Source: Janthinobacterium rivuli
GTDB lineage: Bacteria > Pseudomonadota > Gammaproteobacteria > Burkholderiales > Burkholderiaceae_D
Direction of reading: 5' to 3'
NCBI RefSeq assembly: GCF_029690045.1
Contig: NZ_CP121464.1
Location: 4,898,001-4,962,000, forward strand
DNA: 64,000 nt
Made by a program: the position numbers and the translations under genes. Positions within the stretch are counted from its first letter, which is position 1. Each line of letters starts with the position of its first letter. Below the pieces are notes generated by a model that had not been told where the DNA came from, made no database searches, and saw only the letters and a list, made by a program, of their open reading frames with translations. Shown piece by piece: positions 1-64,000 of the stretch.

Positions 1-3000
1 CCAGGGTATAGCTTTGCGCACCGGTAAACAGGTGCGCATCGGCCGCCTGCACCGTCAAGGTAAAACTGCCACCCGCCGTTGGCGTGCCGCTGAGCAAACC
101 GCTGGCGTTCAAGGTCAGGCCAGCAGGCAGGCTGCCGCTCGACAGCGTGTAGGCATAGGGAGCAACGCCGCCGCTGGCCATCAGTTGCTGGCTGTACGCC
201 GTGGCCACGGTCGCCGCCGGCAAGGTGGCTGGCGTGACCGTGATGGTCGGTGCGGAGACGGTCACGGTATAGCTTCTGCTTGCGCTAAATGGCGCGCCCG
301 TGCCCGTGCTGCTGTCGCTGGCACGCAGGCTGAACGTGAAGCTGCCGGCCACATTCGTCGTGCCGGACAGCACACCGGTGGCAGTGTTCAGGCTCAGGCC
401 GGCCGGCAGGCTGCCGCTGGTCACGCTGAATGTATACGGCGCCGTGCCGCCCGTCGCCGCCAGGGTCGTGCTGTAAGCCGCTTCCGCCGTCGGGTTGGGC
501 AAGCTGGCCGGGGCCAGGCTGACCGTCGGCGCGCCCACGGTGACCGTCACGGTGCCGGGAGCGGACGTGCCGCTGCCATTCGTGGCCGTGTAGCTAAAGC
601 TGTCGCTGCCGCTGTAGCCGGGCGTCGGCGTGTAGGTGATGCTGGTGCCGCTGGCCGTCGCCGTGCCGTGCGCGGGCGCCGCTGCCACGGCCACCGAGCT
701 TGCCGCGCCGCCGCCCAGGTTCAGGGTCACCGGATTGGCGCTGCTGCCGTAAGCCACCGTGGTGGTCACGGCGCCAGCGACAGGCACGGCAATCGCCACC
801 GTGCCGGAATACGCGAGTGCGCCCGAGAACGGCGCGCCTGCGCCGGTGCTGCTGTCGGTGGCGCTGACGGTGAAGCTATAGGCGCCTGCCGTCGTCGGCG
901 TGCCCGACAGGGTGCCGTTTGCCGCCAGGCTCAGGCCCGCAGGCAGGCTGCCAGCGGAAACGGCATAGTTATAGGCTGGCGTGCCGCCCGTGGCGGTGAT
1001 GGCCTGGCTGAAGGCGACGCCGGCCGTCATGGTCGGCAGGGTCGACGGCGCAACGCTGATCGCTGGTGACGCCACCGTCAGCGCGTAGGCGCGCGAACCG
1101 GTGTACGGGCCGCTGCCCGTCGAACTGTCCGTGGCAAGCACGGTGAAGTTGAAGGTACCCACCGCCGTCGGCGTGCCCGACAGCAGGCCCGCGCCGGACA
1201 AGGTTATGCCGGCAGGCAAGGCACCCGCACTGATCGTGTAGGTATAGGGCGCGGCGCCGTTCGCGGCGCTCACGCTCAGGCTGTAGGCCACACCTGCGCC
1301 TGCCACGGGCACGGTGCCTGGCGCCAGCGTCAGGGTGGGCGCGCCGACCATGATCGTCACGGTCGCCGGTGCCGAGGTGCCGACGATATTGGTGGCGGTG
1401 TAAGTGAAGCTGTCAGGCCCGCCATACCCTGGCGTCGGCGTGTAGGTGATGCTGGTGCCGCTGGCACTGGCCGTGCCGTGCGAGGCGCCAGTGGCGATGG
1501 CCACGGAAGTTGCCGCGCCGCCGCTCAGGCTCAAGGTGATCGGGTTGGCGCTGCTGCCATAGGCCACCGAGGCGCTGACGGCGCCCGCAACTGGCGCACC
1601 GAAATAAGTGAACTGATCGGCCGCGCCGGTGGCGCTGGTACCACCAACCGTGGTCACGCGCACATCCACCGTGCCCGTCCCGGCGGGCGCCGTCGCCGTG
1701 ATCTGCGAGGCGCTGTTGACGGTGAAGCCGGCAGCCGACGTGGCGCCGAACGTCACGGCAGTCGCGCCGCTGAAATTCGCGCCTGTGATGATGACCGTGG
1801 TGCCGCCGGTAGCCGGCCCCGTGCCCGGCGAAATACCGCTCACGGCCGGTGCGGCCACATACGTGAACTGGTCGGCCGCACTGGTGGCGCTGGTGCCGCC
1901 AGTCGTGGTGATGCGCACATCCACGGTACCCGTGCCGGCTGGCGCCGTCGCCGTGATCTGCGAGGCGCTGTTGACGGTAAAGCCGGCGGCCGATGTGGCG
2001 CCAAACGTCACCGCCGTCGTGCCGCTGAAATTCGAACCACTGATGATGACCGTGGTGCCGCCCGTAGAAGGACCCGCCGTCGGTGAAATGCTCGTCACTG
2101 CCGGCGCCGCGACAAAGGTGTACTGGTCTGCCGCGCTGGTGGCGCTGGTGCCGCCCGTCGTGGTGACGCGCACGTCGACCGTGCCCGTGCCGCTTGGCGC
2201 CGTCGCCGTGATCTGCGTGGCGCTGTTGACGGTAAAGCCGGCCGCCGACGTGGCGCCGAAGGTCACCGCCGTCGTGCCGCTAAAATTCGAACCGGTGATG
2301 GTGACCGTGGTGCCGCCGCTGGCGGGACCCGCCGTCGGAGAAATGCTGCTCACAGTCGGCACCGCCACGTAGGTAAATTGATCGTTGGCACTCGTGGCGC
2401 TGGTGCCGCCGGCCGAAGTGACGCGCACATCGACCGTGCCTGCGCTGCCCACGGGCGCCGTCGCCGTGATCTGCGTGGCGCTGTTGACCGTAAAGCCGCT
2501 GGCCAATGTGGCGCCAAACGTCACGGCTGTCGTGCCGCTGAAATTCGCCCCCGTGATGATGACGATGGTGCCGCCGGTCGTAGGACCGGAAGTGGGCGAA
2601 ATGCTGCTCACCACCGGCGCTGCCACAAAGGTAAATTGATCGGCGGCGCTGGTGGCGCTGGTGCCGCCGAGCGAAGTGACGCGCACGTCCACCGTACCTG
2701 TACCGGCGGGTGCCGTCGCCGTGATCTGCGTGGCGCTGTTGACCGTAAAGCCGATGGCCGACGTGGCGCCGAAGGTCACCGCCGTCGTCGTGCTGAAACC
2801 CGTACCGGTGATGATGACGGTGCTGCCGCCCGTAGCCGGGCCGGCAGTGGGCGAAATGCTCGTCACCGTCGGTGCGGCCACAAAGGTGAACTGGTCCGCG
2901 GCGCTGGTAGCGCTGGTGCCGCCCGTCGTCGTGACGCGCACGTCGACCGTGCCGCTGCTGCCAGCTGGCGCCGTCGCCGTGATCTGCGTGGCGCTGTTGA

Positions 3001-4396
3001 CGGTGAAGCCGGTGGCGGGAGTCGCGCCAAAGGTCACTGCCGTGGCGCCGGTAAAGCCCGTGCCCGTGATGATGACGCTACTGCCGCCGGCGGTAGGACC
3101 TGCCGTGGGCGAAATGCTGGTGACCGTTGGCGCAGGAATATACGTGAACTGGTTGGCGGCGCCGGTGGCGCTGGTGCCGCCGCTGGCGGTGACGGTCACG
3201 TTCACGGTGCCGGCGCTGCCCGCTGGCGAGGTGGCGGTCATGGTCGTGGCATTGACGACGGTGACGGCGACGCCATTGTTGGCGCCAAACTTCAGCGCCG
3301 TGACGCCCGTAAAGCCGGTACCGGTAATGGTGACGGCAGTGCCGCCAGAGGCTGGGCCGGACGCCGGCGTCACGCCAGTGATGGTCGGCGGCGGCTGGGC
3401 GTTGATCACCAGGGAATAGCTTCTGGACGTGTTGTACGGTCCGTTGCCGCCCGTGACATCGGTGGATTTGATCACAAAGTTATAGGTGCCCAGGGCGGTG
3501 GGCGTGCCCGAAATCAGGCCGCTGCTCGACATGTTCAGGCCTGTGGGCAAGGCACCCGACTCCACCACATAGGTATAGGGCGCGGTGCCATTCGCGGTCG
3601 ACATCTGCTGGCTGTAGGGCGTCGCCAGACCTCCCGCCGTCAGGGTGGTGGGCGTGATGGACAAGATCGGTATGGCGATCGACACGGAATAGTTCTTGAT
3701 GACCACTTGCGGCGTGCCCGGGGTCGTATCGGTGACCTTGACGCTGAACACATAGGCGCCGGTCGCCGTCACGGTACCGGAAATCACGCCGCTCGGCGAC
3801 ACGCTGATGCCAGGGGGCCAGGTTCCCGAGTCAGGCGCGTAAGTGTAGGGAGCGACGCCACCGCTCGCCGACATGGCCTGGCTGTACGGCACGCCGATCA
3901 CGGGTGGCGTCAAACTGCCCGGCGACACGGTGAAGGCTGCAGCGGGAGGTAAAACGGTGACCGTAAAAGTCACTTCCTGGCTATCCTCGTCGAACAGGAT
4001 AAAGCTGTCGGACAGCGCCCCGTCACCATTATTGATATAGGTGGCGATGCCATCGCTGTTATTGACGAGGCCTGTAATGGTGCCGTGCAAGGGCGTCGCG
4101 TTATTGTCAATCAGGCCGAATCCGCTGCAGGACGACAGGTCGATGATATGCGAGCCGCCCGAGGCGACTGAAAAACTCTGGCTGGCCGTACATTTCACGC
4201 TCGGCAAGGCCTGCGCCGGATTGGCGACGAACGCCAGCACCAGCAAGCAAAGCGAAGCGAAGCACTGCGCAAAACGGCAAGATACCGACGTCACGGCGGG
4301 CGCGCGATTCGGCATTCGCTTGCGATTTCCAGCAAACAAAGCGAGCAGAAAAGAAAATGCCGGGCGGCCAATAATATCGTTGCAAGTACGCAACAT
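1..4396 (-). CDS. Giant secreted Ig-like/IPT repeat protein, partial (C-terminus off left edge)
   Basis: An open frame runs without a stop from ATG 4396 to base 1, at least 1465 codons. The start is supported by GGAG six bases upstream. An N-terminal extension of about 45 residues precedes a hydrophobic segment (LCLLVLAFVANPAQA), a likely signal peptide. Next come an Ala/Ser/Gly-rich N-domain, two putative-Ig (He_PIG-like) modules with the G-x-L-S/P-G-L-S pattern, seven IPT/TIG modules of about 86 aa, and then alternating cadherin-like AYGSSANP modules and He_PIG modules. The repeats closely match the complete protein at 6860-13129, so a C-terminal autotransporter barrel is expected outside the window (inference). 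Likely role: surface-exposed adhesin or biofilm protein. The function is unproven. Confidence 0.85.
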   Translation of the reverse strand, partial: MLRTCNDIIGRPAFSFLLALFAGNRKRMPNRAPAVTSVSCRFAQCFASLCLLVLAFVANPAQALPSVKCTASQSFSVASGGSHIIDLSSCSGFGLIDNNATPLHGTITGLVNNSDGIATYINNGDGALSDSFILFDEDSQEVTFTVTVLPPAAAFTVSPGSLTPPVIGVPYSQAMSASGGVAPYTYAPDSGTWPPGISVSPSGVISGTVTATGAYVFSVKVTDTTPGTPQVVIKNYSVSIAIPILSITPTTLTAGGLATPYSQQMSTANGTAPYTYVVESGALPTGLNMSSSGLISGTPTALGTYNFVIKSTDVTGGNGPYNTSRSYSLVINAQPPPTITGVTPASGPASGGTAVTITGTGFTGVTALKFGANNGVAVTVVNATTMTATSPAGSAGTVNVTVTASGGTSATGAANQFTYIPAPTVTSISPTAGPTAGGSSVIITGTGFTGATAVTFGATPATGFTVNSATQITATAPAGSSGTVDVRVTTTGGTSATSAADQFTFVAAPTVTSISPTAGPATGGSTVIITGTGFSTTTAVTFGATSAIGFTVNSATQITATAPAGTGTVDVRVTSLGGTSATSAADQFTFVAAPVVSSISPTSGPTTGGTIVIITGANFSGTTAVTFGATLASGFTVNSATQITATAPVGSAGTVDVRVTSAGGTSATSANDQFTYVAVPTVSSISPTAGPASGGTTVTITGSNFSGTTAVTFGATSAAGFTVNSATQITATAPSGTGTVDVRVTTTGGTSATSAADQYTFVAAPAVTSISPTAGPSTGGTTVIISGSNFSGTTAVTFGATSAAGFTVNSASQITATAPAGTGTVDVRITTTGGTSATSAADQFTYVAAPAVSGISPGTGPATGGTTVIITGANFSGATAVTFGATSAAGFTVNSASQITATAPAGTGTVDVRVTTVGGTSATGAADQFTYFGAPVAGAVSASVAYGSSANPITLSLSGGAATSVAIATGASHGTASASGTSITYTPTPGYGGPDSFTYTATNIVGTSAPATVTIMVGAPTLTLAPGTVPVAGAGVAYSLSVSAANGAAPYTYTISAGALPAGITLSGAGLLSGTPTAVGTFNFTVLATDSSTGSGPYTGSRAYALTVASPAISVAPSTLPTMTAGVAFSQAITATGGTPAYNYAVSAGSLPAGLSLAANGTLSGTPTTAGAYSFTVSATDSSTGAGAPFSGALAYSGTVAIAVPVAGAVTTTVAYGSSANPVTLNLGGGAASSVAVAAAPAHGTATASGTSITYTPTPGYSGSDSFSYTATNGSGTSAPGTVTVTVGAPTVSLAPASLPNPTAEAAYSTTLAATGGTAPYTFSVTSGSLPAGLSLNTATGVLSGTTNVAGSFTFSLRASDSSTGTGAPFSASRSYTVTVSAPTITVTPATLPAATVATAYSQQLMASGGVAPYAYTLSSGSLPAGLTLNASGLLSGTPTAGGSFTLTVQAADAHLFTGAQSYTL
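355..811 (-). repeat. Block nearly identical to 9295-9751 in the second giant gene
   Basis: Comparing 355-811 with 9295-9751 at a constant offset of 8940, I count by eye roughly 23 differences over 457 bases. Two stretches of about 60 bases (541-600 and 721-780) are identical. The block covers the end of one He_PIG module and a full AYGSSANP module. The similarity drops sharply to the left of 355. Confidence 0.75.
1606..3405 (-). repeat. Seven tandem IPT/TIG-encoding repeats of about 252-260 bp
   Basis: Within the giant gene, a recurring unit has boundaries near 1606, 1860, 2111, 2370, 2628, 2880, 3140 and 3395. Each unit encodes a module with ISP-x-x-GP-x-x-GGT at the start, then VTFGATSAAGFTVNSAS, then ITATAPAGTGTVDVRVTT. 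This is the typical layout of IPT/TIG immunoglobulin-like folds. Neighbouring units are strongly similar at DNA level, so unit number could vary by unequal recombination. Confidence 0.8.
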
Positions 4397-4593
4397 AGTT
4401 TCTCCAATACAGAGTTTTTCAGACGAAATTCAGACAAAAATGAGGGTGATTTCAGGCCGCCAGCGATGCTAATTACGAGCTCTTCCAGAGTGCCAACAGG
4501 TGTTGACGCTTGCCATATGACAACGTATGCTACTCCGAGATTTCAATAAAGTAACTATAACAAAAAGGGTTTTTCAAAACGCAAGATTGATTA

Positions 4594-4617
4594 CAAATGG
4601 AAAATATTTCCCATTTG
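4594..4617. promoter_or_regulatory. 24-bp near-perfect palindrome upstream of the collar genes
   Basis: The arms CAAATGG and CCATTTG flank an AAATATTT core. Only the pair 4601/4610 mismatches. It lies about 33 bases before the first collar start codon, in the AT-rich 253-base divergent intergenic region (4397-4649) between the giant protein gene and the collar genes. Its size and position fit a dimeric regulator operator. No matching regulator gene is adjacent, and no clear -35/-10 pair was identified. Confidence 0.5.
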
Positions 4618-4649
4618 AAATTTAATGCTATTCCAACCGTGGGAGAACG

Positions 4650-5183
4650 ATGATGGCTGATGTGTACCTAGGACAAATCATGATGGGCGGCTTCAATTTT
4701 GCGCCGCGTGGCTTTGCAGCATGTAACGGGCAAATGCTGCCTATTGCGCAGAATCAGGCGCTGTTTTCGCTGCTGGGCACCGCTTACGGGGGGAATGGCA
4801 GCACCACCTTTGCCTTGCCTAATTTGCAAGGCTGCACTCCTGTGGGAGCTGGCAGTTCGGTGGATGGTTCCTGGCAACCCGCGCCTTATCAGACCGGCAC
4901 GCGGGCGGGGCAGGAGACTGTCACCTTGCTACCGACCCAAATTCCGCCGCACACGCATGCGGCCAATGCGGTGACGACGCCCGGCACCTCGAAAAATCCC
5001 ACGAATACCGTGTTTGGCGGCAGTGGCGCGGAATCCATCTACGGTTCGGCCGGACCGCAAGTCACCCTGTCCGGCCAGACCCTGGCGTTGGCCGGTGGCA
5101 ACCAGGCGCATCCCAACATGCAGCCGTTCTCGGTCATCAACTTCAATATCGCCTTGAACGGTATCTTCCCGTCGCGCAACTAA
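4650..5183 (+). CDS. Phage tail collar domain protein (copy 1)
   Basis: 177 aa. The N-terminus is a Collar domain (MADVYLGQIMMGGFNFAPRG, then ACNGQMLPIAQNQALFSLLG and YGGNGSTTFALPNLQG), followed by a Gly/Thr-rich middle with PPHTHAANA and a conserved C-terminal NMQPFSVINFNIALNGIFP. This is the microcystin-dependent-protein type of single-domain collar protein. It has no signal peptide. GGGAG precedes the tandem ATG codons at 4650/4653. It is first of three same-strand paralogues of identical length. Such proteins are named tail proteins by homology, but no other phage gene is nearby, so a role in a cellular surface or contractile structure is possible. The function is not known from sequence. 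Confidence 0.88.
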   Translation: MMADVYLGQIMMGGFNFAPRGFAACNGQMLPIAQNQALFSLLGTAYGGNGSTTFALPNLQGCTPVGAGSSVDGSWQPAPYQTGTRAGQETVTLLPTQIPPHTHAANAVTTPGTSKNPTNTVFGGSGAESIYGSAGPQVTLSGQTLALAGGNQAHPNMQPFSVINFNIALNGIFPSRN

Positions 5184-5213
5184 CGAATCAGCCACTTCTT
5201 ACGGAGCATAGTC

Positions 5214-5747
5214 ATGACCACACCCTATGTCGGCGAAATTCGCCTGTTTTCCTTTCCGCGCATTCCCAGCGGCTGGTTCGCCTGCGACGGCAGCCTGAAA
5301 CCGATCTCCGAATACGAAGTACTGTACGTCCTGCTGGGGACCACCTACGGCGGCGACGGCGTCACCACCTTTGCCGTGCCCGACCTGCGCGGCCAGGTTC
5401 CCCTGCACATGGGAACCGGCCCCGGCCTGAGCAGCCGCGTGATCGGACAACGCAGCGGCAGCGAATCGGTGACCCTGCTGCCGACCCAGCTGCCTTTGCA
5501 TACGCACCCGTTCAATGTGAACAGCACCCTGGCAACGGCGAATGTGCCGGCGGCCAACTTGCTGCTGACGGCCCCGTCGAATAACGACAAGATGTACACG
5601 AGCGACCTGACCGGCCTGACCGCCTATGCACTGGCACCGGCCGCCACGGGCGCGACAGGCGGCAACCTGCCGCACGAGAACACCATGCCAACCCTGACGG
5701 CCTCATTTTGCATCGCATGGGCAGGCATTTTCCCATCCCAGCAATAA
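5214..5747 (+). CDS. Phage tail collar domain protein (copy 2)
   Basis: 177 aa, starting 30 bases after copy 1 with GGAG seven bases before ATG. The collar core reads YVGEIRLFSFPRIPSGWFAC, EYEVLYVLLGTTYGGDG and TFAVPDLRGQVPLHMG. The C-terminal signature is NTMPTLTASFCIAWAGIFPS. It is the most diverged of the three in the N-terminal strand (LFSFPRIPSGW instead of GFNF-P-G). It is presumably co-transcribed with copies 1 and 3. The middle region, where the three differ most, is where specificity would sit if they are binding proteins (inference). Confidence 0.88.
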   Translation: MTTPYVGEIRLFSFPRIPSGWFACDGSLKPISEYEVLYVLLGTTYGGDGVTTFAVPDLRGQVPLHMGTGPGLSSRVIGQRSGSESVTLLPTQLPLHTHPFNVNSTLATANVPAANLLLTAPSNNDKMYTSDLTGLTAYALAPAATGATGGNLPHENTMPTLTASFCIAWAGIFPSQQ

Positions 5748-5795
5748 CAGCCGGCACGCAAGCGCAGCCCATAAAATCGATCAGGAGAACCTACC

Positions 5796-6329
5796 GTGAC
5801 ATCACCATACCTTGGCGAGATACAAGTCTTCGGCTTCAATTTCACACCCTACGGATGGGCCAGCTGCAATGGCGCCACCCTGCAAATCCAGCAATACAGC
5901 GCGCTGTTTTCCTTGATCGGCACGCAGTATGGCGGCAATGGCACCACCACCTTCCAGTTGCCCAACTTCACGGGACGCGCGCCCTGCAGCCAGGGACAAG
6001 GACCAGGCCTGACACCGCGCGTGATGGGCGAAACCTTCGGCACCAACAGTGTCACGTTGAACGCCACGGAGATGCCGAACCACAGCCATCAACTCAATGT
6101 GTACCGCCAGCCCACCGCCGCCCTGCAGCACAACACGCCGCTTTCGGGCGATGGCTTGATTGCGCTTGGCGGCACGTCCGCGTTCGTGCCGACGGCGCCA
6201 CCCAATGTATCGCTGTCCCCGTCCACGATCGGTAGTGCCGGTGGCGGACAGGCGCACGAAAACCGCCAGCCGATGCTGGCGGTCAATTTCTGCATCGCGC
6301 TGCAAGGCGAGTTTCCGTCATTCGACTAA
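5796..6329 (+). CDS. Phage tail collar domain protein (copy 3)
   Basis: 177 aa with a GTG start at 5796, supported by AGGAG eight bases upstream. The collar core reads YLGEIQVFGFNFTPYGWASC, QQYSALFSLIGTQYGGNG and TFQLPNFTGRAPCSQGQG, and the C-terminus is NRQPMLAVNFCIALQGEFPS. It is the last gene of the tandem triplet. A GC-rich hairpin follows 17 bases after the stop. Its exact length match to the other two argues for duplication with divergence under length constraint. Confidence 0.88.
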   Translation: MTSPYLGEIQVFGFNFTPYGWASCNGATLQIQQYSALFSLIGTQYGGNGTTTFQLPNFTGRAPCSQGQGPGLTPRVMGETFGTNSVTLNATEMPNHSHQLNVYRQPTAALQHNTPLSGDGLIALGGTSAFVPTAPPNVSLSPSTIGSAGGGQAHENRQPMLAVNFCIALQGEFPSFD

Positions 6330-6345
6330 GTTGGATTACCCCAGG

Positions 6346-6374
6346 CAGGCGGCGCCATCGCGGCGCCGCCCTGC
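6346..6374. terminator. GC-rich hairpin between convergent genes
   Basis: GCAGGCGGCGCC and GGCGCCGCCCTGC pair around the loop ATCGC, with one bulged base. It sits between the convergent collar copy 3 and the DUF6916 gene. It has no T-run, so termination is inferred from position and stem strength. Confidence 0.5.
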
Positions 6375-6398
6375 CCTTCCCTACTCCCCATACCGGCC

Positions 6399-6701
6399 TC
6401 AGTTGAATACGGCCTGGTACAGAAAACCGTGGCTGTCGCGCGCCACCGGCACCAGAAAAATACCCACCTCGCCAAACGCCTCATGCTGCATCTGGAAGAT
6501 TTTCTGGTTGAACAGGATGGGCGAGCTATGGTGAAACAACAGGCTGAACGGCTTGCGCATCAAGCCCTCCAGGGTCGCTGACGGCAGCGGCTGCACTTCT
6601 TTCAGGACAAAGGCGGCATTGCCGTCACTGGCCGCAATAAACGTCTCATTGATGCGCGCGGCAAAATGTTCGAGGGTCAGGACATTCATCATTCCAGGCA
6701 T
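6399..6701 (-). CDS. Small DUF6916-type protein
   Basis: 100 aa. It begins MPGMMNVLTLEHFAARINET, then has a central PFSLLFHHSSPILFNQKIF and a C-terminal GEVGIFLVPVARDSHGFLYQ, ending in AVFN. This matches my memory of the DUF6916 family, which often sits next to collar proteins. The family name is recalled, not searched. GGA five bases before ATG 6701 supports that start; ATG 6692 or 6689 are alternatives. It has no signal peptide or transmembrane segment. It converges on the collar triplet. A chaperone or structural partner role for the collar proteins is speculation from neighbourhood only. Confidence 0.7.
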   Translation of the reverse strand: MPGMMNVLTLEHFAARINETFIAASDGNAAFVLKEVQPLPSATLEGLMRKPFSLLFHHSSPILFNQKIFQMQHEAFGEVGIFLVPVARDSHGFLYQAVFN

Positions 6702-6735
6702 TCCATTCCGTAAGCAGTGTGGTCAAGACGATGTC

Positions 6736-6773
6736 TGATTCTAATGGAATCATTGCCGCCCTGGCACGGCAAT
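6736..6773. other. Two adjacent small inverted repeats
   Basis: TGATTC/GAATCA with a 5-base loop (6736-6752) is directly followed by ATTGCCG/CGGCAAT with an 8-base loop (6752-6773). They lie between the DUF6916 start and the autotransporter 3' end, so they could belong to the DUF6916 leader or promoter. I see no clear promoter here. Confidence 0.3.
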
Positions 6774-6799
6774 GACATGAAAAAACCATCCCCCGCATG

Positions 6800-6838
6800 C
6801 GCCACGGGGCGGGAGCAAGCCGCTCCCGCCCCGTGGCG
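6800..6838 (-). terminator. Strong terminator hairpin after the autotransporter gene
   Basis: A perfect stem of about 17 bp (GCCACGGGGCGGGAGC and its complement, extended by one C-G pair) has a 5-base loop. It begins about 21 bases after the minus-strand stop at 6860. A run of six T lies further downstream on the minus strand. Confidence 0.7.
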
Positions 6839-6859
6839 TCACTTCCTTGATGCGCAGCC

Positions 6860-9800
6860 CTACTTGAGCGGCATGGCGATACCGAACATCACCGACTGGG
6901 TCCGTCCGCTATCGATGTTCAGATTGCTGTTGTAGTCCAGTGTAATCGTCATGCCATTCGACAGCAGCAGTTTCACGCCCAGCCCCGCCGTCCAGTTGCC
7001 CGTCTGCTGCGGCACCGTGCGGATCACGTACACGGGGCCATCCGCCGCCAGGTCGGCATACGCCAGGCGCGCATCGTCGGCGCCCTGGAACTGGTGCCGG
7101 TACTCGAGCCGCGCGCGCGGGAACCATGTGCCCAGACCGCCCACATAGATGCCCTCGGCCCGGACGCCCAGCGCGCCGATGCGCGAACGCACGGTCTGCT
7201 TGAAGTAGCTCAGCGCGTTAATGCCCGCCGCCTTCTCCGTGTACGGATCAAGCTTGGCCGACATCAGTTCCACGCGGCCATACGGCGACCACATCCAGGT
7301 TTCCTGGCGCATCTCGATACCGCCGACCAGCGCGCCAAACACCTGCTTGCCGTCGCGCTCGCCCGTGGCGAAACCGCTGCCGTCACTCAGGTAGCGCGAG
7401 GCGTCGTATTGCAGGGTGCCGTAGCCGAGCACGCCGTCAAGGAAGACGCCCTTGCTCGGACGCAGGCTGCCATACACGGCCGCCACGGCGCTGTCGGCCG
7501 TGCTGCGGCTGCCGTTCTGGCCCACGTCGCTGCGGTCATGGCTGAAACCGGCGCCCACGCCCAGGGTGGCCAGGTCGCTGAGGCGGTAGTCGCCGCCCAC
7601 GCTGACACCATTCGTGCGGAAACGGAAACCCGTCTCGCGGCCATTCACATAGTGCTGGCCGAAGTCCACCGCGCCACCGAGCCACAGCGACAACGCCTGC
7701 TTCTGCGTGTCCGGCTTTTGCGGCATGTCGGGCAAACCGCTGGTGGCGCCACTGACGTCCACCTGCTGCCGCTCGCTGCTGAAACCTGTGTCAACCTGAC
7801 GCAAGGCCGCCTTGCGCATGAACGGTTTCACGGCCGTGCCGAACACGCGGTCCGCTTCGTCCGCCTGCCAGCGCGCCAGCGCCGCCGTCGGATTGCCGCT
7901 GTCGTTCGGCGGCGTCAGGCTCAGGCCAAAGTTCGAACGTCCCCAGCCATCGCCATGCAGGCTTTCCAGGCGCTGCGTGAAGTTCGACAGCTGCGCGCTG
8001 GCAAAGCGCCGCGCCGCATCGGCTTGCGCCGCCTGCAGGCCGATCACTTCCGGATCGACAGACGGGTCGCGCCGCGCCGTCACGGTCACGTTGACCACAC
8101 CCGGCTTCGAGGTGGCATACGCATTGCTCAGGGTATAGCTGACCACGGCCGCGCCGGCGAACTTGCCCGAGGCCGCAAAGCTCAGCTGGTACGACGGCTT
8201 GCCGGCCGTGCCGACATCGCGCACCACCGCCTTGCCCGCTTCCGCCGGCGCCACGCTCAGGACATTCGCCGCCGTGAACGGGCCGCCCGTGGCGCCCGCC
8301 GTCAGGTCGACGGTGACCGTCAGGCCGGCCACCACCGTGGCACTCTGGCTGAGCACTTGCGGCATCGGATTGACGGCTATCGTCGACGTCACCGGCGCCG
8401 AGGTGCCGAAGGCGTTCGACACGGTGTAGCCGATGCGGATCTCGCCGCTGGTGTTGATGCCTGGCGTGTAGACGATGTCCATACCATTGACCACCGCCGT
8501 GCCGCTGGCCGGCTGCGTGGTAATCGCCACCGCCGTGAACGGCCCGCCCGTCGCGCCTTGCGTCACGTTCAAGGTCACCGGCGTGCCGGCCAGCACCGTC
8601 GCCGTCTTGGCGACCGGGACCGGCACCGGCTGCGGCGCCACCGTCAGGCTGACCGTGGCCGGCGCGGACGTGCCGCCCGGGCCCGTCGCCGTGTAGCTGA
8701 AGGCGTCAGGGCCGAAGTAGTTCGCATTCGGCACATACATCACCTTGAAAGAGCGGCCGCTGCCGCCGCCCGCCGCGCCGCTCGACACCACCGTGACGGT
8801 GCCGTGCTGCGGCGGCGTGACGATGGTCACTGCCGTGATCGGGCTGCCATCCGTGGACGCGATGGTCAGGCTCACTTCCTGGTTGGACGAGGTGGTCGCC
8901 GTTTCATTCGGCACCGGCGGCGGCGCCTGGTTCACCTGCAGGGTCAGCGCCTGCTGCACCGTGAACTGATGCGCATCCTTCGCTTGCAAGGTAAAGGCAA
9001 AGCTGCCCGCCACGGTCGGCGTGCCGATGACGATACCCGTCGCCGCATTGAGCACCAGGCCGGTCGGCAAGGCGCCGCCGCTCACGGAATATGCGTACGG
9101 AGCGACACCGCCAGCGGCCGTGAATGTCTGGCTATACGCGTCGCCGGCGCGGATCGCCGCCAGGCTGGCCGGCGTCAGGGTCAATACCGGCGCCGCCACG
9201 GCCAGGGTGTAGCTGTTGGTCGCGCTGAACGGCGCGCCCGCACCCGTGCTGCTGTCGGTGACCTTGATGCTGAACGGGAAGCTGCCCGCCACATTCGTCG
9301 TGCCGGACAGCACGCCGGTGGCCGTGTTCAGACTCAGGCCGGCCGGCAGGCTGCCGCTGGTCACGCTGAATGTATACGGCGCCGTGCCGCCCGCCGCCGT
9401 CAGGGTCGTGCTGTAAGCCGCTTCCGCCGCTGGGTTGGGCAAGCTGGCTGGCGCCAGGCTGACCGTCGGCGCGCCCACGGTGACCGTCACGGTGCCGGGA
9501 GCGGACGTGCCGCTGCCATTCGTGGCCGTGTAGCTAAAGCTGTCGCTGCCGCTGTAACCTGGCGTCGGCGTGTAGGTGATGCTGGTGCCGCTGGCCGTCG
9601 CCGTGCCATGACTGGCGCCGGAAGCCACCGCCACCGAGCTTGCCGCGCCGCCGCCCAGGTTCAGGGTCACCGGATTGGCGCTGCTGCCGTAAGCCACCGT
9701 GGTGGTCACGGCGCCAGCGACGGGCACGGCGATCGCCACCGTGCCGGAATAGGCATGGGCGTTTGTATATGGTCCACTGCCGGTGCTGCTGTCCGTGGCG

Positions 9801-12800
9801 GTGATGCTGAAGCTGTAGGCCCCGGCCGTCGTCGGCGTGCCCGACAGGGTGCCGTTCGCCGCCAAGCTCAGCCCCACCGGCAGGCTGCCGGTGGTGACGG
9901 CATAGCTGTACGCTGCCGTGCCGCCCGAGGCGGTGATGGCCTGGCTGAAAGCGACGCCGGCCGTCATGGCCGGCAGGGTCGCCGGCGCAACGCTGATCGT
10001 TGGCGACGCCACCGTCAGCGAATAAGCCCGCGCGCCAGCATAGGGACCGCTGCCCGTCGAACTGTCCGTGGCGCGCACGGTGAAGTTGAAGGTACCGCCT
10101 GCCGTCGGCGTGCCCGCCAGCAGACCGGCACTGGACAGGCTCACGCCGGCCGGCAAGGCGCCGGCGCTGATCGCGTAGGTGTATGGTGCCAGACCATTTG
10201 CGGCCGTCAGGGTCTGGCTGTAGGCCGCGCCGACTGTTCCACCAGCTACGCTGGTTTGCACAATCGTCACCGTCGGCGTGCCCACGGTGATGGTCACGGT
10301 GGCTGCCGTCGAGGTGCCGATGCCGTTGCTGGCCGTGTAGGTAAAGCTGTCCGGCCCGCCATAACCGGCCGTCGGCGTGTAGGTAATGCTGGTGCCGCTG
10401 GCCGTCGCCGTGCCGTGCATAGCGCCAGTGGCGATGGCCACGGAAGTTGCCGCGCCGCCGCTCAGGCTCAAGGTGATCGGGTTGGCGCTGCTGCCGTAGG
10501 CTACCGTGACGCTGACATTGCCGGCAATGGGCGCACCCGGTGCCACGCTGCCGGAATAGGCGCGTGAGCCAGAGAAGGGAGCGCCTGCGCCGGTGCTGCT
10601 GTCGGTGGCGGTAATGGTGACGCTGTAAGCGCCCGCTGCCGCCGGCGTGCCGGACAGGGTGCCGTCCGCCGCCAGGGTCAAGCCAGTGGGCAGGCTGCCA
10701 GCGGTAACGGCATAGTTATAGGCTGGCGTGCCGCCCGTGGCGGTGATAGCCTGGCTGAAGGCGACGCCTGCCGTCATGGCCGGCAGGGTCGCCGGCACGA
10801 TGCTGATCGTTGGCGCAGCCACCGTCAGCGAATAAGCACGCGCGCCGGCATACGGGCCGCTGCCCGTCGAACTGTCCTCGGCGCGCACGGTGAAATTGAA
10901 CGTGCCTGCCGCCGTCGGCGTGCCCGAGAGCAAACCTGTGGACGTATTCAGGCTGAGCCCGGCTGGCAAGGCGCCAGCGCTGATCGCATAGGTGTAGGGC
11001 GCGGCGCCGTTCGCGGCAGTCACGTTCTCGCTATAGGCCGTCCCCACAGTTGCCGCGGGCACGGTGCTTGGCGTAATCGTGATGGTGGGTCCGCCAACCG
11101 TGATCGTCACAGTGGCCGGCGCCGAGGTACCCACGCCGTTGCTGGCCGTATAGGTAAAGCTGTCCGGTCCGCCGTAGCCGGCCGTCGGCGTATAGGTAAT
11201 GCTGGTGCCGTTGGATGTCGCCGTGCCATGGCTGGCGGCGGACGCCACCGCTACCGATGTTGCGGCACCGCCGCCCAGGTTCAGGGTGATCGGGTTGGCG
11301 CTGCTGCCGTAGGCCACTGTGGCGCTGACAGCACCGGCCGTCGGCGCACCAGGCGCTACCGTGCCGGAATACGCACGCGCCCCCGTATAGGGGCCGGCGC
11401 CGCCACTGCTGTCGGTCGCGGTGACCGTAAAGCTGTAGGCGCCAGCATTTGTGGGCGTGCCGGACAAGGTACCGTTCGCCGCCAGGCTCAAGCCCGCAGG
11501 CACGCTGCCGGCGGTGACGGCATAGCTGTACGCTGCCGTGCCGCCGCTGGCGGTAATGGCCTGGCTGTAGGCCACGCCCACTGTCGGCACCGGCAGGGTC
11601 GACGGGGCGACGCCGAGCGTTGGCGACGCCACCGTCAGCGAGTAGGCGCGCGCGCCCACGTACGGACCGTCGCCGGTCGAACTGTCCGTGGCGCGCACGG
11701 TGAAGTTAAAGACGCCGCCGGCCGTCGGCGTACCCGACAGCGTACCGGTAGCCGTATTCAGGCTGAGTCCGGTCGGCAGGGAGCCGGCGCTGATGGCGTA
11801 AGTGTAGGGACCCGTGCCGTTCGCGGCCGTCACAGTCTGGCTGTAGGCTAGCGCGACGGTTGCCGCCGGCACGGTGCTCGGTGCAAGGACGATGGTGGGG
11901 CTGGCAACCGTGATCGTCACGGTGGCCGGCGTCGAAGTGCCGATGCCGTTGCTGGCCGTGTAGGTAAAGCTGTCCGGCCCGCCGTAGCCTGCTGTCGGCG
12001 TATAGGTGATGCTGGTGCCGCTGGCCGTCGCCGTGCCATGCAAGGCGCTGGAGCTGATGGCCACCGACGTCGCCGCACCGCCGCTCAGGTTCAGGGTGAT
12101 CGGGTTGGCGCTGCTGCCGTAAGCCACCGTGGCGCTGGCGGCACCGGCCGTCGGCGCACCGGGCGCTACCGTGCCGGAATAGGCGCGCGCGCCCGAATAG
12201 GGGCCGGCGCCGGTACTGCTGTCGGTCGCGGTGACAGTAAAACTATAGGCCCCGGCCGCTGTGGGCGTGCCGGACAGGGTGCCGTTCGATGCCAGGGTAA
12301 GGCCTGCTGGCAGGCTGCCGGCCGTTCTGGCATAGGTGTACGTGCCGGTGCCGCCGCTGGCAGCTATCGTCTGGCTGTAGGCGACACCGGATGTCATTGC
12401 CGGCAGGGTCGTCGGCAAGATGGCGATGGTGGGCGCGGAGACCGTCAGCGTATACGGGCGCGTGCCATTGATGGCCAGCGAGTCGGTGGCGCGCACGGTG
12501 AAGTTGAAGGTGCCGCCCGCTGTCGGCGTACCCGACAGCACACCGCCAGCACTCAAGCTCATGCCAGCCGGCAAGGCGCCAGCGCTGATGACATAGGTGT
12601 ACGGCGCCGCGCCACCCGTCGATGTAAACGTTGTCGTGGGGTATGCCTGGGCCACCGTGGCATTTGGCACGGTGGCCGGCGCCACCACGATGGCCGAGGT
12701 GATCGTGACGTTGTAGACGATGGGCTGCCCCACATCGTCCCTGACGGTAAACGTGTCCGAAGTCGCGCTGAGAACTGTATTTTTGTAGCGTACGGCATTC

Positions 12801-13129
12801 GTGGCATTTGAATCTTCCAGCGTGCCATACAGCGGCGCCACCAGGGTTCCCGTCAGGCCGAACTGGGAACAAGGCGCATTGGTGTAATCCTCGTAATACT
12901 CTCCCCCCGCGACGACGCTGACGGCGCGCGGGCTCGGGCAGGTGCTGGCGGCGGAAGCCTGGCTGGAAAAAAGGGACAGCAAGACAAATAGCAAAGTTCC
13001 CGCCAGGTACATCAGCATTGACGGCGCCAGACCTTGGGCAGGCGGCGCGCCATGGGCTCCGGCAATGCAGCCATCGACACCCCGCACGGGCGTGGATAGC
13101 CATCCAAATTTCGTGAAATTTAGAAACAT
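6860..13129 (-). CDS. Giant autotransporter with Ig-like (He_PIG/cadherin-like) repeats
   Basis: 2089 aa from ATG 13129, which has GAAGGAAG just upstream; the open frame extends to 13195 without a better start. An N-terminal extension leads to a hydrophobic segment (YLAGTLLFVLLSLFSSQASA), a likely signal peptide. A short N-domain with cysteines precedes long tandem repeats: pairs of He_PIG modules (ALPAGLSL, then LSGTPTAAGTFNFTV, then ATDSSTG) alternate with a module beginning VAYGSSANPITLNL and containing YTPTAGYGGPDSFTYTASNG. Three different cadherin-like modules follow. The last roughly 280 residues form an autotransporter beta-barrel (LWLGGAVDFG, GVSVGGDYRLSD, AAVYGSLRPSKG, final FGIAMPLK). 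Type Va-like secretion to the outer membrane is expected, and the passenger is probably an adhesin. Confidence 0.9.
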   Translation of the reverse strand: MFLNFTKFGWLSTPVRGVDGCIAGAHGAPPAQGLAPSMLMYLAGTLLFVLLSLFSSQASAASTCPSPRAVSVVAGGEYYEDYTNAPCSQFGLTGTLVAPLYGTLEDSNATNAVRYKNTVLSATSDTFTVRDDVGQPIVYNVTITSAIVVAPATVPNATVAQAYPTTTFTSTGGAAPYTYVISAGALPAGMSLSAGGVLSGTPTAGGTFNFTVRATDSLAINGTRPYTLTVSAPTIAILPTTLPAMTSGVAYSQTIAASGGTGTYTYARTAGSLPAGLTLASNGTLSGTPTAAGAYSFTVTATDSSTGAGPYSGARAYSGTVAPGAPTAGAASATVAYGSSANPITLNLSGGAATSVAISSSALHGTATASGTSITYTPTAGYGGPDSFTYTASNGIGTSTPATVTITVASPTIVLAPSTVPAATVALAYSQTVTAANGTGPYTYAISAGSLPTGLSLNTATGTLSGTPTAGGVFNFTVRATDSSTGDGPYVGARAYSLTVASPTLGVAPSTLPVPTVGVAYSQAITASGGTAAYSYAVTAGSVPAGLSLAANGTLSGTPTNAGAYSFTVTATDSSGGAGPYTGARAYSGTVAPGAPTAGAVSATVAYGSSANPITLNLGGGAATSVAVASAASHGTATSNGTSITYTPTAGYGGPDSFTYTASNGVGTSAPATVTITVGGPTITITPSTVPAATVGTAYSENVTAANGAAPYTYAISAGALPAGLSLNTSTGLLSGTPTAAGTFNFTVRAEDSSTGSGPYAGARAYSLTVAAPTISIVPATLPAMTAGVAFSQAITATGGTPAYNYAVTAGSLPTGLTLAADGTLSGTPAAAGAYSVTITATDSSTGAGAPFSGSRAYSGSVAPGAPIAGNVSVTVAYGSSANPITLSLSGGAATSVAIATGAMHGTATASGTSITYTPTAGYGGPDSFTYTASNGIGTSTAATVTITVGTPTVTIVQTSVAGGTVGAAYSQTLTAANGLAPYTYAISAGALPAGVSLSSAGLLAGTPTAGGTFNFTVRATDSSTGSGPYAGARAYSLTVASPTISVAPATLPAMTAGVAFSQAITASGGTAAYSYAVTTGSLPVGLSLAANGTLSGTPTTAGAYSFSITATDSSTGSGPYTNAHAYSGTVAIAVPVAGAVTTTVAYGSSANPVTLNLGGGAASSVAVASGASHGTATASGTSITYTPTPGYSGSDSFSYTATNGSGTSAPGTVTVTVGAPTVSLAPASLPNPAAEAAYSTTLTAAGGTAPYTFSVTSGSLPAGLSLNTATGVLSGTTNVAGSFPFSIKVTDSSTGAGAPFSATNSYTLAVAAPVLTLTPASLAAIRAGDAYSQTFTAAGGVAPYAYSVSGGALPTGLVLNAATGIVIGTPTVAGSFAFTLQAKDAHQFTVQQALTLQVNQAPPPVPNETATTSSNQEVSLTIASTDGSPITAVTIVTPPQHGTVTVVSSGAAGGGSGRSFKVMYVPNANYFGPDAFSYTATGPGGTSAPATVSLTVAPQPVPVPVAKTATVLAGTPVTLNVTQGATGGPFTAVAITTQPASGTAVVNGMDIVYTPGINTSGEIRIGYTVSNAFGTSAPVTSTIAVNPMPQVLSQSATVVAGLTVTVDLTAGATGGPFTAANVLSVAPAEAGKAVVRDVGTAGKPSYQLSFAASGKFAGAAVVSYTLSNAYATSKPGVVNVTVTARRDPSVDPEVIGLQAAQADAARRFASAQLSNFTQRLESLHGDGWGRSNFGLSLTPPNDSGNPTAALARWQADEADRVFGTAVKPFMRKAALRQVDTGFSSERQQVDVSGATSGLPDMPQKPDTQKQALSLWLGGAVDFGQHYVNGRETGFRFRTNGVSVGGDYRLSDLATLGVGAGFSHDRSDVGQNGSRSTADSAVAAVYGSLRPSKGVFLDGVLGYGTLQYDASRYLSDGSGFATGERDGKQVFGALVGGIEMRQETWMWSPYGRVELMSAKLDPYTEKAAGINALSYFKQTVRSRIGALGVRAEGIYVGGLGTWFPRARLEYRHQFQGADDARLAYADLAADGPVYVIRTVPQQTGNWTAGLGVKLLLSNGMTITLDYNSNLNIDSGRTQSVMFGIAMPLK

Positions 13130-13736
13130 TTGTCTTCCTTCATACATTTTTTGGGACTGAACCTTGCCCGAATAGCCGCACACCTTGACAAACATTCACA
13201 CCGATTTTTCAGCCGCCAGTCAGCATGCAGAAAAGGTTTACCAGGATTATGAGACTTGCTTTTGATCAATGCATCCTACTATAAGTGGCATAAAAAGCAA
13301 CGATAAGGTAATGCTAAAGGCCACTGTCTTTAAGAAAAATCAAATTCCATTAAAAACTGTCTCATTTATGTCTCATTTGACAAGTGTTTTGAAAAAATAA
13401 CACTGTTTCAAGCACTGCTTCCGAGCGGAGCGTATGGCTGGCAGCGATGCCGTGGCGCGCTATTTGCGCGGCACTGAAGGGTAAAGCGCCCCCCGCTCGG
13501 CACAGGCAAGCCTGCTTTCCCCTGCTGTGTGAGATATGTGACGACGCCGCCAACACACGACGTGAATTAGCGGATGCGCGCGGCGCGCGCCTATCGTTTC
13601 GGGAGCCGCTGCCGTTTCGAACGGACAGGGTGGACGGTGGATTCTACGTGTGGCCGGGGGCTCGGGAGGCTGTCATGTCGCTAGCCACCCGCCCAACATG
13701 CCCGGCCTCGTCATCGGTATGCGGGATTTTGTATGG
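13130..13736. other. Gap of about 600 bases: leader of the giant gene, no gene seen
   Basis: 13130-13420 is AT-rich and should carry the autotransporter promoter (for example a TATAGT-like -10 on the minus strand near 13272-13277). No convincing -35 is at proper spacing. 13420-13736 is GC-rich with only open frames lacking recognisable protein features. Confidence 0.4.
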
Positions 13737-13768
13737 CAAGCGGGGCCGCGCATGGGCGGCCCCGCTTG
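13737..13768 (-). terminator. Perfect 13-bp hairpin after the S9 peptidase gene
   Basis: CAAGCGGGGCCGC and GCGGCCCCGCTTG pair around a 6-base loop. The hairpin starts 10 bases after the minus-strand stop codon at 13779. No T-run follows. Confidence 0.6.
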
Positions 13769-13778
13769 TACAGCACCT

Positions 13779-15791
13779 TTACTGCAGCGCTTCCTTCAAC
13801 CCCGGCGCAAACTCGGCGCCGTGCTTGACCTGCGCGGTGGACGCCTTCAGGGTGGCGCCGATCGGCTCGGCGCGGCCAGACAGGCATTGCCCCAGGAAAT
13901 TTTCCGTCACCGCATTGAAAGCGATGTTGTTCACGGGCCGGGCAAAGCCATGGCCCTCGTCCGGGAACAGCACATACGTGACGGGAATATTCTTCGCCGC
14001 CATGGCCGCCACGATCTGGTCCGATTCAGCCACGTTGACTCGCGGATCGTTCGCGCCCTGGCCGATCAGCAGCGGGCGCTGGATGTTCTGCGCAAAGTTC
14101 AGCGGCGAACGTTCCTTGAGCAGCGCCTTGCCCTCTTCCGTGGTCGGGTCGCCCATGCGCTTGTAGAACTGCTGCTTGCCCGCTTCCCAGTACGGCGGGA
14201 TGGTTTGCAGCAAGGTAAACAGGTTCGACGGGCCGACGATGTCGACGCCGCAGGCAAACGTCGTCGGCGTGAACGCCATGCCGGCCAGGGTGGCGTAGCC
14301 GCCATACGAGCCGCCCATGATGGCCACCTTGTCGGCCGTGGTCACGCCGCTCTGCACCGCCCATTGCACGGCGTCGAGCAAGTCGTCATGCATCTTGCGG
14401 CCCCACTGCAGGTCGCCGGCCGAGATGAATTGCTTGCCGAAGCCCGTCGAACCGCGGAAGTTCACGGACAGCACGGCGTAGCCGCGGTTGGCCAGCCACT
14501 GGTGATAACCATTGTAGCCATAGGTGTCGCGCGCCCACGGGCCGCCGTGCACCAGCAGCACCATCGGCACCGCCTGCGTGGCCTTGCCGCCGGCCGTCGC
14601 CTTCGACGCCTGCGGCAAGGTCAGATAGGACACCAGGGTCAGGCCGTCGCGCGCCTTGATCTGCTGCGCATGCATGGGCACCAGCGGCGCGCCTTCCAGT
14701 TCCGGACGCGTCACATACAACCGCGTCAGCTTTTTCGTCTTGCGCTCGTACAGCCAGCTCGATGGCGGCGCCGTGACGGCGTCGACTGCCACCAGCCATT
14801 TATCGTCGGCATCCGTGCGCGACGTCACCGTGAACTGGCCCTTCGTATTTTTCTTCAGGAAAGCCAGGTCGGCTTTCAGCTCGTCCGTCAGCGGCAGATA
14901 TTCCTGCTGCAGATAATTGACGGTATAGGCTTGCACCTTGCCCGTGCGCATGTCGTACAGCGCATCGGCGATATCCGTGCGCGGGTCTTGCGCCACCACC
15001 GTGGTCTTGCCGCTGGCCACGTCCTGCGCCAGCAGCGCCGAAGTATTGCGGCCGCGCGAATCGGTCCAGTACAGGGTCTTGCCGTCGACCGTAAAGCCCA
15101 GCGGCGACGTCGTCTGCGCATCTTCCAGGCCCACTTCAGCCAGCGGCGTGCTCTCGACCTTGCCATCGCTCAGGCGGAAATACTGCATGCCGCCATCGGT
15201 GCGCGCCTTGCTGGCGATGCGCAAGTTGAGCAGCTCATCGGCGACATAGCCGCCATAGCCATCGTTCTGCTGCACCAGGGTCAGCTTGCCGCTGGCCAGG
15301 TCGAGGCTGTGCACGTCGTGCCAGCGCGCATCGCGGTTATTGATGCCGACGAGGATGCGGTCCTTCATCTTGCTGCTGATTTGCACGATCCGCACGCGCG
15401 TCTTCTCGAACGGCGTGTAATTGATCTGCTTGCCGCTCGCCACGTTCACGCCGTACAGCAGGAAGTTTTCATCGCCGCCCTTGTCCTGGATGAACAGCAG
15501 GGTTGTCGAATCGGGCGACCAGAAGCTGCTGCGGATGGGCCGCACCTTTTCTTCCGTCAGCGGGCGCGCCTGCGCCAGATCATTGGCCGGCGCCACCCAC
15601 ACATTGAGCACGCCATCGCGCGGCGCGATCCACGACAGCCACCGCCCGTCAGGACTGAGCTTGCCACCGGACTTGCTGGGATTGCCGAACAGCTTGGCCC
15701 GCTCGATCAGCGGCGTTTCCTTGACGGGGGCTTGGGCGTGCGCCGGCAGTGCGCCGGCGAACAACAGGACAGGCAGGACATAGCGAATCAT
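13779..15791 (-). CDS. Exported S9-family prolyl oligopeptidase-like serine peptidase
   Basis: 670 aa from ATG 15791, preceded by GAGG at 5-base spacing (a GTG two codons upstream lacks this). Signal peptide MIRYVLPVLLFAGALPAHAQA. The N-terminal half is a beta-propeller-like region with repeated LSPDGRW and WSPDSTTLLF strands. The C-terminal alpha/beta hydrolase domain has VHGGPWARD for the oxyanion region, the nucleophile elbow GGSYGG with Ser near residue 494, Asp in GANDPRV near 580 and His in DEGHGF near 612. This is the dipeptidyl-aminopeptidase/acylaminoacyl-peptidase group of family S9. It likely degrades peptides in the periplasm. It follows the MFS gene on the same strand after 190 bases, so it is probably a separate unit. 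Confidence 0.92.
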   Translation of the reverse strand: MIRYVLPVLLFAGALPAHAQAPVKETPLIERAKLFGNPSKSGGKLSPDGRWLSWIAPRDGVLNVWVAPANDLAQARPLTEEKVRPIRSSFWSPDSTTLLFIQDKGGDENFLLYGVNVASGKQINYTPFEKTRVRIVQISSKMKDRILVGINNRDARWHDVHSLDLASGKLTLVQQNDGYGGYVADELLNLRIASKARTDGGMQYFRLSDGKVESTPLAEVGLEDAQTTSPLGFTVDGKTLYWTDSRGRNTSALLAQDVASGKTTVVAQDPRTDIADALYDMRTGKVQAYTVNYLQQEYLPLTDELKADLAFLKKNTKGQFTVTSRTDADDKWLVAVDAVTAPPSSWLYERKTKKLTRLYVTRPELEGAPLVPMHAQQIKARDGLTLVSYLTLPQASKATAGGKATQAVPMVLLVHGGPWARDTYGYNGYHQWLANRGYAVLSVNFRGSTGFGKQFISAGDLQWGRKMHDDLLDAVQWAVQSGVTTADKVAIMGGSYGGYATLAGMAFTPTTFACGVDIVGPSNLFTLLQTIPPYWEAGKQQFYKRMGDPTTEEGKALLKERSPLNFAQNIQRPLLIGQGANDPRVNVAESDQIVAAMAAKNIPVTYVLFPDEGHGFARPVNNIAFNAVTENFLGQCLSGRAEPIGATLKASTAQVKHGAEFAPGLKEALQ

Positions 15792-15981
15792 GGACACCTC
15801 ATGGTTGATGGATGAATGGAAACGTCACACGTGCACGTGCCAGCAAATCATAGGCCAAACCCGTATTGCCAGGTTGACTACAGCGACAGGAGACGGAAAT
15901 CCGGGGACAGGATGGCGGAAACGGGCGATGAAATGCACGGCCGATGATGCATGCCGTGCATGTGCGTTCGCTGAAGCCGCG

Positions 15982-17391
15982 CTAGCCCGCGGCCACCTCG
16001 CGTTGCGGACCAGCAGATCCAACGAAGACCAGTGCCGCGAACGCGGCCAGGCCAGCGGCGACACCAGCTCCCAGGAATGCCGCCTGGAAACCCGCCAGCA
16101 TGCCTTCGGCGGTGTGTCCGGTGCCGTGACCGATGCCGAAGGTCGAGAGCACAACCATGATGGCGAGACCGATGGCAGAGCCGATCTGGTAGCTCGTATT
16201 GATCAGGCCTGATGCGAGGCCTGTTTCCTCAGGCCTGGCGCCGGCCATGCCTGTCATCGTCGTCGGAATATACGCCAGGGCCATCCCCAGGGCGGCCAGC
16301 ATGGAGGCCGGGAGAACGTGCGTCACATAGGAGCCGTTCAGCGGAAGCTTCGCAAACATGAGCAGTGCGCCAGCCATCAGGAACAAGCCAAGCACAAGGT
16401 TGGACTTGACGCCAAACCGTCCTATCAGCTTGCCGGAAAATCCCACCATCACGACCATGATCGTCATGGTCATGGGCAGGAGCGCCAGGCCGCTGGCGAG
16501 CGCCGACAGACCAAGAATTTGCTGCAGATACAGGTTCAGGAAGAACCAGAGCGGGATCCAGGCGGCGCCAAGCAGCGCCATCACAACATTGCCTGCTGCC
16601 AAGTTCCGCGTCTTGAAGATGCCCAGAGGAAGCAGCGGTTCGCGTCGCACGAACTGGCTGATCAGGAAGACGGCGAACAGTCCGGCCGACATCGTCAAAA
16701 CCGGCACGGAGCCAGACCCGGCAGATTCGATGGTGACGATGGCATACACCAGACTAACCAGCGCGCCAGTCACGCTGATCGCGCCAAACCAGTCGATGGC
16801 CCCGCTGCTGCGCGCAGACTTGCGGAGCACGGCTGGAATCAGGGCCAGCACCAGCAGGCCGAGCGGCACGTTAATCAGGAAAGTCCACTGCCACGCCATC
16901 CATTCGGTAATCACGCCGCCCAGAAACACGCCGGCTGAGCCGCCTGCGGCAGCGGCCGCCCCCCAGAAGCCGAATGCCTTGCCCAGTTCCGCGCCGTCAT
17001 GCCCGAAAAGGCGCATGATGATCGTCAGGGCGGACGGTGCGATCAATGCGGCGCCCACTCCCTGCAGTGCGCGGCCAGCAAGCAGCATTTCCTGACTGTG
17101 TGCCAGCCCGGCCAGCAGCGAAGCGGCGGTCAGTATGGCAAATCCGCCCGTAAAAATGCGGCGGGCGCCAAGCAGGTCGCCCAGCCGTCCTCCCAGCAGC
17201 AGCAGGCCGCCAAAGGCGATGACATAGGCATTGAAGATCCAGCTCAGCCCGCTGGCGCTGAAGCCGAGGTCCCGCTGCATGGCGGGCAGTGCCACACCGA
17301 TGATGGACGTATCGAGGATCACGATGAACTGCGCGGCGCACAGCAAGGCCAGAGCAGCCCATCTTTTCGGATCAGGTATAAATTGTTGCAT
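15982..17391 (-). CDS. MFS multidrug exporter, DHA2/EmrB-QacA type
   Basis: 469 aa from ATG 17391, chosen because GGAG lies six bases upstream; an in-frame TTG at 17409 lies upstream of that site. Hydrophobic segments suit 14 transmembrane helices. Helix 1 has FIVILDTSIIGVALPAMQRDL, the motif-D1-like segment of DHA2 drug:H+ antiporters. GGRLGDLLGARR matches the conserved MFS loop 2-3 motif, and RALQGVGAALIAPSAL is the motif C region. It lies 147 bases after the RND operon's outer-membrane gene on the same strand, so it may be a fourth cistron of the efflux unit. Substrate unknown. Confidence 0.9.
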   Translation of the reverse strand: MQQFIPDPKRWAALALLCAAQFIVILDTSIIGVALPAMQRDLGFSASGLSWIFNAYVIAFGGLLLLGGRLGDLLGARRIFTGGFAILTAASLLAGLAHSQEMLLAGRALQGVGAALIAPSALTIIMRLFGHDGAELGKAFGFWGAAAAAGGSAGVFLGGVITEWMAWQWTFLINVPLGLLVLALIPAVLRKSARSSGAIDWFGAISVTGALVSLVYAIVTIESAGSGSVPVLTMSAGLFAVFLISQFVRREPLLPLGIFKTRNLAAGNVVMALLGAAWIPLWFFLNLYLQQILGLSALASGLALLPMTMTIMVVMVGFSGKLIGRFGVKSNLVLGLFLMAGALLMFAKLPLNGSYVTHVLPASMLAALGMALAYIPTTMTGMAGARPEETGLASGLINTSYQIGSAIGLAIMVVLSTFGIGHGTGHTAEGMLAGFQAAFLGAGVAAGLAAFAALVFVGSAGPQREVAAG

Positions 17392-17538
17392 TGACGTTCT
17401 CCAGATCAATTTCCCGCGTATTGCGATTGATATGGAGTATTTGGCTTACAACGCAGGGATGGTCAAGCAAAAGGCGCAAGACCCGGGCCGCCGTGTATCA
17501 ACAGGGCCGGCCCGGCATGCTGCTCGGAGGCAGTCAGG

Positions 17539-19032
17539 TCACGGCCTGCCGGCGAGTTGCGTCGTCCGCGGAAGCGACCCGGCGCCATCACAGTCGTAGC
17601 TTGCCTGCGCGCAGATCTCCCAGCCGCCGCCCAGCGCCTTATAGATGCTGACAACGGCAAGGCGCTGGTTGGTGCGCGCGACGGCCAGCGCGCGCCGGCT
17701 GGCAAAGTCGGCCCGCTCCGCTTCGAGCACCTCCAGGTAGAGGCCTGCGCCTGCGGAAAACTGTAGCCTGGCAAGATGCGCAGCCTCGCGGTTTGCCGCC
17801 GCCTCCATCAGCCGCAGCCCAAGCGTGCTGCCTGCCGTGCCATGGGCTTTGAAGGCATCATCCGTTTCCTGCAGTGCGCGCAGAACGGTCTGGTCATAGA
17901 CAAGCAGGGCCTCCCGGGTGCGCGCCTCGCTCGCGGCGATGCGGGCGCGCACGCGCCCCGTATCGAGCAGATTCCAGCGGATGACGGGGCCAAGCAAGCT
18001 CGACTGCATGCCAGCGTCGCCCATGGCATCGAGGCTGCCCGCGACGAGTCCGATGGAACCCGTTACCTGGACGTCGGGATACAGGCCCGCCGTCTCCACC
18101 CCGATGCGGGCCGTCGCGGCAGCCAGGTTGCGCTCGGCCGCCGCAATATCGGCGCGCCGCGCGAGCAGCCCGGCAGGGTCGCCCACGGCGATCGCCCGCA
18201 CCGTCAGCGCGTCACTTGCAGGCGGGGCGGCGGCAAGGCTGAACGTCTGCGGCACTTCACCAAGCAGGACCGCCAGCGCGTTGACGGAGGCCGCGCGGCG
18301 GCGCTCCAGTTCGGGCGCGGCCACCTCCACCGAGCGCAGCAAGGCCTCGGCGCGAAGGCGGTCGAACTCGCTGGCAGAGCCTGCGCTCAGCATGCGCTCG
18401 ACCAGCGCCAGGCTGTCGCGCTGGCTTTGAACGATGCTGGCAACGACAGCGAGTTCAGCCTCGATGCCGCCCAGCTCGAACCAGGTGGCCGCCACCGTGG
18501 CGGCCACGCCCGCCTGCACGCCGCGCAGCAAGGCTTCGCGCGAGCCCGCCTGCGCCTGGCCCGCCTCCACGGACCGCCGCACGCGGCCGAACAGGTCGAT
18601 CTCCCAGGAAGCGTCGACGGCGCCGCGATAGCTTTCGCTGTGGCGCGGCTGGCCGGGCAGCGTCTCGGCCTTGCTCAAGCGGCGCTTCTCATACCCGAGC
18701 GCGGCGCCGCCTTGCGGCAGGAAGCCTTGCCGGTCTTCGCGCAGCAGGGCTTTTGCCTGCGCGAGCCGGGCGGCAGCGATGCCGACGTCATGGTTGGCCG
18801 CCAGCGCCCGCTGGATCAGGGTGACCAGCACCGGGTCGTCGAAGCTGCGCCACCACTCCACCTCGACCGCTCCCGGCGCGACACCGGCGTGAACCTGGCC
18901 CAAGCTGCCGGAAAACTGCGATGCGGACAGCGGCGGCGGCAACGGCGGCGCATAATCGGGGCCGACCGCGCAGCCGGCCAGCAAGGTGAGCCCACTCAAT
19001 GAAACTACAATTGTTTGATACGGGCTATTCAT
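17539..19032 (-). CDS. RND efflux outer-membrane factor lipoprotein (OprN/NodT type)
   Basis: 497 aa from ATG 19032, overlapping the permease stop as ATGA. The lipoprotein signal ends LLAGC with Cys21, followed by AVGPDYAPP as in OprM/NodT proteins. Two OEP repeats are visible: WWRSFDDPVLVTLIQRALAA with AAARLAQAKALLREDRQGFLPQG, and ADIAAAERNLAAATARIGV with GLYPDVQVTGSIGL. The C-terminus carries YLEVLEAERADFASRRALAV and YKALGGGW, diagnostic of the family. It forms the trimeric outer-membrane channel for the pump encoded immediately upstream. Confidence 0.93.
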   Translation of the reverse strand: MNSPYQTIVVSLSGLTLLAGCAVGPDYAPPLPPPLSASQFSGSLGQVHAGVAPGAVEVEWWRSFDDPVLVTLIQRALAANHDVGIAAARLAQAKALLREDRQGFLPQGGAALGYEKRRLSKAETLPGQPRHSESYRGAVDASWEIDLFGRVRRSVEAGQAQAGSREALLRGVQAGVAATVAATWFELGGIEAELAVVASIVQSQRDSLALVERMLSAGSASEFDRLRAEALLRSVEVAAPELERRRAASVNALAVLLGEVPQTFSLAAAPPASDALTVRAIAVGDPAGLLARRADIAAAERNLAAATARIGVETAGLYPDVQVTGSIGLVAGSLDAMGDAGMQSSLLGPVIRWNLLDTGRVRARIAASEARTREALLVYDQTVLRALQETDDAFKAHGTAGSTLGLRLMEAAANREAAHLARLQFSAGAGLYLEVLEAERADFASRRALAVARTNQRLAVVSIYKALGGGWEICAQASYDCDGAGSLPRTTQLAGRP

Positions 19033-22000
19033 GTCGTGCTCCTGTTCATGCTGGTCTTGGGAGTTGGCATGTGGCGCTCGAAGCGGGCCGCCAGGGCGCG
19101 CATCACCACATAAAACACGGGTGTGAGGAACAAGCCGAACAGCGTCACACCCAGCATGCCGGCGAACACCGCGATGCCCATGGCCTGGCGCATCTCGGAG
19201 CCGGCGCCACTGGCAAACACCAGCGGCACGACGCCGGCGATGAAGGCAAGCGAGGTCATCAGGATGGGCCGCAGCCGCAGCCGGCAAGCCTCGATGACGG
19301 CGTCGAGCGCGCTCGATCCTTCCATTTCCAGGCTACGTGCGAACTCGACAATGAGGATGGCGTTCTTGGCCGCCAATCCGACCAGCACGATGAGTCCGAT
19401 CTGCACAAAGATGTTGTTGTCGCCGCCCGCCAGCCACACGCCGATGATCGCACTCAGCAAACACATCGGCACGATCAGCAGGACGGCCAGCGGCAGCAGC
19501 CAGCTGTTGTACTGCGCGGCAAGAATGAGATAGGCGAGCAGCACGCACAGCGGGAAGATGAACAGCGCCGAATCGCCGGCCAGCTTTTGCTGGTAGGTAA
19601 GATCCGTCCACTCAAAGCTCATGCCTTCAGGCAGCACCTCTTTGGCAATGCGTTCCATGACCGCCACGGCCTGCCCCGAACTGACGCCTGGCATCGCGCC
19701 GCCCGAGATGTCGGCCGAGGGATAGCCATTGTAGTGAACCACGCGGTCCGGACCGGAACTTGGCGTGACGGTGACAAACGACGACAAGGGCAGCATGTCG
19801 CCGGCCGCGTTACGCACCTGCAAGCGGCCGATGGCCTCGGCCTGCATGCGATGCTCGGCATCGGCCTGGGCCGTCACCTTGTAGGTCCGGCCAAAGCGGT
19901 TGAAGTCGTTGACGTAGAGGGAACCGAGATAGATCTGCAGCGACTCGAACACGTCGGCCAGGCGCACGCCCTGGCTCTTGACCTGGGTACGGTCGATGGC
20001 GACCTCGAGCTGCGGGGCATTGACGTCCAGGCTGGTCATGAGTCCGGCCACCTGTCCCGATTCAATCGCTTTGGTCATCAGGATATGCGTCTGCTGCACC
20101 AGGGCATCGAGCCCGGCGCTGCCGCGGTCCTCGACCAGCATCTTGAAGCCGCCCGTCGCGCCAAGGCCGGGCACTGGCGGCGGCGGGAACACGCCCAGGA
20201 AACCGTCGGGAATACCGGCAAATTTCGCCTGCAGGCGCGCGGCGATCGCGCTCGCCGTGAGATCGGGCGTCGTGCGAGCCTTGAACGGGTCGAGCATGAC
20301 GAACATGACGGCCGCGTTCGGCACGTTGACGAAGCCGTTGATCGACAAGCCGGGGAAGGCAACGACGCTTTCAACGCCAGGTTCGGCCAGCGCAATCTTC
20401 GACATCTGCTTGGCGACCGCGTCGGTACGATCCAGCGATGACGAGTTGGGCAGCTGAGCGATCGCGACCAGATAGTATTTGTCCTGCATCGGCACAAAGC
20501 CAGGCGGCACGGCCTTGAAGCCGAAGAAGGTGAGCGCGAGCAGGCCGCCGTACACGAGCAAGGCGACGCCACTGACCCTGACGACTTTGCGCACCGTGTT
20601 GCCATACGCATCCGGCGCGCGCTGGAACGGCCGGCCCAGCATCTGCAACAGGTGCGCAGCGCGCCCACGCAGGCTGCGCGGATCATGCACTGCCCCGGCC
20701 CCGGCCTTGGCCTTGCCTGGCTTGAGCAGCAGGCCGGCAAGCGCCGGGCTGAGCGTGAGCGAATTGACGGCCGACAATATGGTCGAGATGGCGATCGTCA
20801 GCGCGAACTGGCGGTAGAACTCGCCCTGCAAGCCGCTCAGGAAGGCGGTCGGAATGAACACGGCGGCGAGTACCGAGGTGATCGCGATGATGGGACCAGT
20901 GACCTCGTCCATGGCACGCCTTGCCGCTTGCCTGGGCTCTTCACCATTTTCGATGTGGCGCTCGACGTTCTCGACCACCACGATGGCGTCATCGACGACG
21001 ATGCCGATCGACAGCACCAGGCCAAACAGGGACAAGGTATTGAGCGAAAAACCCATCAGGTGCATGACGGCGAAGGTGCCGATCAGCGACACCGGCACCG
21101 CCATCAGGGGAATCAGCGAGGCGCGCCAGTTGCGCAGGAACAGCACCACCACGATGACGACGAGAATGATCGCCTCCAGCAAGGTCGTTGCCACCGATTC
21201 CAGCGAGGCACGCACAAAGACCGTCGGGTCATAGGCGATGCGCGAACTCAGTCCGGCCGGGAAATTTTCCTCCAGCCGCTGCATGGTGTCGCGTACCGCC
21301 TGCGCTACGTCGAGCGCGTTGGCGCCTGGGCTTTGAATGATCTGCAGAGCGACGGCGGGCTCGCCGTCGAGCAGGCTGCGCAGCGCATAGGCGTCGGCGC
21401 CCATTTCGATGCGGGCCACGTCGCGCAAACGCGTCACCTGGCCTTCGGCGCCCGTGCGGATGATGATGTCGCCGAACTGTTCCTCGTCGGTCAAGCGTCC
21501 GAGCGTGTTGACCGTGACCTGGAAGGCGGCGCTGGAATCGGGCGACTGGCCGACGGAACCGGCGGCCACCTGCACGTTCTGTTCGCGCACGGCGGCAATC
21601 ACCTCGCCGGCCGTCAGGCCGCGTGCGGCGATCAGGTTCGGATCGAGCCACAGCCGCATGCTGTATTCGCCCGCCCCCCAGACGAGGACGTCGCTGATGC
21701 CGGGGATGCGCGACAGCTCGTCGCGCACCTGCAGGTAGGCGTAATTCGAGATGTACAGGGGATCGTAGCGCTTGTCGGGCGACAGCAGGTGCACCACCAT
21801 CAGGATGTCCGGCGAGGTTTTCTGCGTGACGACACCTTGGCGCTGGACTTCTTCAGGTAAACGCGGCAGCGCGCGCGAGACCCGGTTCTGCACCTGGATC
21901 TGCGCCATGTCGGCATTCGTTCCCTGCGCGAAAGTGACGGTCAAGGTCATGCGGCCGTCGGTTGCCGATTGCGACGACATGTACTGCATGCCCTCGACCC

Positions 22001-22217
22001 CGGTGATGGCCTGCTCAAGCGGCGCCGCCACCGTTTCGGCGATCACCTTGGGATTGGCGCCAGGATAGGCGGCGCTGACCTGCACGGTCGGCGGCGTCAC
22101 CGCAGGATATTCGCTGAGCGGCATCTGGAAGAAGGCGACGATGCCGGCGAGCACCATCAGGACCGAGAGGACGATGGCAAAGATCGGGCGGTCGATGAAG
22201 AAACGTGGGAAGGACAT
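19029..22217 (-). CDS. RND multidrug efflux permease, MexF-like (HAE1)
   Basis: 1062 aa, the length of MexF. It begins [20 protein letters not shown]. The proton-relay signature [17 protein letters not shown] lies near residue 409, and [14 protein letters not shown] and PILMTSLAFIAGVVPL are in the C-terminal half. Two large periplasmic loops and 12 transmembrane segments are expected. The start codon shares one base with the adaptor stop (TAATG), and the end overlaps the outer-membrane factor start. It uses the proton gradient to extrude drugs or solvents. The MexF-like rather than AcrB-like assignment comes from the N-terminus and length; substrates cannot be read. Confidence 0.94.
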   Translation of the reverse strand: MSFPRFFIDRPIFAIVLSVLMVLAGIVAFFQMPLSEYPAVTPPTVQVSAAYPGANPKVIAETVAAPLEQAITGVEGMQYMSSQSATDGRMTLTVTFAQGTNADMAQIQVQNRVSRALPRLPEEVQRQGVVTQKTSPDILMVVHLLSPDKRYDPLYISNYAYLQVRDELSRIPGISDVLVWGAGEYSMRLWLDPNLIAARGLTAGEVIAAVREQNVQVAAGSVGQSPDSSAAFQVTVNTLGRLTDEEQFGDIIIRTGAEGQVTRLRDVARIEMGADAYALRSLLDGEPAVALQIIQSPGANALDVAQAVRDTMQRLEENFPAGLSSRIAYDPTVFVRASLESVATTLLEAIILVVIVVVLFLRNWRASLIPLMAVPVSLIGTFAVMHLMGFSLNTLSLFGLVLSIGIVVDDAIVVVENVERHIENGEEPRQAARRAMDEVTGPIIAITSVLAAVFIPTAFLSGLQGEFYRQFALTIAISTILSAVNSLTLSPALAGLLLKPGKAKAGAGAVHDPRSLRGRAAHLLQMLGRPFQRAPDAYGNTVRKVVRVSGVALLVYGGLLALTFFGFKAVPPGFVPMQDKYYLVAIAQLPNSSSLDRTDAVAKQMSKIALAEPGVESVVAFPGLSINGFVNVPNAAVMFVMLDPFKARTTPDLTASAIAARLQAKFAGIPDGFLGVFPPPPVPGLGATGGFKMLVEDRGSAGLDALVQQTHILMTKAIESGQVAGLMTSLDVNAPQLEVAIDRTQVKSQGVRLADVFESLQIYLGSLYVNDFNRFGRTYKVTAQADAEHRMQAEAIGRLQVRNAAGDMLPLSSFVTVTPSSGPDRVVHYNGYPSADISGGAMPGVSSGQAVAVMERIAKEVLPEGMSFEWTDLTYQQKLAGDSALFIFPLCVLLAYLILAAQYNSWLLPLAVLLIVPMCLLSAIIGVWLAGGDNNIFVQIGLIVLVGLAAKNAILIVEFARSLEMEGSSALDAVIEACRLRLRPILMTSLAFIAGVVPLVFASGAGSEMRQAMGIAVFAGMLGVTLFGLFLTPVFYVVMRALAARFERHMPTPKTSMNRSTT

Positions 22218-23383
22218 TACGCGGCTCCCGAGGTTTTCGGCACGGCGATGGGCGTGCCGTCGATGCCGGCCGGCTGCGGCGTCACCTGCATGCCCGGGCG
22301 CACGAGGCCCTTGACGACGATGCGCTCGCCGGGCTGCAGCCCCTGTTCGATCACGCGCAAACCGTCGACCATCGGGCCAAGCTCGACCGGCCGGAACTCC
22401 GTCTTGTCGCCTTTGCCGACCACCAGCACATAGCGGCGCCCCTGGTCCGTGCCTATCGATTGATCGGAAACGAGCACCCTGGCTTGCTGCGCCCCCGTCT
22501 CCAGCCTGACCTTGGCAAACAGGCCGGGCGTCAGTTTGCCATCGGGGTTGTCGACCACGGCGCGGACGCGCACCGTTCCCGTCCCGCGATCAGCGGCGTT
22601 GGCCAGGAAATCGACACGGCCGGGACGCACATATGTCTTGTCCGTGGCCAGTGCCACCATGACCTTGGCCGCCTGCGCCCCACGCGCAGTGGCGCTGACG
22701 CGGCCGGCGGCGAGCGAGCGCAAATAGGTGCGCTCATCGACATCGAAATACACATGCAGGGGATCGACGGAAACGATCGTCGTCAGGGGCGTCACGCCGC
22801 TGGCGACGTAGTTGCCCTCGGTGACGAGGACTTGGCCGACTCGTCCGCTGATCGGCGCCGTGACGCGCGTGAAACCGAGCTCCAGTTGCGCGGCGTCGAG
22901 CGCGGCCCTGGCGGCGTCGACCTGTGCCTTGCCCGCATGCAGCGCTGCCGTCGCCACGTCGAGACGGTCGCGCGCGACGATCTTCGTGGCGAACAGCTGT
23001 TCGGCGCGTGCATGCTCGGTCTGCGCCAGCATCGATGCCGCCTCAGCCTCGCGCAGGCGCGCCGTGGCGGCATGCACCGCCGCCTGGAACACGCGTGGAT
23101 CGATCACAAAGAGCTTGCTGCCCTTCTCGACAAAGCGGCCTTCCGGAACGCTCACGTCCTGCAGGTAGCCAGCCACCTGCGGGCGCAGTTCAACCCGCTT
23201 GACGGCGGTCAGCGAGCCGTTGAACTCGATGTAGGGTGTTGCCTGGCGAACGATCACTTCGGCAACGGGAACGCCGGGCGGCTTGGCCGCAGCGGCAGGC
23301 GATGCCGTCTGCTTGCATCCGCTGACGGCAAGCGCGGTGACCAGCACTGCGGGGATCAGGATTATTGGTGTGACTTTCATCAT
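22217..23383 (-). CDS. RND periplasmic adaptor lipoprotein (MexE-like)
   Basis: 388 aa from ATG 23383 (ATG 23380 is equivalent), chosen for AAAGG five bases upstream and a clean lipobox AVSGC with Cys23; in-frame starts at 23410 and TTG 23431 lack a good ribosome site. Order: barrel-sandwich half (VELRPQVAGYLQDVSVPEGR), alpha-helical hairpin, second lipoyl half (FTRVTAPISGRVGQVLVTEGN), beta-barrel, and membrane-proximal domain with QGLQPGERIVVKGLVRPG. It links the permease to the outer-membrane channel and is first gene of the three-gene operon. Confidence 0.92.
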   Translation of the reverse strand: MMKVTPIILIPAVLVTALAVSGCKQTASPAAAAKPPGVPVAEVIVRQATPYIEFNGSLTAVKRVELRPQVAGYLQDVSVPEGRFVEKGSKLFVIDPRVFQAAVHAATARLREAEAASMLAQTEHARAEQLFATKIVARDRLDVATAALHAGKAQVDAARAALDAAQLELGFTRVTAPISGRVGQVLVTEGNYVASGVTPLTTIVSVDPLHVYFDVDERTYLRSLAAGRVSATARGAQAAKVMVALATDKTYVRPGRVDFLANAADRGTGTVRVRAVVDNPDGKLTPGLFAKVRLETGAQQARVLVSDQSIGTDQGRRYVLVVGKGDKTEFRPVELGPMVDGLRVIEQGLQPGERIVVKGLVRPGMQVTPQPAGIDGTPIAVPKTSGAA

Positions 23384-23442
23384 TGTGCCTTTCGCGACTG
23401 GAGTCGACATGGTTTTGTTGAGCTGAAACAACTCCCATGACC

Positions 23443-23473
23443 TTTATCCGACCTGACACACTTGGAAGGTCAA
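23443..23473 (-). promoter_or_regulatory. MerR-type promoter candidate with 19-base spacer for the MexEF-like operon
   Basis: On the minus strand, TTGACC (23473-23468) and GATAAA (23448-23443) are separated by 19 bases. The inverted pair GACCT...AGGTC lies across the spacer, which also begins with the TTCCAAG segment. Over-long 19-base spacers with a dyad between -35 and -10 are the hallmark of promoters distorted by MerR-family activators such as SoxR and CueR. It ends about 60 bases upstream of the adaptor start. No MerR-type gene is seen in the window. Confidence 0.45.
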
Positions 23474-23483
23474 GCTTTTTTAA

Positions 23484-24071
23484 GTTCGAAAGCTGCGCCA
23501 AAAGGAGTTCGCACAACCGCAGTCCCGATATGTCTTGGGCGCGTCGGGTTTGGGAACCCCCTGCCGGCTGAGCGCGATGTGGGATCGGGCCAAGCAGCAC
23601 ATTAGTACGAAGGATGATGTGGTATTGCGTGATATCCAGGCATTGGCGGCCAGGAATGCGGTACGACGCGGCGAGAACCGCAGCGGCATTCAAAAACGCA
23701 TGGCGCCCATGTCAGGCTGAATCGCCACCAGTTCGCTGATATGTCGACGCGACAACACAAGACGAATTCTGCAAATTACTAACTGGCACGCCAAATGCGA
23801 AAGTTGATGCCATTTTAATTTTCACTGTAACTGAAGTGCATTGTAAATTTCTTTGCAACTTACATGCGTGCAACAATGATACATTACTTATAAATTGCCT
23901 GGAGCAAGCGGGTAAAGATTCTACAGCTCTGATATCTTCGATACACAGGACGTGTTCGCCAAGACCGCACTCATCCGGAATCAGAGACTCGTCGTGCTTT
24001 ATCTTACGTTTATTATCGTTTTCGGGATGCCGATGGTAGTCATCCTTTCTTTTTTCTACACGAAGGATGGT
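23484..24071. other. Intergenic region between efflux operon and island genes; possible gene remnant
   Basis: A plus-strand frame is open from 23484 to 23720 (79 codons, with MWDRAKQHISTKDDVVLRDI in it) but has no good start or recognised homologue, so it may be a remnant. From about 23740 the DNA turns AT-rich. TTGCAA followed 18 bases later by TGATACAT (about 23851-23882) is a possible plus-strand promoter for the island gene. A hydrophobic in-frame extension (23952-24071) upstream of the next gene is probably leader, not coding. Confidence 0.3.
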
Positions 24072-25532
24072 ATGAAGATCAGCAAGAAATTCAAGTTACG
24101 GAAGTCTCAAGCAGAGTTGGACTTTGTCGATATAGATCCCGACCGCGATGTTCCGCTCTACATTGACTCGCAGTTGATCGGTGCTTCCAATCATGCGTTC
24201 GCGGACCGCTGCCACAACACTATTTCCAACTTTTTCTCACTCTTTTTAGAGCTGATTCAAGAAGGCGAGCAGGACCGAGCTCGTGAACTTTTTTCATATC
24301 TTGCGGAACCCAACGAAACGTGTTTGGGTTCATCCAAGGGGAAGCCAGCAGGACGTGGAGTTGGGGGCAAACAAGCAAGCGACATTTTCGAGAGCATAAT
24401 GGCGAGTAAGGCTATTGAGACAGGCATCTTGGACCATCTAGAAGATTTTCGGATTTTCGTACACGGCGTTGGACCTGATAAAGCGTCAGACATGACGACG
24501 AACATCATCCGCAAGAACCTCATCGAATACACGCAAAACCAGTGTGAATTGCATGACATTCCAATGAACAAAGCCGTGGCTACGAATCCTTGGTGGAATG
24601 CTGAGTCTCGTCGTTGGGTGCGCTCTCATGAGACGATGCTGGTCATCAATCAGCAGCCAATTCTCCTTGTGCCGAAAAGTCTCGTCTCCCGAGGTATTGC
24701 TTACACACTCGACAGGTATCACCGGCAATTTGTTCTCAATTTTGTCAAAAAGGAGCACCTTGCCTCTAACGGTCCGCACGTGCGTTATCGCGAACCGAAG
24801 AAGGGGCAAGAAGTCGGTGACGCGTATGTGACCAAAGGAGACATGGCTAAGTTCGTAGCTCCACCTGAAAAAGACTATGTTGCTGATTTCACTGCAAAGC
24901 ATCCGGCTCTGTTCAAGGAATTTAAGGACTTCACGGTAAAAAATGCACGGCCATTGACCACGTCCGAAATCAGTTCTACAGCAAACATTGGCGATTTGTG
25001 CGCTTTCCTTACTAAGACCCTAGCCGCTACGCCGACTGGCCGAGACGACGCCACGAACTATCATCGTTTGATCATCGGAATCTTGGAGTTGATCTTCCAT
25101 CCGAGTTTGACTTGCCCAAAGAAAGAAGTGCCAATAAATGATGCGCGAAAGCGTATCGACCTGACCTTTGATAATTCAGCAAAGAGTGGGCCATTTTACG
25201 AACTTCATCAGATTAGAAAAGTGTTCTGTCCGTACATCATGATCGAATGTAAGAACTATGGACATGATGTTGCTAACCCGGAACTGGATCAACTATCTGG
25301 TCGCTTGACACTAAATCGAGGGAAGTTTGGGATGTTGCTGTGCCGAGACGTGGAGAACTATGGGCGCCTAATTCAACGCTGTCGTGACTACTGGAAGGAC
25401 AAAGGAGAGGTCATCATTCCAATTTTGGACATAGATCTTGTCGAAATTTTAAAGGTGAAAGCTGGTGCACCTGACAGTCGCCCGGAAGAAATACTTTTGG
25501 CTGACAAAATCCGTAGCGTCATGCTGGCATAG
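24072..25532 (+). CDS. Unrecognised protein with C-terminal PD-(D/E)XK nuclease-like core (paralogue A)
   Basis: 486 aa from ATG 24072, with GAAGGA upstream; a GTG at 23952 would add a hydrophobic stretch absent from the paralogue. I do not recognise the family. Residues 1-165 share LDFVD, FSYLAE-x-NE, HGVGPD-x-x-SD, NIIR and YTQNQCE with the protein at 25906. A Trp-containing NPWWN lies at 172-176 and ILLVPK at 197-202. The C-terminal part has RKRIDLTF (Asp363), then IMIECKNY with Glu392 and Lys394, then NPELDQLSGRL and GMLLCR. This order fits a restriction-endonuclease-like fold of the Mrr/PD-(D/E)XK kind. It has no signal peptide. Base composition is markedly AT-richer than the neighbours, suggesting transfer. 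A DNA-directed defence nuclease is my inference. Confidence 0.75.
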   Translation: MKISKKFKLRKSQAELDFVDIDPDRDVPLYIDSQLIGASNHAFADRCHNTISNFFSLFLELIQEGEQDRARELFSYLAEPNETCLGSSKGKPAGRGVGGKQASDIFESIMASKAIETGILDHLEDFRIFVHGVGPDKASDMTTNIIRKNLIEYTQNQCELHDIPMNKAVATNPWWNAESRRWVRSHETMLVINQQPILLVPKSLVSRGIAYTLDRYHRQFVLNFVKKEHLASNGPHVRYREPKKGQEVGDAYVTKGDMAKFVAPPEKDYVADFTAKHPALFKEFKDFTVKNARPLTTSEISSTANIGDLCAFLTKTLAATPTGRDDATNYHRLIIGILELIFHPSLTCPKKEVPINDARKRIDLTFDNSAKSGPFYELHQIRKVFCPYIMIECKNYGHDVANPELDQLSGRLTLNRGKFGMLLCRDVENYGRLIQRCRDYWKDKGEVIIPILDIDLVEILKVKAGAPDSRPEEILLADKIRSVMLA

Positions 25533-25905
25533 ACTCCCACGTTCAAGAAAGTAGGGAATCTCTAAATTTATCACCGGCGGGCTGTTGTCGCTTTTCGCGT
25601 GATTCGAGCCGTCGAGACATTCCGAAAAGTGACTGGGGCATTCCCTGGACTTGGACAGCATCACCGCTTCAGACGAGCACGCTCCCACGAATTGTTGAAA
25701 CCCTGATCAATAAGAACCCACAAATTCAGAATAGCCCAAAGGGCGCCTCGCGAACAAGCACGGCATATTTGTATAGCCGCCCTCAACCAGTTACACTTTT
25801 TTGGACTAGTCGTGACTTTTGGTGATTTTCCAGAGAGAAAAATTTTGATATAACGTTTTAATGTTGGAGTTCATATCGGAAGTTCTGCACAGACTAGGAG
25901 ATTCA
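25533..25905. other. Gap between the two island paralogues, with a long startless open frame
   Basis: A plus-strand frame is open from 25517 to 25825 (about 100 codons), overlapping the end of paralogue A. It contains GIPWTWTASPLQTSTLPRIV and YSRPQPVTLFWTSRDFW but no ATG or GTG, so it looks like the decayed end of a lost gene, or chance. The last about 80 bases are AT-rich (TTTTGATATAACG near 25844-25856) and may hold a promoter for paralogue B. Confidence 0.3.
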
Positions 25906-27363
25906 ATGGCGGTAGCTGGCCCAAAGCCTTCCATGAAGGTTTCTCTGTACTTTGGCCTAGGATATGACCAGACTACACTCGATTTCGTCGATGTCCCCAT
26001 TGGAAATGACCTTGCAGTTTTTGCCGACCCGAGCCGTCTTCGGTCATTGACTTCACCTTGGGCGAGCGAGTGCAATTCACTTCTTCAGCACTTCTTCGAA
26101 GTTCTCCTGGAGCACGTTGTCAAAGGAGACGAGTACAATGCAAAAATCTTACTTTCGTATTTGGCAGAGCGGAATGAGTTCCATTTTGGCCTCTCGAAGT
26201 CGCTGTCCAACGGCAAGGCATTCGGCAAGAAATATGCAGACCGCATGTGGACAGCACTAACGAAGAGTGCTGCGGCGAAATCTGGTCTACTCACTGACAT
26301 TGAAGATACGTGCCTGTTCATCGAAGGAGTTGGTCCTGACAGGATTTCTGATGCAGTATGCAATATCTTACGCGGACCGCTAGTTCGCTACACGCAAGAT
26401 GCGTGCGAGTTCTACGGTATTCCGTTAGTTCCCAACATGAACTCAGGGCCGATTTGGAATCCCGATACCGGTCATTGGGATAACTCCCTAATCTCCCTTC
26501 CAGCCACTCCTTTTGGACCGCTTATTCTGGTTCCCAAGCTCATTGTTCGACATAAGCTAATTTACGATTATTCAACCTACTTCACTCATCATCTCCTTCC
26601 TGCAATGCAGGAGCACGAAAAAGCTATGAACACCGGACTAGTGCACACGCTTCGCGACGGGCGCAAGCGGGTCACAAAGAAAAGCCTAAAGGAAAAATAC
26701 GGTGCGGACAAGTTAGTTATCGTCGAGCAGACGCTGAGGCATCCCAATGCGCTAGAAGAATATAGAGAATCTGCTGTTAGGAACTCCAGGCCAATATCGC
26801 ACGAACGACTTGCCGACATTGAGAATATTGCTCCGCCGAACCTACGTGGATTACTAAATGATGTAACGATCATTGCGCCAGGCAAGGCCAGCGCAACCGC
26901 GTACGAAAAAGCCGTCGAAAAATTACTGACCGCCCTTTTCTACCCGTCGCTTTCGCATCCTACCCGTCAGTTTCGGATGCATGAGGGACGGAAGATAGTT
27001 GATATCAAGTTTGTGAACGACCCGCAAGGCGGTTTTTTCCACTGGCTCGGTATGCACTATCCTGCCTCCCACATATGGGTCGAATGCAAGAACTACTCGG
27101 ACGACCTTTCAAACCCAGAATTTGATCAACTAGCCGGGCGTTTCTCGCCGTCAAAAGGACAGTTTGGACTACTCGTGTGTCGATCACTCGAGAACCCGCT
27201 CGCAGCATTAAAACGATCGCAAGATACTGCACGTGATCGACGTGGCTATATCTTGGTCCTGACCGATTCCGAATTATCTGAACTCGTTAGTGACTACATT
27301 GAGAATCAGGGCGGGAGCCAGTATCCGCTGCTGCGCACGAAATTCAATGAGCTGATCATGTGA
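25906..27363 (+). CDS. Unrecognised protein with C-terminal PD-(D/E)XK nuclease-like core (paralogue B)
   Basis: 485 aa from ATG 25906, chosen for TAGGAG five bases upstream; an in-frame ATG at 25861 has none. With this start its length matches paralogue A to one residue. Shared blocks in order: LDFVDV (25-30), LLSYLAERNE (82-91), IEGVGPDRISD (139-149), NILR, RYTQDACEFYGIP (161-173), LILVPK (206-211), YPSLSHP (346-352), GRKIVDIKF with Asp366, IWVECKNY with Glu393 and Lys395, NPEFDQLAGRF and FGLLVCR. Overall identity is low, so the pair is old. The nuclease-like triad is intact in both. The middle (about 180-340) is poorly conserved and could be the recognition part. It is the last gene before the tRNA, on the opposite strand. 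Confidence 0.75.
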   Translation: MAVAGPKPSMKVSLYFGLGYDQTTLDFVDVPIGNDLAVFADPSRLRSLTSPWASECNSLLQHFFEVLLEHVVKGDEYNAKILLSYLAERNEFHFGLSKSLSNGKAFGKKYADRMWTALTKSAAAKSGLLTDIEDTCLFIEGVGPDRISDAVCNILRGPLVRYTQDACEFYGIPLVPNMNSGPIWNPDTGHWDNSLISLPATPFGPLILVPKLIVRHKLIYDYSTYFTHHLLPAMQEHEKAMNTGLVHTLRDGRKRVTKKSLKEKYGADKLVIVEQTLRHPNALEEYRESAVRNSRPISHERLADIENIAPPNLRGLLNDVTIIAPGKASATAYEKAVEKLLTALFYPSLSHPTRQFRMHEGRKIVDIKFVNDPQGGFFHWLGMHYPASHIWVECKNYSDDLSNPEFDQLAGRFSPSKGQFGLLVCRSLENPLAALKRSQDTARDRRGYILVLTDSELSELVSDYIENQGGSQYPLLRTKFNELIM

Positions 27364-27715
27364 GCGGTGCTGCAGATTTGCTAGGAAAAAAATCCAGATT
27401 TTCGCTCGACAACCTAAGCGAGCAATCGCTGCCAATGCCGCTAAACGCTGGATGAAATCCAGGATTTTTCAGCCCGCTGGTTATGAACTTATAATCACGA
27501 CCGACCCCATATGGTATTTGGCGGCATAATCCAAAAATAGACACACGCCCTGGCCGTTGAACCTCTACTTGTAGATTGCTCTAAAAATGGGGGATTAGCA
27601 CGCAATCTACGAAGAAATCGTCAGCAGGGATAACCTGTTTAACCAATACCAAATGATTGCAAACAAGCCCATGTTTTCGTAGGGATAAATGCAGGGGTAA
27701 AACCTCACACCCAAG
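27364..27715. other. Gap between island and tRNA, no gene seen
   Basis: About 350 bases of mixed composition. It contains an imperfect repeat of ATCCAG/GGAT segments near 27390-27460. I see no integrase, no transposase end and no second copy of the tRNA 3' end here, so an island boundary cannot be placed. Confidence 0.4.
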
Positions 27716-27740
27716 AAAAAGGCCACTCCGAAGAGTGGCC
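27716..27740 (-). terminator. Rho-independent terminator of the tRNA-Pro gene
   Basis: On the minus strand GGCCACTC, loop TTCG, GAGTGGCC and then TTTTTC. It has an 8-bp perfect stem, a stable tetraloop and a T-run, 16 bases beyond the tRNA 3' end. Confidence 0.9.
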
Positions 27741-27756
27741 TAGTCCTTGAATCTAA

Positions 27757-27833
27757 TGGTCGGGGCGAGAAGATTCGAACTTCCGACCCCATGCACCCCA
27801 TGCATGTACGCTACCAGGCTGCGCTACGCCCCG
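27757..27833 (-). tRNA. tRNA-Pro (anticodon GGG)
   Basis: 77 bases including an encoded CCA. Acceptor stem CGGGGCG pairs with CGCCCCG, discriminator base A. The D-arm has AGCCTGGTAG. The anticodon stem CATGC/GCATG encloses the loop ATGGGGT, giving anticodon GGG (reads CCC/CCU). The T-arm contains GTTCGAATC. tRNA genes are common integration sites, and the AT-rich island lies on its 3' side. Confidence 0.95.
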
Positions 27834-27844
27834 ACGAGGTGGGA

Positions 27845-27874
27845 ATTATAGCAGAGGCTTTTAGGTTTTTGCCA
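27845..27874 (-). promoter_or_regulatory. Promoter of the tRNA-Pro gene
   Basis: A perfect TATAAT (minus strand 27850-27845) lies 11 bases before the mature tRNA 5' end. A weak TGGCAA/GGCAAA -35 is 17-18 bases further upstream. Confidence 0.55.
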
Positions 27875-27935
27875 TGCTTTGCGCATGATTCATATCGAAC
27901 TGCGCAAACTTTTTTGCATGGCACGTCCAGGCGCC

Positions 27936-28550
27936 CTATTCGTTCAGCAGCAGCGCCGTCAGGACGATGCGGAAACCGGCGATCAGGGGTTCGACCTTCA
28001 TGTCGGGATTGTGCACCGCCCGCACGGGCAAGCCCTGGTACATGGCGATCATGGTGTTGAGCCGCCCTTCCAGCATCTCTTCGTCCGCCGGCAAGCCGCG
28101 CTTGATGCGCGCATCCCGTATGATGGAGAGAAACAGCTTGCGCGAGCGCACGTCCGCGCAATGCAGCATTTCAGCAATCACGGGATTGCGCGATGCTTCG
28201 GCAAAAATCTCCAGCGGCATCACCCACGTTTTCGGGTCCAGGCTTTCCAGCACATGCTCGCCAGCATTGTCGATCACGGCCTGCAGCGGATCTTCGCGCT
28301 GCGCCAGATCCTGCATCAGGTTGGTAACACGCTCCATATTCTTCAGGACGAAGGCGGCGATGATCGCATCCTTGCTGTCAAAATAATTATAGATGTGGCC
28401 CGCGCTCATGCCGGCCGCCTTCGAGATCTCGGCCATGCTGGCGCCGTGGAAGCCGCGGCGGCTGAAACAGCTTTCGGCCGCATCGAGCACCTGCTTGCGC
28501 CGCGTGTTGGCGCGCTCGGGATCCGGATGCTTCTTTTCAACTTGGTTCAT
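27936..28550 (-). CDS. TetR/AcrR-family transcriptional regulator
   Basis: 204 aa from ATG 28550; an upstream in-frame extension to 28595 is low-quality. The N-terminal helix-turn-helix spans residues 20-62: TRRKQVLDAAESCFSRRGFH, then MAEISKAAGMSAGHIYNYF. The remaining about 140 residues form the ligand-binding domain. It lies directly downstream of the AcrAB-TolC-like operon on the same strand, so it is the natural candidate for the repressor of that operon. A 7+7 inverted repeat in the operon promoter (34532-34549) would suit it. The same-strand position, unlike the usual divergent acrR layout, leaves room for read-through control. Confidence 0.9.
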   Translation of the reverse strand: MNQVEKKHPDPERANTRRKQVLDAAESCFSRRGFHGASMAEISKAAGMSAGHIYNYFDSKDAIIAAFVLKNMERVTNLMQDLAQREDPLQAVIDNAGEHVLESLDPKTWVMPLEIFAEASRNPVIAEMLHCADVRSRKLFLSIIRDARIKRGLPADEEMLEGRLNTMIAMYQGLPVRAVHNPDMKVEPLIAGFRIVLTALLLNE

Positions 28551-28565
28551 GATTTTCCAGTAGCG

Positions 28566-28603
28566 CGCCGGCCCTGCCCCTGCGGACAAGGGCAAGGCCG
28601 GCG
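28566..28603 (-). terminator. Nested hairpin between efflux operon and TetR gene
   Basis: CGCCGGCC and GGCCGGCG form the outer stem, TGCCC and GGGCA an inner stem. It begins 15 bases after the outer-membrane factor stop. No T-run, so it may be a weak terminator allowing read-through into the regulator. Confidence 0.5.
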
Positions 28604-28618
28604 TCGGCGTCCCCGTGA

Positions 28619-30067
28619 TTATTGGGCGCCGCCAGCCGCCGCGACGGCTGTCTGCTCAGGCTGCCAACCGCCGCCCAGTACCTTGTACAAGGTCACCAGG
28701 TTGGTCGATTTGGCCAGGCGCGCCGTGATCAGGCTTTGCTGCGCCGTGTACAGCGCGCGCTGGGCCACCAGGGCGTTCAGGTAGGACTCGGCGCCCTGCT
28801 TGTAACGCGCGTCGTGGATGGTGTAGCTCTTCGTCGACGCCTCGACCAGCGAAACCTGCGACTGCAGGCGCTCGTCGATGGTGCCGCGCTGGGCCAGCGC
28901 ATCGGACACTTCACGGAAGGCGATCTGGATCGCCTTTTCGTATTGCGCCACGGAGATTTCACGCTGCACCTTGGCGATATCGAGGTTGGCGCGGTTCACG
29001 CCGCCATCGAAGATCGGCAAGCTGATCTGTGGCAAGAAACTCCACGTGCCGCTGCCCGCCTTGAACAGGCCGGACAGATTGTCGCTGACCGAACCCGCCG
29101 TCGCCGTCAGCGAAATGCGCGGGAAGAAGGCCGCGCGCGCCGCGCCGATGTTGGCATTGGCCGCGCGCAAGGTGCGCTCGGCCGCCAGCACGTCGGGACG
29201 GCGTTGCAGCACGTCCGACGGTACGCCGGACGGAATGTCCGCCAGCGCCGTCACGGCGCCGAACTCGGCTGGCGGCAGCAGGTCGGCCGGCACAGGGCCG
29301 CCCACCAGCAGGACCAGCGCGTTCTGGTCGAGCGCAACCTGGCTCGTGTAGACGGCCACGTCGGAACGGGCCGACTCGACGCTGGTCTGGGCATCGTACT
29401 TATCCAGGCCGGAAGTCGCACCGGCACTGAAGCGGCGCACGGCCAGGTCATACGACGACTGCTGGCTCTTCAAGGTATCTTGCGCCACGCGCAGGCGCTG
29501 CTGGTCAGCCACCAGGTTCAGATAGGTGCTGGCCACTTCGGCCACCAGGCTGATCTGCTGTGCACGGCGCGCTTCTTCCGTGCCCAGGTATTGCTCCAGC
29601 GCGCTGTCGGACAGGCTGCGCACGCGGCCGAAGAAGTCCAGCTCGTAGGCCGACACGCCCAGGTTCGCCGTGTACTGGCGATTGATGGACGCTTCGCCCG
29701 TGGCGCTCTGGTTTTTCGAGATGCGCGTGGCCGACTGGCCACCGGACGCCGACAGGGTCGGGATCAGCGCGGCGCGTTCGATGCCGTAGGTGGCGCGCGC
29801 CTTCTCGATGTTCAGGATCGAGACGCGCAGGTCGCGGTTGTTGGCCAGCGCCAGTTCCAGTACCTGGCGCAAACGCGCATCGGCAAAGAACTCGCGCCAG
29901 GCGATGTCCGCCACCGGCTTGGCGTCGGCGGCGGCCGTGTCGGCCTTGTAGGAAGGACCGGTCGGCCACGCCGTGGGCGCCGGCGCAGCCGGACGCTCGT
30001 ACGTGGGAGCCAGGCTGCAACCGGCCAGCAAGGCCAGTGCCGCCATGGAGAGTAGCGTTTTTTTCAT
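28619..30067 (-). CDS. RND efflux outer-membrane factor lipoprotein (OprM/TolC-like)
   Basis: 482 aa from ATG 30067, one base after the permease stop; an in-frame ATG at 30079 overlaps the permease. The lipobox ALLAGC gives Cys17, followed by [12 protein letters not shown] repeats: [20 protein letters not shown] with [20 protein letters not shown], and [20 protein letters not shown] with [27 protein letters not shown] and the C-terminal [13 protein letters not shown] are typical of OprM homologues. It provides the outer-membrane tunnel of the AcrAB-like pump. Confidence 0.93.
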
Positions 30068-30068
30068 A

Positions 30069-33000
30069 TTAATGCGCATCCTTAGAAAGCGTGACGGCTG
30101 GCGAACCAGGCGTCGCCGGCGTGGCGGGCGCGTCCGGCTTCGAGAAGAAGCCGCGCACCAGCACGAAGAACACCGGCACGAAGAAGATACCGAGGAACGT
30201 GGCCGTCAACATGCCGCCCAGCACGCCGATACCGATGGCGTTCTGGCTGCCGGAACCGGCGCCGCTGGAAATGGCCAGTGGCAACACGCCCAGACCGAAG
30301 GCAATCGAGGTCATCAGAATCGGACGCAGACGCAGACGCACCGCATGCAAGGTCGCGTCCAGCAGCGACATGCCCGATTCCTGCATTTCCTTGGCAAACT
30401 CAACGATCAGAATCGCATTCTTCGCCGACAGGCCCACCACCGTGAGCAAGCCCACCTGGAAGTACACGTCGTTCGACAGGCCGAAGAACCAGGTGCCCAG
30501 CACGGCGCCGATCACGCCCAGCGGTACCACCAGCAGCACGGAGAACGGAATCGACCAGCTTTCATACAGCGCGGCCAGGCACAGGAACACGATCAGCAGC
30601 GACAGCGCATACAGCTGCGGCGTCTGCGAACCGGATTCGCGCTCTTCCAGCGACACGCCGGTCCAGCTGAAGCCGATGCCAGGCGGCAGCTTGGCGACCA
30701 TTTCTTCCATCGCATTCATGGCGGCGCCCGTGCTCTGGCCCGGCGCCGGCGTACCCAGGATCTCTACCGACGGCAAGCCGTTGTAGCGTTCCAGGCGTGG
30801 CGAGGCGTAAATCCACTTGCCGGTGGCGAAGGCCGAGAACGGCACCATCTGGCCAGCGGTATTGCGCACGAACCACTTGTTCAAATCTTCCGGCAGCATG
30901 CGCGAACTGGCGTCGCCCTGGATGAACACTTTCTTCACGCGGCCACGGTCGAGGAAGTCGTTCACATACGAACTACCCCAGCCGACGCTCAGCACGCGGT
31001 TGATTTCCGAGATCTGCAAGCCCAGCGCGGTAGCTTTTTGCTGGTCGATGTCGATCTTGTACTGCGGCGTATCTTCCTGGCCGTTCGGGCGTACGCCGAC
31101 CATGGCCGGATTCTGCGACGCCATGCCCAGCAACTGGTTACGCGCCGCCATCAGGGCGTCATGGCCGACACCGCCGATATCCTGCAGCTGCATGTCGAAA
31201 CCGGTGGCGTTACCCAGTTCCAGCACGGCAGGCGGTGCAAACGTAAACACCATCGCATCCTTGATCTGCAACAACTTGCCCATGGCGCGACCGGCCACGG
31301 CCGGCGCTTTTTGCGCCACATCCTTGCGCAGCGACCAGTCTTTCAGGCGCACGAAGGCGATACCCGTATTCTGGCCGTTACCGCCGAAGCTGAAACCTGC
31401 CACGGCAAACACGGAAGCGACGTTGTCTTTCTCGCTGTTCATGAAGTGGTCTTCGACCTGTTCGATCACTTTCAGGGTGCGCTCTTGCGTGGCGCCCGTC
31501 GGCAATTGAATCTGCGTAAACAGGATGCCCTGGTCTTCTTCCGGCAGGAAGGAGGTCGGCAGGCGCATGAAGACGAACACCAGGCCGGCCAGCAACAGCA
31601 CGTACAACAGCATCGAACGGGCGCGGTGGCGGATCATGCTGCCGACCAGGCCCTGGTATTTGTTGCTGCTGCTGTCGAAGCTGCGGTTGAACCAGCCGAA
31701 GAAACCCTTATTGGTCGCGTGATGGCCTTTTTCGACCGGTTTGAGCAAGGTGGCGCACAGGGCTGGCGTAAACACCAGCGCGACGATGACGGACAACACC
31801 ATTGACGAGACAATCGTGATCGAGAACTGGCGGTAAATCACGCCCGTCGAACCGCCGAAGAAGGCCATCGGCACGAACACGGCCGACAGCACCATGGCGA
31901 TACCGACCAGCGCGCCCGTGATCTGCGTCATGGACTTGCGCGTCGCTTCCAGCGGCGACAAGCCCTCTTCGCTCATCACGCGCTCGACGTTTTCCACCAC
32001 CACGATCGCATCATCGACCAGCAAGCCGATGGCCAGCACCATGGCGAACATGGTGAGCGTATTGATCGAATAGCCGAACGCGTTCAGGATGCCGAAGGTA
32101 CCGAGCAGCACGACCGGCACGGCCATGGTCGGGATCAGGGTGGCGCGGAAGTTCTGCAGGAACAGATACATCACCAGGAACACCAGGATGACGGCTTCGA
32201 CCAGGGTCTTGACCACTTCTTCGATGGACAGTTTCACGAACGGGGTCGTGTCGAACGCCACCTGGTAGCTCATGCCTTCAGGGAATTGCTTGCTCAGGTT
32301 GCCCAGCATGGCTTTCGCCGCGTTGGCCGTATCGAGCGCGTTGGCGCCCGTCGCCAGCTTGATCGCCACGCCGGTTGCCGCATGGCCGTTGTAGCGGGCC
32401 ACGGTGTTGTAGTTCTCGCGGCCCAGTTCCATGCTGGCCACATCCTTCAGGTGCACCATGGCGCCGTCGGTCGTGGTTTTCAGCAAGATGGCGCCGAACT
32501 GTTCTACCGTTTGCAAGCGGCTTTGCGCCGACACGGTGGCGTTCAGCTGCTGGCCCTTGATGGACGGCGTGCCGCCCAGTTCACCGGCCGACACTTCCGC
32601 ATTCTGCGCCTGCACGGCCGTGATCACGTCCGCCGGGGTCAGGTTGAAACTTTGCAGCTTGGCCGGATTGAGCCAGATGCGCATGGCGTACTGCGAACCG
32701 AACAGGGTCACGTCACCCACGCCCGGCACGCGGCTGAGCGGATCGACGACGTTGGCGGCCACATAGTCGCTCAAGTCGGTCTGGTCCATCTTGCCGTTTT
32801 CGGAAATGAAGCCGAACACCATCAGGAAGTTCTTGGTCGCTTTCGACACGACGAGACCCTGTTGCGTGACAGCCGTCGGCAGCAGTGGCGTAGCCAGCTG
32901 CAGCTTGTTCTGTACCTGCACCTGGGCGATGTCGGGATTGGTGCCGCTGGTAAACGTCAGCGTGATGCTGATGCCGCCAGTCGCATCGCTCGACGAGGAC

Positions 33001-33233
33001 ATGTAACGCAAGCCGTCGATGCCCTTCATCTTTTGTTCGATAACCTGGGTGACGGCGTCTTCCACGGTCTTGGCGGAGGCGCCAGGGTAGGAGCCGCTGA
33101 TCGAAATCGACGGCGGGGCAATGCTCGGGTACTGCGCGATCGGCAGGCTGAGGATCGAAATCACGCCGGCAAGCATGATGACGATCGCGACCACCCAGGC
33201 AAAAATCGGGCGGTCAATGAAAAAACGGGCCAT
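30069..33233 (-). CDS. RND multidrug efflux permease, AcrB/MexB-like
   Basis: 1054 aa, close to AcrB length. It begins [20 protein letters not shown]. The proton-relay segment [18 protein letters not shown] lies near residue 406. The porter-domain motif [33 protein letters not shown] and [20 protein letters not shown] are as in HAE1 pumps. AGGAG precedes the start, 15 bases after the adaptor stop. It exports a broad range of lipophilic compounds with the adaptor and channel encoded beside it. Confidence 0.95.
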
Positions 33234-33248
33234 TAATATTCTCCTGAA

Positions 33249-34463
33249 TTAGTGGGCGCTGGCAGCCGATGCTGCGGCAGAAGCGGCAGCGGCAGGCGCA
33301 GGAGCAGCTTCAGCCTTGGCCGGCACGGCAACGGCGGGGGCGCCTGGCTTGACTTTTTGCAAGCCTTCCACGATCACGCGGTCGCCTGCGGCCAGGCCGG
33401 ACGTCACCAGCCAGTTGGTGCCGACGGTGCCGCTGGTAGTCAGCACGCGTTGCTCGACCTTGTTTTCCTTGTTCAGGATCAGGGCCGTTGCCTGGCCCTT
33501 CTGGTTGCGCGTCACGCCCACTTGCGGCACGGTGATGGCTTTTTCATCGACGCCCGTTTCCAGCTGAGCACGTACGTACATGCCTGGCAGCAATTCGCCT
33601 TTCGGGTTCGGGAACAGCGCGCGCAAGACCACGTTGCCGGTGGTCGGATCGACGCTCACGCCAGAAAACTGCAGCTTGCCCGATTCGCTGTACTTGCTGC
33701 CGTCCGGCAGGAGCAAGTCAACCTTGGCCTGGCCTTCGCCGACTTTTTTCAGCGAGCCGTCGGCCATCTGGCGCTTCAGGCGCAGCAAGTCCGTGCTCGA
33801 CTGCGTCACGTCGACGTAGATCGGATCGAGTTGCTGCACCGTGGTCAGGGCTTCCGCCTGGCCCGCCGTGACCAGCGCGCCGGCCGTCACGGTCGAGCGA
33901 CTGGTGCGGCCGCTGATCGGCGCCGTCACGGTGCTGTAGCGCAGGTTGATGTTCGCCGATTCCAGCGCCGCAGTGGCGGACTCGACGTCTGCCTTGGCTT
34001 GCTCGAACGCGGCGACGGCATCATCGTATTCCTGGCGGCTCACGCCTTCGATGGCAACCAGTTCCTTGTAGCGCGACGCTTTCGGGCCGGCCGTCAGCAA
34101 GTTGGCCTTGGCTTTCGACAGCGCGGCCTTGGCCGAATTGGCGGCCGCCTGGTACGTGGCGGAATCGATCTGATACAGGGCCGTGCCCGCTTTCACATCG
34201 CTGCCTTCGACGAACAGGCGCTTCTGGATCAAGCCACCGACTTGCGGGCGCACATCGGCGACCTGGTAGGCATTCGTACGGCCGGGCAATTCGGCGCTCA
34301 TCGGCAACGCGGCCGGATTAACAGTAAACACGACCACCTGTGGCGCTTGCTGCGCGTGAGGTGCTTCCTGTTTTTTACTGCAGCCGGCCATGATTACAGT
34401 GGCGCACAGAACGGCAATAGCGCCGCTCGTACGCGGCGACGTCAGGGAAAAGGTTGGTTGCAT
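33249..34463 (-). CDS. RND periplasmic adaptor lipoprotein, AcrA/MexA-like
   Basis: 404 aa. The lipobox IMAGC gives Cys28, followed by SKKQEAPHAQQAP. VADVRPQVGGLIQKRLFVEG and LRYSTVTAPISGRTSRSTVT form the two lipoyl halves around a hairpin with SRQEYDDAVAAFEQAKADVE. FPNPKGELLPGMYVRAQLE is the conserved beta-barrel region. The C-terminal about 30 residues are an Ala/Pro-rich low-complexity tail. First gene of the operon, preceded by an operator-like repeat about 70 bases upstream. Confidence 0.94.
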   Translation of the reverse strand: MQPTFSLTSPRTSGAIAVLCATVIMAGCSKKQEAPHAQQAPQVVVFTVNPAALPMSAELPGRTNAYQVADVRPQVGGLIQKRLFVEGSDVKAGTALYQIDSATYQAAANSAKAALSKAKANLLTAGPKASRYKELVAIEGVSRQEYDDAVAAFEQAKADVESATAALESANINLRYSTVTAPISGRTSRSTVTAGALVTAGQAEALTTVQQLDPIYVDVTQSSTDLLRLKRQMADGSLKKVGEGQAKVDLLLPDGSKYSESGKLQFSGVSVDPTTGNVVLRALFPNPKGELLPGMYVRAQLETGVDEKAITVPQVGVTRNQKGQATALILNKENKVEQRVLTTSGTVGTNWLVTSGLAAGDRVIVEGLQKVKPGAPAVAVPAKAEAAPAPAAAASAAASAASAH

Positions 34464-34531
34464 CTTGGACTTTCTGAAAAAGAAGCTGGCTAGTGTCGTT
34501 AGAAATGACTAAATTTATTAACGCAGATCAA

Positions 34532-34560
34532 AGAATGAACGATCATTCTAAAATCGTCAA
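34532..34560 (-). promoter_or_regulatory. Promoter with TetR-type operator upstream of the AcrAB-like operon
   Basis: A perfect inverted repeat AGAATGA / TCATTCT with a 4-base centre spans 34532-34549. On the minus strand TTGACG (34560-34555) is 17 bases from CATTCT (34537-34532), so the repeat fills the core promoter, where a repressor would block polymerase. It fits AcrR-like control by the TetR gene at 27936. The rest of 34464-34907 is AT-rich intergenic DNA that must also hold the divergent kaiC-like promoter; I see no gene in it. Confidence 0.6.
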
Positions 34561-34907
34561 GCATCGTTACAATTGAAACATAGTAACTATCAAGCGAATT
34601 AAATTATCAATGAAGCAATAAAATGAAGACAGCGACAGCGTCTGCACGTCAGCCAGTTCGGACAGGGAGCTGGCGGGCGGCGGCAAAACGGCAATGCGGA
34701 AAGTTGGATTGAATGAATACTGTAGCAGGGTAATGCGTTTTTTGCTGAAGCCCTGATCGCGCGCGCAACACTGCCCTGCGCCTACACGCCCGGCCACCAT
34801 AAATATTTACCAATGGTATCGAAAAGACATGCCGCGGCGGACGCGCTAGTATATTGAGCAACGCGTGACCAACACGTGACCACAGCGTGGCAAGCGGGGG
34901 CGCAACG

Positions 34908-36419
34908 ATGACAGCACAGGAGCGACATACAAGACAGCAGGATGGGGCGCGCGGCACGGAGGCGCCGCCACTGCTGTCGACCGGCGTCGCCGGCCTCGAC
35001 GCCATACTCGATGGCGGCTTGCTGGCCGAACGCCTGTACCTGGTCGAAGGCGTGCCCGGCACGGGCAAGACCACCCTGGCGCTGCAATTTCTGGCCGAAG
35101 GGGCGCGCAACGGCGTGCCGGTGCTGTATATCGCCCTGGCGGAATCCGAGATCGAGCTGCGCGGCGCGGCCCTGTCGCATGGCTGGGACCTGGCCGGCAT
35201 CGCCATCGAAGAGGTGGCGCCCAGTGACGACATCCTCGACCCCGAGCGCCAGTACACCATCTTCCACCCGTCTGAAATCGAACTGGCCTCGACCAACCAG
35301 CGCATCCTGGCCGCCATCGAAAAGCATCGCCCTGCCCGCCTCGTGCTCGATTCGCTGTCCGAACTGCAATTGCTGGCGGAAAACCCGCTGCGCTACCGGC
35401 GCCAGGTGGTGGCGTTGAAACAATACCTGGCCAGCCGGCACTGCACCACCCTGCTGATCGATGACCGTTCCGCGCTGGACGACGGCTTGCAAGTGCGTAG
35501 CGTGGCCCACTGCGTCATTTCGCTGGAGCTGCAAAACCAGGACTATGGCAATGACCGACGCCGCGTGCGGGTGGTGAAATACCGGGGCGTGCCATTTCGC
35601 AGCGGCACGCACGACTACAAGATCGCCCGTGACGGCCTGGTCGTCTATCCGCGCCTGGTGGCGGCCGACACGCGCCGCGATGGCGGCCATCAGCGCCTGT
35701 CGAGCGGCGTACCCGAACTCGACATCATGACAGGCGGCGGCCTGGAAGAAGGCATGAGCACGCTCATTTCCGGCCCGGCCGGCAGCGGCAAGTCCACCCT
35801 GGCGGCGCAATTCGTGCACGCGGCAACAACGCGCGGCGAACCGTGCGCCATGTTCCTGTTCGAGGAAGCGCGCAGCAAGCTCTTGAACCGCGCCGACAGC
35901 GTCGGCATGCGCCTGCAGGCGGCGCTCGACTCCGGCCTGCTGAGCGCACAGCAAATCGATCCGGCCGAGCTGGCCCCGGGAGAATTCGCCCAGGCCGTCG
36001 TCGACGCGGCAGAAAGGGGCGCGCGGGTCATCGTCATCGATAGCCTGAACGGCTACATGCATGCGGTGCCCGATGAACGCTTCCAGAGCACCTATCTGCA
36101 TGAACTGCTCAATTACCTGAGCCAGCGCGGCGTGGCCACCCTGCTCGTCGGGGTGCAGCAAAACATGCTGGGCACCTCGATGACGACGGCGGCCGACGCC
36201 AGCTACCTGGCCGACAGCGTCATCATGCTGCGTTATTACGAAACGGAAGGCGAGGTGCGGCAAGCCATTTCCGTGTTCAAGAAGCGCGGCAGCGCGCACG
36301 AGCGCAGCATCCGCCGCTTCGAGATCAGCCCGCAGGGCATCCGCATCGGCCCGGCCCTGGCCGGCTTTCACGGCATCCTGTCGGGCTTGCCCACCATCGG
36401 CGGCACGCCCTTCCCCTAG
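34908..36419 (+). CDS. KaiC-like double RecA-fold ATPase
   Basis: 503 aa from ATG 34908, with a GGGGG stretch about eight bases upstream; a GTG at 34887 is in frame. Domain 1 has Walker A GVPGTGKTT (48-56), the acidic ALAESEIELR region and Walker B LVLDSLSEL. Domain 2 has Walker A GPAGSGKST (289-297), LFEEARSK with the paired glutamates, and Walker B VIVIDSLNGY. This is the COG0467 group of proteobacterial KaiC homologues, not the circadian KaiC itself; no kaiA or kaiB is nearby. The histidine kinase gene starts eight bases after its stop, so the two probably form one signalling unit. Confidence 0.9.
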   Translation: MTAQERHTRQQDGARGTEAPPLLSTGVAGLDAILDGGLLAERLYLVEGVPGTGKTTLALQFLAEGARNGVPVLYIALAESEIELRGAALSHGWDLAGIAIEEVAPSDDILDPERQYTIFHPSEIELASTNQRILAAIEKHRPARLVLDSLSELQLLAENPLRYRRQVVALKQYLASRHCTTLLIDDRSALDDGLQVRSVAHCVISLELQNQDYGNDRRRVRVVKYRGVPFRSGTHDYKIARDGLVVYPRLVAADTRRDGGHQRLSSGVPELDIMTGGGLEEGMSTLISGPAGSGKSTLAAQFVHAATTRGEPCAMFLFEEARSKLLNRADSVGMRLQAALDSGLLSAQQIDPAELAPGEFAQAVVDAAERGARVIVIDSLNGYMHAVPDERFQSTYLHELLNYLSQRGVATLLVGVQQNMLGTSMTTAADASYLADSVIMLRYYETEGEVRQAISVFKKRGSAHERSIRRFEISPQGIRIGPALAGFHGILSGLPTIGGTPFP

Positions 36420-36427
36420 GAACTGCC

Positions 36428-37969
36428 ATGGAGCAGCGCATCCTGATTTACGCGCCTGGCGGCCAGGACGCCGCCCTGGCCGCCAGGGTACTCGCCGGCC
36501 AAGCCATCGCCAGCCACGCCTGCCGCTCCGCCGGCGAGCTGGCCGAGCAGCTGGCGCTGGGCGCCGGCGGCGTGCTGACGGTGGACGAGGCCTTGCACAC
36601 AGGCGCCTACGCCGTGCTCGACGCCTACGCCCGCCAGCAGCCGGACTGGTCCGACCTGCCCATCACCCTGCTGACGCACGCGGGACTCGATTCGCTGCCC
36701 TTGCAACAAGCCGTCGCCACCCTGGGCAACCTGACCCTGCTGGAACGCCCCGTGCACATACTGACACTGATCACCTCGGCCCATGCCATGCTGCGCGCGC
36801 GCCAGCGCCAGTACCAGGTGCGCGAGACGCAGCGGCGCAAAGACGAATTTCTTGCCAGCCTAGGACATGAACTGCGCAATCCGCTGGCGCCCATCAAGAC
36901 TTCGGTGGCCCTGCTCAAGCATCTGTACCCGGCATCGGAGCAGATCGGCAAAGTGAGCGGCGTGATCGAGCGCCAGGTGACACACCTGACGCGGCTGGTG
37001 GATGACTTGCTCAACGTGGCGCGCATCACCAGCGGCAAGGTACTGCTGCAGCGCGAGAATATTGAATTACAACAAGTGCTCGACCATGTGATGGAACTGT
37101 GTCAGGCCGCCGCCGACAGCCGGCACATCAGCATCACGCAGGCGTTGCCGCCGCTGCCCATCACGCTGCACGCCGACTATGCCAGGGTGGTGCAGATCTT
37201 TGCCAATCTGGTGTTGAATGCCGTGAAGTTTACGCCGGACGGCGGGCACATCCACATCACGGTGCGCCTGGCACAGGGCCTGCTGCAGGTGATGATCGAA
37301 GACAATGGCATCGGTATCGAACCGGACGCCATCGCGCGCATCTTTTCCATGTTCGAACAGGGGCGCACGGTGGAAGGCCAGATGGCCAGCGGCCTGGGTA
37401 TCGGCCTGAGCCTGGCGCGTCAATTTGCCGAAATGCATGGCGGCGGCATCGACGCCTACAGCGACGGCCCCGGCCGTGGCAGCCGCTTCATCGTCACCTT
37501 GCCGGCCAGCGCCGGCGACGCCCCGGCCGTCATGCCGCCGGCTGCCGTCCAGGAGTCCCCCACCGGCGCAAGCGAGCCCGTGCAAGTACTGGTGGTGGAC
37601 GACAACCTCGATGCGGCCGATTCCTTGCAAAGCCTGTTCCAGCTCGAAGGCTATGCCGCCAAGGTCGCGTATGGCGGCGTGCAGGCGCTGGCGGCCGTCG
37701 AGATGGCGTGGCCACAACTGGTGGTGATGGACCTGGGCATGCCGGACATGGACGGTTATGAAGCGGCGCGCCAGATACGCCAGCGTGCGCAAGGGCGCGA
37801 CGTACTGCTGATCGCCCTGACGGGCTGGGGCCAGGTTGAAGCCCGCGCTCGGACCGAGCAAGCGGGCTTCGACCACCACCTGACGAAACCGGTGGATTTC
37901 GACGCCATTGCCGCCCTGCTCCGCGCACACCTCGCGCGGCAGGCAGGGACAGCTACGCAGACGCAATAG
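36428..37969 (+). CDS. Hybrid sensor histidine kinase / response regulator
   Basis: 513 aa with no transmembrane segment. Residues 1-115 look like a degenerate receiver fold (VLTVDEAL, then DLPITLLTHAG). HisKA carries the phospho-acceptor His147 in SLGHELRNPLAPIKTS. The HATPase domain has the N box NLVLNAVKF, the G1 box EDNGIGI and the G2 box SGLGIGLSLA. The C-terminal receiver has VVDDNLDAAD and the phospho-acceptor Asp435 in VVMDLGMPDMDG. It is coupled to the KaiC-like gene. Cytosolic input through the KaiC-like partner is likely (inference). The convergent acyltransferase gene ends three bases away. Confidence 0.92.
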   Translation: MEQRILIYAPGGQDAALAARVLAGQAIASHACRSAGELAEQLALGAGGVLTVDEALHTGAYAVLDAYARQQPDWSDLPITLLTHAGLDSLPLQQAVATLGNLTLLERPVHILTLITSAHAMLRARQRQYQVRETQRRKDEFLASLGHELRNPLAPIKTSVALLKHLYPASEQIGKVSGVIERQVTHLTRLVDDLLNVARITSGKVLLQRENIELQQVLDHVMELCQAAADSRHISITQALPPLPITLHADYARVVQIFANLVLNAVKFTPDGGHIHITVRLAQGLLQVMIEDNGIGIEPDAIARIFSMFEQGRTVEGQMASGLGIGLSLARQFAEMHGGGIDAYSDGPGRGSRFIVTLPASAGDAPAVMPPAAVQESPTGASEPVQVLVVDDNLDAADSLQSLFQLEGYAAKVAYGGVQALAAVEMAWPQLVVMDLGMPDMDGYEAARQIRQRAQGRDVLLIALTGWGQVEARARTEQAGFDHHLTKPVDFDAIAALLRAHLARQAGTATQTQ

Positions 37970-37972
37970 CGC

Positions 37973-39859
37973 TTATTTCCACTTGCCGCGCAATTCCTGC
38001 ACCTTCTGTTGCAGCAACTCTGGCGTGGCGGCCTCGGGCGCCACGGGCATGCCGACGGCCAGCGACAAACGCGAGCGCAAGCCCGCCTTGAAGGCGCGCT
38101 CGAACAAATGGCCGTTGCGATGGCTCAACAGATGCCCCCACAAGCCGCGCAGCGCCAGCGGAATCACGGGCACCTTGCTGCGCTCGACTATCTTCGCAAT
38201 GCCGCCCTTGAATTCGCTGATCTGGCCGGTGCGCGTCAGCTTGCCTTCCGGGAAGATGCAAACAAGCTCGCCCTCATGCAGCGCTTGCGCGATATCAATG
38301 AACGCTTTTTCCATCAGGAAAGGATCTTCCTTGGCCGGCGCGATGGGAATCGCCTTGGCCGTACGGAAAATCCAGCCCATCAGCGGCATTTTGAAGATGC
38401 GGTGGTCCATGACGAAACGGATGGGGCGGGGGCTGGCCGCCATGATGACGATGGCGTCCACATAGCTGACGTGGTTGCACACCAGCACGGCCGCCCCTTC
38501 CGTGGGGATACGCTCGCCATCGACCACTTTGACCCTGTGCACGGTCTGGATCAATATCCACGCCAGGAAACGCATGAGGAATTCCGGCACCAGCGAGAAG
38601 ATGTAGGCGGCCACCAGCGCATTCAGGATGGCTGTGACGAGGAACAGCTGCGGAATCGTGAACCCTTGTCCCAGCAGCACGATGGCCACGCCGGCCGCCG
38701 CCACCATGAACAGCGCGTTCAGGATATTCATGCCGGCGATCGTGCGCGAAATGTGTTTCGGGTCGCAGCGCGTCTGGATCAGCGCGAACAGGGGCACGAT
38801 GAAAAAGCCGCCGAAGACGCCGATCATGACGATGTCGATCAGAATGCGCGGTACGCCCGCCTGGCTGACAAACGCCAGCGCGTCGACCACTTGCGTATTC
38901 GCATACGCATTGCTGGCAAAATACAGGTCGATGCCGAACAGCGACAGGCCGATGGAGCCGAACGGCACCAGGCCGATTTCGATCTTGTGACCGGACAGGC
39001 GTTCGCACAGCAGCGAACCCGTGCCGATGCCGACGGAAAACACGGTCAGCAGCAGCACGAACACGCTATGGTCGCCATGCAGGAAATCCTTCGAATACAC
39101 GGGGAACTGGGCCAGGATCAGGGCGCCGTAAAACCAGAACCAGGAGTTGCCCAGCATGGCCAGGAAGACGGGACGGTTTTTGCGTGAAAAATTCAGGTTG
39201 CGGAACGATTCGGCGACGAAATTCAAACTCACCTTCAAGTCCGGCTCGGGCGCCGGCGTGCGCGGCACGCGGTAGCTGGCGAGCAGGCCGAACACGGCCA
39301 CGGCGATGGTCGCGCCGGCCACCAGTTCCACGCCCAGCGGCTTGTGCACGATCAGCACGGCGCCGAGGATTTCGCCCAACAAAATGCCGACAAACGTCCC
39401 CATCTCGATCAGGCCATTGCCACCGACCAATTCCTCGGGTTTCAGCTGCTGCGGCAGGTAGGCATACTTGACGGGGCCGAACAGGGTCGAATGCACGCCC
39501 ATGCCCACCACGGCGGCCACCAGCAGCCACAGGGTATGCGTCATCCAGCCAGCGGCGGCCACGGCCATGATGGCCAGTTCCATCCATTTCACGAAGCGGG
39601 CCAGGCCCGCCTTTTCAAACTTGTCGGCCAGCTGGCCCGCCGTGGCCGAAAACACGACATACGGCAAAATGAACAGGCCGGGGATCAGGTTGGTGATGGT
39701 GGACGGGTCGAGCGTGGTCCAGCTCAGCGCATCGTAGGCGAGGATCACCATCAGGGCCGTCTTGAACAGATTGTCGTTGAAGGCGCCAAAGAACTGGGTC
39801 CAGAAGAAGGGCCCGAAACGGCGCTGCGACAATAAGGAAAACTGGCTGCTTTGACTCAT
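37973..39859 (-). CDS. LplT-like MFS transporter fused to PlsC-type acyltransferase
   Basis: 628 aa from ATG 39859; no clear ribosome site is visible. Residues about 1-420 are an MFS transporter of the lysophospholipid LplT kind (FFWTQFFGAFNDNLFKTALM, GPVKYAYLPQQL). The C-terminal about 200 residues are a PlsC/LPLAT domain with NHVSYVD (the HX4D motif) and FPEGKLTRTG. The fusion suggests uptake or flipping of lysophospholipid followed by re-acylation at the inner membrane, as LplT-Aas does in Escherichia coli, but the acyl-ACP synthetase part of Aas is absent. Confidence 0.9.
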   Translation of the reverse strand: MSQSSQFSLLSQRRFGPFFWTQFFGAFNDNLFKTALMVILAYDALSWTTLDPSTITNLIPGLFILPYVVFSATAGQLADKFEKAGLARFVKWMELAIMAVAAAGWMTHTLWLLVAAVVGMGVHSTLFGPVKYAYLPQQLKPEELVGGNGLIEMGTFVGILLGEILGAVLIVHKPLGVELVAGATIAVAVFGLLASYRVPRTPAPEPDLKVSLNFVAESFRNLNFSRKNRPVFLAMLGNSWFWFYGALILAQFPVYSKDFLHGDHSVFVLLLTVFSVGIGTGSLLCERLSGHKIEIGLVPFGSIGLSLFGIDLYFASNAYANTQVVDALAFVSQAGVPRILIDIVMIGVFGGFFIVPLFALIQTRCDPKHISRTIAGMNILNALFMVAAAGVAIVLLGQGFTIPQLFLVTAILNALVAAYIFSLVPEFLMRFLAWILIQTVHRVKVVDGERIPTEGAAVLVCNHVSYVDAIVIMAASPRPIRFVMDHRIFKMPLMGWIFRTAKAIPIAPAKEDPFLMEKAFIDIAQALHEGELVCIFPEGKLTRTGQISEFKGGIAKIVERSKVPVIPLALRGLWGHLLSHRNGHLFERAFKAGLRSRLSLAVGMPVAPEAATPELLQQKVQELRGKWK

Positions 39860-40091
39860 GGCATGGGGAACGGGCAATTAAGGAATTGCTAAAATACAGC
39901 ACTATCTTGCGCACGACAATCTGAATGTCGTCATCTTGCTTGGCATCAATACGTAAAGCGCCGCGCCGCGCCATGCTGGCCCCGCACCCTACTACTTCCA
40001 TGGCACAACAAAAAACGCCTTTTTCTTGATAATAAGGTAATGTGCGCATACATCGGGCGCCTTCGCCCTGACCATCCAGGAAAGCTGCCCC

Positions 40092-43000
40092 ATGTTTGGA
40101 TTGATATCGCTGATCATATTTGGCTTGCTGATCACCGCCTTCGTGCAGGTGCTGCAATACCGCAGGAAAGTGGCCGATCTGGAATTGCTGACGGCACGCC
40201 TGCGCAAGGACGTCGACAGCGTGCAGGCCCGCCTGCACATGCTGGAAGGGCGCGCCGAAGCACCAGCGGCCGCGTCTGCCAGCGTGGCGCCAGTGGCCGT
40301 GCCGGCGCCCCCACCCGCGCCCCAAGCCGCTGCGATCAAGGTGGCCGAAGTGGCGAAGGCCGCGCCGGCAGCAGCCCCCGCGCCAGCCGCACCCGTGCCG
40401 CCGAAACCAGTTCCGCCTGCCCCGCCAGTTCCCCCCAAGTCCGCCCCTGCCGTCCCCAACACCCCGTCCTGGATCGCGCACCCGAACGGTCTCGTTGCCA
40501 AGGCGAAGAACTGGCTGTTCACGGGCAACCTGGTCGCCAAGCTGGGCTTGCTGATCCTCTTCCTCGGCGTCAGCTTCCTGCTCAAGTACGTGTCGGCGCA
40601 GGTCACGCTGCCCATCGAGCTGCGCCTGGCCGGCATCGCGCTGGCCGACATCGCCCTGCTGGCCTGGGCCTGGCGCATCCGCATCAGCCGTCCCGGCATC
40701 AGCTTGCCGCTGCAGGGCACGGCGCTGGCGATATTGATGCTGGTGACGTTCGGCGCCTTCCGCCTGTATGAACTGATCCCGGCCGGCATGGCGTTTGCCG
40801 TGCTGTTCGTGCTGACGGCGTTCACGTGTTTGCTGGCCGTGCTGCAAAACGCCGTCTGGCTGGCCGTTTTCGGCATCGTCGGCGGCTTTGCCGTGCCCCT
40901 GCTCGTGTCGACGGGCAGCGGCAACCATATCGGCCTGTTCAGCTATTACGCGCTGCTCAACGCGGGCGTCTTCGCCATCTCCCTGAAACGCGCCTGGCGC
41001 GTGCTGAATGTGCTGAGCTTTGGCTTTACCTTTGTCGTCGCCACCACCTGGGGCCTGCTGCGCTACACGCCCGAGCACTACCTGTCGACGCAGCTGTTTT
41101 TGATCCTGTTCGTGCTGTTCTATATCGGCATCGCAATTGCCTACTGCGCACGCCAGGCGCCGCGCCTCAAGCATTACGTGGATGGCACGCTCGTGTTCGG
41201 CACGCCGCTGGCAGCCATGGGCCTGCAATATGGCCTGGTGCGGCACTTTGACTTCGGCCTGGCGTTTTCCGCGCTACTTGCCGGCTTGACCTACACGGGA
41301 CTGGCCGTGGCGCTGTGGCGCAGGACCGGCTTCAAACTGCTGGCCGAAGCCTTCCTGGCGCTGGGCATCGTCTTCGGCACCCTGGCCATCCCGTTCGCAT
41401 TAGATGGCCGCTGGACCTCCGCCGCCTGGGCGCTGGAAGGCGCGGGCATCGTCTGGGTCGGCTTGCGCCAGCGTCAGACACTGGCCTGGGTCTTCGGTCT
41501 GCTGGTGCAGGGGGCCGCCTGGCTGGCTTTCCTTGGTGCCATGCAGGAACTCAATACGGCAGCGGCCCTGGACGCCAACATCTGGCTCGGCTGCACGCTG
41601 CTGGCCGCCGCCGCACTGGTGATGGCCTACAATTTCCGCCGCCACGGCAGTCACTTGCACCCGGAGTTCATGCGCAGCCTGTCCGTGCTGTTCCTGACGG
41701 CCGCCACGGTCTGGCTGCTGGGCGGCATCTGGACCGAAATCCTGCTGCGCACGGATGCCGCCACGCAATTGAACCTGCTGACCGTCAGCGCGCTGGCAGT
41801 GGCAGCCGTGCTGGCGGCGCTGGCGCGGCGCGAACAATGGCATGCGCCGCGCGCCCTGCTGCTGGCCGTGCAGGTGCTGGCCGGCATGGTCATGCTCAGC
41901 CGCGCCAGCTGGGCCTGGGACCAGCACCCGGCCAGCCTGTTCCAGGGTTCCTTCCTCAGCGCCCTGCTGCTGGGCGCCGCCGCCTTTGCCAGCGCCCGCT
42001 TCCTTGCGCTGCGCGCGCGCGGCGGCGACGAGCTGCCGGCCCTGGTAGCGCGCCCCCTGCTGGTGTGGAGCGGCTTGCTGTGGTTTGCCGCCATCCTCGT
42101 GCCCTTCACCAGCTGGCTGCTGCGCCTGATCGACGGCGACCTGACGATGCAGCCGCACGCGGGCGAGCACTGGCTGGCGCTGTACCTGATCGCCGTATCC
42201 GTCACGACGCCCGCGTTCGCCCTCTTGGCGCGGCGCCTCGATTGGCCGCAGCTGCGCTGGTTCACCGTGGCCGCCTGGCTCGGCCTGGGCTTGTGGAGCG
42301 TCAACATGCTGCTGGCGCTGTACCTGCGCGATTACCTGCCGACGGGCTTGAGCTGGCTGGCCCTGGCCAGCGCCCTGGCGGCCGGCGAATACCTGCTGCG
42401 GGCCTGGCCGCAAGCGGGCTGGCAACTCGACGTGCGGGCGCAGCGCCTGCTGCATACGCTGCGCACTAGCGCGCCCTGGCTGATGCTGTGGCCGGTTGGC
42501 GCCATGCATGTCAGCGCCTGGCTGGCACAGCATGAAGACAAGGTCAGCCCTGCCTGGGCCCGCTACTTGCCGGCGTGGAGCATGATGCTGGTACTGGCAT
42601 TGCTGATCCGCCGCTGCCGAGCGAACGCCTGGCCAGTGGCGCCGATTGCAGACTGGTACCAGCGTTATCTGATCCCGCTGGCGGCGGCATGGTCGCTGCT
42701 CTTGATCGCCGCATGGAACATTTTCGACGATGGCGCCATGGCCCCGCTGCCCTATTTGCCGCTGCTCAATCCGCTGGACCTGAGCACGGGCTTTGCCGTC
42801 CTGCTGGCCATTGCCAGCTACCGTTTATTCCCGGCCGGCCAGATCCCGCTACCCGCCGTGTGGCAAACGCGCCTGCCTGTCGTGGCTGCGTGCTTGCTGT
42901 ATGGCTGGTTCAACCTGATGCTGCTGCGCACCGTGTCGCATTATCTGGGCGTGCCATATACCTTTGACGCCATGCTGGCCTCGCAGTTCGTGCAAGCGAT

Positions 43001-43268
43001 GCTGTCGCTCGTATGGAGCATCACGGCCCTGCTGCTGATGCGCCACGCGGCGCGCCAGCAGCGGCGCCAGCAATGGAGCATGGGCGCCGTGCTGCTGGGG
43101 CTGGTAGTCGTGAAACTGTTCCTGATCGACCTGTCCAACGTGGGCGGCATCGAACGCATCATTTCCTTTGTCGGTGTCGGCTTGCTGATGGTCTTGATCG
43201 GCTACCTGGCGCCCTTCCCAAAAGCTGCCGCGTCAGCGCCGGCCGAACCGCAACAAGGAGCCGCATGA
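40092..43268 (+). CDS. DUF2339 polytopic membrane protein
   Basis: 1058 aa. An N-terminal anchor helix (LISLIIFGLLITAFVQVL) is followed by a coiled coil (VADLELLTARLRKDVDSVQA) and a Pro/Ala-rich linker (to about residue 120). Then WLFTGNLVAKLGLLILFLGV opens a very long run of hydrophobic helices to the C-terminus, where VVVKLFLIDLSNVGGIERI and FVGVGLLMVLIGYLAP are family signatures. DUF2339 proteins are large inner-membrane proteins of unknown function. The stop overlaps the next start as ATGA, so this pair is translationally coupled. Confidence 0.9.
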   Translation: MFGLISLIIFGLLITAFVQVLQYRRKVADLELLTARLRKDVDSVQARLHMLEGRAEAPAAASASVAPVAVPAPPPAPQAAAIKVAEVAKAAPAAAPAPAAPVPPKPVPPAPPVPPKSAPAVPNTPSWIAHPNGLVAKAKNWLFTGNLVAKLGLLILFLGVSFLLKYVSAQVTLPIELRLAGIALADIALLAWAWRIRISRPGISLPLQGTALAILMLVTFGAFRLYELIPAGMAFAVLFVLTAFTCLLAVLQNAVWLAVFGIVGGFAVPLLVSTGSGNHIGLFSYYALLNAGVFAISLKRAWRVLNVLSFGFTFVVATTWGLLRYTPEHYLSTQLFLILFVLFYIGIAIAYCARQAPRLKHYVDGTLVFGTPLAAMGLQYGLVRHFDFGLAFSALLAGLTYTGLAVALWRRTGFKLLAEAFLALGIVFGTLAIPFALDGRWTSAAWALEGAGIVWVGLRQRQTLAWVFGLLVQGAAWLAFLGAMQELNTAAALDANIWLGCTLLAAAALVMAYNFRRHGSHLHPEFMRSLSVLFLTAATVWLLGGIWTEILLRTDAATQLNLLTVSALAVAAVLAALARREQWHAPRALLLAVQVLAGMVMLSRASWAWDQHPASLFQGSFLSALLLGAAAFASARFLALRARGGDELPALVARPLLVWSGLLWFAAILVPFTSWLLRLIDGDLTMQPHAGEHWLALYLIAVSVTTPAFALLARRLDWPQLRWFTVAAWLGLGLWSVNMLLALYLRDYLPTGLSWLALASALAAGEYLLRAWPQAGWQLDVRAQRLLHTLRTSAPWLMLWPVGAMHVSAWLAQHEDKVSPAWARYLPAWSMMLVLALLIRRCRANAWPVAPIADWYQRYLIPLAAAWSLLLIAAWNIFDDGAMAPLPYLPLLNPLDLSTGFAVLLAIASYRLFPAGQIPLPAVWQTRLPVVAACLLYGWFNLMLLRTVSHYLGVPYTFDAMLASQFVQAMLSLVWSITALLLMRHAARQQRRQQWSMGAVLLGLVVVKLFLIDLSNVGGIERIISFVGVGLLMVLIGYLAPFPKAAASAPAEPQQGAA

Positions 43269-44725
43269 AAGCCACATTGATCTGCTGCAGCCTGCTGATG
43301 GCAGGCGCCGCGCTGGCCGCGCCTGGCCAAGACCGGCCACAGGACTATGCCTGGAGCATGCCCATCCAGTCGCCGGCCGGCGCCGGCGTCGTGCAGCTAA
43401 CATTGCCCAGGGAAGTCTACCTGCACGCCAGCTCGGCCAGCCTGGCCGACGTTCGGCTATTCGACGCCGACGGCAAGCGCCTGGCCTATGCCCTCGGCGC
43501 GCCGCCCGCGCAATCGGCCACGCAGCGGACAGCCATTCCAGTGCGCATTTTCCCGGTGACGGGCGCGCCGGCAACTGGCGACGGCTTGCAAGGCATCGAC
43601 ATCCGCACGGCCGACGATGGCCGCTTGCTGTCGGTCAGCACACGCGCCAGCACGGCCGCGGCGACGGCGGCGCTGCAAGCGCTGATCCTCGATCTGGGCA
43701 GGCAAACGCAAGACAAGCGCATCGCCGCCTTGCGCTTCACGCCACCGCCCCGCACGGACAATTACAGTGCGCAAGTGTTGCTGGAAGTAAGCGACGACCT
43801 GAAACAATGGGACGCCATCGGCACCACCACCCTGAATTGGCTCAGCAACAGCGACACGCAAACCCTGGCCAACGACAGCATCGCCTTTGCGCCGCGCGCG
43901 TTTCGCTATGCGCGCCTGAGCTGGCAAGCGGGCGAACCGCTGGCCTTTGCGGCGATTACGGCGCAAGCCGTCAGCGAAACGGACATCCCCCCATCGCGCG
44001 CCAGCGTCGTGCTGCAAGGCGCGCCCGGCAAGCAGGCAAATGAATGGCGCTACGCCACTCCTCTCGCCATTCCCGCCGACAGCATCGCCCTGCAATTGAC
44101 ACAGACCAATACGGTACTGCCTGTGACCCTGGGCGTGTATCGCCAGAACAGCTATGTTCCCCGGCACCGGCTGCACCTGCGCCACCAGGCGCGTCCCGCG
44201 CAAGGCGCGTATTTCGATCCCCTGCTGAGCACCACGTTTTACCGCATCGGCCTCGATGGCAAAGAAAGGATCTCGGGCGACCTGGCCATGCCCGTGACGC
44301 AAACAAACGAATGGGTGCTGCAGACCTCCACGGAACATCCTGTCCCCGCAGCCAATACGCCCTCCTTGCGTCTGGGTTGGACACCGGCCACCGTCGTTTT
44401 CCTGGCCAGCGGCAAGCCGCCCTATCAGCTGGCATTCGGCAACAGCAACGCCGCCGCCGTTGCGCAACCGCTGGCGCAGGTGGCGCCCGGCTTCAGGGCG
44501 GACGAACTGCTGGCGCTCAAGACTGCCAGCGCCGGTCCGCTCAAACCCAACGGGGGCGTAGAGGCGCCAGCACCCGCCACAAAGGACGGGGCGCCGTGGC
44601 GCCTGGCCGCGCTATGGGCCGCACTGCTGCTGGGCGTGGCCGTGCTGGGCTTTTTTGCCTGGCGTTTGCTGTCGCAGATGAAAGCGGAACATGGCAGTGC
44701 CGACAAGCAGGGGCAGGAACATTAA
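43265..44725 (+). CDS. DUF3999 exported membrane-anchored protein
   Basis: 486 aa from ATG 43265, with AAGGAG five bases upstream. Signal peptide MKATLICCSLLMAGAALAAP. A beta-rich periplasmic domain includes LPREVYLHASSASLADVRLFD, DNYSAQVLLEVSDDLKQWD and RLGWTPATVVFLASGKPPYQ. A single C-terminal helix (LAALWAALLLGVAVLGFFAWRL) is followed by a short charged tail. DUF3999 genes are regular partners of DUF2339, as here. Probably a subunit working with the DUF2339 protein at the envelope; activity unknown. Confidence 0.9.
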   Translation: MKATLICCSLLMAGAALAAPGQDRPQDYAWSMPIQSPAGAGVVQLTLPREVYLHASSASLADVRLFDADGKRLAYALGAPPAQSATQRTAIPVRIFPVTGAPATGDGLQGIDIRTADDGRLLSVSTRASTAAATAALQALILDLGRQTQDKRIAALRFTPPPRTDNYSAQVLLEVSDDLKQWDAIGTTTLNWLSNSDTQTLANDSIAFAPRAFRYARLSWQAGEPLAFAAITAQAVSETDIPPSRASVVLQGAPGKQANEWRYATPLAIPADSIALQLTQTNTVLPVTLGVYRQNSYVPRHRLHLRHQARPAQGAYFDPLLSTTFYRIGLDGKERISGDLAMPVTQTNEWVLQTSTEHPVPAANTPSLRLGWTPATVVFLASGKPPYQLAFGNSNAAAVAQPLAQVAPGFRADELLALKTASAGPLKPNGGVEAPAPATKDGAPWRLAALWAALLLGVAVLGFFAWRLLSQMKAEHGSADKQGQEH

Positions 44726-44762
44726 CCTTAACCTTAACCGTCTGAACGCGGCACGCGCCGAC

Positions 44763-45506
44763 TCACTGCCGCAGCAGTGCCTTGAACGTCCGCGGCATCC
44801 ACGGCCGCGCCGCCAGCATGAAGCTGATGGCCAGGCGCTCATCGCCAGGCAGGCGCGCGTCTTCCTGGTGTTGCTGCGAGAATTCCACGGCCACCTGCTT
44901 CAGGCGTTCGAGCAAGGCCGCCGTGGATTTTTTCGACAGCATCACGTTCACCAGGCGCAGCAATTCCGTCTCACCATCGAACTGCGAGTTCAAATAGTCG
45001 CCATAGGCTTCCTTTTTGAAATACGTGTGGATAGGACCGTTCGGTATCCATGCAAACGTGCGCGCCACCAGCAGTTTGACCCGGTTATTCGGCAGCAGTT
45101 CCAGAAAACCGATCTTGTCGAGACGCAGCAGGTATTTCACGGCTTGCGCCTCGCTGATGTCGTAGATGGCGATGATCCGTTCCAGCGGCAGCAGGTTCAA
45201 GGCGGAGACGGCCACCACGAACAGCCTGGGATCGTCGATGATTTCCTTCTCTTGCGCATACGTCAGCCCCGTGATCAGGGTCGGCGCGGCCTGCGCCGCA
45301 TGTACGGCCTGCGCCAGTTGCTGAAAATCGCTGCCGATGGCGACCAGGATCTGGTCCAGCCGCTGCAGCGTGAATTGCTTCTGCGAAAACATGCGCTTGA
45401 CGCTGGCTTCGGATATGCCGATGCGCTGCGCCAGTTCGGCATACGTGACGGAGCGCGCTTTCAACAGGCGTTTCAAGGCTTCGATCAAGGCGTGGGTCTG
45501 GGGCAT
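44763..45506 (-). CDS. XRE-type helix-turn-helix regulator
   Basis: 247 aa with AAAGGA five bases before ATG. Residues 8-60 form a Cro/C1-type helix-turn-helix (YAELAQRIGISEASVKRMFS). The remaining about 185 residues include ITGLTYAQEKEIIDDPRLFV and ISEAQAVKYLLRLDKIGFLE, which resembles a second winged-helix-like segment. Divergent from the two small exported proteins and the DUF2145 gene, 150 bases apart, so it probably controls them. It converges with the DUF3999 gene. Confidence 0.88.
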   Translation of the reverse strand: MPQTHALIEALKRLLKARSVTYAELAQRIGISEASVKRMFSQKQFTLQRLDQILVAIGSDFQQLAQAVHAAQAAPTLITGLTYAQEKEIIDDPRLFVVAVSALNLLPLERIIAIYDISEAQAVKYLLRLDKIGFLELLPNNRVKLLVARTFAWIPNGPIHTYFKKEAYGDYLNSQFDGETELLRLVNVMLSKKSTAALLERLKQVAVEFSQQHQEDARLPGDERLAISFMLAARPWMPRTFKALLRQ

Positions 45507-45656
45507 GGCGATCCTTTAATTACTACAAGCCAATATAGTATCAAAAAGTAATACCATGAGTATGACTGCCCACTACGAGTAGCGTTTTGATTGACCGAAA
45601 TGCTGCCGTCGACAATCATGCCTCTGCCAATCAGGCATATCAAGAAGGAGACATCC
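45507..45656. promoter_or_regulatory. Divergent promoter region of the XRE regulator and small exported proteins
   Basis: AT-rich 150 bases. TACTA and TAGTA form an inverted pair near 45516-45535, close to the regulator start. No promoter hexamers stand out on either strand. Confidence 0.35.
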
Positions 45657-46073
45657 ATGAAACGCTTGCTACCCATCTGCTTGTCCTTGTCGCTGCTGGC
45701 CGCTTCCATGGCGGGTTCGGCCCATGCGGCCGTCTCGGAAAACCTGTCGAAAGGATCGCAAAACCTGAGCCAGGGTTCCGCCATCGTGGTGGCCGGTTCC
45801 ATGTCGATGCTGGTCGCCTCCGGACAGATCATCGTTGCCAGCGTGGAGACGGTAGGCGAAGGCATCGTCATCGTGCTCAAGGGCGCGTCCGAGGCCGGTG
45901 GCGCGTCGATACAGATGAGCACGCAAGCGGCCAAGGGCCTGTCACTGGCCGCCGGCACGGTGGTCAGCGTGGTGGCGATGTCCACTGGCCACATGCTGGT
46001 GCTGTCCGGCAAGGCCATCGCCTTCATCCCGAATGAACTGGGCAAGGCACTGCTGCATCACTCCCAAGTGTAA
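45657..46073 (+). CDS. Small exported hydrophobic protein (paralogue 1)
   Basis: 138 aa from ATG 45657, with AAGGAG six bases upstream; the open frame begins at 45591 without a ribosome site. Signal peptide ending MAGSAHA. The mature part is rich in Ala, Ser, Gly and Val with an SAIVVAGSMSMLVASGQIIV segment and the conserved tail LSLAAGTVVSVVAMSTGHML, then VLSGKAIAFIPN, ending LLHHSQV. Unrecognised. Two hydrophobic stretches could insert in a membrane or amyloid-like assembly; this is a guess. The start of a three-gene row with tight spacing. Confidence 0.8.
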   Translation: MKRLLPICLSLSLLAASMAGSAHAAVSENLSKGSQNLSQGSAIVVAGSMSMLVASGQIIVASVETVGEGIVIVLKGASEAGGASIQMSTQAAKGLSLAAGTVVSVVAMSTGHMLVLSGKAIAFIPNELGKALLHHSQV

Positions 46074-46100
46074 GCCCCCATCAAGAAGAACAGGACATCC

Positions 46101-46511
46101 ATGAAACACTTACTCGCCATGACCTTGCTGTGCGCCGTCAGCCTGACATCGCAGGCCGCCAATTCCGATGCCAGCAGGGCCTCCGACAACGCCAGCACAG
46201 CGTCGGCCATCGTGCTGATCGGCTCCATGTCCGTGCTGGCCGCCGCCGGTGAAATCGTCATCGACACGGTGGAAGACGTGGCCGACGGCAGCGTCGTCGT
46301 GCTCAAAAGCACAGCCAGGGGCGCCTCGAAGGCGGCCACGGCATCGGTCAAGCTGGGCAAGCAAGCCGCGCAGGGCCTGTCGCTGGCGGCCGGCACGGTG
46401 GTCCAGGTGGTGGCCGTCTCGACGGGACACATGCTGGTGCTGTCGGGCAAGGCCATCGCCTATGTGCCGAATGCGGCAGGCAATGCCATCCTCCACCATT
46501 CGAAAGCGTGA
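46101..46511 (+). CDS. Small exported hydrophobic protein (paralogue 2)
   Basis: 136 aa, 27 bases after paralogue 1. Signal peptide MKHLLAMTLLCAVSLTSQA. It shares the same architecture: SAIVLIGSMSVLAAAGEIVI, a region with VVLKSTARGASKAATASVKL, and the tail LSLAAGTVVQVVAVSTGHML, VLSGKAIAYVPN, ILHHSKA. The near-identical tails against diverged middles suggest that the tail is functionally constrained. Unrecognised. Confidence 0.8.
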   Translation: MKHLLAMTLLCAVSLTSQAANSDASRASDNASTASAIVLIGSMSVLAAAGEIVIDTVEDVADGSVVVLKSTARGASKAATASVKLGKQAAQGLSLAAGTVVQVVAVSTGHMLVLSGKAIAYVPNAAGNAILHHSKA

Positions 46512-46515
46512 ACCC

Positions 46516-47301
46516 ATGAAACGCCTGACCGCCATTCTCATCAGCCTGGCCCTGGCCGGCACCGCCCATGCGGGGCGCTCGTGCGAGGAAAAACCCACCG
46601 ACGCCACCACGCTCGTCAAGTCGATGGACCTGGCGCAAAAAACCTTGCAGGCGCTCGATGGCTCGGGCGCGCAAGTGGCCCTGGTGGCGCGCGTCGGCCA
46701 GGACCTGTCGAAGTACAATTTGCGCTATTCGCACGTGGCCCTGGCCTGGCGCGACCACCCGAAAGGGCGCTGGCTGGTGGTGCATGAACTCAACGAATGC
46801 GGCACGGCGCAATCGTCGCTGTTCAACGAAGGCTTGGGCAATTTCTTCATGGATGATGTGTTCATGTATGAATCCCTGATCCTGATTCCCGGCCAGGATA
46901 CGCAGCAGCAACTGGCGCGCCTGCTGACGTCAAGCACGCCCAAGCGTATGCATGAGCCGCACTACAATATGCTGGCCTACCCGTTTTCCACCAAATACCA
47001 GAACTCGAACCAGTGGGTGCTGGAAATCCTGGCCGCTGCCGGCAACGAGCCTGGCAAGATCGAAACGCGCGCCGAAGCGCAAGCCTGGCTGCGCAGCGCC
47101 AGCTACGCGCCGCAAACGCTGAGCATACCCGCCGCCACGCGCCTGGGCGCGCGCATGTTCCGCGCGAATATCGCTTTTGACGATCACCCGTTCGAGCGTC
47201 GCATGACGCGCCAGATCGACGTCGTCAGCGTCGACTCCATCGTGCGCTTCATGCGCCAGCGCGAACCGAAGGTGCAGGAAATCGTGGTGCGGGGAAATTA
47301 G
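46516..47301 (+). CDS. DUF2145 exported protein
   Basis: 261 aa from ATG 46516, four bases after the stop of paralogue 2; a longer open frame upstream overlaps that gene and is rejected. Signal peptide MKRLTAILISLALAGTAHAG. The body has YNLRYSHVALAWRDHPKGRW, VVHELNECGTAQSSLFNEGL and NFFMDDVFMYESLILIPGQ, which I recall as DUF2145. The SHVALAWRDH/ VVHELNEC pattern is reminiscent of NlpC/P60-like papain folds (His and Cys), but this is not established. Co-transcribed with the two small exported proteins. Confidence 0.82.
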   Translation: MKRLTAILISLALAGTAHAGRSCEEKPTDATTLVKSMDLAQKTLQALDGSGAQVALVARVGQDLSKYNLRYSHVALAWRDHPKGRWLVVHELNECGTAQSSLFNEGLGNFFMDDVFMYESLILIPGQDTQQQLARLLTSSTPKRMHEPHYNMLAYPFSTKYQNSNQWVLEILAAAGNEPGKIETRAEAQAWLRSASYAPQTLSIPAATRLGARMFRANIAFDDHPFERRMTRQIDVVSVDSIVRFMRQREPKVQEIVVRGN

Positions 47302-47957
47302 TCTGACGCCAGGCCAGACAATAGCAAGGCGGGCGCGTGTGTCAGCGGAGCGGCGCTGCACAGCACGATGGACAGCTCGGCATGCGCCAAGTTCACGCAA
47401 GCGCCCGCGTCCATACCCAGCTTGTAGCGCGCCTCCGCCTCGCTCCAGCGCTGGTAAAACGCCTTCCGGCGCTCCTCCTGTGGCAGCTTTTCCATATCCG
47501 CCGCCACGGCCGCGCCAAACGCCTGGCGCGCCAGCGCCAGCACGTCTCGGCCAGAATCGCGCAGCTCAATATCGAGCCCCAGCCGCGTGGTGCCGCTCAA
47601 CGCACATGCAACCCAGTGGCCACTGTGCGAGATACTGAAATAGGGACCACCTGCGGGCGCCAGCAGCCGCGGCGCCTGACTTGGTCTTTCTTCCAGCGCG
47701 ATGGATTCAGGCGCCACTTCCAGCATTTCCCCCATGCTTGCACGCAGCAGCGCGCGTCCCAGCAGGAACTGGCGCCGGCGCAGCTGCCGCACAAAGCCTG
47801 CGTACCGGGCCACTTCCGCCGGACCCAGCCACGTTTCATACCGATGGAGCTGCGCAACGGCGATTGTGCGAATATCGAGCAGGCAGATGCTGGCGCCGGT
47901 GTTGGACAGGGTTGAAAACATGACAGCGATTCGATAGTCAAAGGAATAGTCTGCCAT
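47298..47957 (-). CDS. Sfp-type 4'-phosphopantetheinyl transferase
   Basis: 219 aa from ATG 47957; ATG 47921 is an alternative and neither has a clear ribosome site. The two-fold ACPS repeats are visible: PYFSISHSGHWVACAL (SHS at 110-112), LGLDIE with Asp129 and Glu131 for Mg2+, and WSEAEARYK at 171-179, a slight variant of the usual W-S/T-x-K-E-A-x-x-K. It converts apo- to holo-carrier proteins using CoA. Its place 2.3 kb from the end of the aryl-polyene operon, on the same strand, makes that cluster's carrier proteins the likely substrates. Its 3' end overlaps the convergent DUF2145 gene by four bases. Confidence 0.87.
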   Translation of the reverse strand: MADYSFDYRIAVMFSTLSNTGASICLLDIRTIAVAQLHRYETWLGPAEVARYAGFVRQLRRRQFLLGRALLRASMGEMLEVAPESIALEERPSQAPRLLAPAGGPYFSISHSGHWVACALSGTTRLGLDIELRDSGRDVLALARQAFGAAVAADMEKLPQEERRKAFYQRWSEAEARYKLGMDAGACVNLAHAELSIVLCSAAPLTHAPALLLSGLASD

Positions 47958-48388
47958 AATTCGCCGGTACCGGCTCGGCAAAAAAATCAGCGCGGTTTCC
48001 CGTCGCTGCTAGCAAGTTGAGCGCCTTGCCGACGTTTGTCTGGTGCACCGGTCCTCCCTGCTGCTTACTTCGCTGCTTTCAACTTCACGAACGCGCCCTT
48101 CAAGGCCGCGTCCGACATTATGTTGCCTCTATGGCATTCGAATTGCGTGGCACTGAAATTTCAATTTGCTTGTAATTGCTGACAATATTCACAACCACAT
48201 CGGGGGCCTGCCGAGTGGGCGCGTTTTTGCAGCGCAAGCATGTCCGACAAGAAGGCCAATTGCATGACGTTTTAGCGGATTTGCCGACAGGTCATTTCCG
48301 CCTGAGGATAACCAAGAGAGAACCAGAGCTAGCTACGCCGTGTCGATAATCTGTACATAGGCGAGAAATATCACGGCGCAGCAGCGCT
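47958..48388. other. Gap of about 430 bases with a possible 3' gene remnant
   Basis: On the minus strand a short frame 48160-48065 is open between stops and reads FECHRGNIMSDAALKGAFVK to its end; it may be the tail of a lost gene or chance. The rest is mixed-composition DNA without recognisable features. Confidence 0.3.
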
Positions 48389-49030
48389 TCAATCAAATCC
48401 TGCCAGGACTTTATAGCTAATTTCAGTATTACTCGCGTGCAGTACTTCCAGCCTTGCGCCCTTGTAGCCCAGAATCATGGACTCGGACAAATCATAAGTC
48501 ACATCATTACTAAACGCCGCCCGTGCCATGTTGTGATCGAATTCACGATAGCCTAGGGTGATCTTGTCACCGATGCGACCACTGTAAATCAAGGTACTCT
48601 GGAAACTTGCCTGCTGGTAGTTTGTCGTGACGCCCATCACGTAATCGAGCTTTGCGCACGGCGCACGCCCAATGCATACGGAACCATCCTTGCTAAACAG
48701 ATGCAGCTTGTTATGCTTGGCAACGGCACCCTGCGCATTCGCAATCACCACACTGCCGAAGGTTTGATATTCTTCCTTGTCTGCAATTTGCGAATACGTT
48801 CCCTTACGCACAATATACTCGCCGAGAGGCTGATCCTGCGTCAAAATCAGCGCCCGCGTTTCCAACGCATCGCTCTTGGTCAACATTCTTTCACCAATAC
48901 CAATGGTCACCACCGTGCCCACTTGCGGCAAGGTCGTCTGGTAGGCAGAACGCGGTACCGGGCGGCTCTTGCATCCGGCAATGGCAAGACTACACATCAT
49001 CACGAATAACAGCTTAAAACCATGTTTCAC
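48389..49030 (-). CDS. Unrecognised lipoprotein
   Basis: 213 aa with GTG start at 49030 and GGAG five bases upstream. The lipobox LAIAGC gives Cys20. The mature part is beta-rich (VGTVVTIGIGERMLTKSDAL, LILTQDQPLGEYIVRKGTYS, YDLSESMILGYKGARLEVLH) with a CIGRAPC cysteine pair. I do not recognise a family. It lies 37 bases downstream of the serine hydrolase on the same strand, so it could be the last cistron of the pigment operon. Its GC content looks lower than that of its neighbours. Confidence 0.75.
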   Translation of the reverse strand: MKHGFKLLFVMMCSLAIAGCKSRPVPRSAYQTTLPQVGTVVTIGIGERMLTKSDALETRALILTQDQPLGEYIVRKGTYSQIADKEEYQTFGSVVIANAQGAVAKHNKLHLFSKDGSVCIGRAPCAKLDYVMGVTTNYQQASFQSTLIYSGRIGDKITLGYREFDHNMARAAFSNDVTYDLSESMILGYKGARLEVLHASNTEISYKVLAGFD

Positions 49031-49067
49031 AATTACTCCATTAGTTATCTGAACCGCAATTTTACAT

Positions 49068-50276
49068 TTAAATAGATTTTCGCCTGGAAATTCTCAACAA
49101 CAAACGGTGGCCGATGCTATTGGTCCAGTTAAAACTGTTTTGCAATACCACCACCCCCGTCCGATTCTTCACATCGAGACCAATATAGCTGGAGTAGCCT
49201 GCCACGAAACCCACCTGATAGGTAATTTTATTGCCATCGATATCATCCACCAGCCAGGCCAGTGCCGCCGCCTCGACTGGCCGGTTGACACGCACACTTA
49301 AAGTGTCATTCAAGGCGCGGTCCAGCACCGGATCCTCGCTGCCCCGGATATTCGCCCGTGCATAGCGCAACAGATCATTCGCTGTCGAATACAAGGCAGC
49401 CGAGCCCGTCAACACATCGGTGAACTCCCAATCCGGCGCTTCGCTACCGCGTCGCATGAATTTGGGCTGGTCGCCCACATGGCCATGGGCACGCGCAGCA
49501 AAGCCAGGCAAGCCCTGCGGGTGATAACCGGTGCTGCCGAGTGCAAGTGGCTGCAAGATGGTTTCACTGACCAGTGCATCCATCTTTTTCCCCGTGCGCA
49601 GTTCCAGCACATGGCCCAGCAAGCCATAGCCGATATTCGAATAGTTGGGCGCTGCCGTTGCGGGTGCATCAAAATCGGCAAGGTAGGCCAGCAGATAGTC
49701 GCGGTCGAAATGCCGGTAAAAGCTTTCGCCCGTAAACAGATACTTGACGAAGTACAACAGGGTTTGCGGCGTGAATGGCTGGCGCGGCAAGCCCGAAGTA
49801 TGCGTGACCAGTTGCAGCAATGTGATCTTGCGCGCGGAGGCGCTCAATGGCGTACCTGGCGGCAGCAACTGTTCGAGCTTGTCATCCCAGGCAAATACCC
49901 CTTGCTGCACCAGGACCGCCGTGGTGGCGCTCAAGAAACCCTTGCTGATCGATCCGACGGCAAACAGGGTATCACCATCGGGCCGGTGACCGCTGACGGC
50001 ATGCTCGGTCGTGCCATAGCCAAAACACTGCACGCTGCCATCGGGCAACAGGACACCGACCACCACACCAGGCGTGGCGCCCTTGTCGACCAGCGGCTGC
50101 GCCAGCGCATCGACTTCCTTGCGCAAGTCGCCGCTGATGGCATAGCGCTCGCCCGATGCTTTGTCGGAGTCGATTTCCATGCGCGACAGGGTGCCACATG
50201 CCGTCAACGCCGCCAGCATGCCCAGCAGGCATGCACGGCCGGCGTAGCGCCGGCAGGCAGTTTGCAACGAGGTCAC
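49068..50276 (-). CDS. Class-C beta-lactamase-like serine hydrolase lipoprotein
   Basis: 402 aa with GTG start overlapping the ketosynthase stop as GTGA. Lipobox LTAC with Cys27. The beta-lactamase/transpeptidase fold is shown by FAVGSISKGF (SxxK: Ser109, Lys112), HTSGLP and NYSNIGYGLLG (YxN: Tyr212, Asn214). A clear K-T-G box is not seen; VGFVAGYSSYIG lies where it would be (about 350). Members of this family act as esterases, D-amino peptidases or lactamases. Its coupling to the aryl-polyene operon suggests a hydrolytic step on the exported pigment ester or cell envelope, but this is inference. Confidence 0.85.
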   Translation of the reverse strand: MTSLQTACRRYAGRACLLGMLAALTACGTLSRMEIDSDKASGERYAISGDLRKEVDALAQPLVDKGATPGVVVGVLLPDGSVQCFGYGTTEHAVSGHRPDGDTLFAVGSISKGFLSATTAVLVQQGVFAWDDKLEQLLPPGTPLSASARKITLLQLVTHTSGLPRQPFTPQTLLYFVKYLFTGESFYRHFDRDYLLAYLADFDAPATAAPNYSNIGYGLLGHVLELRTGKKMDALVSETILQPLALGSTGYHPQGLPGFAARAHGHVGDQPKFMRRGSEAPDWEFTDVLTGSAALYSTANDLLRYARANIRGSEDPVLDRALNDTLSVRVNRPVEAAALAWLVDDIDGNKITYQVGFVAGYSSYIGLDVKNRTGVVVLQNSFNWTNSIGHRLLLRISRRKSI

Positions 50277-51505
50277 GGCCGGTAACGCTTGAAGATCAGC
50301 GACGTATTGATGCCGCCAAAGGCAAAGTTGTTCGACATGACGTACTCGGTTTCAATCGCCCTGCCTTCGCCGGCGATGTAGTCGAGCGGGGCGCACTGCG
50401 GGTCGACCTGCTGCAAGTTGATGGTGGGGGCGAACCAGCCTTCGCGCATCATCTCGATGCTGATCCACGCTTCCAGCGCGCCGCAGGCACCCAGGGTGTG
50501 GCCCATGTAGCTTTTCAGCGAACTGATAGGCGTGCGCTCGCCAAACACCTCGAACGTGGCTTGCGATTCGGCGATGTCGCCCTGCTGCGTACCGGTGCCA
50601 TGCGCATTGATGTAGCCGATATCGGATGGCTGCAGTCCCGCGTCGGCCAGCGCCAGCAGCATCGCCTGGCGCATGGTGGCGGCGTTCGGCTGGGTCACGT
50701 GGCAGCCGTCGCTGTTGGTGCCAAAGCCCACCAGCTCGGCGTGGATGGCGGCGCCGCGCGCCTGCGCATGCTCGAATTCTTCCAGGATCAGGCAACCGGC
50801 GCCTTCGCCGATCACCAGGCCATCGCGGCTGGCGTCGAACGGGCGCGGCGTCGTGTCGCCCGCGTCGTTGCGCGTACTGGTGGCGAACAGGGTGTCGAAG
50901 ACGGCCGCCTCGGTGGCGCACAGTTCTTCGGCGCCGCCGGCGATCATCGCCAGCTGCTTGCCGCCAGCGATCGCCTCGTAGGCGTAGCCGATGCCCTGGC
51001 TGCCCGAGGTGCAGGCGCTCGAGGTGGTAATCACCCTGCCCGTGACGCCAAAAAACACGCCGATATTCACGGGCGCCGTGTGCGCCATCATCTTGATGTA
51101 GGTCGTGGCATTGATGCCCTTGGTGGTGCGCTCTTCCATCATGCGGCCAAAGTCGCCGATGGCGCTGGGCGTGCCCGCCGACGAACCGAAGGAAATGCCC
51201 ATCTGTCCGCTTTTCACCACGGGGTGCCCGGCCAGGCCAGCATGTTCGAGCGCCAGTTCGCTGGCGCGCGTGGCCATCAGCGCGATGCGCCCCATGCTGC
51301 GCACGGCCTTGCGGTTGTAGCGGTCCGTCAGCGCGAACGGCGCGGCCGGCGCGCCCAGCTGCGTATTCAAGCCTTCGTAATCGGCCCATTCCCCCATGCG
51401 CACGATGGCATTGCGGTACTCGCCCAGGCGCTGGCGGATGGCTGGCCAGTCATTGCCGATCGGGCTGATGCCGGCCATGCCGGTCACGGCTACCCGACGG
51501 CTCAT
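50273..51505 (-). CDS. apeR: Aryl-polyene beta-ketoacyl-ACP synthase (FabF-like, ApeR type)
   Basis: 410 aa. Thiolase-fold ketosynthase with catalytic Cys165 in TTSSACTSGSQ, His302 in NAHGTGT and His336 in KSYMGHTLGACG; C-terminal NNFAFGGINTSLIF. It condenses malonyl-ACP with the growing chain. The gene order ketosynthase-dehydratase-ketoreductase-ketosynthase matches apeO-P-Q-R of characterised APE clusters, and this is the last of the four. The stop overlaps the hydrolase start. The ketoreductase stop is likewise overlapped (ATGA). Confidence 0.9.
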   Translation of the reverse strand: MSRRVAVTGMAGISPIGNDWPAIRQRLGEYRNAIVRMGEWADYEGLNTQLGAPAAPFALTDRYNRKAVRSMGRIALMATRASELALEHAGLAGHPVVKSGQMGISFGSSAGTPSAIGDFGRMMEERTTKGINATTYIKMMAHTAPVNIGVFFGVTGRVITTSSACTSGSQGIGYAYEAIAGGKQLAMIAGGAEELCATEAAVFDTLFATSTRNDAGDTTPRPFDASRDGLVIGEGAGCLILEEFEHAQARGAAIHAELVGFGTNSDGCHVTQPNAATMRQAMLLALADAGLQPSDIGYINAHGTGTQQGDIAESQATFEVFGERTPISSLKSYMGHTLGACGALEAWISIEMMREGWFAPTINLQQVDPQCAPLDYIAGEGRAIETEYVMSNNFAFGGINTSLIFKRYRP

Positions 51506-52227
51506 GCCATGCCTCCATTCACGGAAATGACCTGGCGCGTGATGTAGCCCGCTTCCTCGCCGACGAGGAAACTCACGGCGGCGGCCACTTCTTCCGGCGT
51601 GCCGACGCGGCGCGCGGGGATCATCTTCAGCGCCTCATCGAGCGGCACCTCGCTGATCATGTCCGTCTCGATCAGGCCCGGCGCCACGCAATTGACCGTG
51701 ATGGCGCGCTTGGCCAGTTCCAGCGCCAGCGCCTTGGTGGCGCCGATGATGCCGGCCTTGGCGGCGCTGTAATTGACTTGCCCGCGGTTGCCGATCAGGC
51801 CAGAAACGGACGCCATGGTGACGATGCGCCCCGGCTTGCGGCGCTGTACCATCGGCATCACCAGCGGGTTAAGCACATTGTAGAAACCATCGAGGTTGGT
51901 TTGCAGGACGATGTCCCAGTCCTCGCCCGACATGGCGGGAAACGCATTGTCGCGCGCCACGCCGGCGTTGCACACGACGCCGTAATAGCAGCCATGTTCG
52001 GCGATGTCCGCTTCCAGCGCGCAAGCTGCCGCGGCACGGTCGCCGATATCGAATTGCAGCACGCGCGCCGCGCGCCCCAGCGCCCGCACCTGCTGCGCCA
52101 CCGCGTCGGCTTCGCCGCGCGCGCTGCGGCAATGCAGCACCACGTCAAAACCGTCGCGCGCCAGCCGCAAGGCGATGGCCTTGCCGATGCCGCGCGACGA
52201 GCCCGTCACCAATACACTTTTACTCAT
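51502..52227 (-). CDS. apeQ: 3-oxoacyl-ACP reductase (FabG-like, ApeQ type)
   Basis: 241 aa from ATG 52227, with GGAG six bases upstream; ATG 52239 just overlaps that site. SDR fold: NAD(P)-binding TGSSRGIGKA (8-17), NAG at 87-89, and catalytic Asn111, Ser140, Tyr153 and Lys157 in YSAAKAG. C-terminal GYITRQVISVNGGMA is typical of FabG. It reduces the beta-keto group of the aryl-polyene chain on the carrier protein. Its start overlaps the dehydratase stop by eight bases. Confidence 0.92.
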   Translation of the reverse strand: MSKSVLVTGSSRGIGKAIALRLARDGFDVVLHCRSARGEADAVAQQVRALGRAARVLQFDIGDRAAAACALEADIAEHGCYYGVVCNAGVARDNAFPAMSGEDWDIVLQTNLDGFYNVLNPLVMPMVQRRKPGRIVTMASVSGLIGNRGQVNYSAAKAGIIGATKALALELAKRAITVNCVAPGLIETDMISEVPLDEALKMIPARRVGTPEEVAAAVSFLVGEEAGYITRQVISVNGGMA

Positions 52228-52693
52228 GCTGCGCTCCATTCATACTCTCCTGCAGAAATTGCTTTGCATCCTCGGGCTGAAATACCGTGATCGTCGCCTG
52301 CGCCAGCACGGCGCCCGCCATCTCGATACGGCACTCGAACGCGCCCAGTCCATTCTCGCCCTGCAAGGCCTGCTGCACATGCACCTGCAGCACGCTGCCA
52401 TCCACAAACAGGGGCAGCTGCGCTTCGTAGCGCCGCGCCCCCAGCAAAAAACCGATCTTCACGGGCGCGCCGGCCAGCCGCGCCAGGTAGCCCGCGTGCG
52501 CGGCGATCGCCTGCGCCATGTATTCGATGCCGACCCAGCTGCCCACACCGGCCGACGTCGCGTCATACAACACGCTGCCGGCATGGATGGTGACTTCGGC
52601 GCACAGGTTTTCCGCATCGGCCGACAACACCCGGTCGAGCAGCACCATGGCACCGGAATGAGGCACCAGCTCGCGGATAGGAGGAAAACTCAT
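52220..52693 (-). CDS. apeP: Hotdog-fold 3-hydroxyacyl-ACP dehydratase (ApeP type)
   Basis: 157 aa. FabZ-like: LVPHSGAMVLLDRV with the putative catalytic His12, and GIEYMAQAIAAHAG with Glu57 on the long helix. The C-terminus is short and polar. In characterised APE systems ApeP pairs with ApeI to dehydrate the chain; here the ApeI-like partner appears as the C-terminal domain of the ligase at 62234. The start overlaps the upstream ketosynthase stop (ATGA). Confidence 0.87.
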   Translation of the reverse strand: MSFPPIRELVPHSGAMVLLDRVLSADAENLCAEVTIHAGSVLYDATSAGVGSWVGIEYMAQAIAAHAGYLARLAGAPVKIGFLLGARRYEAQLPLFVDGSVLQVHVQQALQGENGLGAFECRIEMAGAVLAQATITVFQPEDAKQFLQESMNGAQHE

Positions 52694-53880
52694 GCTCCCC
52701 TCCCGAACAGCAGGGCGGCGTTCGAGCCGCCGAAGGCAAACGAGTTGCTCAGCGCCCAGCCGAGCGGACGCCCCAGGCGCGCACCGGGCAAAGCCAGGCG
52801 CAGCGGCGGCAGGGATTCATCGGGCACGCCATCCCACAGGTGCGGCGGCAGCAAGCCCTCAGCGTTATCGTCCTGCATCGCCAGCCAGCACAGAGCGGCC
52901 TCGATGGCCGCCGCCGCGCCCAGCGCATGGCCCGTCAGCGGCTTGGTGGAACTGACCATCGCCGTGGCGCCGAACAGGTCGGACACCACGCGCGCTTCCA
53001 TCGCATCGTTCTGCGGCGTGGCCGTACCGTGCAAATTCACGTAGTCGACTTGCGCCGCCGTGATGCCCGCGCGCGCCAGGGCCTGGCCAATAGCCAGGCG
53101 CGCGCCGCCGCCTGCGGGATCGGGCGCCGACATATGGTGGCCGTCGGACGATTCGCCCCAGCCGCGCAAGGCCACTGCGGCCGGCTGCGCCGTCATCAGG
53201 AACAGGGCCGCGCCCTCGCCGATATTGATGCCGTCGCGGCCCGCGCCCAGCGGATTGCAGCGCAGTTCGCTGACGGATGCCAGCGCGGAAAAACCGGCCA
53301 CGGTAAAGCCGCACAGGGTATCGACGCCGCCCGTCAGCACGGCGTCGCACAAGCCCATGCGGATCAGGCGCGCCGCGCTGGCCATCGCCTTGGCGCTCGA
53401 TGAACAGGCGCTCGAATGCACGAGGGTCGGGCCGTCGATGCCCAGTTCCTCGGCCAGCATCAGGGCCGGCGACGCCATCTCCTGCTGCCCATAATGAAAG
53501 GCGTCCGGCAAGCCGTCGCCCGCCACATGCTGTCCGATCGCGCCTTCCGTCTCGGCGATGCCCGACGTGCTGGTGCCGAGCACCACGGCCACGCGGTCCG
53601 CGCCGTAGCAGGCGATGGCCTGTTCCACGGCCGGGCGGATCTGCGCCAGCGCCGCCAGCGCCATCCGGTTGTTGCGGCTGCGCGCGGCGATGCCATGCTG
53701 CGCCACCGATGGCAGGGCCGCATCGACCACACCCAAGGGCAGCATGCGCCCCGGCGTGTAGGTATCTACGGGCAGCACGCCGCTGTGCGCGGCAAACAGG
53801 CGCGCGCGCACCTCGTCGCGGCTGGCCCCCAGCGCGCAGACGATGCCGCAGTCATTCAAATACACGGTCAAGCCAGTCAT
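52690..53880 (-). CDS. apeO: Aryl-polyene ketosynthase (ApeO type)
   Basis: 396 aa. Catalytic Cys159 in VHSSACSSSAKA, His284 in NLHGTATPQND, Lys313 and His318 in TKPLTGHALGAA, and C-terminal SNSFAFGGSNAALLFG. All active-site residues are present, so this is the elongating subunit, not the chain-length factor. Known ApeO works as a heterodimer with ApeC, for which no gene is seen here. It directly abuts the DUF3261 gene (stop TGA then ATG). Confidence 0.9.
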   Translation of the reverse strand: MTGLTVYLNDCGIVCALGASRDEVRARLFAAHSGVLPVDTYTPGRMLPLGVVDAALPSVAQHGIAARSRNNRMALAALAQIRPAVEQAIACYGADRVAVVLGTSTSGIAETEGAIGQHVAGDGLPDAFHYGQQEMASPALMLAEELGIDGPTLVHSSACSSSAKAMASAARLIRMGLCDAVLTGGVDTLCGFTVAGFSALASVSELRCNPLGAGRDGINIGEGAALFLMTAQPAAVALRGWGESSDGHHMSAPDPAGGGARLAIGQALARAGITAAQVDYVNLHGTATPQNDAMEARVVSDLFGATAMVSSTKPLTGHALGAAAAIEAALCWLAMQDDNAEGLLPPHLWDGVPDESLPPLRLALPGARLGRPLGWALSNSFAFGGSNAALLFGRGA

Positions 53881-54435
53881 TCAGCTTCCTTCCGGGGCGT
53901 TCTGTATCGTCAGGCGATAGCGGTAGCGCAGGTTGTCGAGCACCACCGTGCCGCTCCAGCGCGGCATGGCGCTGTAGTCGATCACCGTCACCGCCTCGTC
54001 ATGCAGGAACAGGGTGCGGCGCAAGCCGCTGTCCTCGATGCGCCAGCCGGCTGGCAACGCTTGCGCGATGGCTTCGCGCGGCCACAGGGTCAGCTGCATG
54101 TCTTCCAGCACGTCTTCCGCACGCACCTGTGCCGGCAGCATCAGGTGGCGCCACGACGTCATCTCCTTGCCGTCGTAATGCAGCGACAGCACGCGCTGGC
54201 CGAACGCCAGTCCCACCAGATCCAGGTGCGACGGTTCCACTTCCAGCGCCGCATCGAGTTCGTCGATGCGCCCTGCCCGTTCGACGACCAGGTGCTGCTG
54301 CACGCTGACCGTGGCGCCCAGCGCGGCCGGCGCCAGTTTCAGGCCCAGGCGCGCCGGTGCCGAAGGAGGCGTGCTGGCGCAGCCGGCCAGTGTCAGCAGA
54401 AATGCCGGCGCCCATCGTTGACAACGCAAAAACAT
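53881..54435 (-). CDS. DUF3261 outer-membrane lipoprotein of the aryl-polyene cluster
   Basis: 184 aa. The lipobox TLAGC gives Cys19. Beta-rich mature domain with SVQQHLVVERAGRIDELDAA, RVLSLHYDGKEMTSWRHLML and the C-terminal LDNLRYRYRLTIQN, typical of DUF3261. These lipoproteins accompany MMPL exporters and LolA-like carriers in APE loci (apeN position) and probably help place the lipid-linked pigment in the outer membrane, LolB-like. Start overlaps the exporter stop by one base (TGATG). Confidence 0.85.
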   Translation of the reverse strand: MFLRCQRWAPAFLLTLAGCASTPPSAPARLGLKLAPAALGATVSVQQHLVVERAGRIDELDAALEVEPSHLDLVGLAFGQRVLSLHYDGKEMTSWRHLMLPAQVRAEDVLEDMQLTLWPREAIAQALPAGWRIEDSGLRRTLFLHDEAVTVIDYSAMPRWSGTVVLDNLRYRYRLTIQNAPEGS

Positions 54436-56828
54436 CAGGTTTCTCCTGCGGCATCGGCCGCGCTACGAGGATCGGCTGTGGCAAAGCACGGCGACAGCAG
54501 CCATACCAGCGCCGTGCCGATCAGCATGGTCAGGCCGAATGCCTGCAAGGCGGCCGTCTTGCTCAGGGCCAGCAAGCCGAAAGACAGAATGGTATTGGCC
54601 GCCGACAAGCCCACGGCCAGCCACGGCGTATTGTTGCGGCGATCCGGATGCTCCTGCATGAAGATGCCGTAATCGACGCCCACGCCCAGCAACAGCATCA
54701 GCGCCAGCACGTGGAACAGCTGCAGCGGCAGGTTCAAATAACCGAGCAAGGCCAGGGCCGCCACGCTGGCCAGCGCCGTCGGCGCCAGCACGCGCCAGGT
54801 GCGGCGCCGGTAACGGGGCAGCAGCAAGCCGAACACCACCAGATAGGCACCCAGCACCACGGCGCCCATGTAGACGCGGTAGCGGCCCAGCACCGAAGAA
54901 ATTTCACTGACTTTGTCGACCCACTGCACCCCGGGCAAACCGTCGGCCGCCTGCGCCAGCAGGGGAATGGCCGCATACTGCATGCCGCGCAAGGCGACGA
55001 TGGAGGCATAGCCGCCTTCGACCTTGCCCAGCCACAGGTGGCGCCACGGCTCGCTGGCCGGCACCTTCAGGAAGGCATCGATCGACAGCGGCGCACCGGC
55101 TTGCGCCAACTGCGCGCGTACCTTGCCGGCCCACTCGGGACCTTCATCGACCGACTGCGCCAGCAAGTCGAGCGCTGCGCCCGGCCGCAGGATGGCCGTG
55201 TCGAGCAAGGCCCGGCGCGCCGCCTGTGTCCGCAGCGATGGCACCCAGTTCGACATGGCCTGGACGCCGCTGATGTACTTTTGCGCGATCAGCGGCAGCA
55301 GGCGCTGCTTCAACGCTTCCTCGCGCTGCAGCACGGCTTCCGCGCTATCGCCGCGCACCAGGTAGAACTGCACCGGCGTGGGCCCATCGAGCAATTTGCT
55401 CAATTTGAGCTGGTCGCGTATCAGGTGCGCGGGCGGCGTTTGCAGCAGGCGGATATCATCGTTGACACCGAGGCGGCTGATGCCGAAGACGGCAAACACG
55501 GCGAACAGCACGCCGCCAGCCAGGGTGGCGCGGTTGGCCCGCAGCAGCGGCCAGCGCGCGCGCGCCGCGCCGTAGCGCGCGACCAGGACGCCGCTTTTCA
55601 GGGTGCCGCCGCGTATCAGCGCGGGGAACCAGAACACCACCGTCAGCCAGGCAAACACCAGCCCCAGGGCAGAAAACACGGCCATGTGGCGCAGGCCGGG
55701 GAATGGCGTCAGGGCCAGGCCCAGGTAGCCGATGACGGCGGCCAGCAAGGTCAGGCACAGGCCCGGCAGCAAACGGCGCAGCAAGGCGCGCGAGTCGAGC
55801 GCCGGATCGGCGCCCAGGCGGTTGCATAGAAAGTAAATGCCGTAATCCTGCGCCACGCCGATCAGACTGGCGCCAAACACCAGGGTCATCAGGTGGACTT
55901 TACCGAACAGCAGCCAGCACACGGACAGGGAACCGAGGCAGCCGATGCCGATCGACAGCAGGATCAGCGCAATCGGCTTGACCGAGCGGAAGGTCAGCCA
56001 CGTCAGCAGGATGATGCCGGCCAAAGAGCCCAGGCCGATGGTCGACATCTCGCCCGCCGCCTGGCTGCTGGCGGCAGCCGCATGCAGGATCACGCCGGCG
56101 CTGATGATGTCCACACCGGCCACGGCTTGCCGCGCCGCCGCCTCGGCTTGCGCCAGCACGGGCAGCGCGCTTTCCTGCGCACCCAGCGAAAAGGCGGGCA
56201 GGCGCAAGTTCAGCGGCAGCAGCACATACTGGCGTTCGCCGTCGGCGACGAACAAATGGCCGTCGCGCGGCCGCACGGGGGTTTCCTGCGCGCGTTCCTG
56301 CACCCAACCGCTGAACAGGCCGAAAGGATCATCCTGCCAGGCGCCCAGTTTCGGCCCGCCGAAAGGACTGTAGAGCTGACTCAACGCCGAATCGCGCCAG
56401 AATGCGGGCGTTTCCTGGCGCAGCTGCGTTTCCTGCGGCGCCGTCAGCAGGGTCAATCGGTGCTGCTGGAACAGGGCCAGCCAGTCGTTCTGCGTCTGCT
56501 CGTCGAGCGGCGTGGACTGGAACAGGCCCGCGTGGCGCGCCAGCACGGCGCCGTAGGCGTCAGCCGCGCGCTTCGCATCGCTCCATTCGGCCGCGCCGAC
56601 CAGCACCGCCACGCGCTGCTGCGCCGCGTCGACCATATGCGTAAACGATGCCTGCAGCACAGGGTCGCGCTCCTGCACCGGCAGCAAGGCAAGAATGTCG
56701 GTTTCGGGAGCGATGCGCTTGCCCAGCCACAGATAGGCGTTATGCGCGAGCAGCAGCGCCACCACCAGCGCCCAGGCGATCGCCAGCAAGCGCCCGGCGT
56801 TGCGGCCACGCTTCGTCAATGCGTTCAA
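54435..56828 (-). CDS. MMPL/RND-type lipid exporter of the aryl-polyene cluster
   Basis: 797 aa from TTG 56828, which overlaps the LolA-like stop as TTGA; TTG 56819 is an alternative, and the longer open frame to 57014 lies inside the LolA-like gene. Two MMPL halves, each with one leading helix (LLAIAWALVVALLLAHNAYL) and a cluster of helices after a periplasmic domain: LGSLAGIILLTWLTFRSVKP with ASLIGVAQDYGIYFLCNR, and LALMLLLGVGVDYGIFMQEH. The D-Y-G segments carry the proton-relay Asp. It presumably moves the aryl-polyene lipid out of the inner membrane. In the apeM position. Confidence 0.86.
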   Translation of the reverse strand: MNALTKRGRNAGRLLAIAWALVVALLLAHNAYLWLGKRIAPETDILALLPVQERDPVLQASFTHMVDAAQQRVAVLVGAAEWSDAKRAADAYGAVLARHAGLFQSTPLDEQTQNDWLALFQQHRLTLLTAPQETQLRQETPAFWRDSALSQLYSPFGGPKLGAWQDDPFGLFSGWVQERAQETPVRPRDGHLFVADGERQYVLLPLNLRLPAFSLGAQESALPVLAQAEAAARQAVAGVDIISAGVILHAAAASSQAAGEMSTIGLGSLAGIILLTWLTFRSVKPIALILLSIGIGCLGSLSVCWLLFGKVHLMTLVFGASLIGVAQDYGIYFLCNRLGADPALDSRALLRRLLPGLCLTLLAAVIGYLGLALTPFPGLRHMAVFSALGLVFAWLTVVFWFPALIRGGTLKSGVLVARYGAARARWPLLRANRATLAGGVLFAVFAVFGISRLGVNDDIRLLQTPPAHLIRDQLKLSKLLDGPTPVQFYLVRGDSAEAVLQREEALKQRLLPLIAQKYISGVQAMSNWVPSLRTQAARRALLDTAILRPGAALDLLAQSVDEGPEWAGKVRAQLAQAGAPLSIDAFLKVPASEPWRHLWLGKVEGGYASIVALRGMQYAAIPLLAQAADGLPGVQWVDKVSEISSVLGRYRVYMGAVVLGAYLVVFGLLLPRYRRRTWRVLAPTALASVAALALLGYLNLPLQLFHVLALMLLLGVGVDYGIFMQEHPDRRNNTPWLAVGLSAANTILSFGLLALSKTAALQAFGLTMLIGTALVWLLSPCFATADPRSAADAAGET

Positions 56829-57436
56829 AACAGGGCCGCCTCTTGCGCCGTGATGGCGGACGGTCCCGTTTCTATCGCTGAAAACACGATGCTCGTGCGG
56901 TCGCCGCTCGCTTCGCTGATGCTGATGTTTTTCACGAAGGCGCCGCCATCGAGGCGGATGCTGCCGATGGCCTTGGCCAGCGCCGGCTGGCGCGCCTTCA
57001 GCGCCACCTGCCAAGTGCCGCCATCGATGCTGCCGTCCACTTCAAACAGCGTATCGAGTTGCGCCAGGTCGCCGGCCAGCAGCGAAAACAACACGCTGTT
57101 GATCATCTTGACCACCGGCTCCGTCTTCGCGTCCAGGCGCATGGCCACGCGCTCGCCCTGGAAATGCACGATCTCGTCGCGCGTCAGGCGCAGGGTATTC
57201 GGAAACGGCTGCAAGGTGCGCCACAGCACACCTTTGCCGGCCACCACGCAAAAGCGGCCATTCGAGGCCAGCGCCTTCTTCATGCCCGCCAGCTGCTTGC
57301 TCTGGTCGAAACGGCCGCACAACTGTTGCGGCTTGGCCAGCATGGCCTCGATCTTTGCCACGGGCGCGGCCGCGTGCAGCGGCGCCATCGCCATCAGGCA
57401 CAGGCCTGCCAGCAAAACTTTGAATTGTCTTTTCAT
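56825..57436 (-). CDS. LolA-like periplasmic carrier
   Basis: 203 aa with signal peptide MKRQFKVLLAGLCLMAMAPLHAA. It has the LolA-type pattern: CGRFDQSKQLAGMKKALASN, GVLWRTLQPFPNTLRLTRDE and TLFEVDGSIDGGTWQVALKA. Such LolA-related proteins sit beside MMPL exporters in APE loci and are thought to carry the lipid across the periplasm. Start overlaps the thioesterase stop (ATGA). The exporter starts within its stop codon. Confidence 0.85.
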   Translation of the reverse strand: MKRQFKVLLAGLCLMAMAPLHAAAPVAKIEAMLAKPQQLCGRFDQSKQLAGMKKALASNGRFCVVAGKGVLWRTLQPFPNTLRLTRDEIVHFQGERVAMRLDAKTEPVVKMINSVLFSLLAGDLAQLDTLFEVDGSIDGGTWQVALKARQPALAKAIGSIRLDGGAFVKNISISEASGDRTSIVFSAIETGPSAITAQEAALF

Positions 57437-57888
57437 ACGGCCTTCAATCCCAATTTTTCAAACAGTATCGGCGGCGAGGCAAAGCACATCTCGCCGCTGG
57501 CGATATCGACGGCCACCTGCGTCGTGCTGGCGCGGTTCAGGCGCTTGCCCGTCACGCTGTCGCTGACCAGGTACTCGATCTTCAAGCGGTCTTCCCACTC
57601 CACCAGGTCGGCGCGCAAGGTCAGGCGCTGGCCGAAGGTGGCTGGCGCCACATAGCGCAAGTGCATGTCGATCACGGGCCAGGCATAGCCGGAGGCTTTC
57701 ATGTCGACGTAGTTGTAGCCGATGCTGTCGAGCAGCGCGCAGCGCACCACTTCCAGGTATTTCACGTAGCGGCCGTGCCAGACGATCTCCATCGGGTCCA
57801 GGTCGAAGAACTGCACCTGCATCTCCACCTCGGCGTGCCAGCGGCTGGGCGTGGCCTTCTTGCCGCGCACTTTATGCGTCTCAGTCAT
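57433..57888 (-). CDS. 4HBT hotdog thioesterase (ApeK type)
   Basis: 151 aa. FFDLDPMEIVWHGRYVKYLE is the 4-hydroxybenzoyl-CoA thioesterase/YbgC signature, with Asp31 as likely catalytic residue and His38. It may release or edit acyl chains on the carrier protein. In the position of apeK. It overlaps the ammonia-lyase end by eight bases (ATGACTGA). Confidence 0.88.
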   Translation of the reverse strand: MTETHKVRGKKATPSRWHAEVEMQVQFFDLDPMEIVWHGRYVKYLEVVRCALLDSIGYNYVDMKASGYAWPVIDMHLRYVAPATFGQRLTLRADLVEWEDRLKIEYLVSDSVTGKRLNRASTTQVAVDIASGEMCFASPPILFEKLGLKAV

Positions 57889-59449
57889 GCCCGGCTCCGT
57901 ACAACGGCCACGCCTGGGCGCGCATGCGTTCGAGCAGCACGCGCAGTTCCGGGTCGAGCCGGCGGTCTTCCTCGACGGGTGCGATATCGGCGGCCAGCGC
58001 CTCCAGCATCGCCGCCAGCGCCGCTTGCGGCGGCACGTCGGGGCTGACCTTGCAGCGCAGCCAGACGCCTTGGCGCACGGTAATCAGCAAGGCCGCGGCC
58101 ACCTGCTCGCACAGTTCCAGCACGCGCAGGCAGTCGCGCGCGGCGATGGTGCCCATGCTGACCTTGTCCTGGTTGTGGCATTCCGTCGAGCGTGAAAACA
58201 CGGACGCCGGCATGGTCAGCTTCAGTGCTTCGGCCGTCCAGGCGGAGGCGCTGATCTGCAGCGCCTTCAGGCCGTGGTTGATGGCCGCGCGCGGCCCCGT
58301 GGCGCCAGACAGGTTGGCCGGCAAGCCCTGGTTGTAGCGGCTGTCGACCAGCAAGGCCATCTGGCGGTCCAGCAAGTCGGCCAGGTTGGCCACCGTATTT
58401 TTCATGCTGTCCATGGCGAAGGCGATATGGCCGCCGTAGAAATGGCCGCCATGCAGCACGCGCTCGCCTTCGGCGTCGATGATCGGGTTGTCGTTGGCGC
58501 TATTGAGTTCATTCTCGATCGACGAACGCAGCCACGGCAAGGCGTCGGCCAGCACGCCGATCACGTGCGGCGCACAGCGGATCGAGTAGCGGTCCTGCAG
58601 GCGCTTGCCATTGCGCTCCCAGGAATCGGTGGGCAGATCGGCGCGCAGCCAGGCCGCCACTTGCTGCATGCCGGGATGCGGCTTGACGGAGAACAGGGTT
58701 TCATCGAAATGGTGCGCGTTGCCGTCGAGCGCAAACGAGGCCATGGCCGTGATGCGTGTCGTCAGGCGCGTCAGATATTCGGCGCGCTCATACGCGAGGC
58801 AGGCCAGCGCCGTCATGACGGCCGTACCGTTCATGATCGCCAGGCCTTCCTTCGGGCGCAGCCGCAACGGCGTGATGCCCGCTTCGCGCAATGCCTGTTC
58901 CGCCGGCACCTGCACGCCGTCGCGCCATACTTCGCGCTCGCCGCACAGTACCGCCGCCAGGTAGGACAGCGGCGTCAGATCGCCGCTGGCGCCGACCGAA
59001 CCTTCGGACGGAATCAGCGGCAGCAGGCCCGCATCGAGCAGGCGCGCGATCTGCGCCAGCAGTTCCACGCTGACGCCGGAGAACCCCTTGGAGAGCGACG
59101 CCAGGCGCGTGGCCATGATGGCGCGCGTCTGCGCCGGCGTGAAGAATTCGCCCAGGCCGCAGCCGTGATAGGTGTACAGGTGGTGCGGCAGTTCGGCCAC
59201 CAGTTCCGGCGGCACGGTCACCGTGCACGAATCGCCGTAACCAGTGGTCACGCCATAGATCGTGCCATCCTCGCGCAGCAGGCGGTCGAGAAAGTCGGCG
59301 CCGCGCGCGATCGCCGCCAGAAAGACGGGGTCGCTGGACAATTCGGCGCTGGCCCGGCCATGCGCGATATCGGTAATGTCTTCGATGCGCAGGCGCTCGC
59401 GGTCGAAGCGGACGGCGCGCCGGGTGTTTTTCAGGTCAGCGAGTTGCAT
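57881..59449 (-). CDS. MIO-type aromatic amino acid ammonia-lyase (HAL/TAL family)
   Basis: 522 aa from ATG 59449; the longer open frame to 59704 runs inside the acyltransferase gene. The MIO prosthetic group would form from Ala154-Ser155-Gly156 in SVGASGDLTPL. Catalytic Tyr65 in IYGVTTGYGDSC, NSANDNPI and SSIENE regions are conserved. The selectivity loop reads Tyr94-His95 (TYHGCG), where histidine lyases have Ser-His and tyrosine lyases such as the Rhodobacter enzyme have His-Leu, so the substrate is unclear. In a pigment cluster, tyrosine deamination to an aryl starter, as in flexirubin loci, is the likely task. Confidence 0.88.
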   Translation of the reverse strand: MQLADLKNTRRAVRFDRERLRIEDITDIAHGRASAELSSDPVFLAAIARGADFLDRLLREDGTIYGVTTGYGDSCTVTVPPELVAELPHHLYTYHGCGLGEFFTPAQTRAIMATRLASLSKGFSGVSVELLAQIARLLDAGLLPLIPSEGSVGASGDLTPLSYLAAVLCGEREVWRDGVQVPAEQALREAGITPLRLRPKEGLAIMNGTAVMTALACLAYERAEYLTRLTTRITAMASFALDGNAHHFDETLFSVKPHPGMQQVAAWLRADLPTDSWERNGKRLQDRYSIRCAPHVIGVLADALPWLRSSIENELNSANDNPIIDAEGERVLHGGHFYGGHIAFAMDSMKNTVANLADLLDRQMALLVDSRYNQGLPANLSGATGPRAAINHGLKALQISASAWTAEALKLTMPASVFSRSTECHNQDKVSMGTIAARDCLRVLELCEQVAAALLITVRQGVWLRCKVSPDVPPQAALAAMLEALAADIAPVEEDRRLDPELRVLLERMRAQAWPLYGAGHD

Positions 59450-60407
59450 CGGGAGTATCCAGTCTTGAAGTATCGGGGAGTTGCCAAAAATCGTAGAAAT
59501 TGAACCATTCGAGCGGCGCGCGCAGGCAGTGGTATTGCAGGCGCGCCGCATAGGCGGCCGCCAGTTCGGCCAGCATCGCCTCGCGTGCCTTGCGCGGCAG
59601 GTGCAGCGACTCGCGGAACAGTTCGAAATGCACTTCCGAGCGTTGGCCGATGCGCATGGAAAACAGCAGATACACCGGGCATTGCAGCACGCTGGCCAGC
59701 ACATACGGGCCGATCGGGAAAGCGGCCGGCTGGCCCAGGAACGGCGCCACCGCCACGCGCGGCTGCGGCGAGACGGGAACGCGGTCGCCGGCGATCACCA
59801 CGAACTCGCCTTGCGCCACCTTTTCCGCCAGCAGCATGGCCGTGGCAGGCGTGATTTCCGTTACCTGCATCAGATTGAGCTGGCTGTCCGGATTGAGGCG
59901 CTCGAGCATGCGGTTGAACGCCTGCGCATGGCGCGTGTGCACGAGCACTGTCAGCTTCAAGCGCGTATTGCGCTGCGAGAGCACGCGGCACAAATCCAGG
60001 TTGCCCAGGTGGGCGCAGATCAGCAAGGCGCCGCGCCCTTCGTCCAGGCAGCGGTTGACGCCATCGTCGCCATCGACGCCGTGCAGGCTCACGCTGCGCG
60101 TGTCGTACAGGCCGCCCCATAGCAGCATCTTGTCGAGGATGGTTTCGGCAAACGTGGCGAAGTGCCGCAGCACGCTCAGGTTTGCCGGGCCGCCGCAGGC
60201 CGCGACGCGGCGCAAGTAGCTGCGCGACACGCGGCGCGCACGCGGCTTGGTCAGCACGTACCACGCCAGCACCGGGTACAGCACGATGCGAAAAGGCCAG
60301 CGGCCGAAAACGCGGCAGATCCAGAACAGCAGGCGCATGCCGGCCACGAAGCTGACTTCATTGAAGCCGGACCAGTGTCCGCGCGACGGCTGCGGTGCCG
60401 CCGTCAT
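59436..60407 (-). CDS. LpxL-type lysophospholipid/lipid acyltransferase
   Basis: 323 aa from ATG 60407, overlapping the glycosyltransferase stop (ATGA); the longer open frame to 60506 lies in that gene. N-terminal hydrophobic segment (MRLLFWICRVFGRWPFRIVL). Lauroyl/myristoyl acyltransferase pattern with HLGNLD (His133, Asp138) and VAIAGDRVPV-like VVIAGDRVPVS. It probably transfers the aryl-polyene acyl chain to its lipid or sugar anchor. Its end overlaps the ammonia-lyase start by 14 bases. Confidence 0.87.
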   Translation of the reverse strand: MTAAPQPSRGHWSGFNEVSFVAGMRLLFWICRVFGRWPFRIVLYPVLAWYVLTKPRARRVSRSYLRRVAACGGPANLSVLRHFATFAETILDKMLLWGGLYDTRSVSLHGVDGDDGVNRCLDEGRGALLICAHLGNLDLCRVLSQRNTRLKLTVLVHTRHAQAFNRMLERLNPDSQLNLMQVTEITPATAMLLAEKVAQGEFVVIAGDRVPVSPQPRVAVAPFLGQPAAFPIGPYVLASVLQCPVYLLFSMRIGQRSEVHFELFRESLHLPRKAREAMLAELAAAYAARLQYHCLRAPLEWFNFYDFWQLPDTSRLDTPDATR

Positions 60408-61159
60408 CGCGCGCGCCAGTGGCGGGCCAGCAGGCGCGGTGCGCGCCACAGCATGCCGAAAAACAGACGCGCGTGCATGCGCGAAATGAGCACGTTGTCG
60501 CGCCACAGCTCAAAATGCGAGACGCCGTCGCTGGGGTAACCGACGCGCGTGGGCAGATTCGCCATCGACAAACCATCCCAGTACAGGCGCACCAGCACAT
60601 CGGTGTCGAAATTCATGCGCTGTCCCAGCTGGCACTTCTCTGCCAACGCCATGAAAGACGCCAGCGGATAGACGCGAAAGCCGCACATGGAGTCGCGAAT
60701 CTGCAGCGACAGGGTATTGATCCATACCCAGACGTGCGTCGCATAGCGGCCGTAGTAGCGCGCCCTGGGTACCGAAGCGTCGTACACGGGGTAGCCAACC
60801 ACCACGGCCGCCGGCGTGGCTTGCGCCTGCGCCAGGAAGCGCGGCACATCGTCCGTTTCATGCTGGCCGTCGGCATCGATCTGCAGCGCATGGCTGTAGC
60901 CGTGCGCATGCGCGTGGCGGCAGCCCGTCAGCACCGCCCCACCCTTGCCCTGGTTGTGCGCATGGCGCAGCAGGGTCACGCGCGAAGGATGCGCGGCGGC
61001 CAGCGCATCCAGGGTGCGCGCGCCGGCGTCAAAGCTGCCGTCGTCGACAAGGATCAGCGGCACGCCATGCGGCAGCAGGCGCTGCACCACAGCGCCGATC
61101 GCGTGTTCATGATTGAACACGGGAATCACGATGCACGGTTGAAAACGCACTTCAGTCAC
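60404..61159 (-). CDS. Family 2 glycosyltransferase
   Basis: 251 aa from GTG 61159, with GGAG six bases upstream. GT-A fold: CIVIPVFNHEHAI, VDDGS (38-42), GKGGAV, and DADGQH (95-100) carrying the metal-binding DxD; later DSMCGFRVYP and FDTDVLVRLYW. No membrane helices, close to dolichyl-phosphate-mannose-synthase-like enzymes. With the acyltransferase next door it corresponds to the glycosyltransferase/acyltransferase function of APE loci (apeJ), here as separate genes. It may build the sugar part of the lipid anchor. Confidence 0.87.
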   Translation of the reverse strand: MTEVRFQPCIVIPVFNHEHAIGAVVQRLLPHGVPLILVDDGSFDAGARTLDALAAAHPSRVTLLRHAHNQGKGGAVLTGCRHAHAHGYSHALQIDADGQHETDDVPRFLAQAQATPAAVVVGYPVYDASVPRARYYGRYATHVWVWINTLSLQIRDSMCGFRVYPLASFMALAEKCQLGQRMNFDTDVLVRLYWDGLSMANLPTRVGYPSDGVSHFELWRDNVLISRMHARLFFGMLWRAPRLLARHWRAR

Positions 61160-62240
61160 TGTGCGCTCCGGCGCGGCCAAAGCGCAGCAGCGAATGGCAA
61201 TAGCCGATACCGTCGCGCGTGGTCAACAACTCCAGGCCGGCCGCTTGCGCCAGGCGGATGTAATCGGTGCTCTGGTAAATCTTGCTGTTACCGCTGGCCA
61301 TGGCCGTGAAGTACGGCGAGGTATTGATCAGGCAATAGGCGGCGATATCGTACTGCTGGCGGTCCCAGAAGGTATCCATGATCAGCACCTGCCCGTTCGG
61401 CCCCAGCGCCTGCGCCACGCGGCGCAGGATGCTGGCGATGGCTGGCTCGCTGAAACAGCTGAGAAATTGGCTCATCCAGATCAGGTCCATGCCGGCCGGC
61501 AGGGGCGCCGCGTCGTCGAGCAGGTCGCAGGCGTGCAAATGCGCGCGCTCGCGCACGCCGGCATCGGTGAGAGTCTGGTCGGCCACGGCCAGCTGGCGCT
61601 CCAGGTCGACCAGGTGCAGTTCCACGCCCGCATGGTAGGCCAGCGCCGCACTGGCGAACTTGCCCGTATTGGCGCCGATGTCCATGATGCGGCGCGGCGC
61701 CGTGGCAAAGACGTCCGGGAATATTTCGGGGAACGAGGTATCCGAATAATGGTGGTCAAAGGCGAACCAGCTGCCCTTGGCCGGCTCCGACAGGGCAGAC
61801 AGGCCCTGGTACAGGGTAGGCCATTCGCCCAGCGCGGCCAATCCCAGCGGCTGCTCGGCGTCGAGCGAACGGTCCAGGTCAAACAAGCCCTGGTAGCAAA
61901 CGTCATGCATGAAGTCCAGGTTGACCTGGGTGATGCTGTCCGTCAGCATGCAAAAACCGACTTTATCGAGCACATACGCGCCATCGCGCAGCGAGACGAC
62001 GCCGGCCGACAGGCACGATTCGAGCGCCACCTTCAGCGCATATTCCGTCCAGCGGCCGCTGGCGGCCATCTCGGCCACGCTCAAGCCGCTGTGGCCTGTA
62101 TCGGCCAATGCCTGCAGCATGCCGCGCTTCCAGGCATAGCGCACGCATTGAAAGACGACGGGACCGAAAGCGATTTTTTGCGCCTCGAAACGGGCGGCAA
62201 AGGCGGTCTGGCGTTCGGGTGAGAATTTTTTATCTAACAT
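61152..62240 (-). CDS. SAM-dependent methyltransferase with dimerisation-like N-domain
   Basis: 362 aa from ATG 62240, overlapping the ligase stop by seven bases; the open frame to 62498 is spurious. An N-terminal helical winged region (about 30-110) resembles O-methyltransferase dimerisation domains. Motif I is RIMDIGANTGKFA (184-196), followed by LHLVDLERQL and the DLIWMSQFLSCF post-motif region. It may methylate the aryl hydroxyl or ring of the aryl-polyene head group. The methyltransferase class rather than target is what the sequence supports. Confidence 0.86.
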   Translation of the reverse strand: MLDKKFSPERQTAFAARFEAQKIAFGPVVFQCVRYAWKRGMLQALADTGHSGLSVAEMAASGRWTEYALKVALESCLSAGVVSLRDGAYVLDKVGFCMLTDSITQVNLDFMHDVCYQGLFDLDRSLDAEQPLGLAALGEWPTLYQGLSALSEPAKGSWFAFDHHYSDTSFPEIFPDVFATAPRRIMDIGANTGKFASAALAYHAGVELHLVDLERQLAVADQTLTDAGVRERAHLHACDLLDDAAPLPAGMDLIWMSQFLSCFSEPAIASILRRVAQALGPNGQVLIMDTFWDRQQYDIAAYCLINTSPYFTAMASGNSKIYQSTDYIRLAQAAGLELLTTRDGIGYCHSLLRFGRAGAHSD

Positions 62241-64000
62241 GCGCTCGCTGCTGGAGTGGGTGTATCGGTGCCGCCATCGGGAACGGCAGCGGCATTCGGG
62301 TGAAACAGGATGCGGCCGCTGGCATGCTGGCCGACGTCCGACAGGTAACGAAATTGCAGGCTGGCCTTGAGCGCGTCGTATTCCAGCGCCAGCCGCACCG
62401 GCCGGTCCGGCAGCACCGGCTGCTGGAATTTCAGCGCATGCATGGCGCGGAACCGCGCGGGCAGGTCCAGGTGCTGGCGCGCGAAGTGCAGCGCCCACTC
62501 CACTTGCACCACGCCGGGCAGCAAGGGCGCGCCCGTGAAATGGCCGTCAAAATAGAACAGATTCGCCGGCACGCGCAGCTGGAACAGCAACCGTGGCGTT
62601 TCGCCGTCGGCCGAGCGCTCGATCAGCCGCGCATGCGGCAAGCGGGGTTTCTCGAGCAATGCCAGCAACAGCGCCTGCGTCGTCTTGCCCTGCGCATTGA
62701 TGGGCAATTGTTCCAGGTAGCGCCAGCGGCGCGGCATGGCAATGGCGTCGACCTGTCCGCCCAGCGCCGTTTGTAGCCGGCGGTTCAGGGCCAGCTTGCC
62801 TTCGGCATCGAGCAGCGCCCGGCCAGCGGCGCTGCAGACGACAAAGGCGGCCACCTTCTGACGCTCGCCGGCCGGCGCATCGCACAGCAGCACGCGCGCG
62901 TCCAGCACCAGCGGCGTGGCCAGCAATGCCGCTTCGATGGCATTGAGGGAAATGCGTTTTTCTTCGATCTTCACGATGCGGTCGCTGCGTCCCAGCAGCT
63001 GGAAGCGTCCTGGCGCCGTTTCGCGCGCGCGGTCGGCCAAACATAGCCAGCCATCGTCGGCCAGGTGCGCCGAACGCACTTCCAGCGCGCCGTCAGCCAT
63101 CAGGCGCCAGTCGACGCCGGGAAAACCCTGCCAGCTCTCGTCGTCAGGGCGCTCCGGCATGCGCTGGCGCCAGGCGACGCCGCCGGTCTCCGAACTGCCG
63201 TAGATTTCGCGCGGCACGCGGCCCAGCAAATGCCCCGCCGCCAGCGCGCTGTCCAGGGCCAGCGGCCCGCCCGAGGAAAACACGGCGCGCAGCTGCGCGC
63301 GGGCGCCGGACCAGTCGATGTGTTCCGGCAGGCGTTTCAGGTGCGCGGGGCTGGCGGCCAGCACGCACGGACCGCGCGCCAGCAAGGCAGCCAGCTGTTC
63401 CGGGTAGTCCACGCTGTGCGCATGCACGGCACGCCCGGCCGCCAGCGGCCACAGGACCTTGAACAGCAAGCCGTAGATATGCTGGTGCGAGACGGTGGCG
63501 ACGACGGCCGCGCCATCGGCGTGTACACCAAACAGCTGCTCCAGCGTGGCCACCTCGCTGGCCAGCTGCGAGAGCTTTTTCGGGATAGCTTGCGCTGCGC
63601 CCGTACTGCCCGAGGTGTACACCACCAGCGCCGGGAAATCGTCGGCGAGCTGCGTCCACGCACGCTCGGCCAGGCTGTCTGATGGCGGCGGCAGCGGCGC
63701 ATGCGCTGCCGGGAACTGCCCCAGGAAACCATCCACGGACGTAGCCAGCGAAGCGCAGCTGGCCGGCAGCGTATCGGCAGGCAGCCAGACGGTCTTGCCC
63801 GCCTGCCAGGCGCCCAGCAAGGCGGCGCCAAACTCGATGCTGTCGTCCAGGTACAGGGCGAAATGGCGGCCTGCCTGGCCTTCCAGCAAGCCGGCCCAGG
63901 CGGACATGCGCGCCGCAAAGTGCGCGTAATCGAGCACCGCGCCATCGCGCCAGCCCACGGGCATGGCCGGCGGGCGGCCATGCATGAACAGCGCAAGGCG
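62234..64000 (-). CDS. Aryl acyl-ACP ligase fused to hotdog dehydratase (ApeH-ApeI type), 5' end possibly off the edge
   Basis: An internal ATG at 63985 would give 583 aa, but the frame stays open to base 64000 (RLALFMHGRPP), so the true start may be outside. AMP-binding domain: VVYTSGSTG (residues 121-129 from that ATG), YGSSETGG and DRIVKIEEKRIS with the C-terminal Lys in LPINAQGKTTQ. From about residue 465 follows a FabZ/FabA-like hotdog domain with FDGHFTGAPLLPGVVQVEW. It would load the aryl starter on a carrier protein. The dehydratase domain would partner the stand-alone ApeP-like protein. Confidence 0.85.
   Translation of the reverse strand, partial: RLALFMHGRPPAMPVGWRDGAVLDYAHFAARMSAWAGLLEGQAGRHFALYLDDSIEFGAALLGAWQAGKTVWLPADTLPASCASLATSVDGFLGQFPAAHAPLPPPSDSLAERAWTQLADDFPALVVYTSGSTGAAQAIPKKLSQLASEVATLEQLFGVHADGAAVVATVSHQHIYGLLFKVLWPLAAGRAVHAHSVDYPEQLAALLARGPCVLAASPAHLKRLPEHIDWSGARAQLRAVFSSGGPLALDSALAAGHLLGRVPREIYGSSETGGVAWRQRMPERPDDESWQGFPGVDWRLMADGALEVRSAHLADDGWLCLADRARETAPGRFQLLGRSDRIVKIEEKRISLNAIEAALLATPLVLDARVLLCDAPAGERQKVAAFVVCSAAGRALLDAEGKLALNRRLQTALGGQVDAIAMPRRWRYLEQLPINAQGKTTQALLLALLEKPRLPHARLIERSADGETPRLLFQLRVPANLFYFDGHFTGAPLLPGVVQVEWALHFARQHLDLPARFRAMHALKFQQPVLPDRPVRLALEYDALKASLQFRYLSDVGQHASGRILFHPNAAAVPDGGTDTPTPAASAC

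Follow-up and report, generated by a model that had tools for sequence, protein, structure and literature searches.

Do two adjacent genes that encode homologous, nuclease-like proteins of almost identical length form the two halves of one machine, or are they independent members of one family that have come to lie side by side? The question is raised by a locus in the window, the stretch of 64,000 nucleotides of Janthinobacterium rivuli DNA that was analysed as a whole. Gene A (P0001; 24072..25532, plus strand) encodes a protein of 486 aa which, as judged from its open reading frame, alignment and AlphaFold2 model, consists of an N-terminal module (N-module) followed by a PD-(D/E)XK nuclease domain. 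Gene B (P0002; 25906..27363, plus strand) encodes 485 aa with the same architecture, as indicated by alignment and by its match to the PHROGs cluster phrog_27295. The genes lie on one strand with an intergenic gap of 373 bp, and sequences resembling ribosome-binding sites can be read by eye upstream of both ATG codons, AAGGA at 24063-24067 for gene A and AGGAG at 25896-25900 for gene B; the counts of promoter-like and terminator-like sites fall inside the spread of shuffled sequences. A and B align over 464 aa with 32% identity and 55% positives (E 3e-83), their local score of 644 compares with 37.4 +/- 5.7 in 200 shuffles (maximum 63), and identity is spread evenly along the length, with 91 identities among the 281 residues aligned within the first 290 and 56 among the 167 beyond them. 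The positions, lengths, homology and shared motifs given in a preliminary description of this DNA are all confirmed by these results.

The PD-(D/E)XK domain of A extends over residues 324 to 465 approximately (25041..25466, plus strand), as delimited by predicted structure and conservation. In the AlphaFold2 model (pLDDT 91) it lies C-terminal to the N-module with helices (H) and strands (E) in the order H324-342, E346-351, E364-368, H373-380, E388-394, H403-409, E419-424, H430-444 and E447-452, which is the order expected of a restriction-endonuclease-like alpha/beta core. The catalytic residues of A, identified by conservation as D363 (codon 25158-25160), E392 (25245-25247) and K394 (25251-25253), align with D366 (27001-27003), E393 (27082-27084) and K395 (27088-27090) of B, all on the plus strand. 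This combination of a catalytic D with ExK, characteristic of the PD-(D/E)XK superfamily, is invariant in all 76 rows of an alignment (A5) that comprises A, B and 74 loci from the best 80 of 138 confirmed loci; absent from it are L063, L069 and L082, where the gene lies in two frames, L081, where a contig end cuts the gene, and L091 and L096, which were left out by choice and both come from Stenotrophomonas, like L089. Foldseek searches with the model of A returned nothing at E 0.001 or better; among PDB structures a subunit of RNA polymerase I ranks first (E 0.045), Nt.BspD6I (E 0.047) and FokI (E 0.061) are matched weakly, in the range of E about 0.05-0.2, and a further weak match is to a phage protein that bears the name restriction endonuclease (E 0.017, probability 0.98). 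On the strength of the model the fold class of A is PD-(D/E)XK, so that the nuclease domain proposed around the ECKNY motif has withstood both the structure prediction suggested as a check and the comparison of catalytic residues, and DNA is the probable substrate of the two proteins.

The N-module of A (residues 1-290; 24072..24941, plus strand) is modelled with a pLDDT of 94.6, and no solved fold resembling it was found by Foldseek against the PDB (best E 1.6). Eight of its positions, D26, D32, E79, G86, G94, D136, D140 and P201, are invariant in all 16 N-modules compared from three architectures. The module is a swappable part which occurs fused to at least two types of PD-(D/E)XK domain or alone on plasmids 6.8-46.6 kb in size, and since these stand-alone forms exist the nuclease is not always needed. 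It looks like an interchangeable sensor with strictly conserved acidic and glycine residues, and presumably it is this part of the protein that perceives a signal.

Both genes reside in an AT-rich island (23718..27615, no strand assigned) delimited by comparison with genus loci, the right edge of which is inexact and falls somewhere from the 3' end of gene B to 27615. The G+C content is 47.6% for gene A and 49.6% for gene B, as compared with 65.8% in the left flank and 62.9% in the right. A blastn search with the island stretch gave no match in ten genus loci, and similarity to the window restarts at 27616 in L127 and at 27679-27744 in the other nine. The left edge is adjoined by the remnant of a tyrosine integrase (23523..23717, plus strand), detected by tblastn and containing part of the C-terminal region only, which shares 39 of 67 residues (E 1e-17) with a 371-aa integrase of the genus genome G331 (L130:5485-6600) that in turn matches Phage_integrase (PF00589, E 2.8e-12). 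DNA of the remnant, over 130-162 bp, is 78-84% identical in five of the ten genus loci (L122, L123, L125, L129 and L130). To the right lies a tRNA-Pro(ggg) gene (27757..27833, minus strand), the sole tRNA that ARAGORN finds in the window and an attachment hotspot in the genus, where the genome G315 carries a 61-bp second copy of window positions 27742-27802, 100% identical, at a distance of about 7.5 kb from its tRNA. Beside the island in the window itself, neither an intact attachment repeat nor an intact integrase was found. The tRNA-Pro site serves as a hotspot of integration and the island is a mobile one; the preliminary description was correct in placing an AT-rich island beside a tRNA gene.

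The pairing of A and B looks like an accident of this hotspot, yet it reveals a family which is spread over some 15 phylum-level groups and is patchy within each sample: matches were obtained in 16 of 398 genomes from the phylum (with a short piece in one case), 11 of 300 from the order (in two with the nuclease part alone) and 2 of 40 from the genus (in one with the nuclease part alone), the window's own genome being included each time. The family gene is lower in G+C than its flanks at 66 of 72 loci. Neighbouring gene products include type I methylase, HerA, SIR2, Fic and MADS-like proteins among the top 25 families, as well as ordinary metabolic genes, in a scan of 110 hand-picked, mostly longer genes out of 221 eligible that had no matched random-gene control. 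A closer association is seen with Schlafen-group-3 helicases, since 8 of the 12 helicase genes found in 50 genomes have a family gene no more than about 10 kb away, where 0.07 would be expected; the 12 genes derive from 13 rows, two adjacent rows in one genome having been merged as one broken gene, and near and far were told apart manually by contig number and coordinate, with the near cases corresponding to helicase ORFs seen in the loci. A MazG-like gene is also present in several of these loci, and to account for the 11 rows with linkage to the helicase or the MazG-like gene the tree requires at least ten changes. Some loci thus show clustering of the family gene with genes for Schlafen-group-3 helicases and MazG-like proteins, the helicase link being confined to a minority, and this repeated adjacency offers a concrete, testable functional partnership; the library searched contained no paper on DUF2075 together with MazG. 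Type I methylases were rejected as a general marker of such islands: N6_Mtase gave 40 matches in 21 of the 50 genomes, and a single one (L098) is adjacent to a family gene according to coordinates compared by hand, with six doubtful cases checked by ORF. Because of this one adjacency among 40, the tendency to cluster in defence islands generally is weak in comparison with the link to the helicase.

The preliminary description took A and B for a long-maintained two-protein system, which might for example act as a heterodimeric nuclease. Neither gene is disrupted, both keep the conserved catalytic residues, the two are neighbours on the same strand, and in one of 80 loci (L080) an Mrr_cat protein with a C-terminal domain in common follows the family gene after about 30 bp. 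However, a survey of co-occurrence found a second full-length member in none of the 80 other genome loci (the best 80 of 138 confirmed) and in none of 19 viral-contig loci, counts which miss second copies past a contig end or more than 10 kb away, and each of 20 whole genomes, which are exempt from this limit, contains exactly one full-length match. A and B moreover fall into separate supported clades of the family tree, and a tree in which they are held together is rejected (p-AU 2.7e-38). The 373 bp between the genes also speaks against a common machine, and their near-equal length loses its weight as a sign of a matched pair because 470-500 aa is a family-wide trait, seen in 68 of 78 family ORFs above 400 aa at loci other than the window. 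The family is mostly solitary and A and B are of separate ancestry, which makes a two-protein system very improbable; the separate clades likewise reject a recent duplication, as had been anticipated.

The preferred reading, with a probability of roughly 0.6, is that A and B are each a complete phage-defence protein, composed of N-module and PD-(D/E)XK domain, of a mostly solitary family, separately delivered to or co-collected at the hotspot. The N-module would recognise, or be switched by, an infection signal, whereupon the C-terminal domain would cut DNA, either that of the invader or, as a last resort, that of the cell. A and B would be distantly related members rather than parts of one machine, brought separately or gathered by one element into the tRNA-Pro hotspot, where a decayed fragment is all that is left of an integrase. 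Matches to the defence-candidate model PDC-M36A, patchy spread, low G+C and defence-type neighbours make the suggested defence role plausible, and the proteins would act against phages; a functional test of any family protein was not found in the literature. An unlikely alternative is that the nucleases serve competition between mobile elements, with plasmid- or prophage-borne copies excluding rivals and the stand-alone N-modules of small plasmids being their immunity or decoy counterparts. A matches 47 plasmid records, three of them with at least 80% of A covered, and 18 nearly full-length members occur in 19 loci on predicted viral contigs, and there is the likeness to phrog_27295, but host flanks are possible within such contigs and none of 50,697 deposited phage records was matched by tblastn with A or B. 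A somewhat better, though still doubtful, possibility is a special case of the defence reading in which A and B are modification-dependent type IV enzymes of the Mrr type and the N-module reads modified bases. A solitary nuclease without a methylase would fit, L012 and L080 have relatives of the C-terminal domain placed after Mrr_cat domains, and B shows a match to Mrr_cat in Pfam (E 0.25, 11.9 bits), but this stays below the cut-off of 21 bits and A gives none; stand-alone N-modules exist, and no known modified-base reader is recognised because the N-module resembles no solved fold. A bolder proposal that deserves little credence is that the N-module is a new infection-sensing, perhaps enzymatic, domain that lacks any structural relative of solved fold, is combined with two or more different PD-(D/E)XK effectors and acts in concert with adjacent Schlafen-group-3 helicases and MazG-like hydrolases, while the stand-alone forms would shield small plasmids from the fused nucleases as immunity proteins or decoys.

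Searches for a known family by sequence were unsuccessful: none of A, B and ten relatives has a Pfam match above the cut-off, NCBIfam gave none for A and B, and PDB sequences nothing credible. The statement that no described defence family is recognisable therefore holds in so far as neither protein is placed in a characterised family, but not in so far as PADLOC (PDC-M36A) and PHROGs (phrog_27295) already contain relatives. The likeness to phrog_27295, a sequence cluster without assigned function, is full-length (B, E 1.7e-149, residues 10-484 on profile positions 1-469 of 469; A, E 5.3e-86). PDC-M36A of PADLOC-DB, a phage-defence candidate, resembles A and B in that its N-module is homologous and its C-terminal part is a related nuclease, and its model matches both (A, E 2.1e-43; B, E 2.8e-42), although the best stretch covers the N-module only (profile 8-229 in A and 8-236 in B, of 457). 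Such PDCs are described as candidates from guilt-by-embedding, mostly without experimental validation (PMC12988326); the library searched contained no paper on PDC-M36. L025 matches the whole M36A profile (E 5.6e-241) and has EMKN where A and B have ECKNY. Two M36B genes lie downstream in L025 and L026, whereas M36B is absent at the locus of A and B, where window positions 23952-27363 hold no other plus-strand ORF of at least 80 aa. Membership of PDC-M36 was accordingly rejected, the protein model fitting in part and the partner gene missing; that M36B is required is deduced from how the models are named and from the arrangement in L025 and L026. Type IV nucleases with an Mrr_cat domain share the PD-(D/E)XK core with D...ExK, and differ in that A and B miss the Pfam cut-off. 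Cap4, Can2 and FokI-type enzymes join a sensor or recognition part to a restriction-endonuclease-like domain. A and B carry no SAVED or CARF domain in the Pfam search, in which they differ from Cap4 and Can2, but their layout is like that of these enzymes, to which the Foldseek matches of A are weak (FokI, E 0.061; Can2, E 1.0; Cap4, E 1.1).

Genes A (24072-25532, plus strand, 486 aa) and B (25906-27363, plus strand, 485 aa) adjoin across a gap of 373 bp, each preceded by a sequence that by eye resembles a ribosome-binding site, and they are the only matches to the family in their own genome. The two proteins are 32% identical across 464 aa, with an alignment score of 644 compared to 37.4 +/- 5.7 in 200 shuffles. 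Their G+C content is 47.6% (A) and 49.6% (B) against 65.8% and 62.9% in the surroundings, and a tRNA-Pro(ggg) gene lies at 27757-27833 on the minus strand. The preliminary description of two diverged homologues in AT-rich DNA at a tRNA is thus sound as an observation, but its central interpretation, a long-maintained two-protein system, is wrong. The family gene is mostly solitary. A second full-length member is found in none of 80 genome loci (the best of 138 confirmed, with up to 10 kb of flank on each side and many stopping at contig ends) and in none of 19 viral-contig loci, and 20 of 20 whole genomes contain one full-length match each, with an additional, weaker N-module match on a separate contig in one of them (G353). 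The gene is broken over two frames in three of the 80 loci, and a same-strand gene follows it by no more than 50 bp in 17 of 75 loci and precedes it as closely in 10 of 79. In a maximum-likelihood tree, A clusters with two Paraburkholderia proteins (support 100/99) and B with Stenotrophomonas and Luteimonas proteins (98/83), the larger clades around each having support of 100/100, and a tree constrained to unite A and B is 232.6 log-likelihood units worse (p-AU 2.7e-38). The co-occurrence survey and the tree together speak strongly against A and B as a pair, and their near-equal length, which had been taken as a sign of matching, is a trait of the whole family.

The AlphaFold2 model of A, built from 76 aligned rows, is confident (mean pLDDT 91.0, pTM 0.91), and the helix and strand order of its C-terminal part is that of a PD-(D/E)XK nuclease, which supports for A the proposed nuclease-like core around ECKNY. 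The catalytic residues D363, E392 and K394, described as intact in both genes, are present in 76/76 rows, as are R359, N395, Q407 and R411. In a Foldseek search of the PDB with A, no match reached E 0.001; an RNA polymerase I subunit came first (E 0.045), ahead of Nt.BspD6I (E 0.047) and FokI (E 0.061), with Can2 and Cap4 at E ~1. In the viral library, the top match bears the name restriction endonuclease (E 0.017, prob 0.98). Modelled alone, the N-terminal 290 residues of A, the N-module, are likewise confident (pLDDT 94.6) and resemble no solved structure (best E 1.6).

Judged by profiles for the N-module and the C-terminal domain, the relatives fall into several architectures. Besides the type of the window, N-module with ECKNY-type nuclease, the N-module is joined to an E[ML]KN-type nuclease (L025, L026, L137) or to a nuclease-like part that carries an E-x-K motif, EFKLASN for instance, and escapes the C-terminal profile (L007-L011, L015, L140-L143, L145, L146), and it occurs alone on plasmids (L021, L023, L024, L027, L028). 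In two further N-module proteins (L144, L149) no C-terminal motif was recognised. Conversely, the C-terminal domain stands behind other N-termini in L012, L013 and L022; the part ahead of it is Mrr_cat in L012 as well as in the second gene of a Bradyrhizobium locus (L080:9956-12520). The latter is a two-nuclease arrangement in which the family gene is followed after ~30 bp by this Mrr_cat protein, and it is the sole locus of the 80 with a neighbour sharing the C-terminal domain only. One stand-alone N-module (L028, 942-1793) is nearly the sole cargo of a tiny, 6.8-kb (6792-bp) Lacticaseibacillus plasmid, whose other annotated genes encode two replication proteins and one hypothetical. Residues D26, D32, E79, G86, G94, D136, D140 and P201 are invariant across 16 fused and stand-alone N-modules. 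Model confidence is lowest at residues 91-100 of A (mean 56), within the region E79-G98, which may form a putative ligand or nucleic-acid site because the loop is conserved and, judged by its low confidence, flexible.

The tRNA-Pro query matched, at least in part, in 40/40 genus genomes, of which only that of the window has both A and B; one other has a nuclease-domain match. Ten genus loci at tRNA-Pro were compared. The segment 23718-27615 has no match in any of them, the left flank (22200-23482) is seen within the fetched stretch of two and the integrase piece in five. The latter, at 23523-23717, is a 67-aa tyrosine integrase remnant, 58% identical to the open integrase of another genome (G331), and the window retains no further copy of the tRNA end. 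At the nearest genus site (G315), with flanks 97-98% identical, 61 bp of the tRNA 3' region occur a second time, alongside two integrase-domain genes, an AAA_15/AAA_21 ATPase gene and one for a DUF4435 protein. The island is read as the cargo of a decayed integrative element. The ATPase and DUF4435 genes behind the integrase at the same hotspot (L122:11446-13753) resemble the PARIS defence system. Elsewhere in the window, a tandem array at 4650-6329 encodes three 177-aa proteins that begin alike (GEIxxFxFxxxPxGWxxCxG type) and resemble phage tail-collar or microcystin-dependent proteins; a comparable trio is found close to tRNA-Pro in G318, another genome of the genus (L131:2395-4154). A 2111-aa protein of repeated units (6860-13195, minus strand) carries in its C-terminal part what by eye resembles an autotransporter barrel.

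Of 221 eligible neighbour genes in other genomes, 110 were picked by hand and scanned. The best 25 of 116 Pfam families include SLFN-g3 helicase (5), ResIII (4), N6_Mtase (3), Fic (3), SIR2_2 (2) and HerA-type DUF87 (2), together with metabolic CPSase/biotin-carboxylase domains (4 and 3) and ribonucleotide reductase (2), and the best 25 of 350 PADLOC families include mad2/3/8, AbiO, type I methylase, HerA and SIR2. The SLFN-g3 helicase recurs in 9 loci and a small MazG-like protein in 8. A count over 50 whole genomes gives 12 SLFN-g3 helicase genes (13 rows); 8 of these, from 7 genomes (two of them near relatives), are no more than 8 kb away from the family gene. Random placement in roughly 10-kb flanks predicts 0.07 (P 8e-14 for 7/11 genomes), a lenient null, given that genes of this kind cluster in any case; N6_Mtase counted likewise adjoins the family gene in 1/40. 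Helicase or MazG linkage requires at least 10 changes on the tree for 11 rows and has therefore been gained or lost many times. The MazG-like gene and SLFN-g3 helicase recur together (L043:11574-14101, L101:3657-5948, L038:11858-14239), the helicase of L043 bearing additional GIY-YIG and S24-peptidase domains, and are possibly a defence module in their own right. A literature search found no paper on DUF2075 and MazG together.

The family is genuine and, though patchy, common, with members in 16/398 genomes of the phylum and, by PADLOC model, 11/300 of the order, the genome of the window counted in both. That it belongs to no described defence family holds for Pfam (nothing above cut-off; Mrr_cat on B scores 11.9 bits against 21) and NCBIfam (no match), but not for PADLOC, where the candidate PDC-M36A matches A (E 2.1e-43) and B (E 2.8e-42), best over the N-module. 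The PHROGs cluster phrog_27295 matches both almost end to end (B E 1.7e-149, A E 5.3e-86). Two papers give 'phage defence candidate' as the name behind PDC (PMC11514479) and describe PDCs as candidates from guilt-by-embedding, most without validation (PMC12988326). No paper naming PDC-M36 was found in a literature search, and the family appears to be known to us solely as a candidate for phage defence. Conservation, swapping between effectors and context suggest that the N-module would sense infection, upon which the PD-(D/E)XK domain, with its computed fold and residues, would cut DNA and phage growth might be halted via restriction or host suicide. A and B would work in parallel, each with its own trigger range, consistent with two anciently diverged lineages that are both intact in one genome. 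Worth following are the swapped N-module, the Schlafen-g3/MazG link and the ECKNY branch lacking M36B. Bacterial Schlafen-linked systems are cited as anti-phage (PMC12839542), but their Schlafen arrangement differs from the SLFN-g3 linkage here. As for PDC-M36 itself, a Methylobacterium protein (L025) covers the whole M36A profile (E 5.6e-241). Two M36B genes lie downstream of L025 and likewise of L026, its relative from Leptolyngbya, whereas A and B have none beside them, the stretch 23952-27363 containing no further plus-strand ORF of at least 80 aa.
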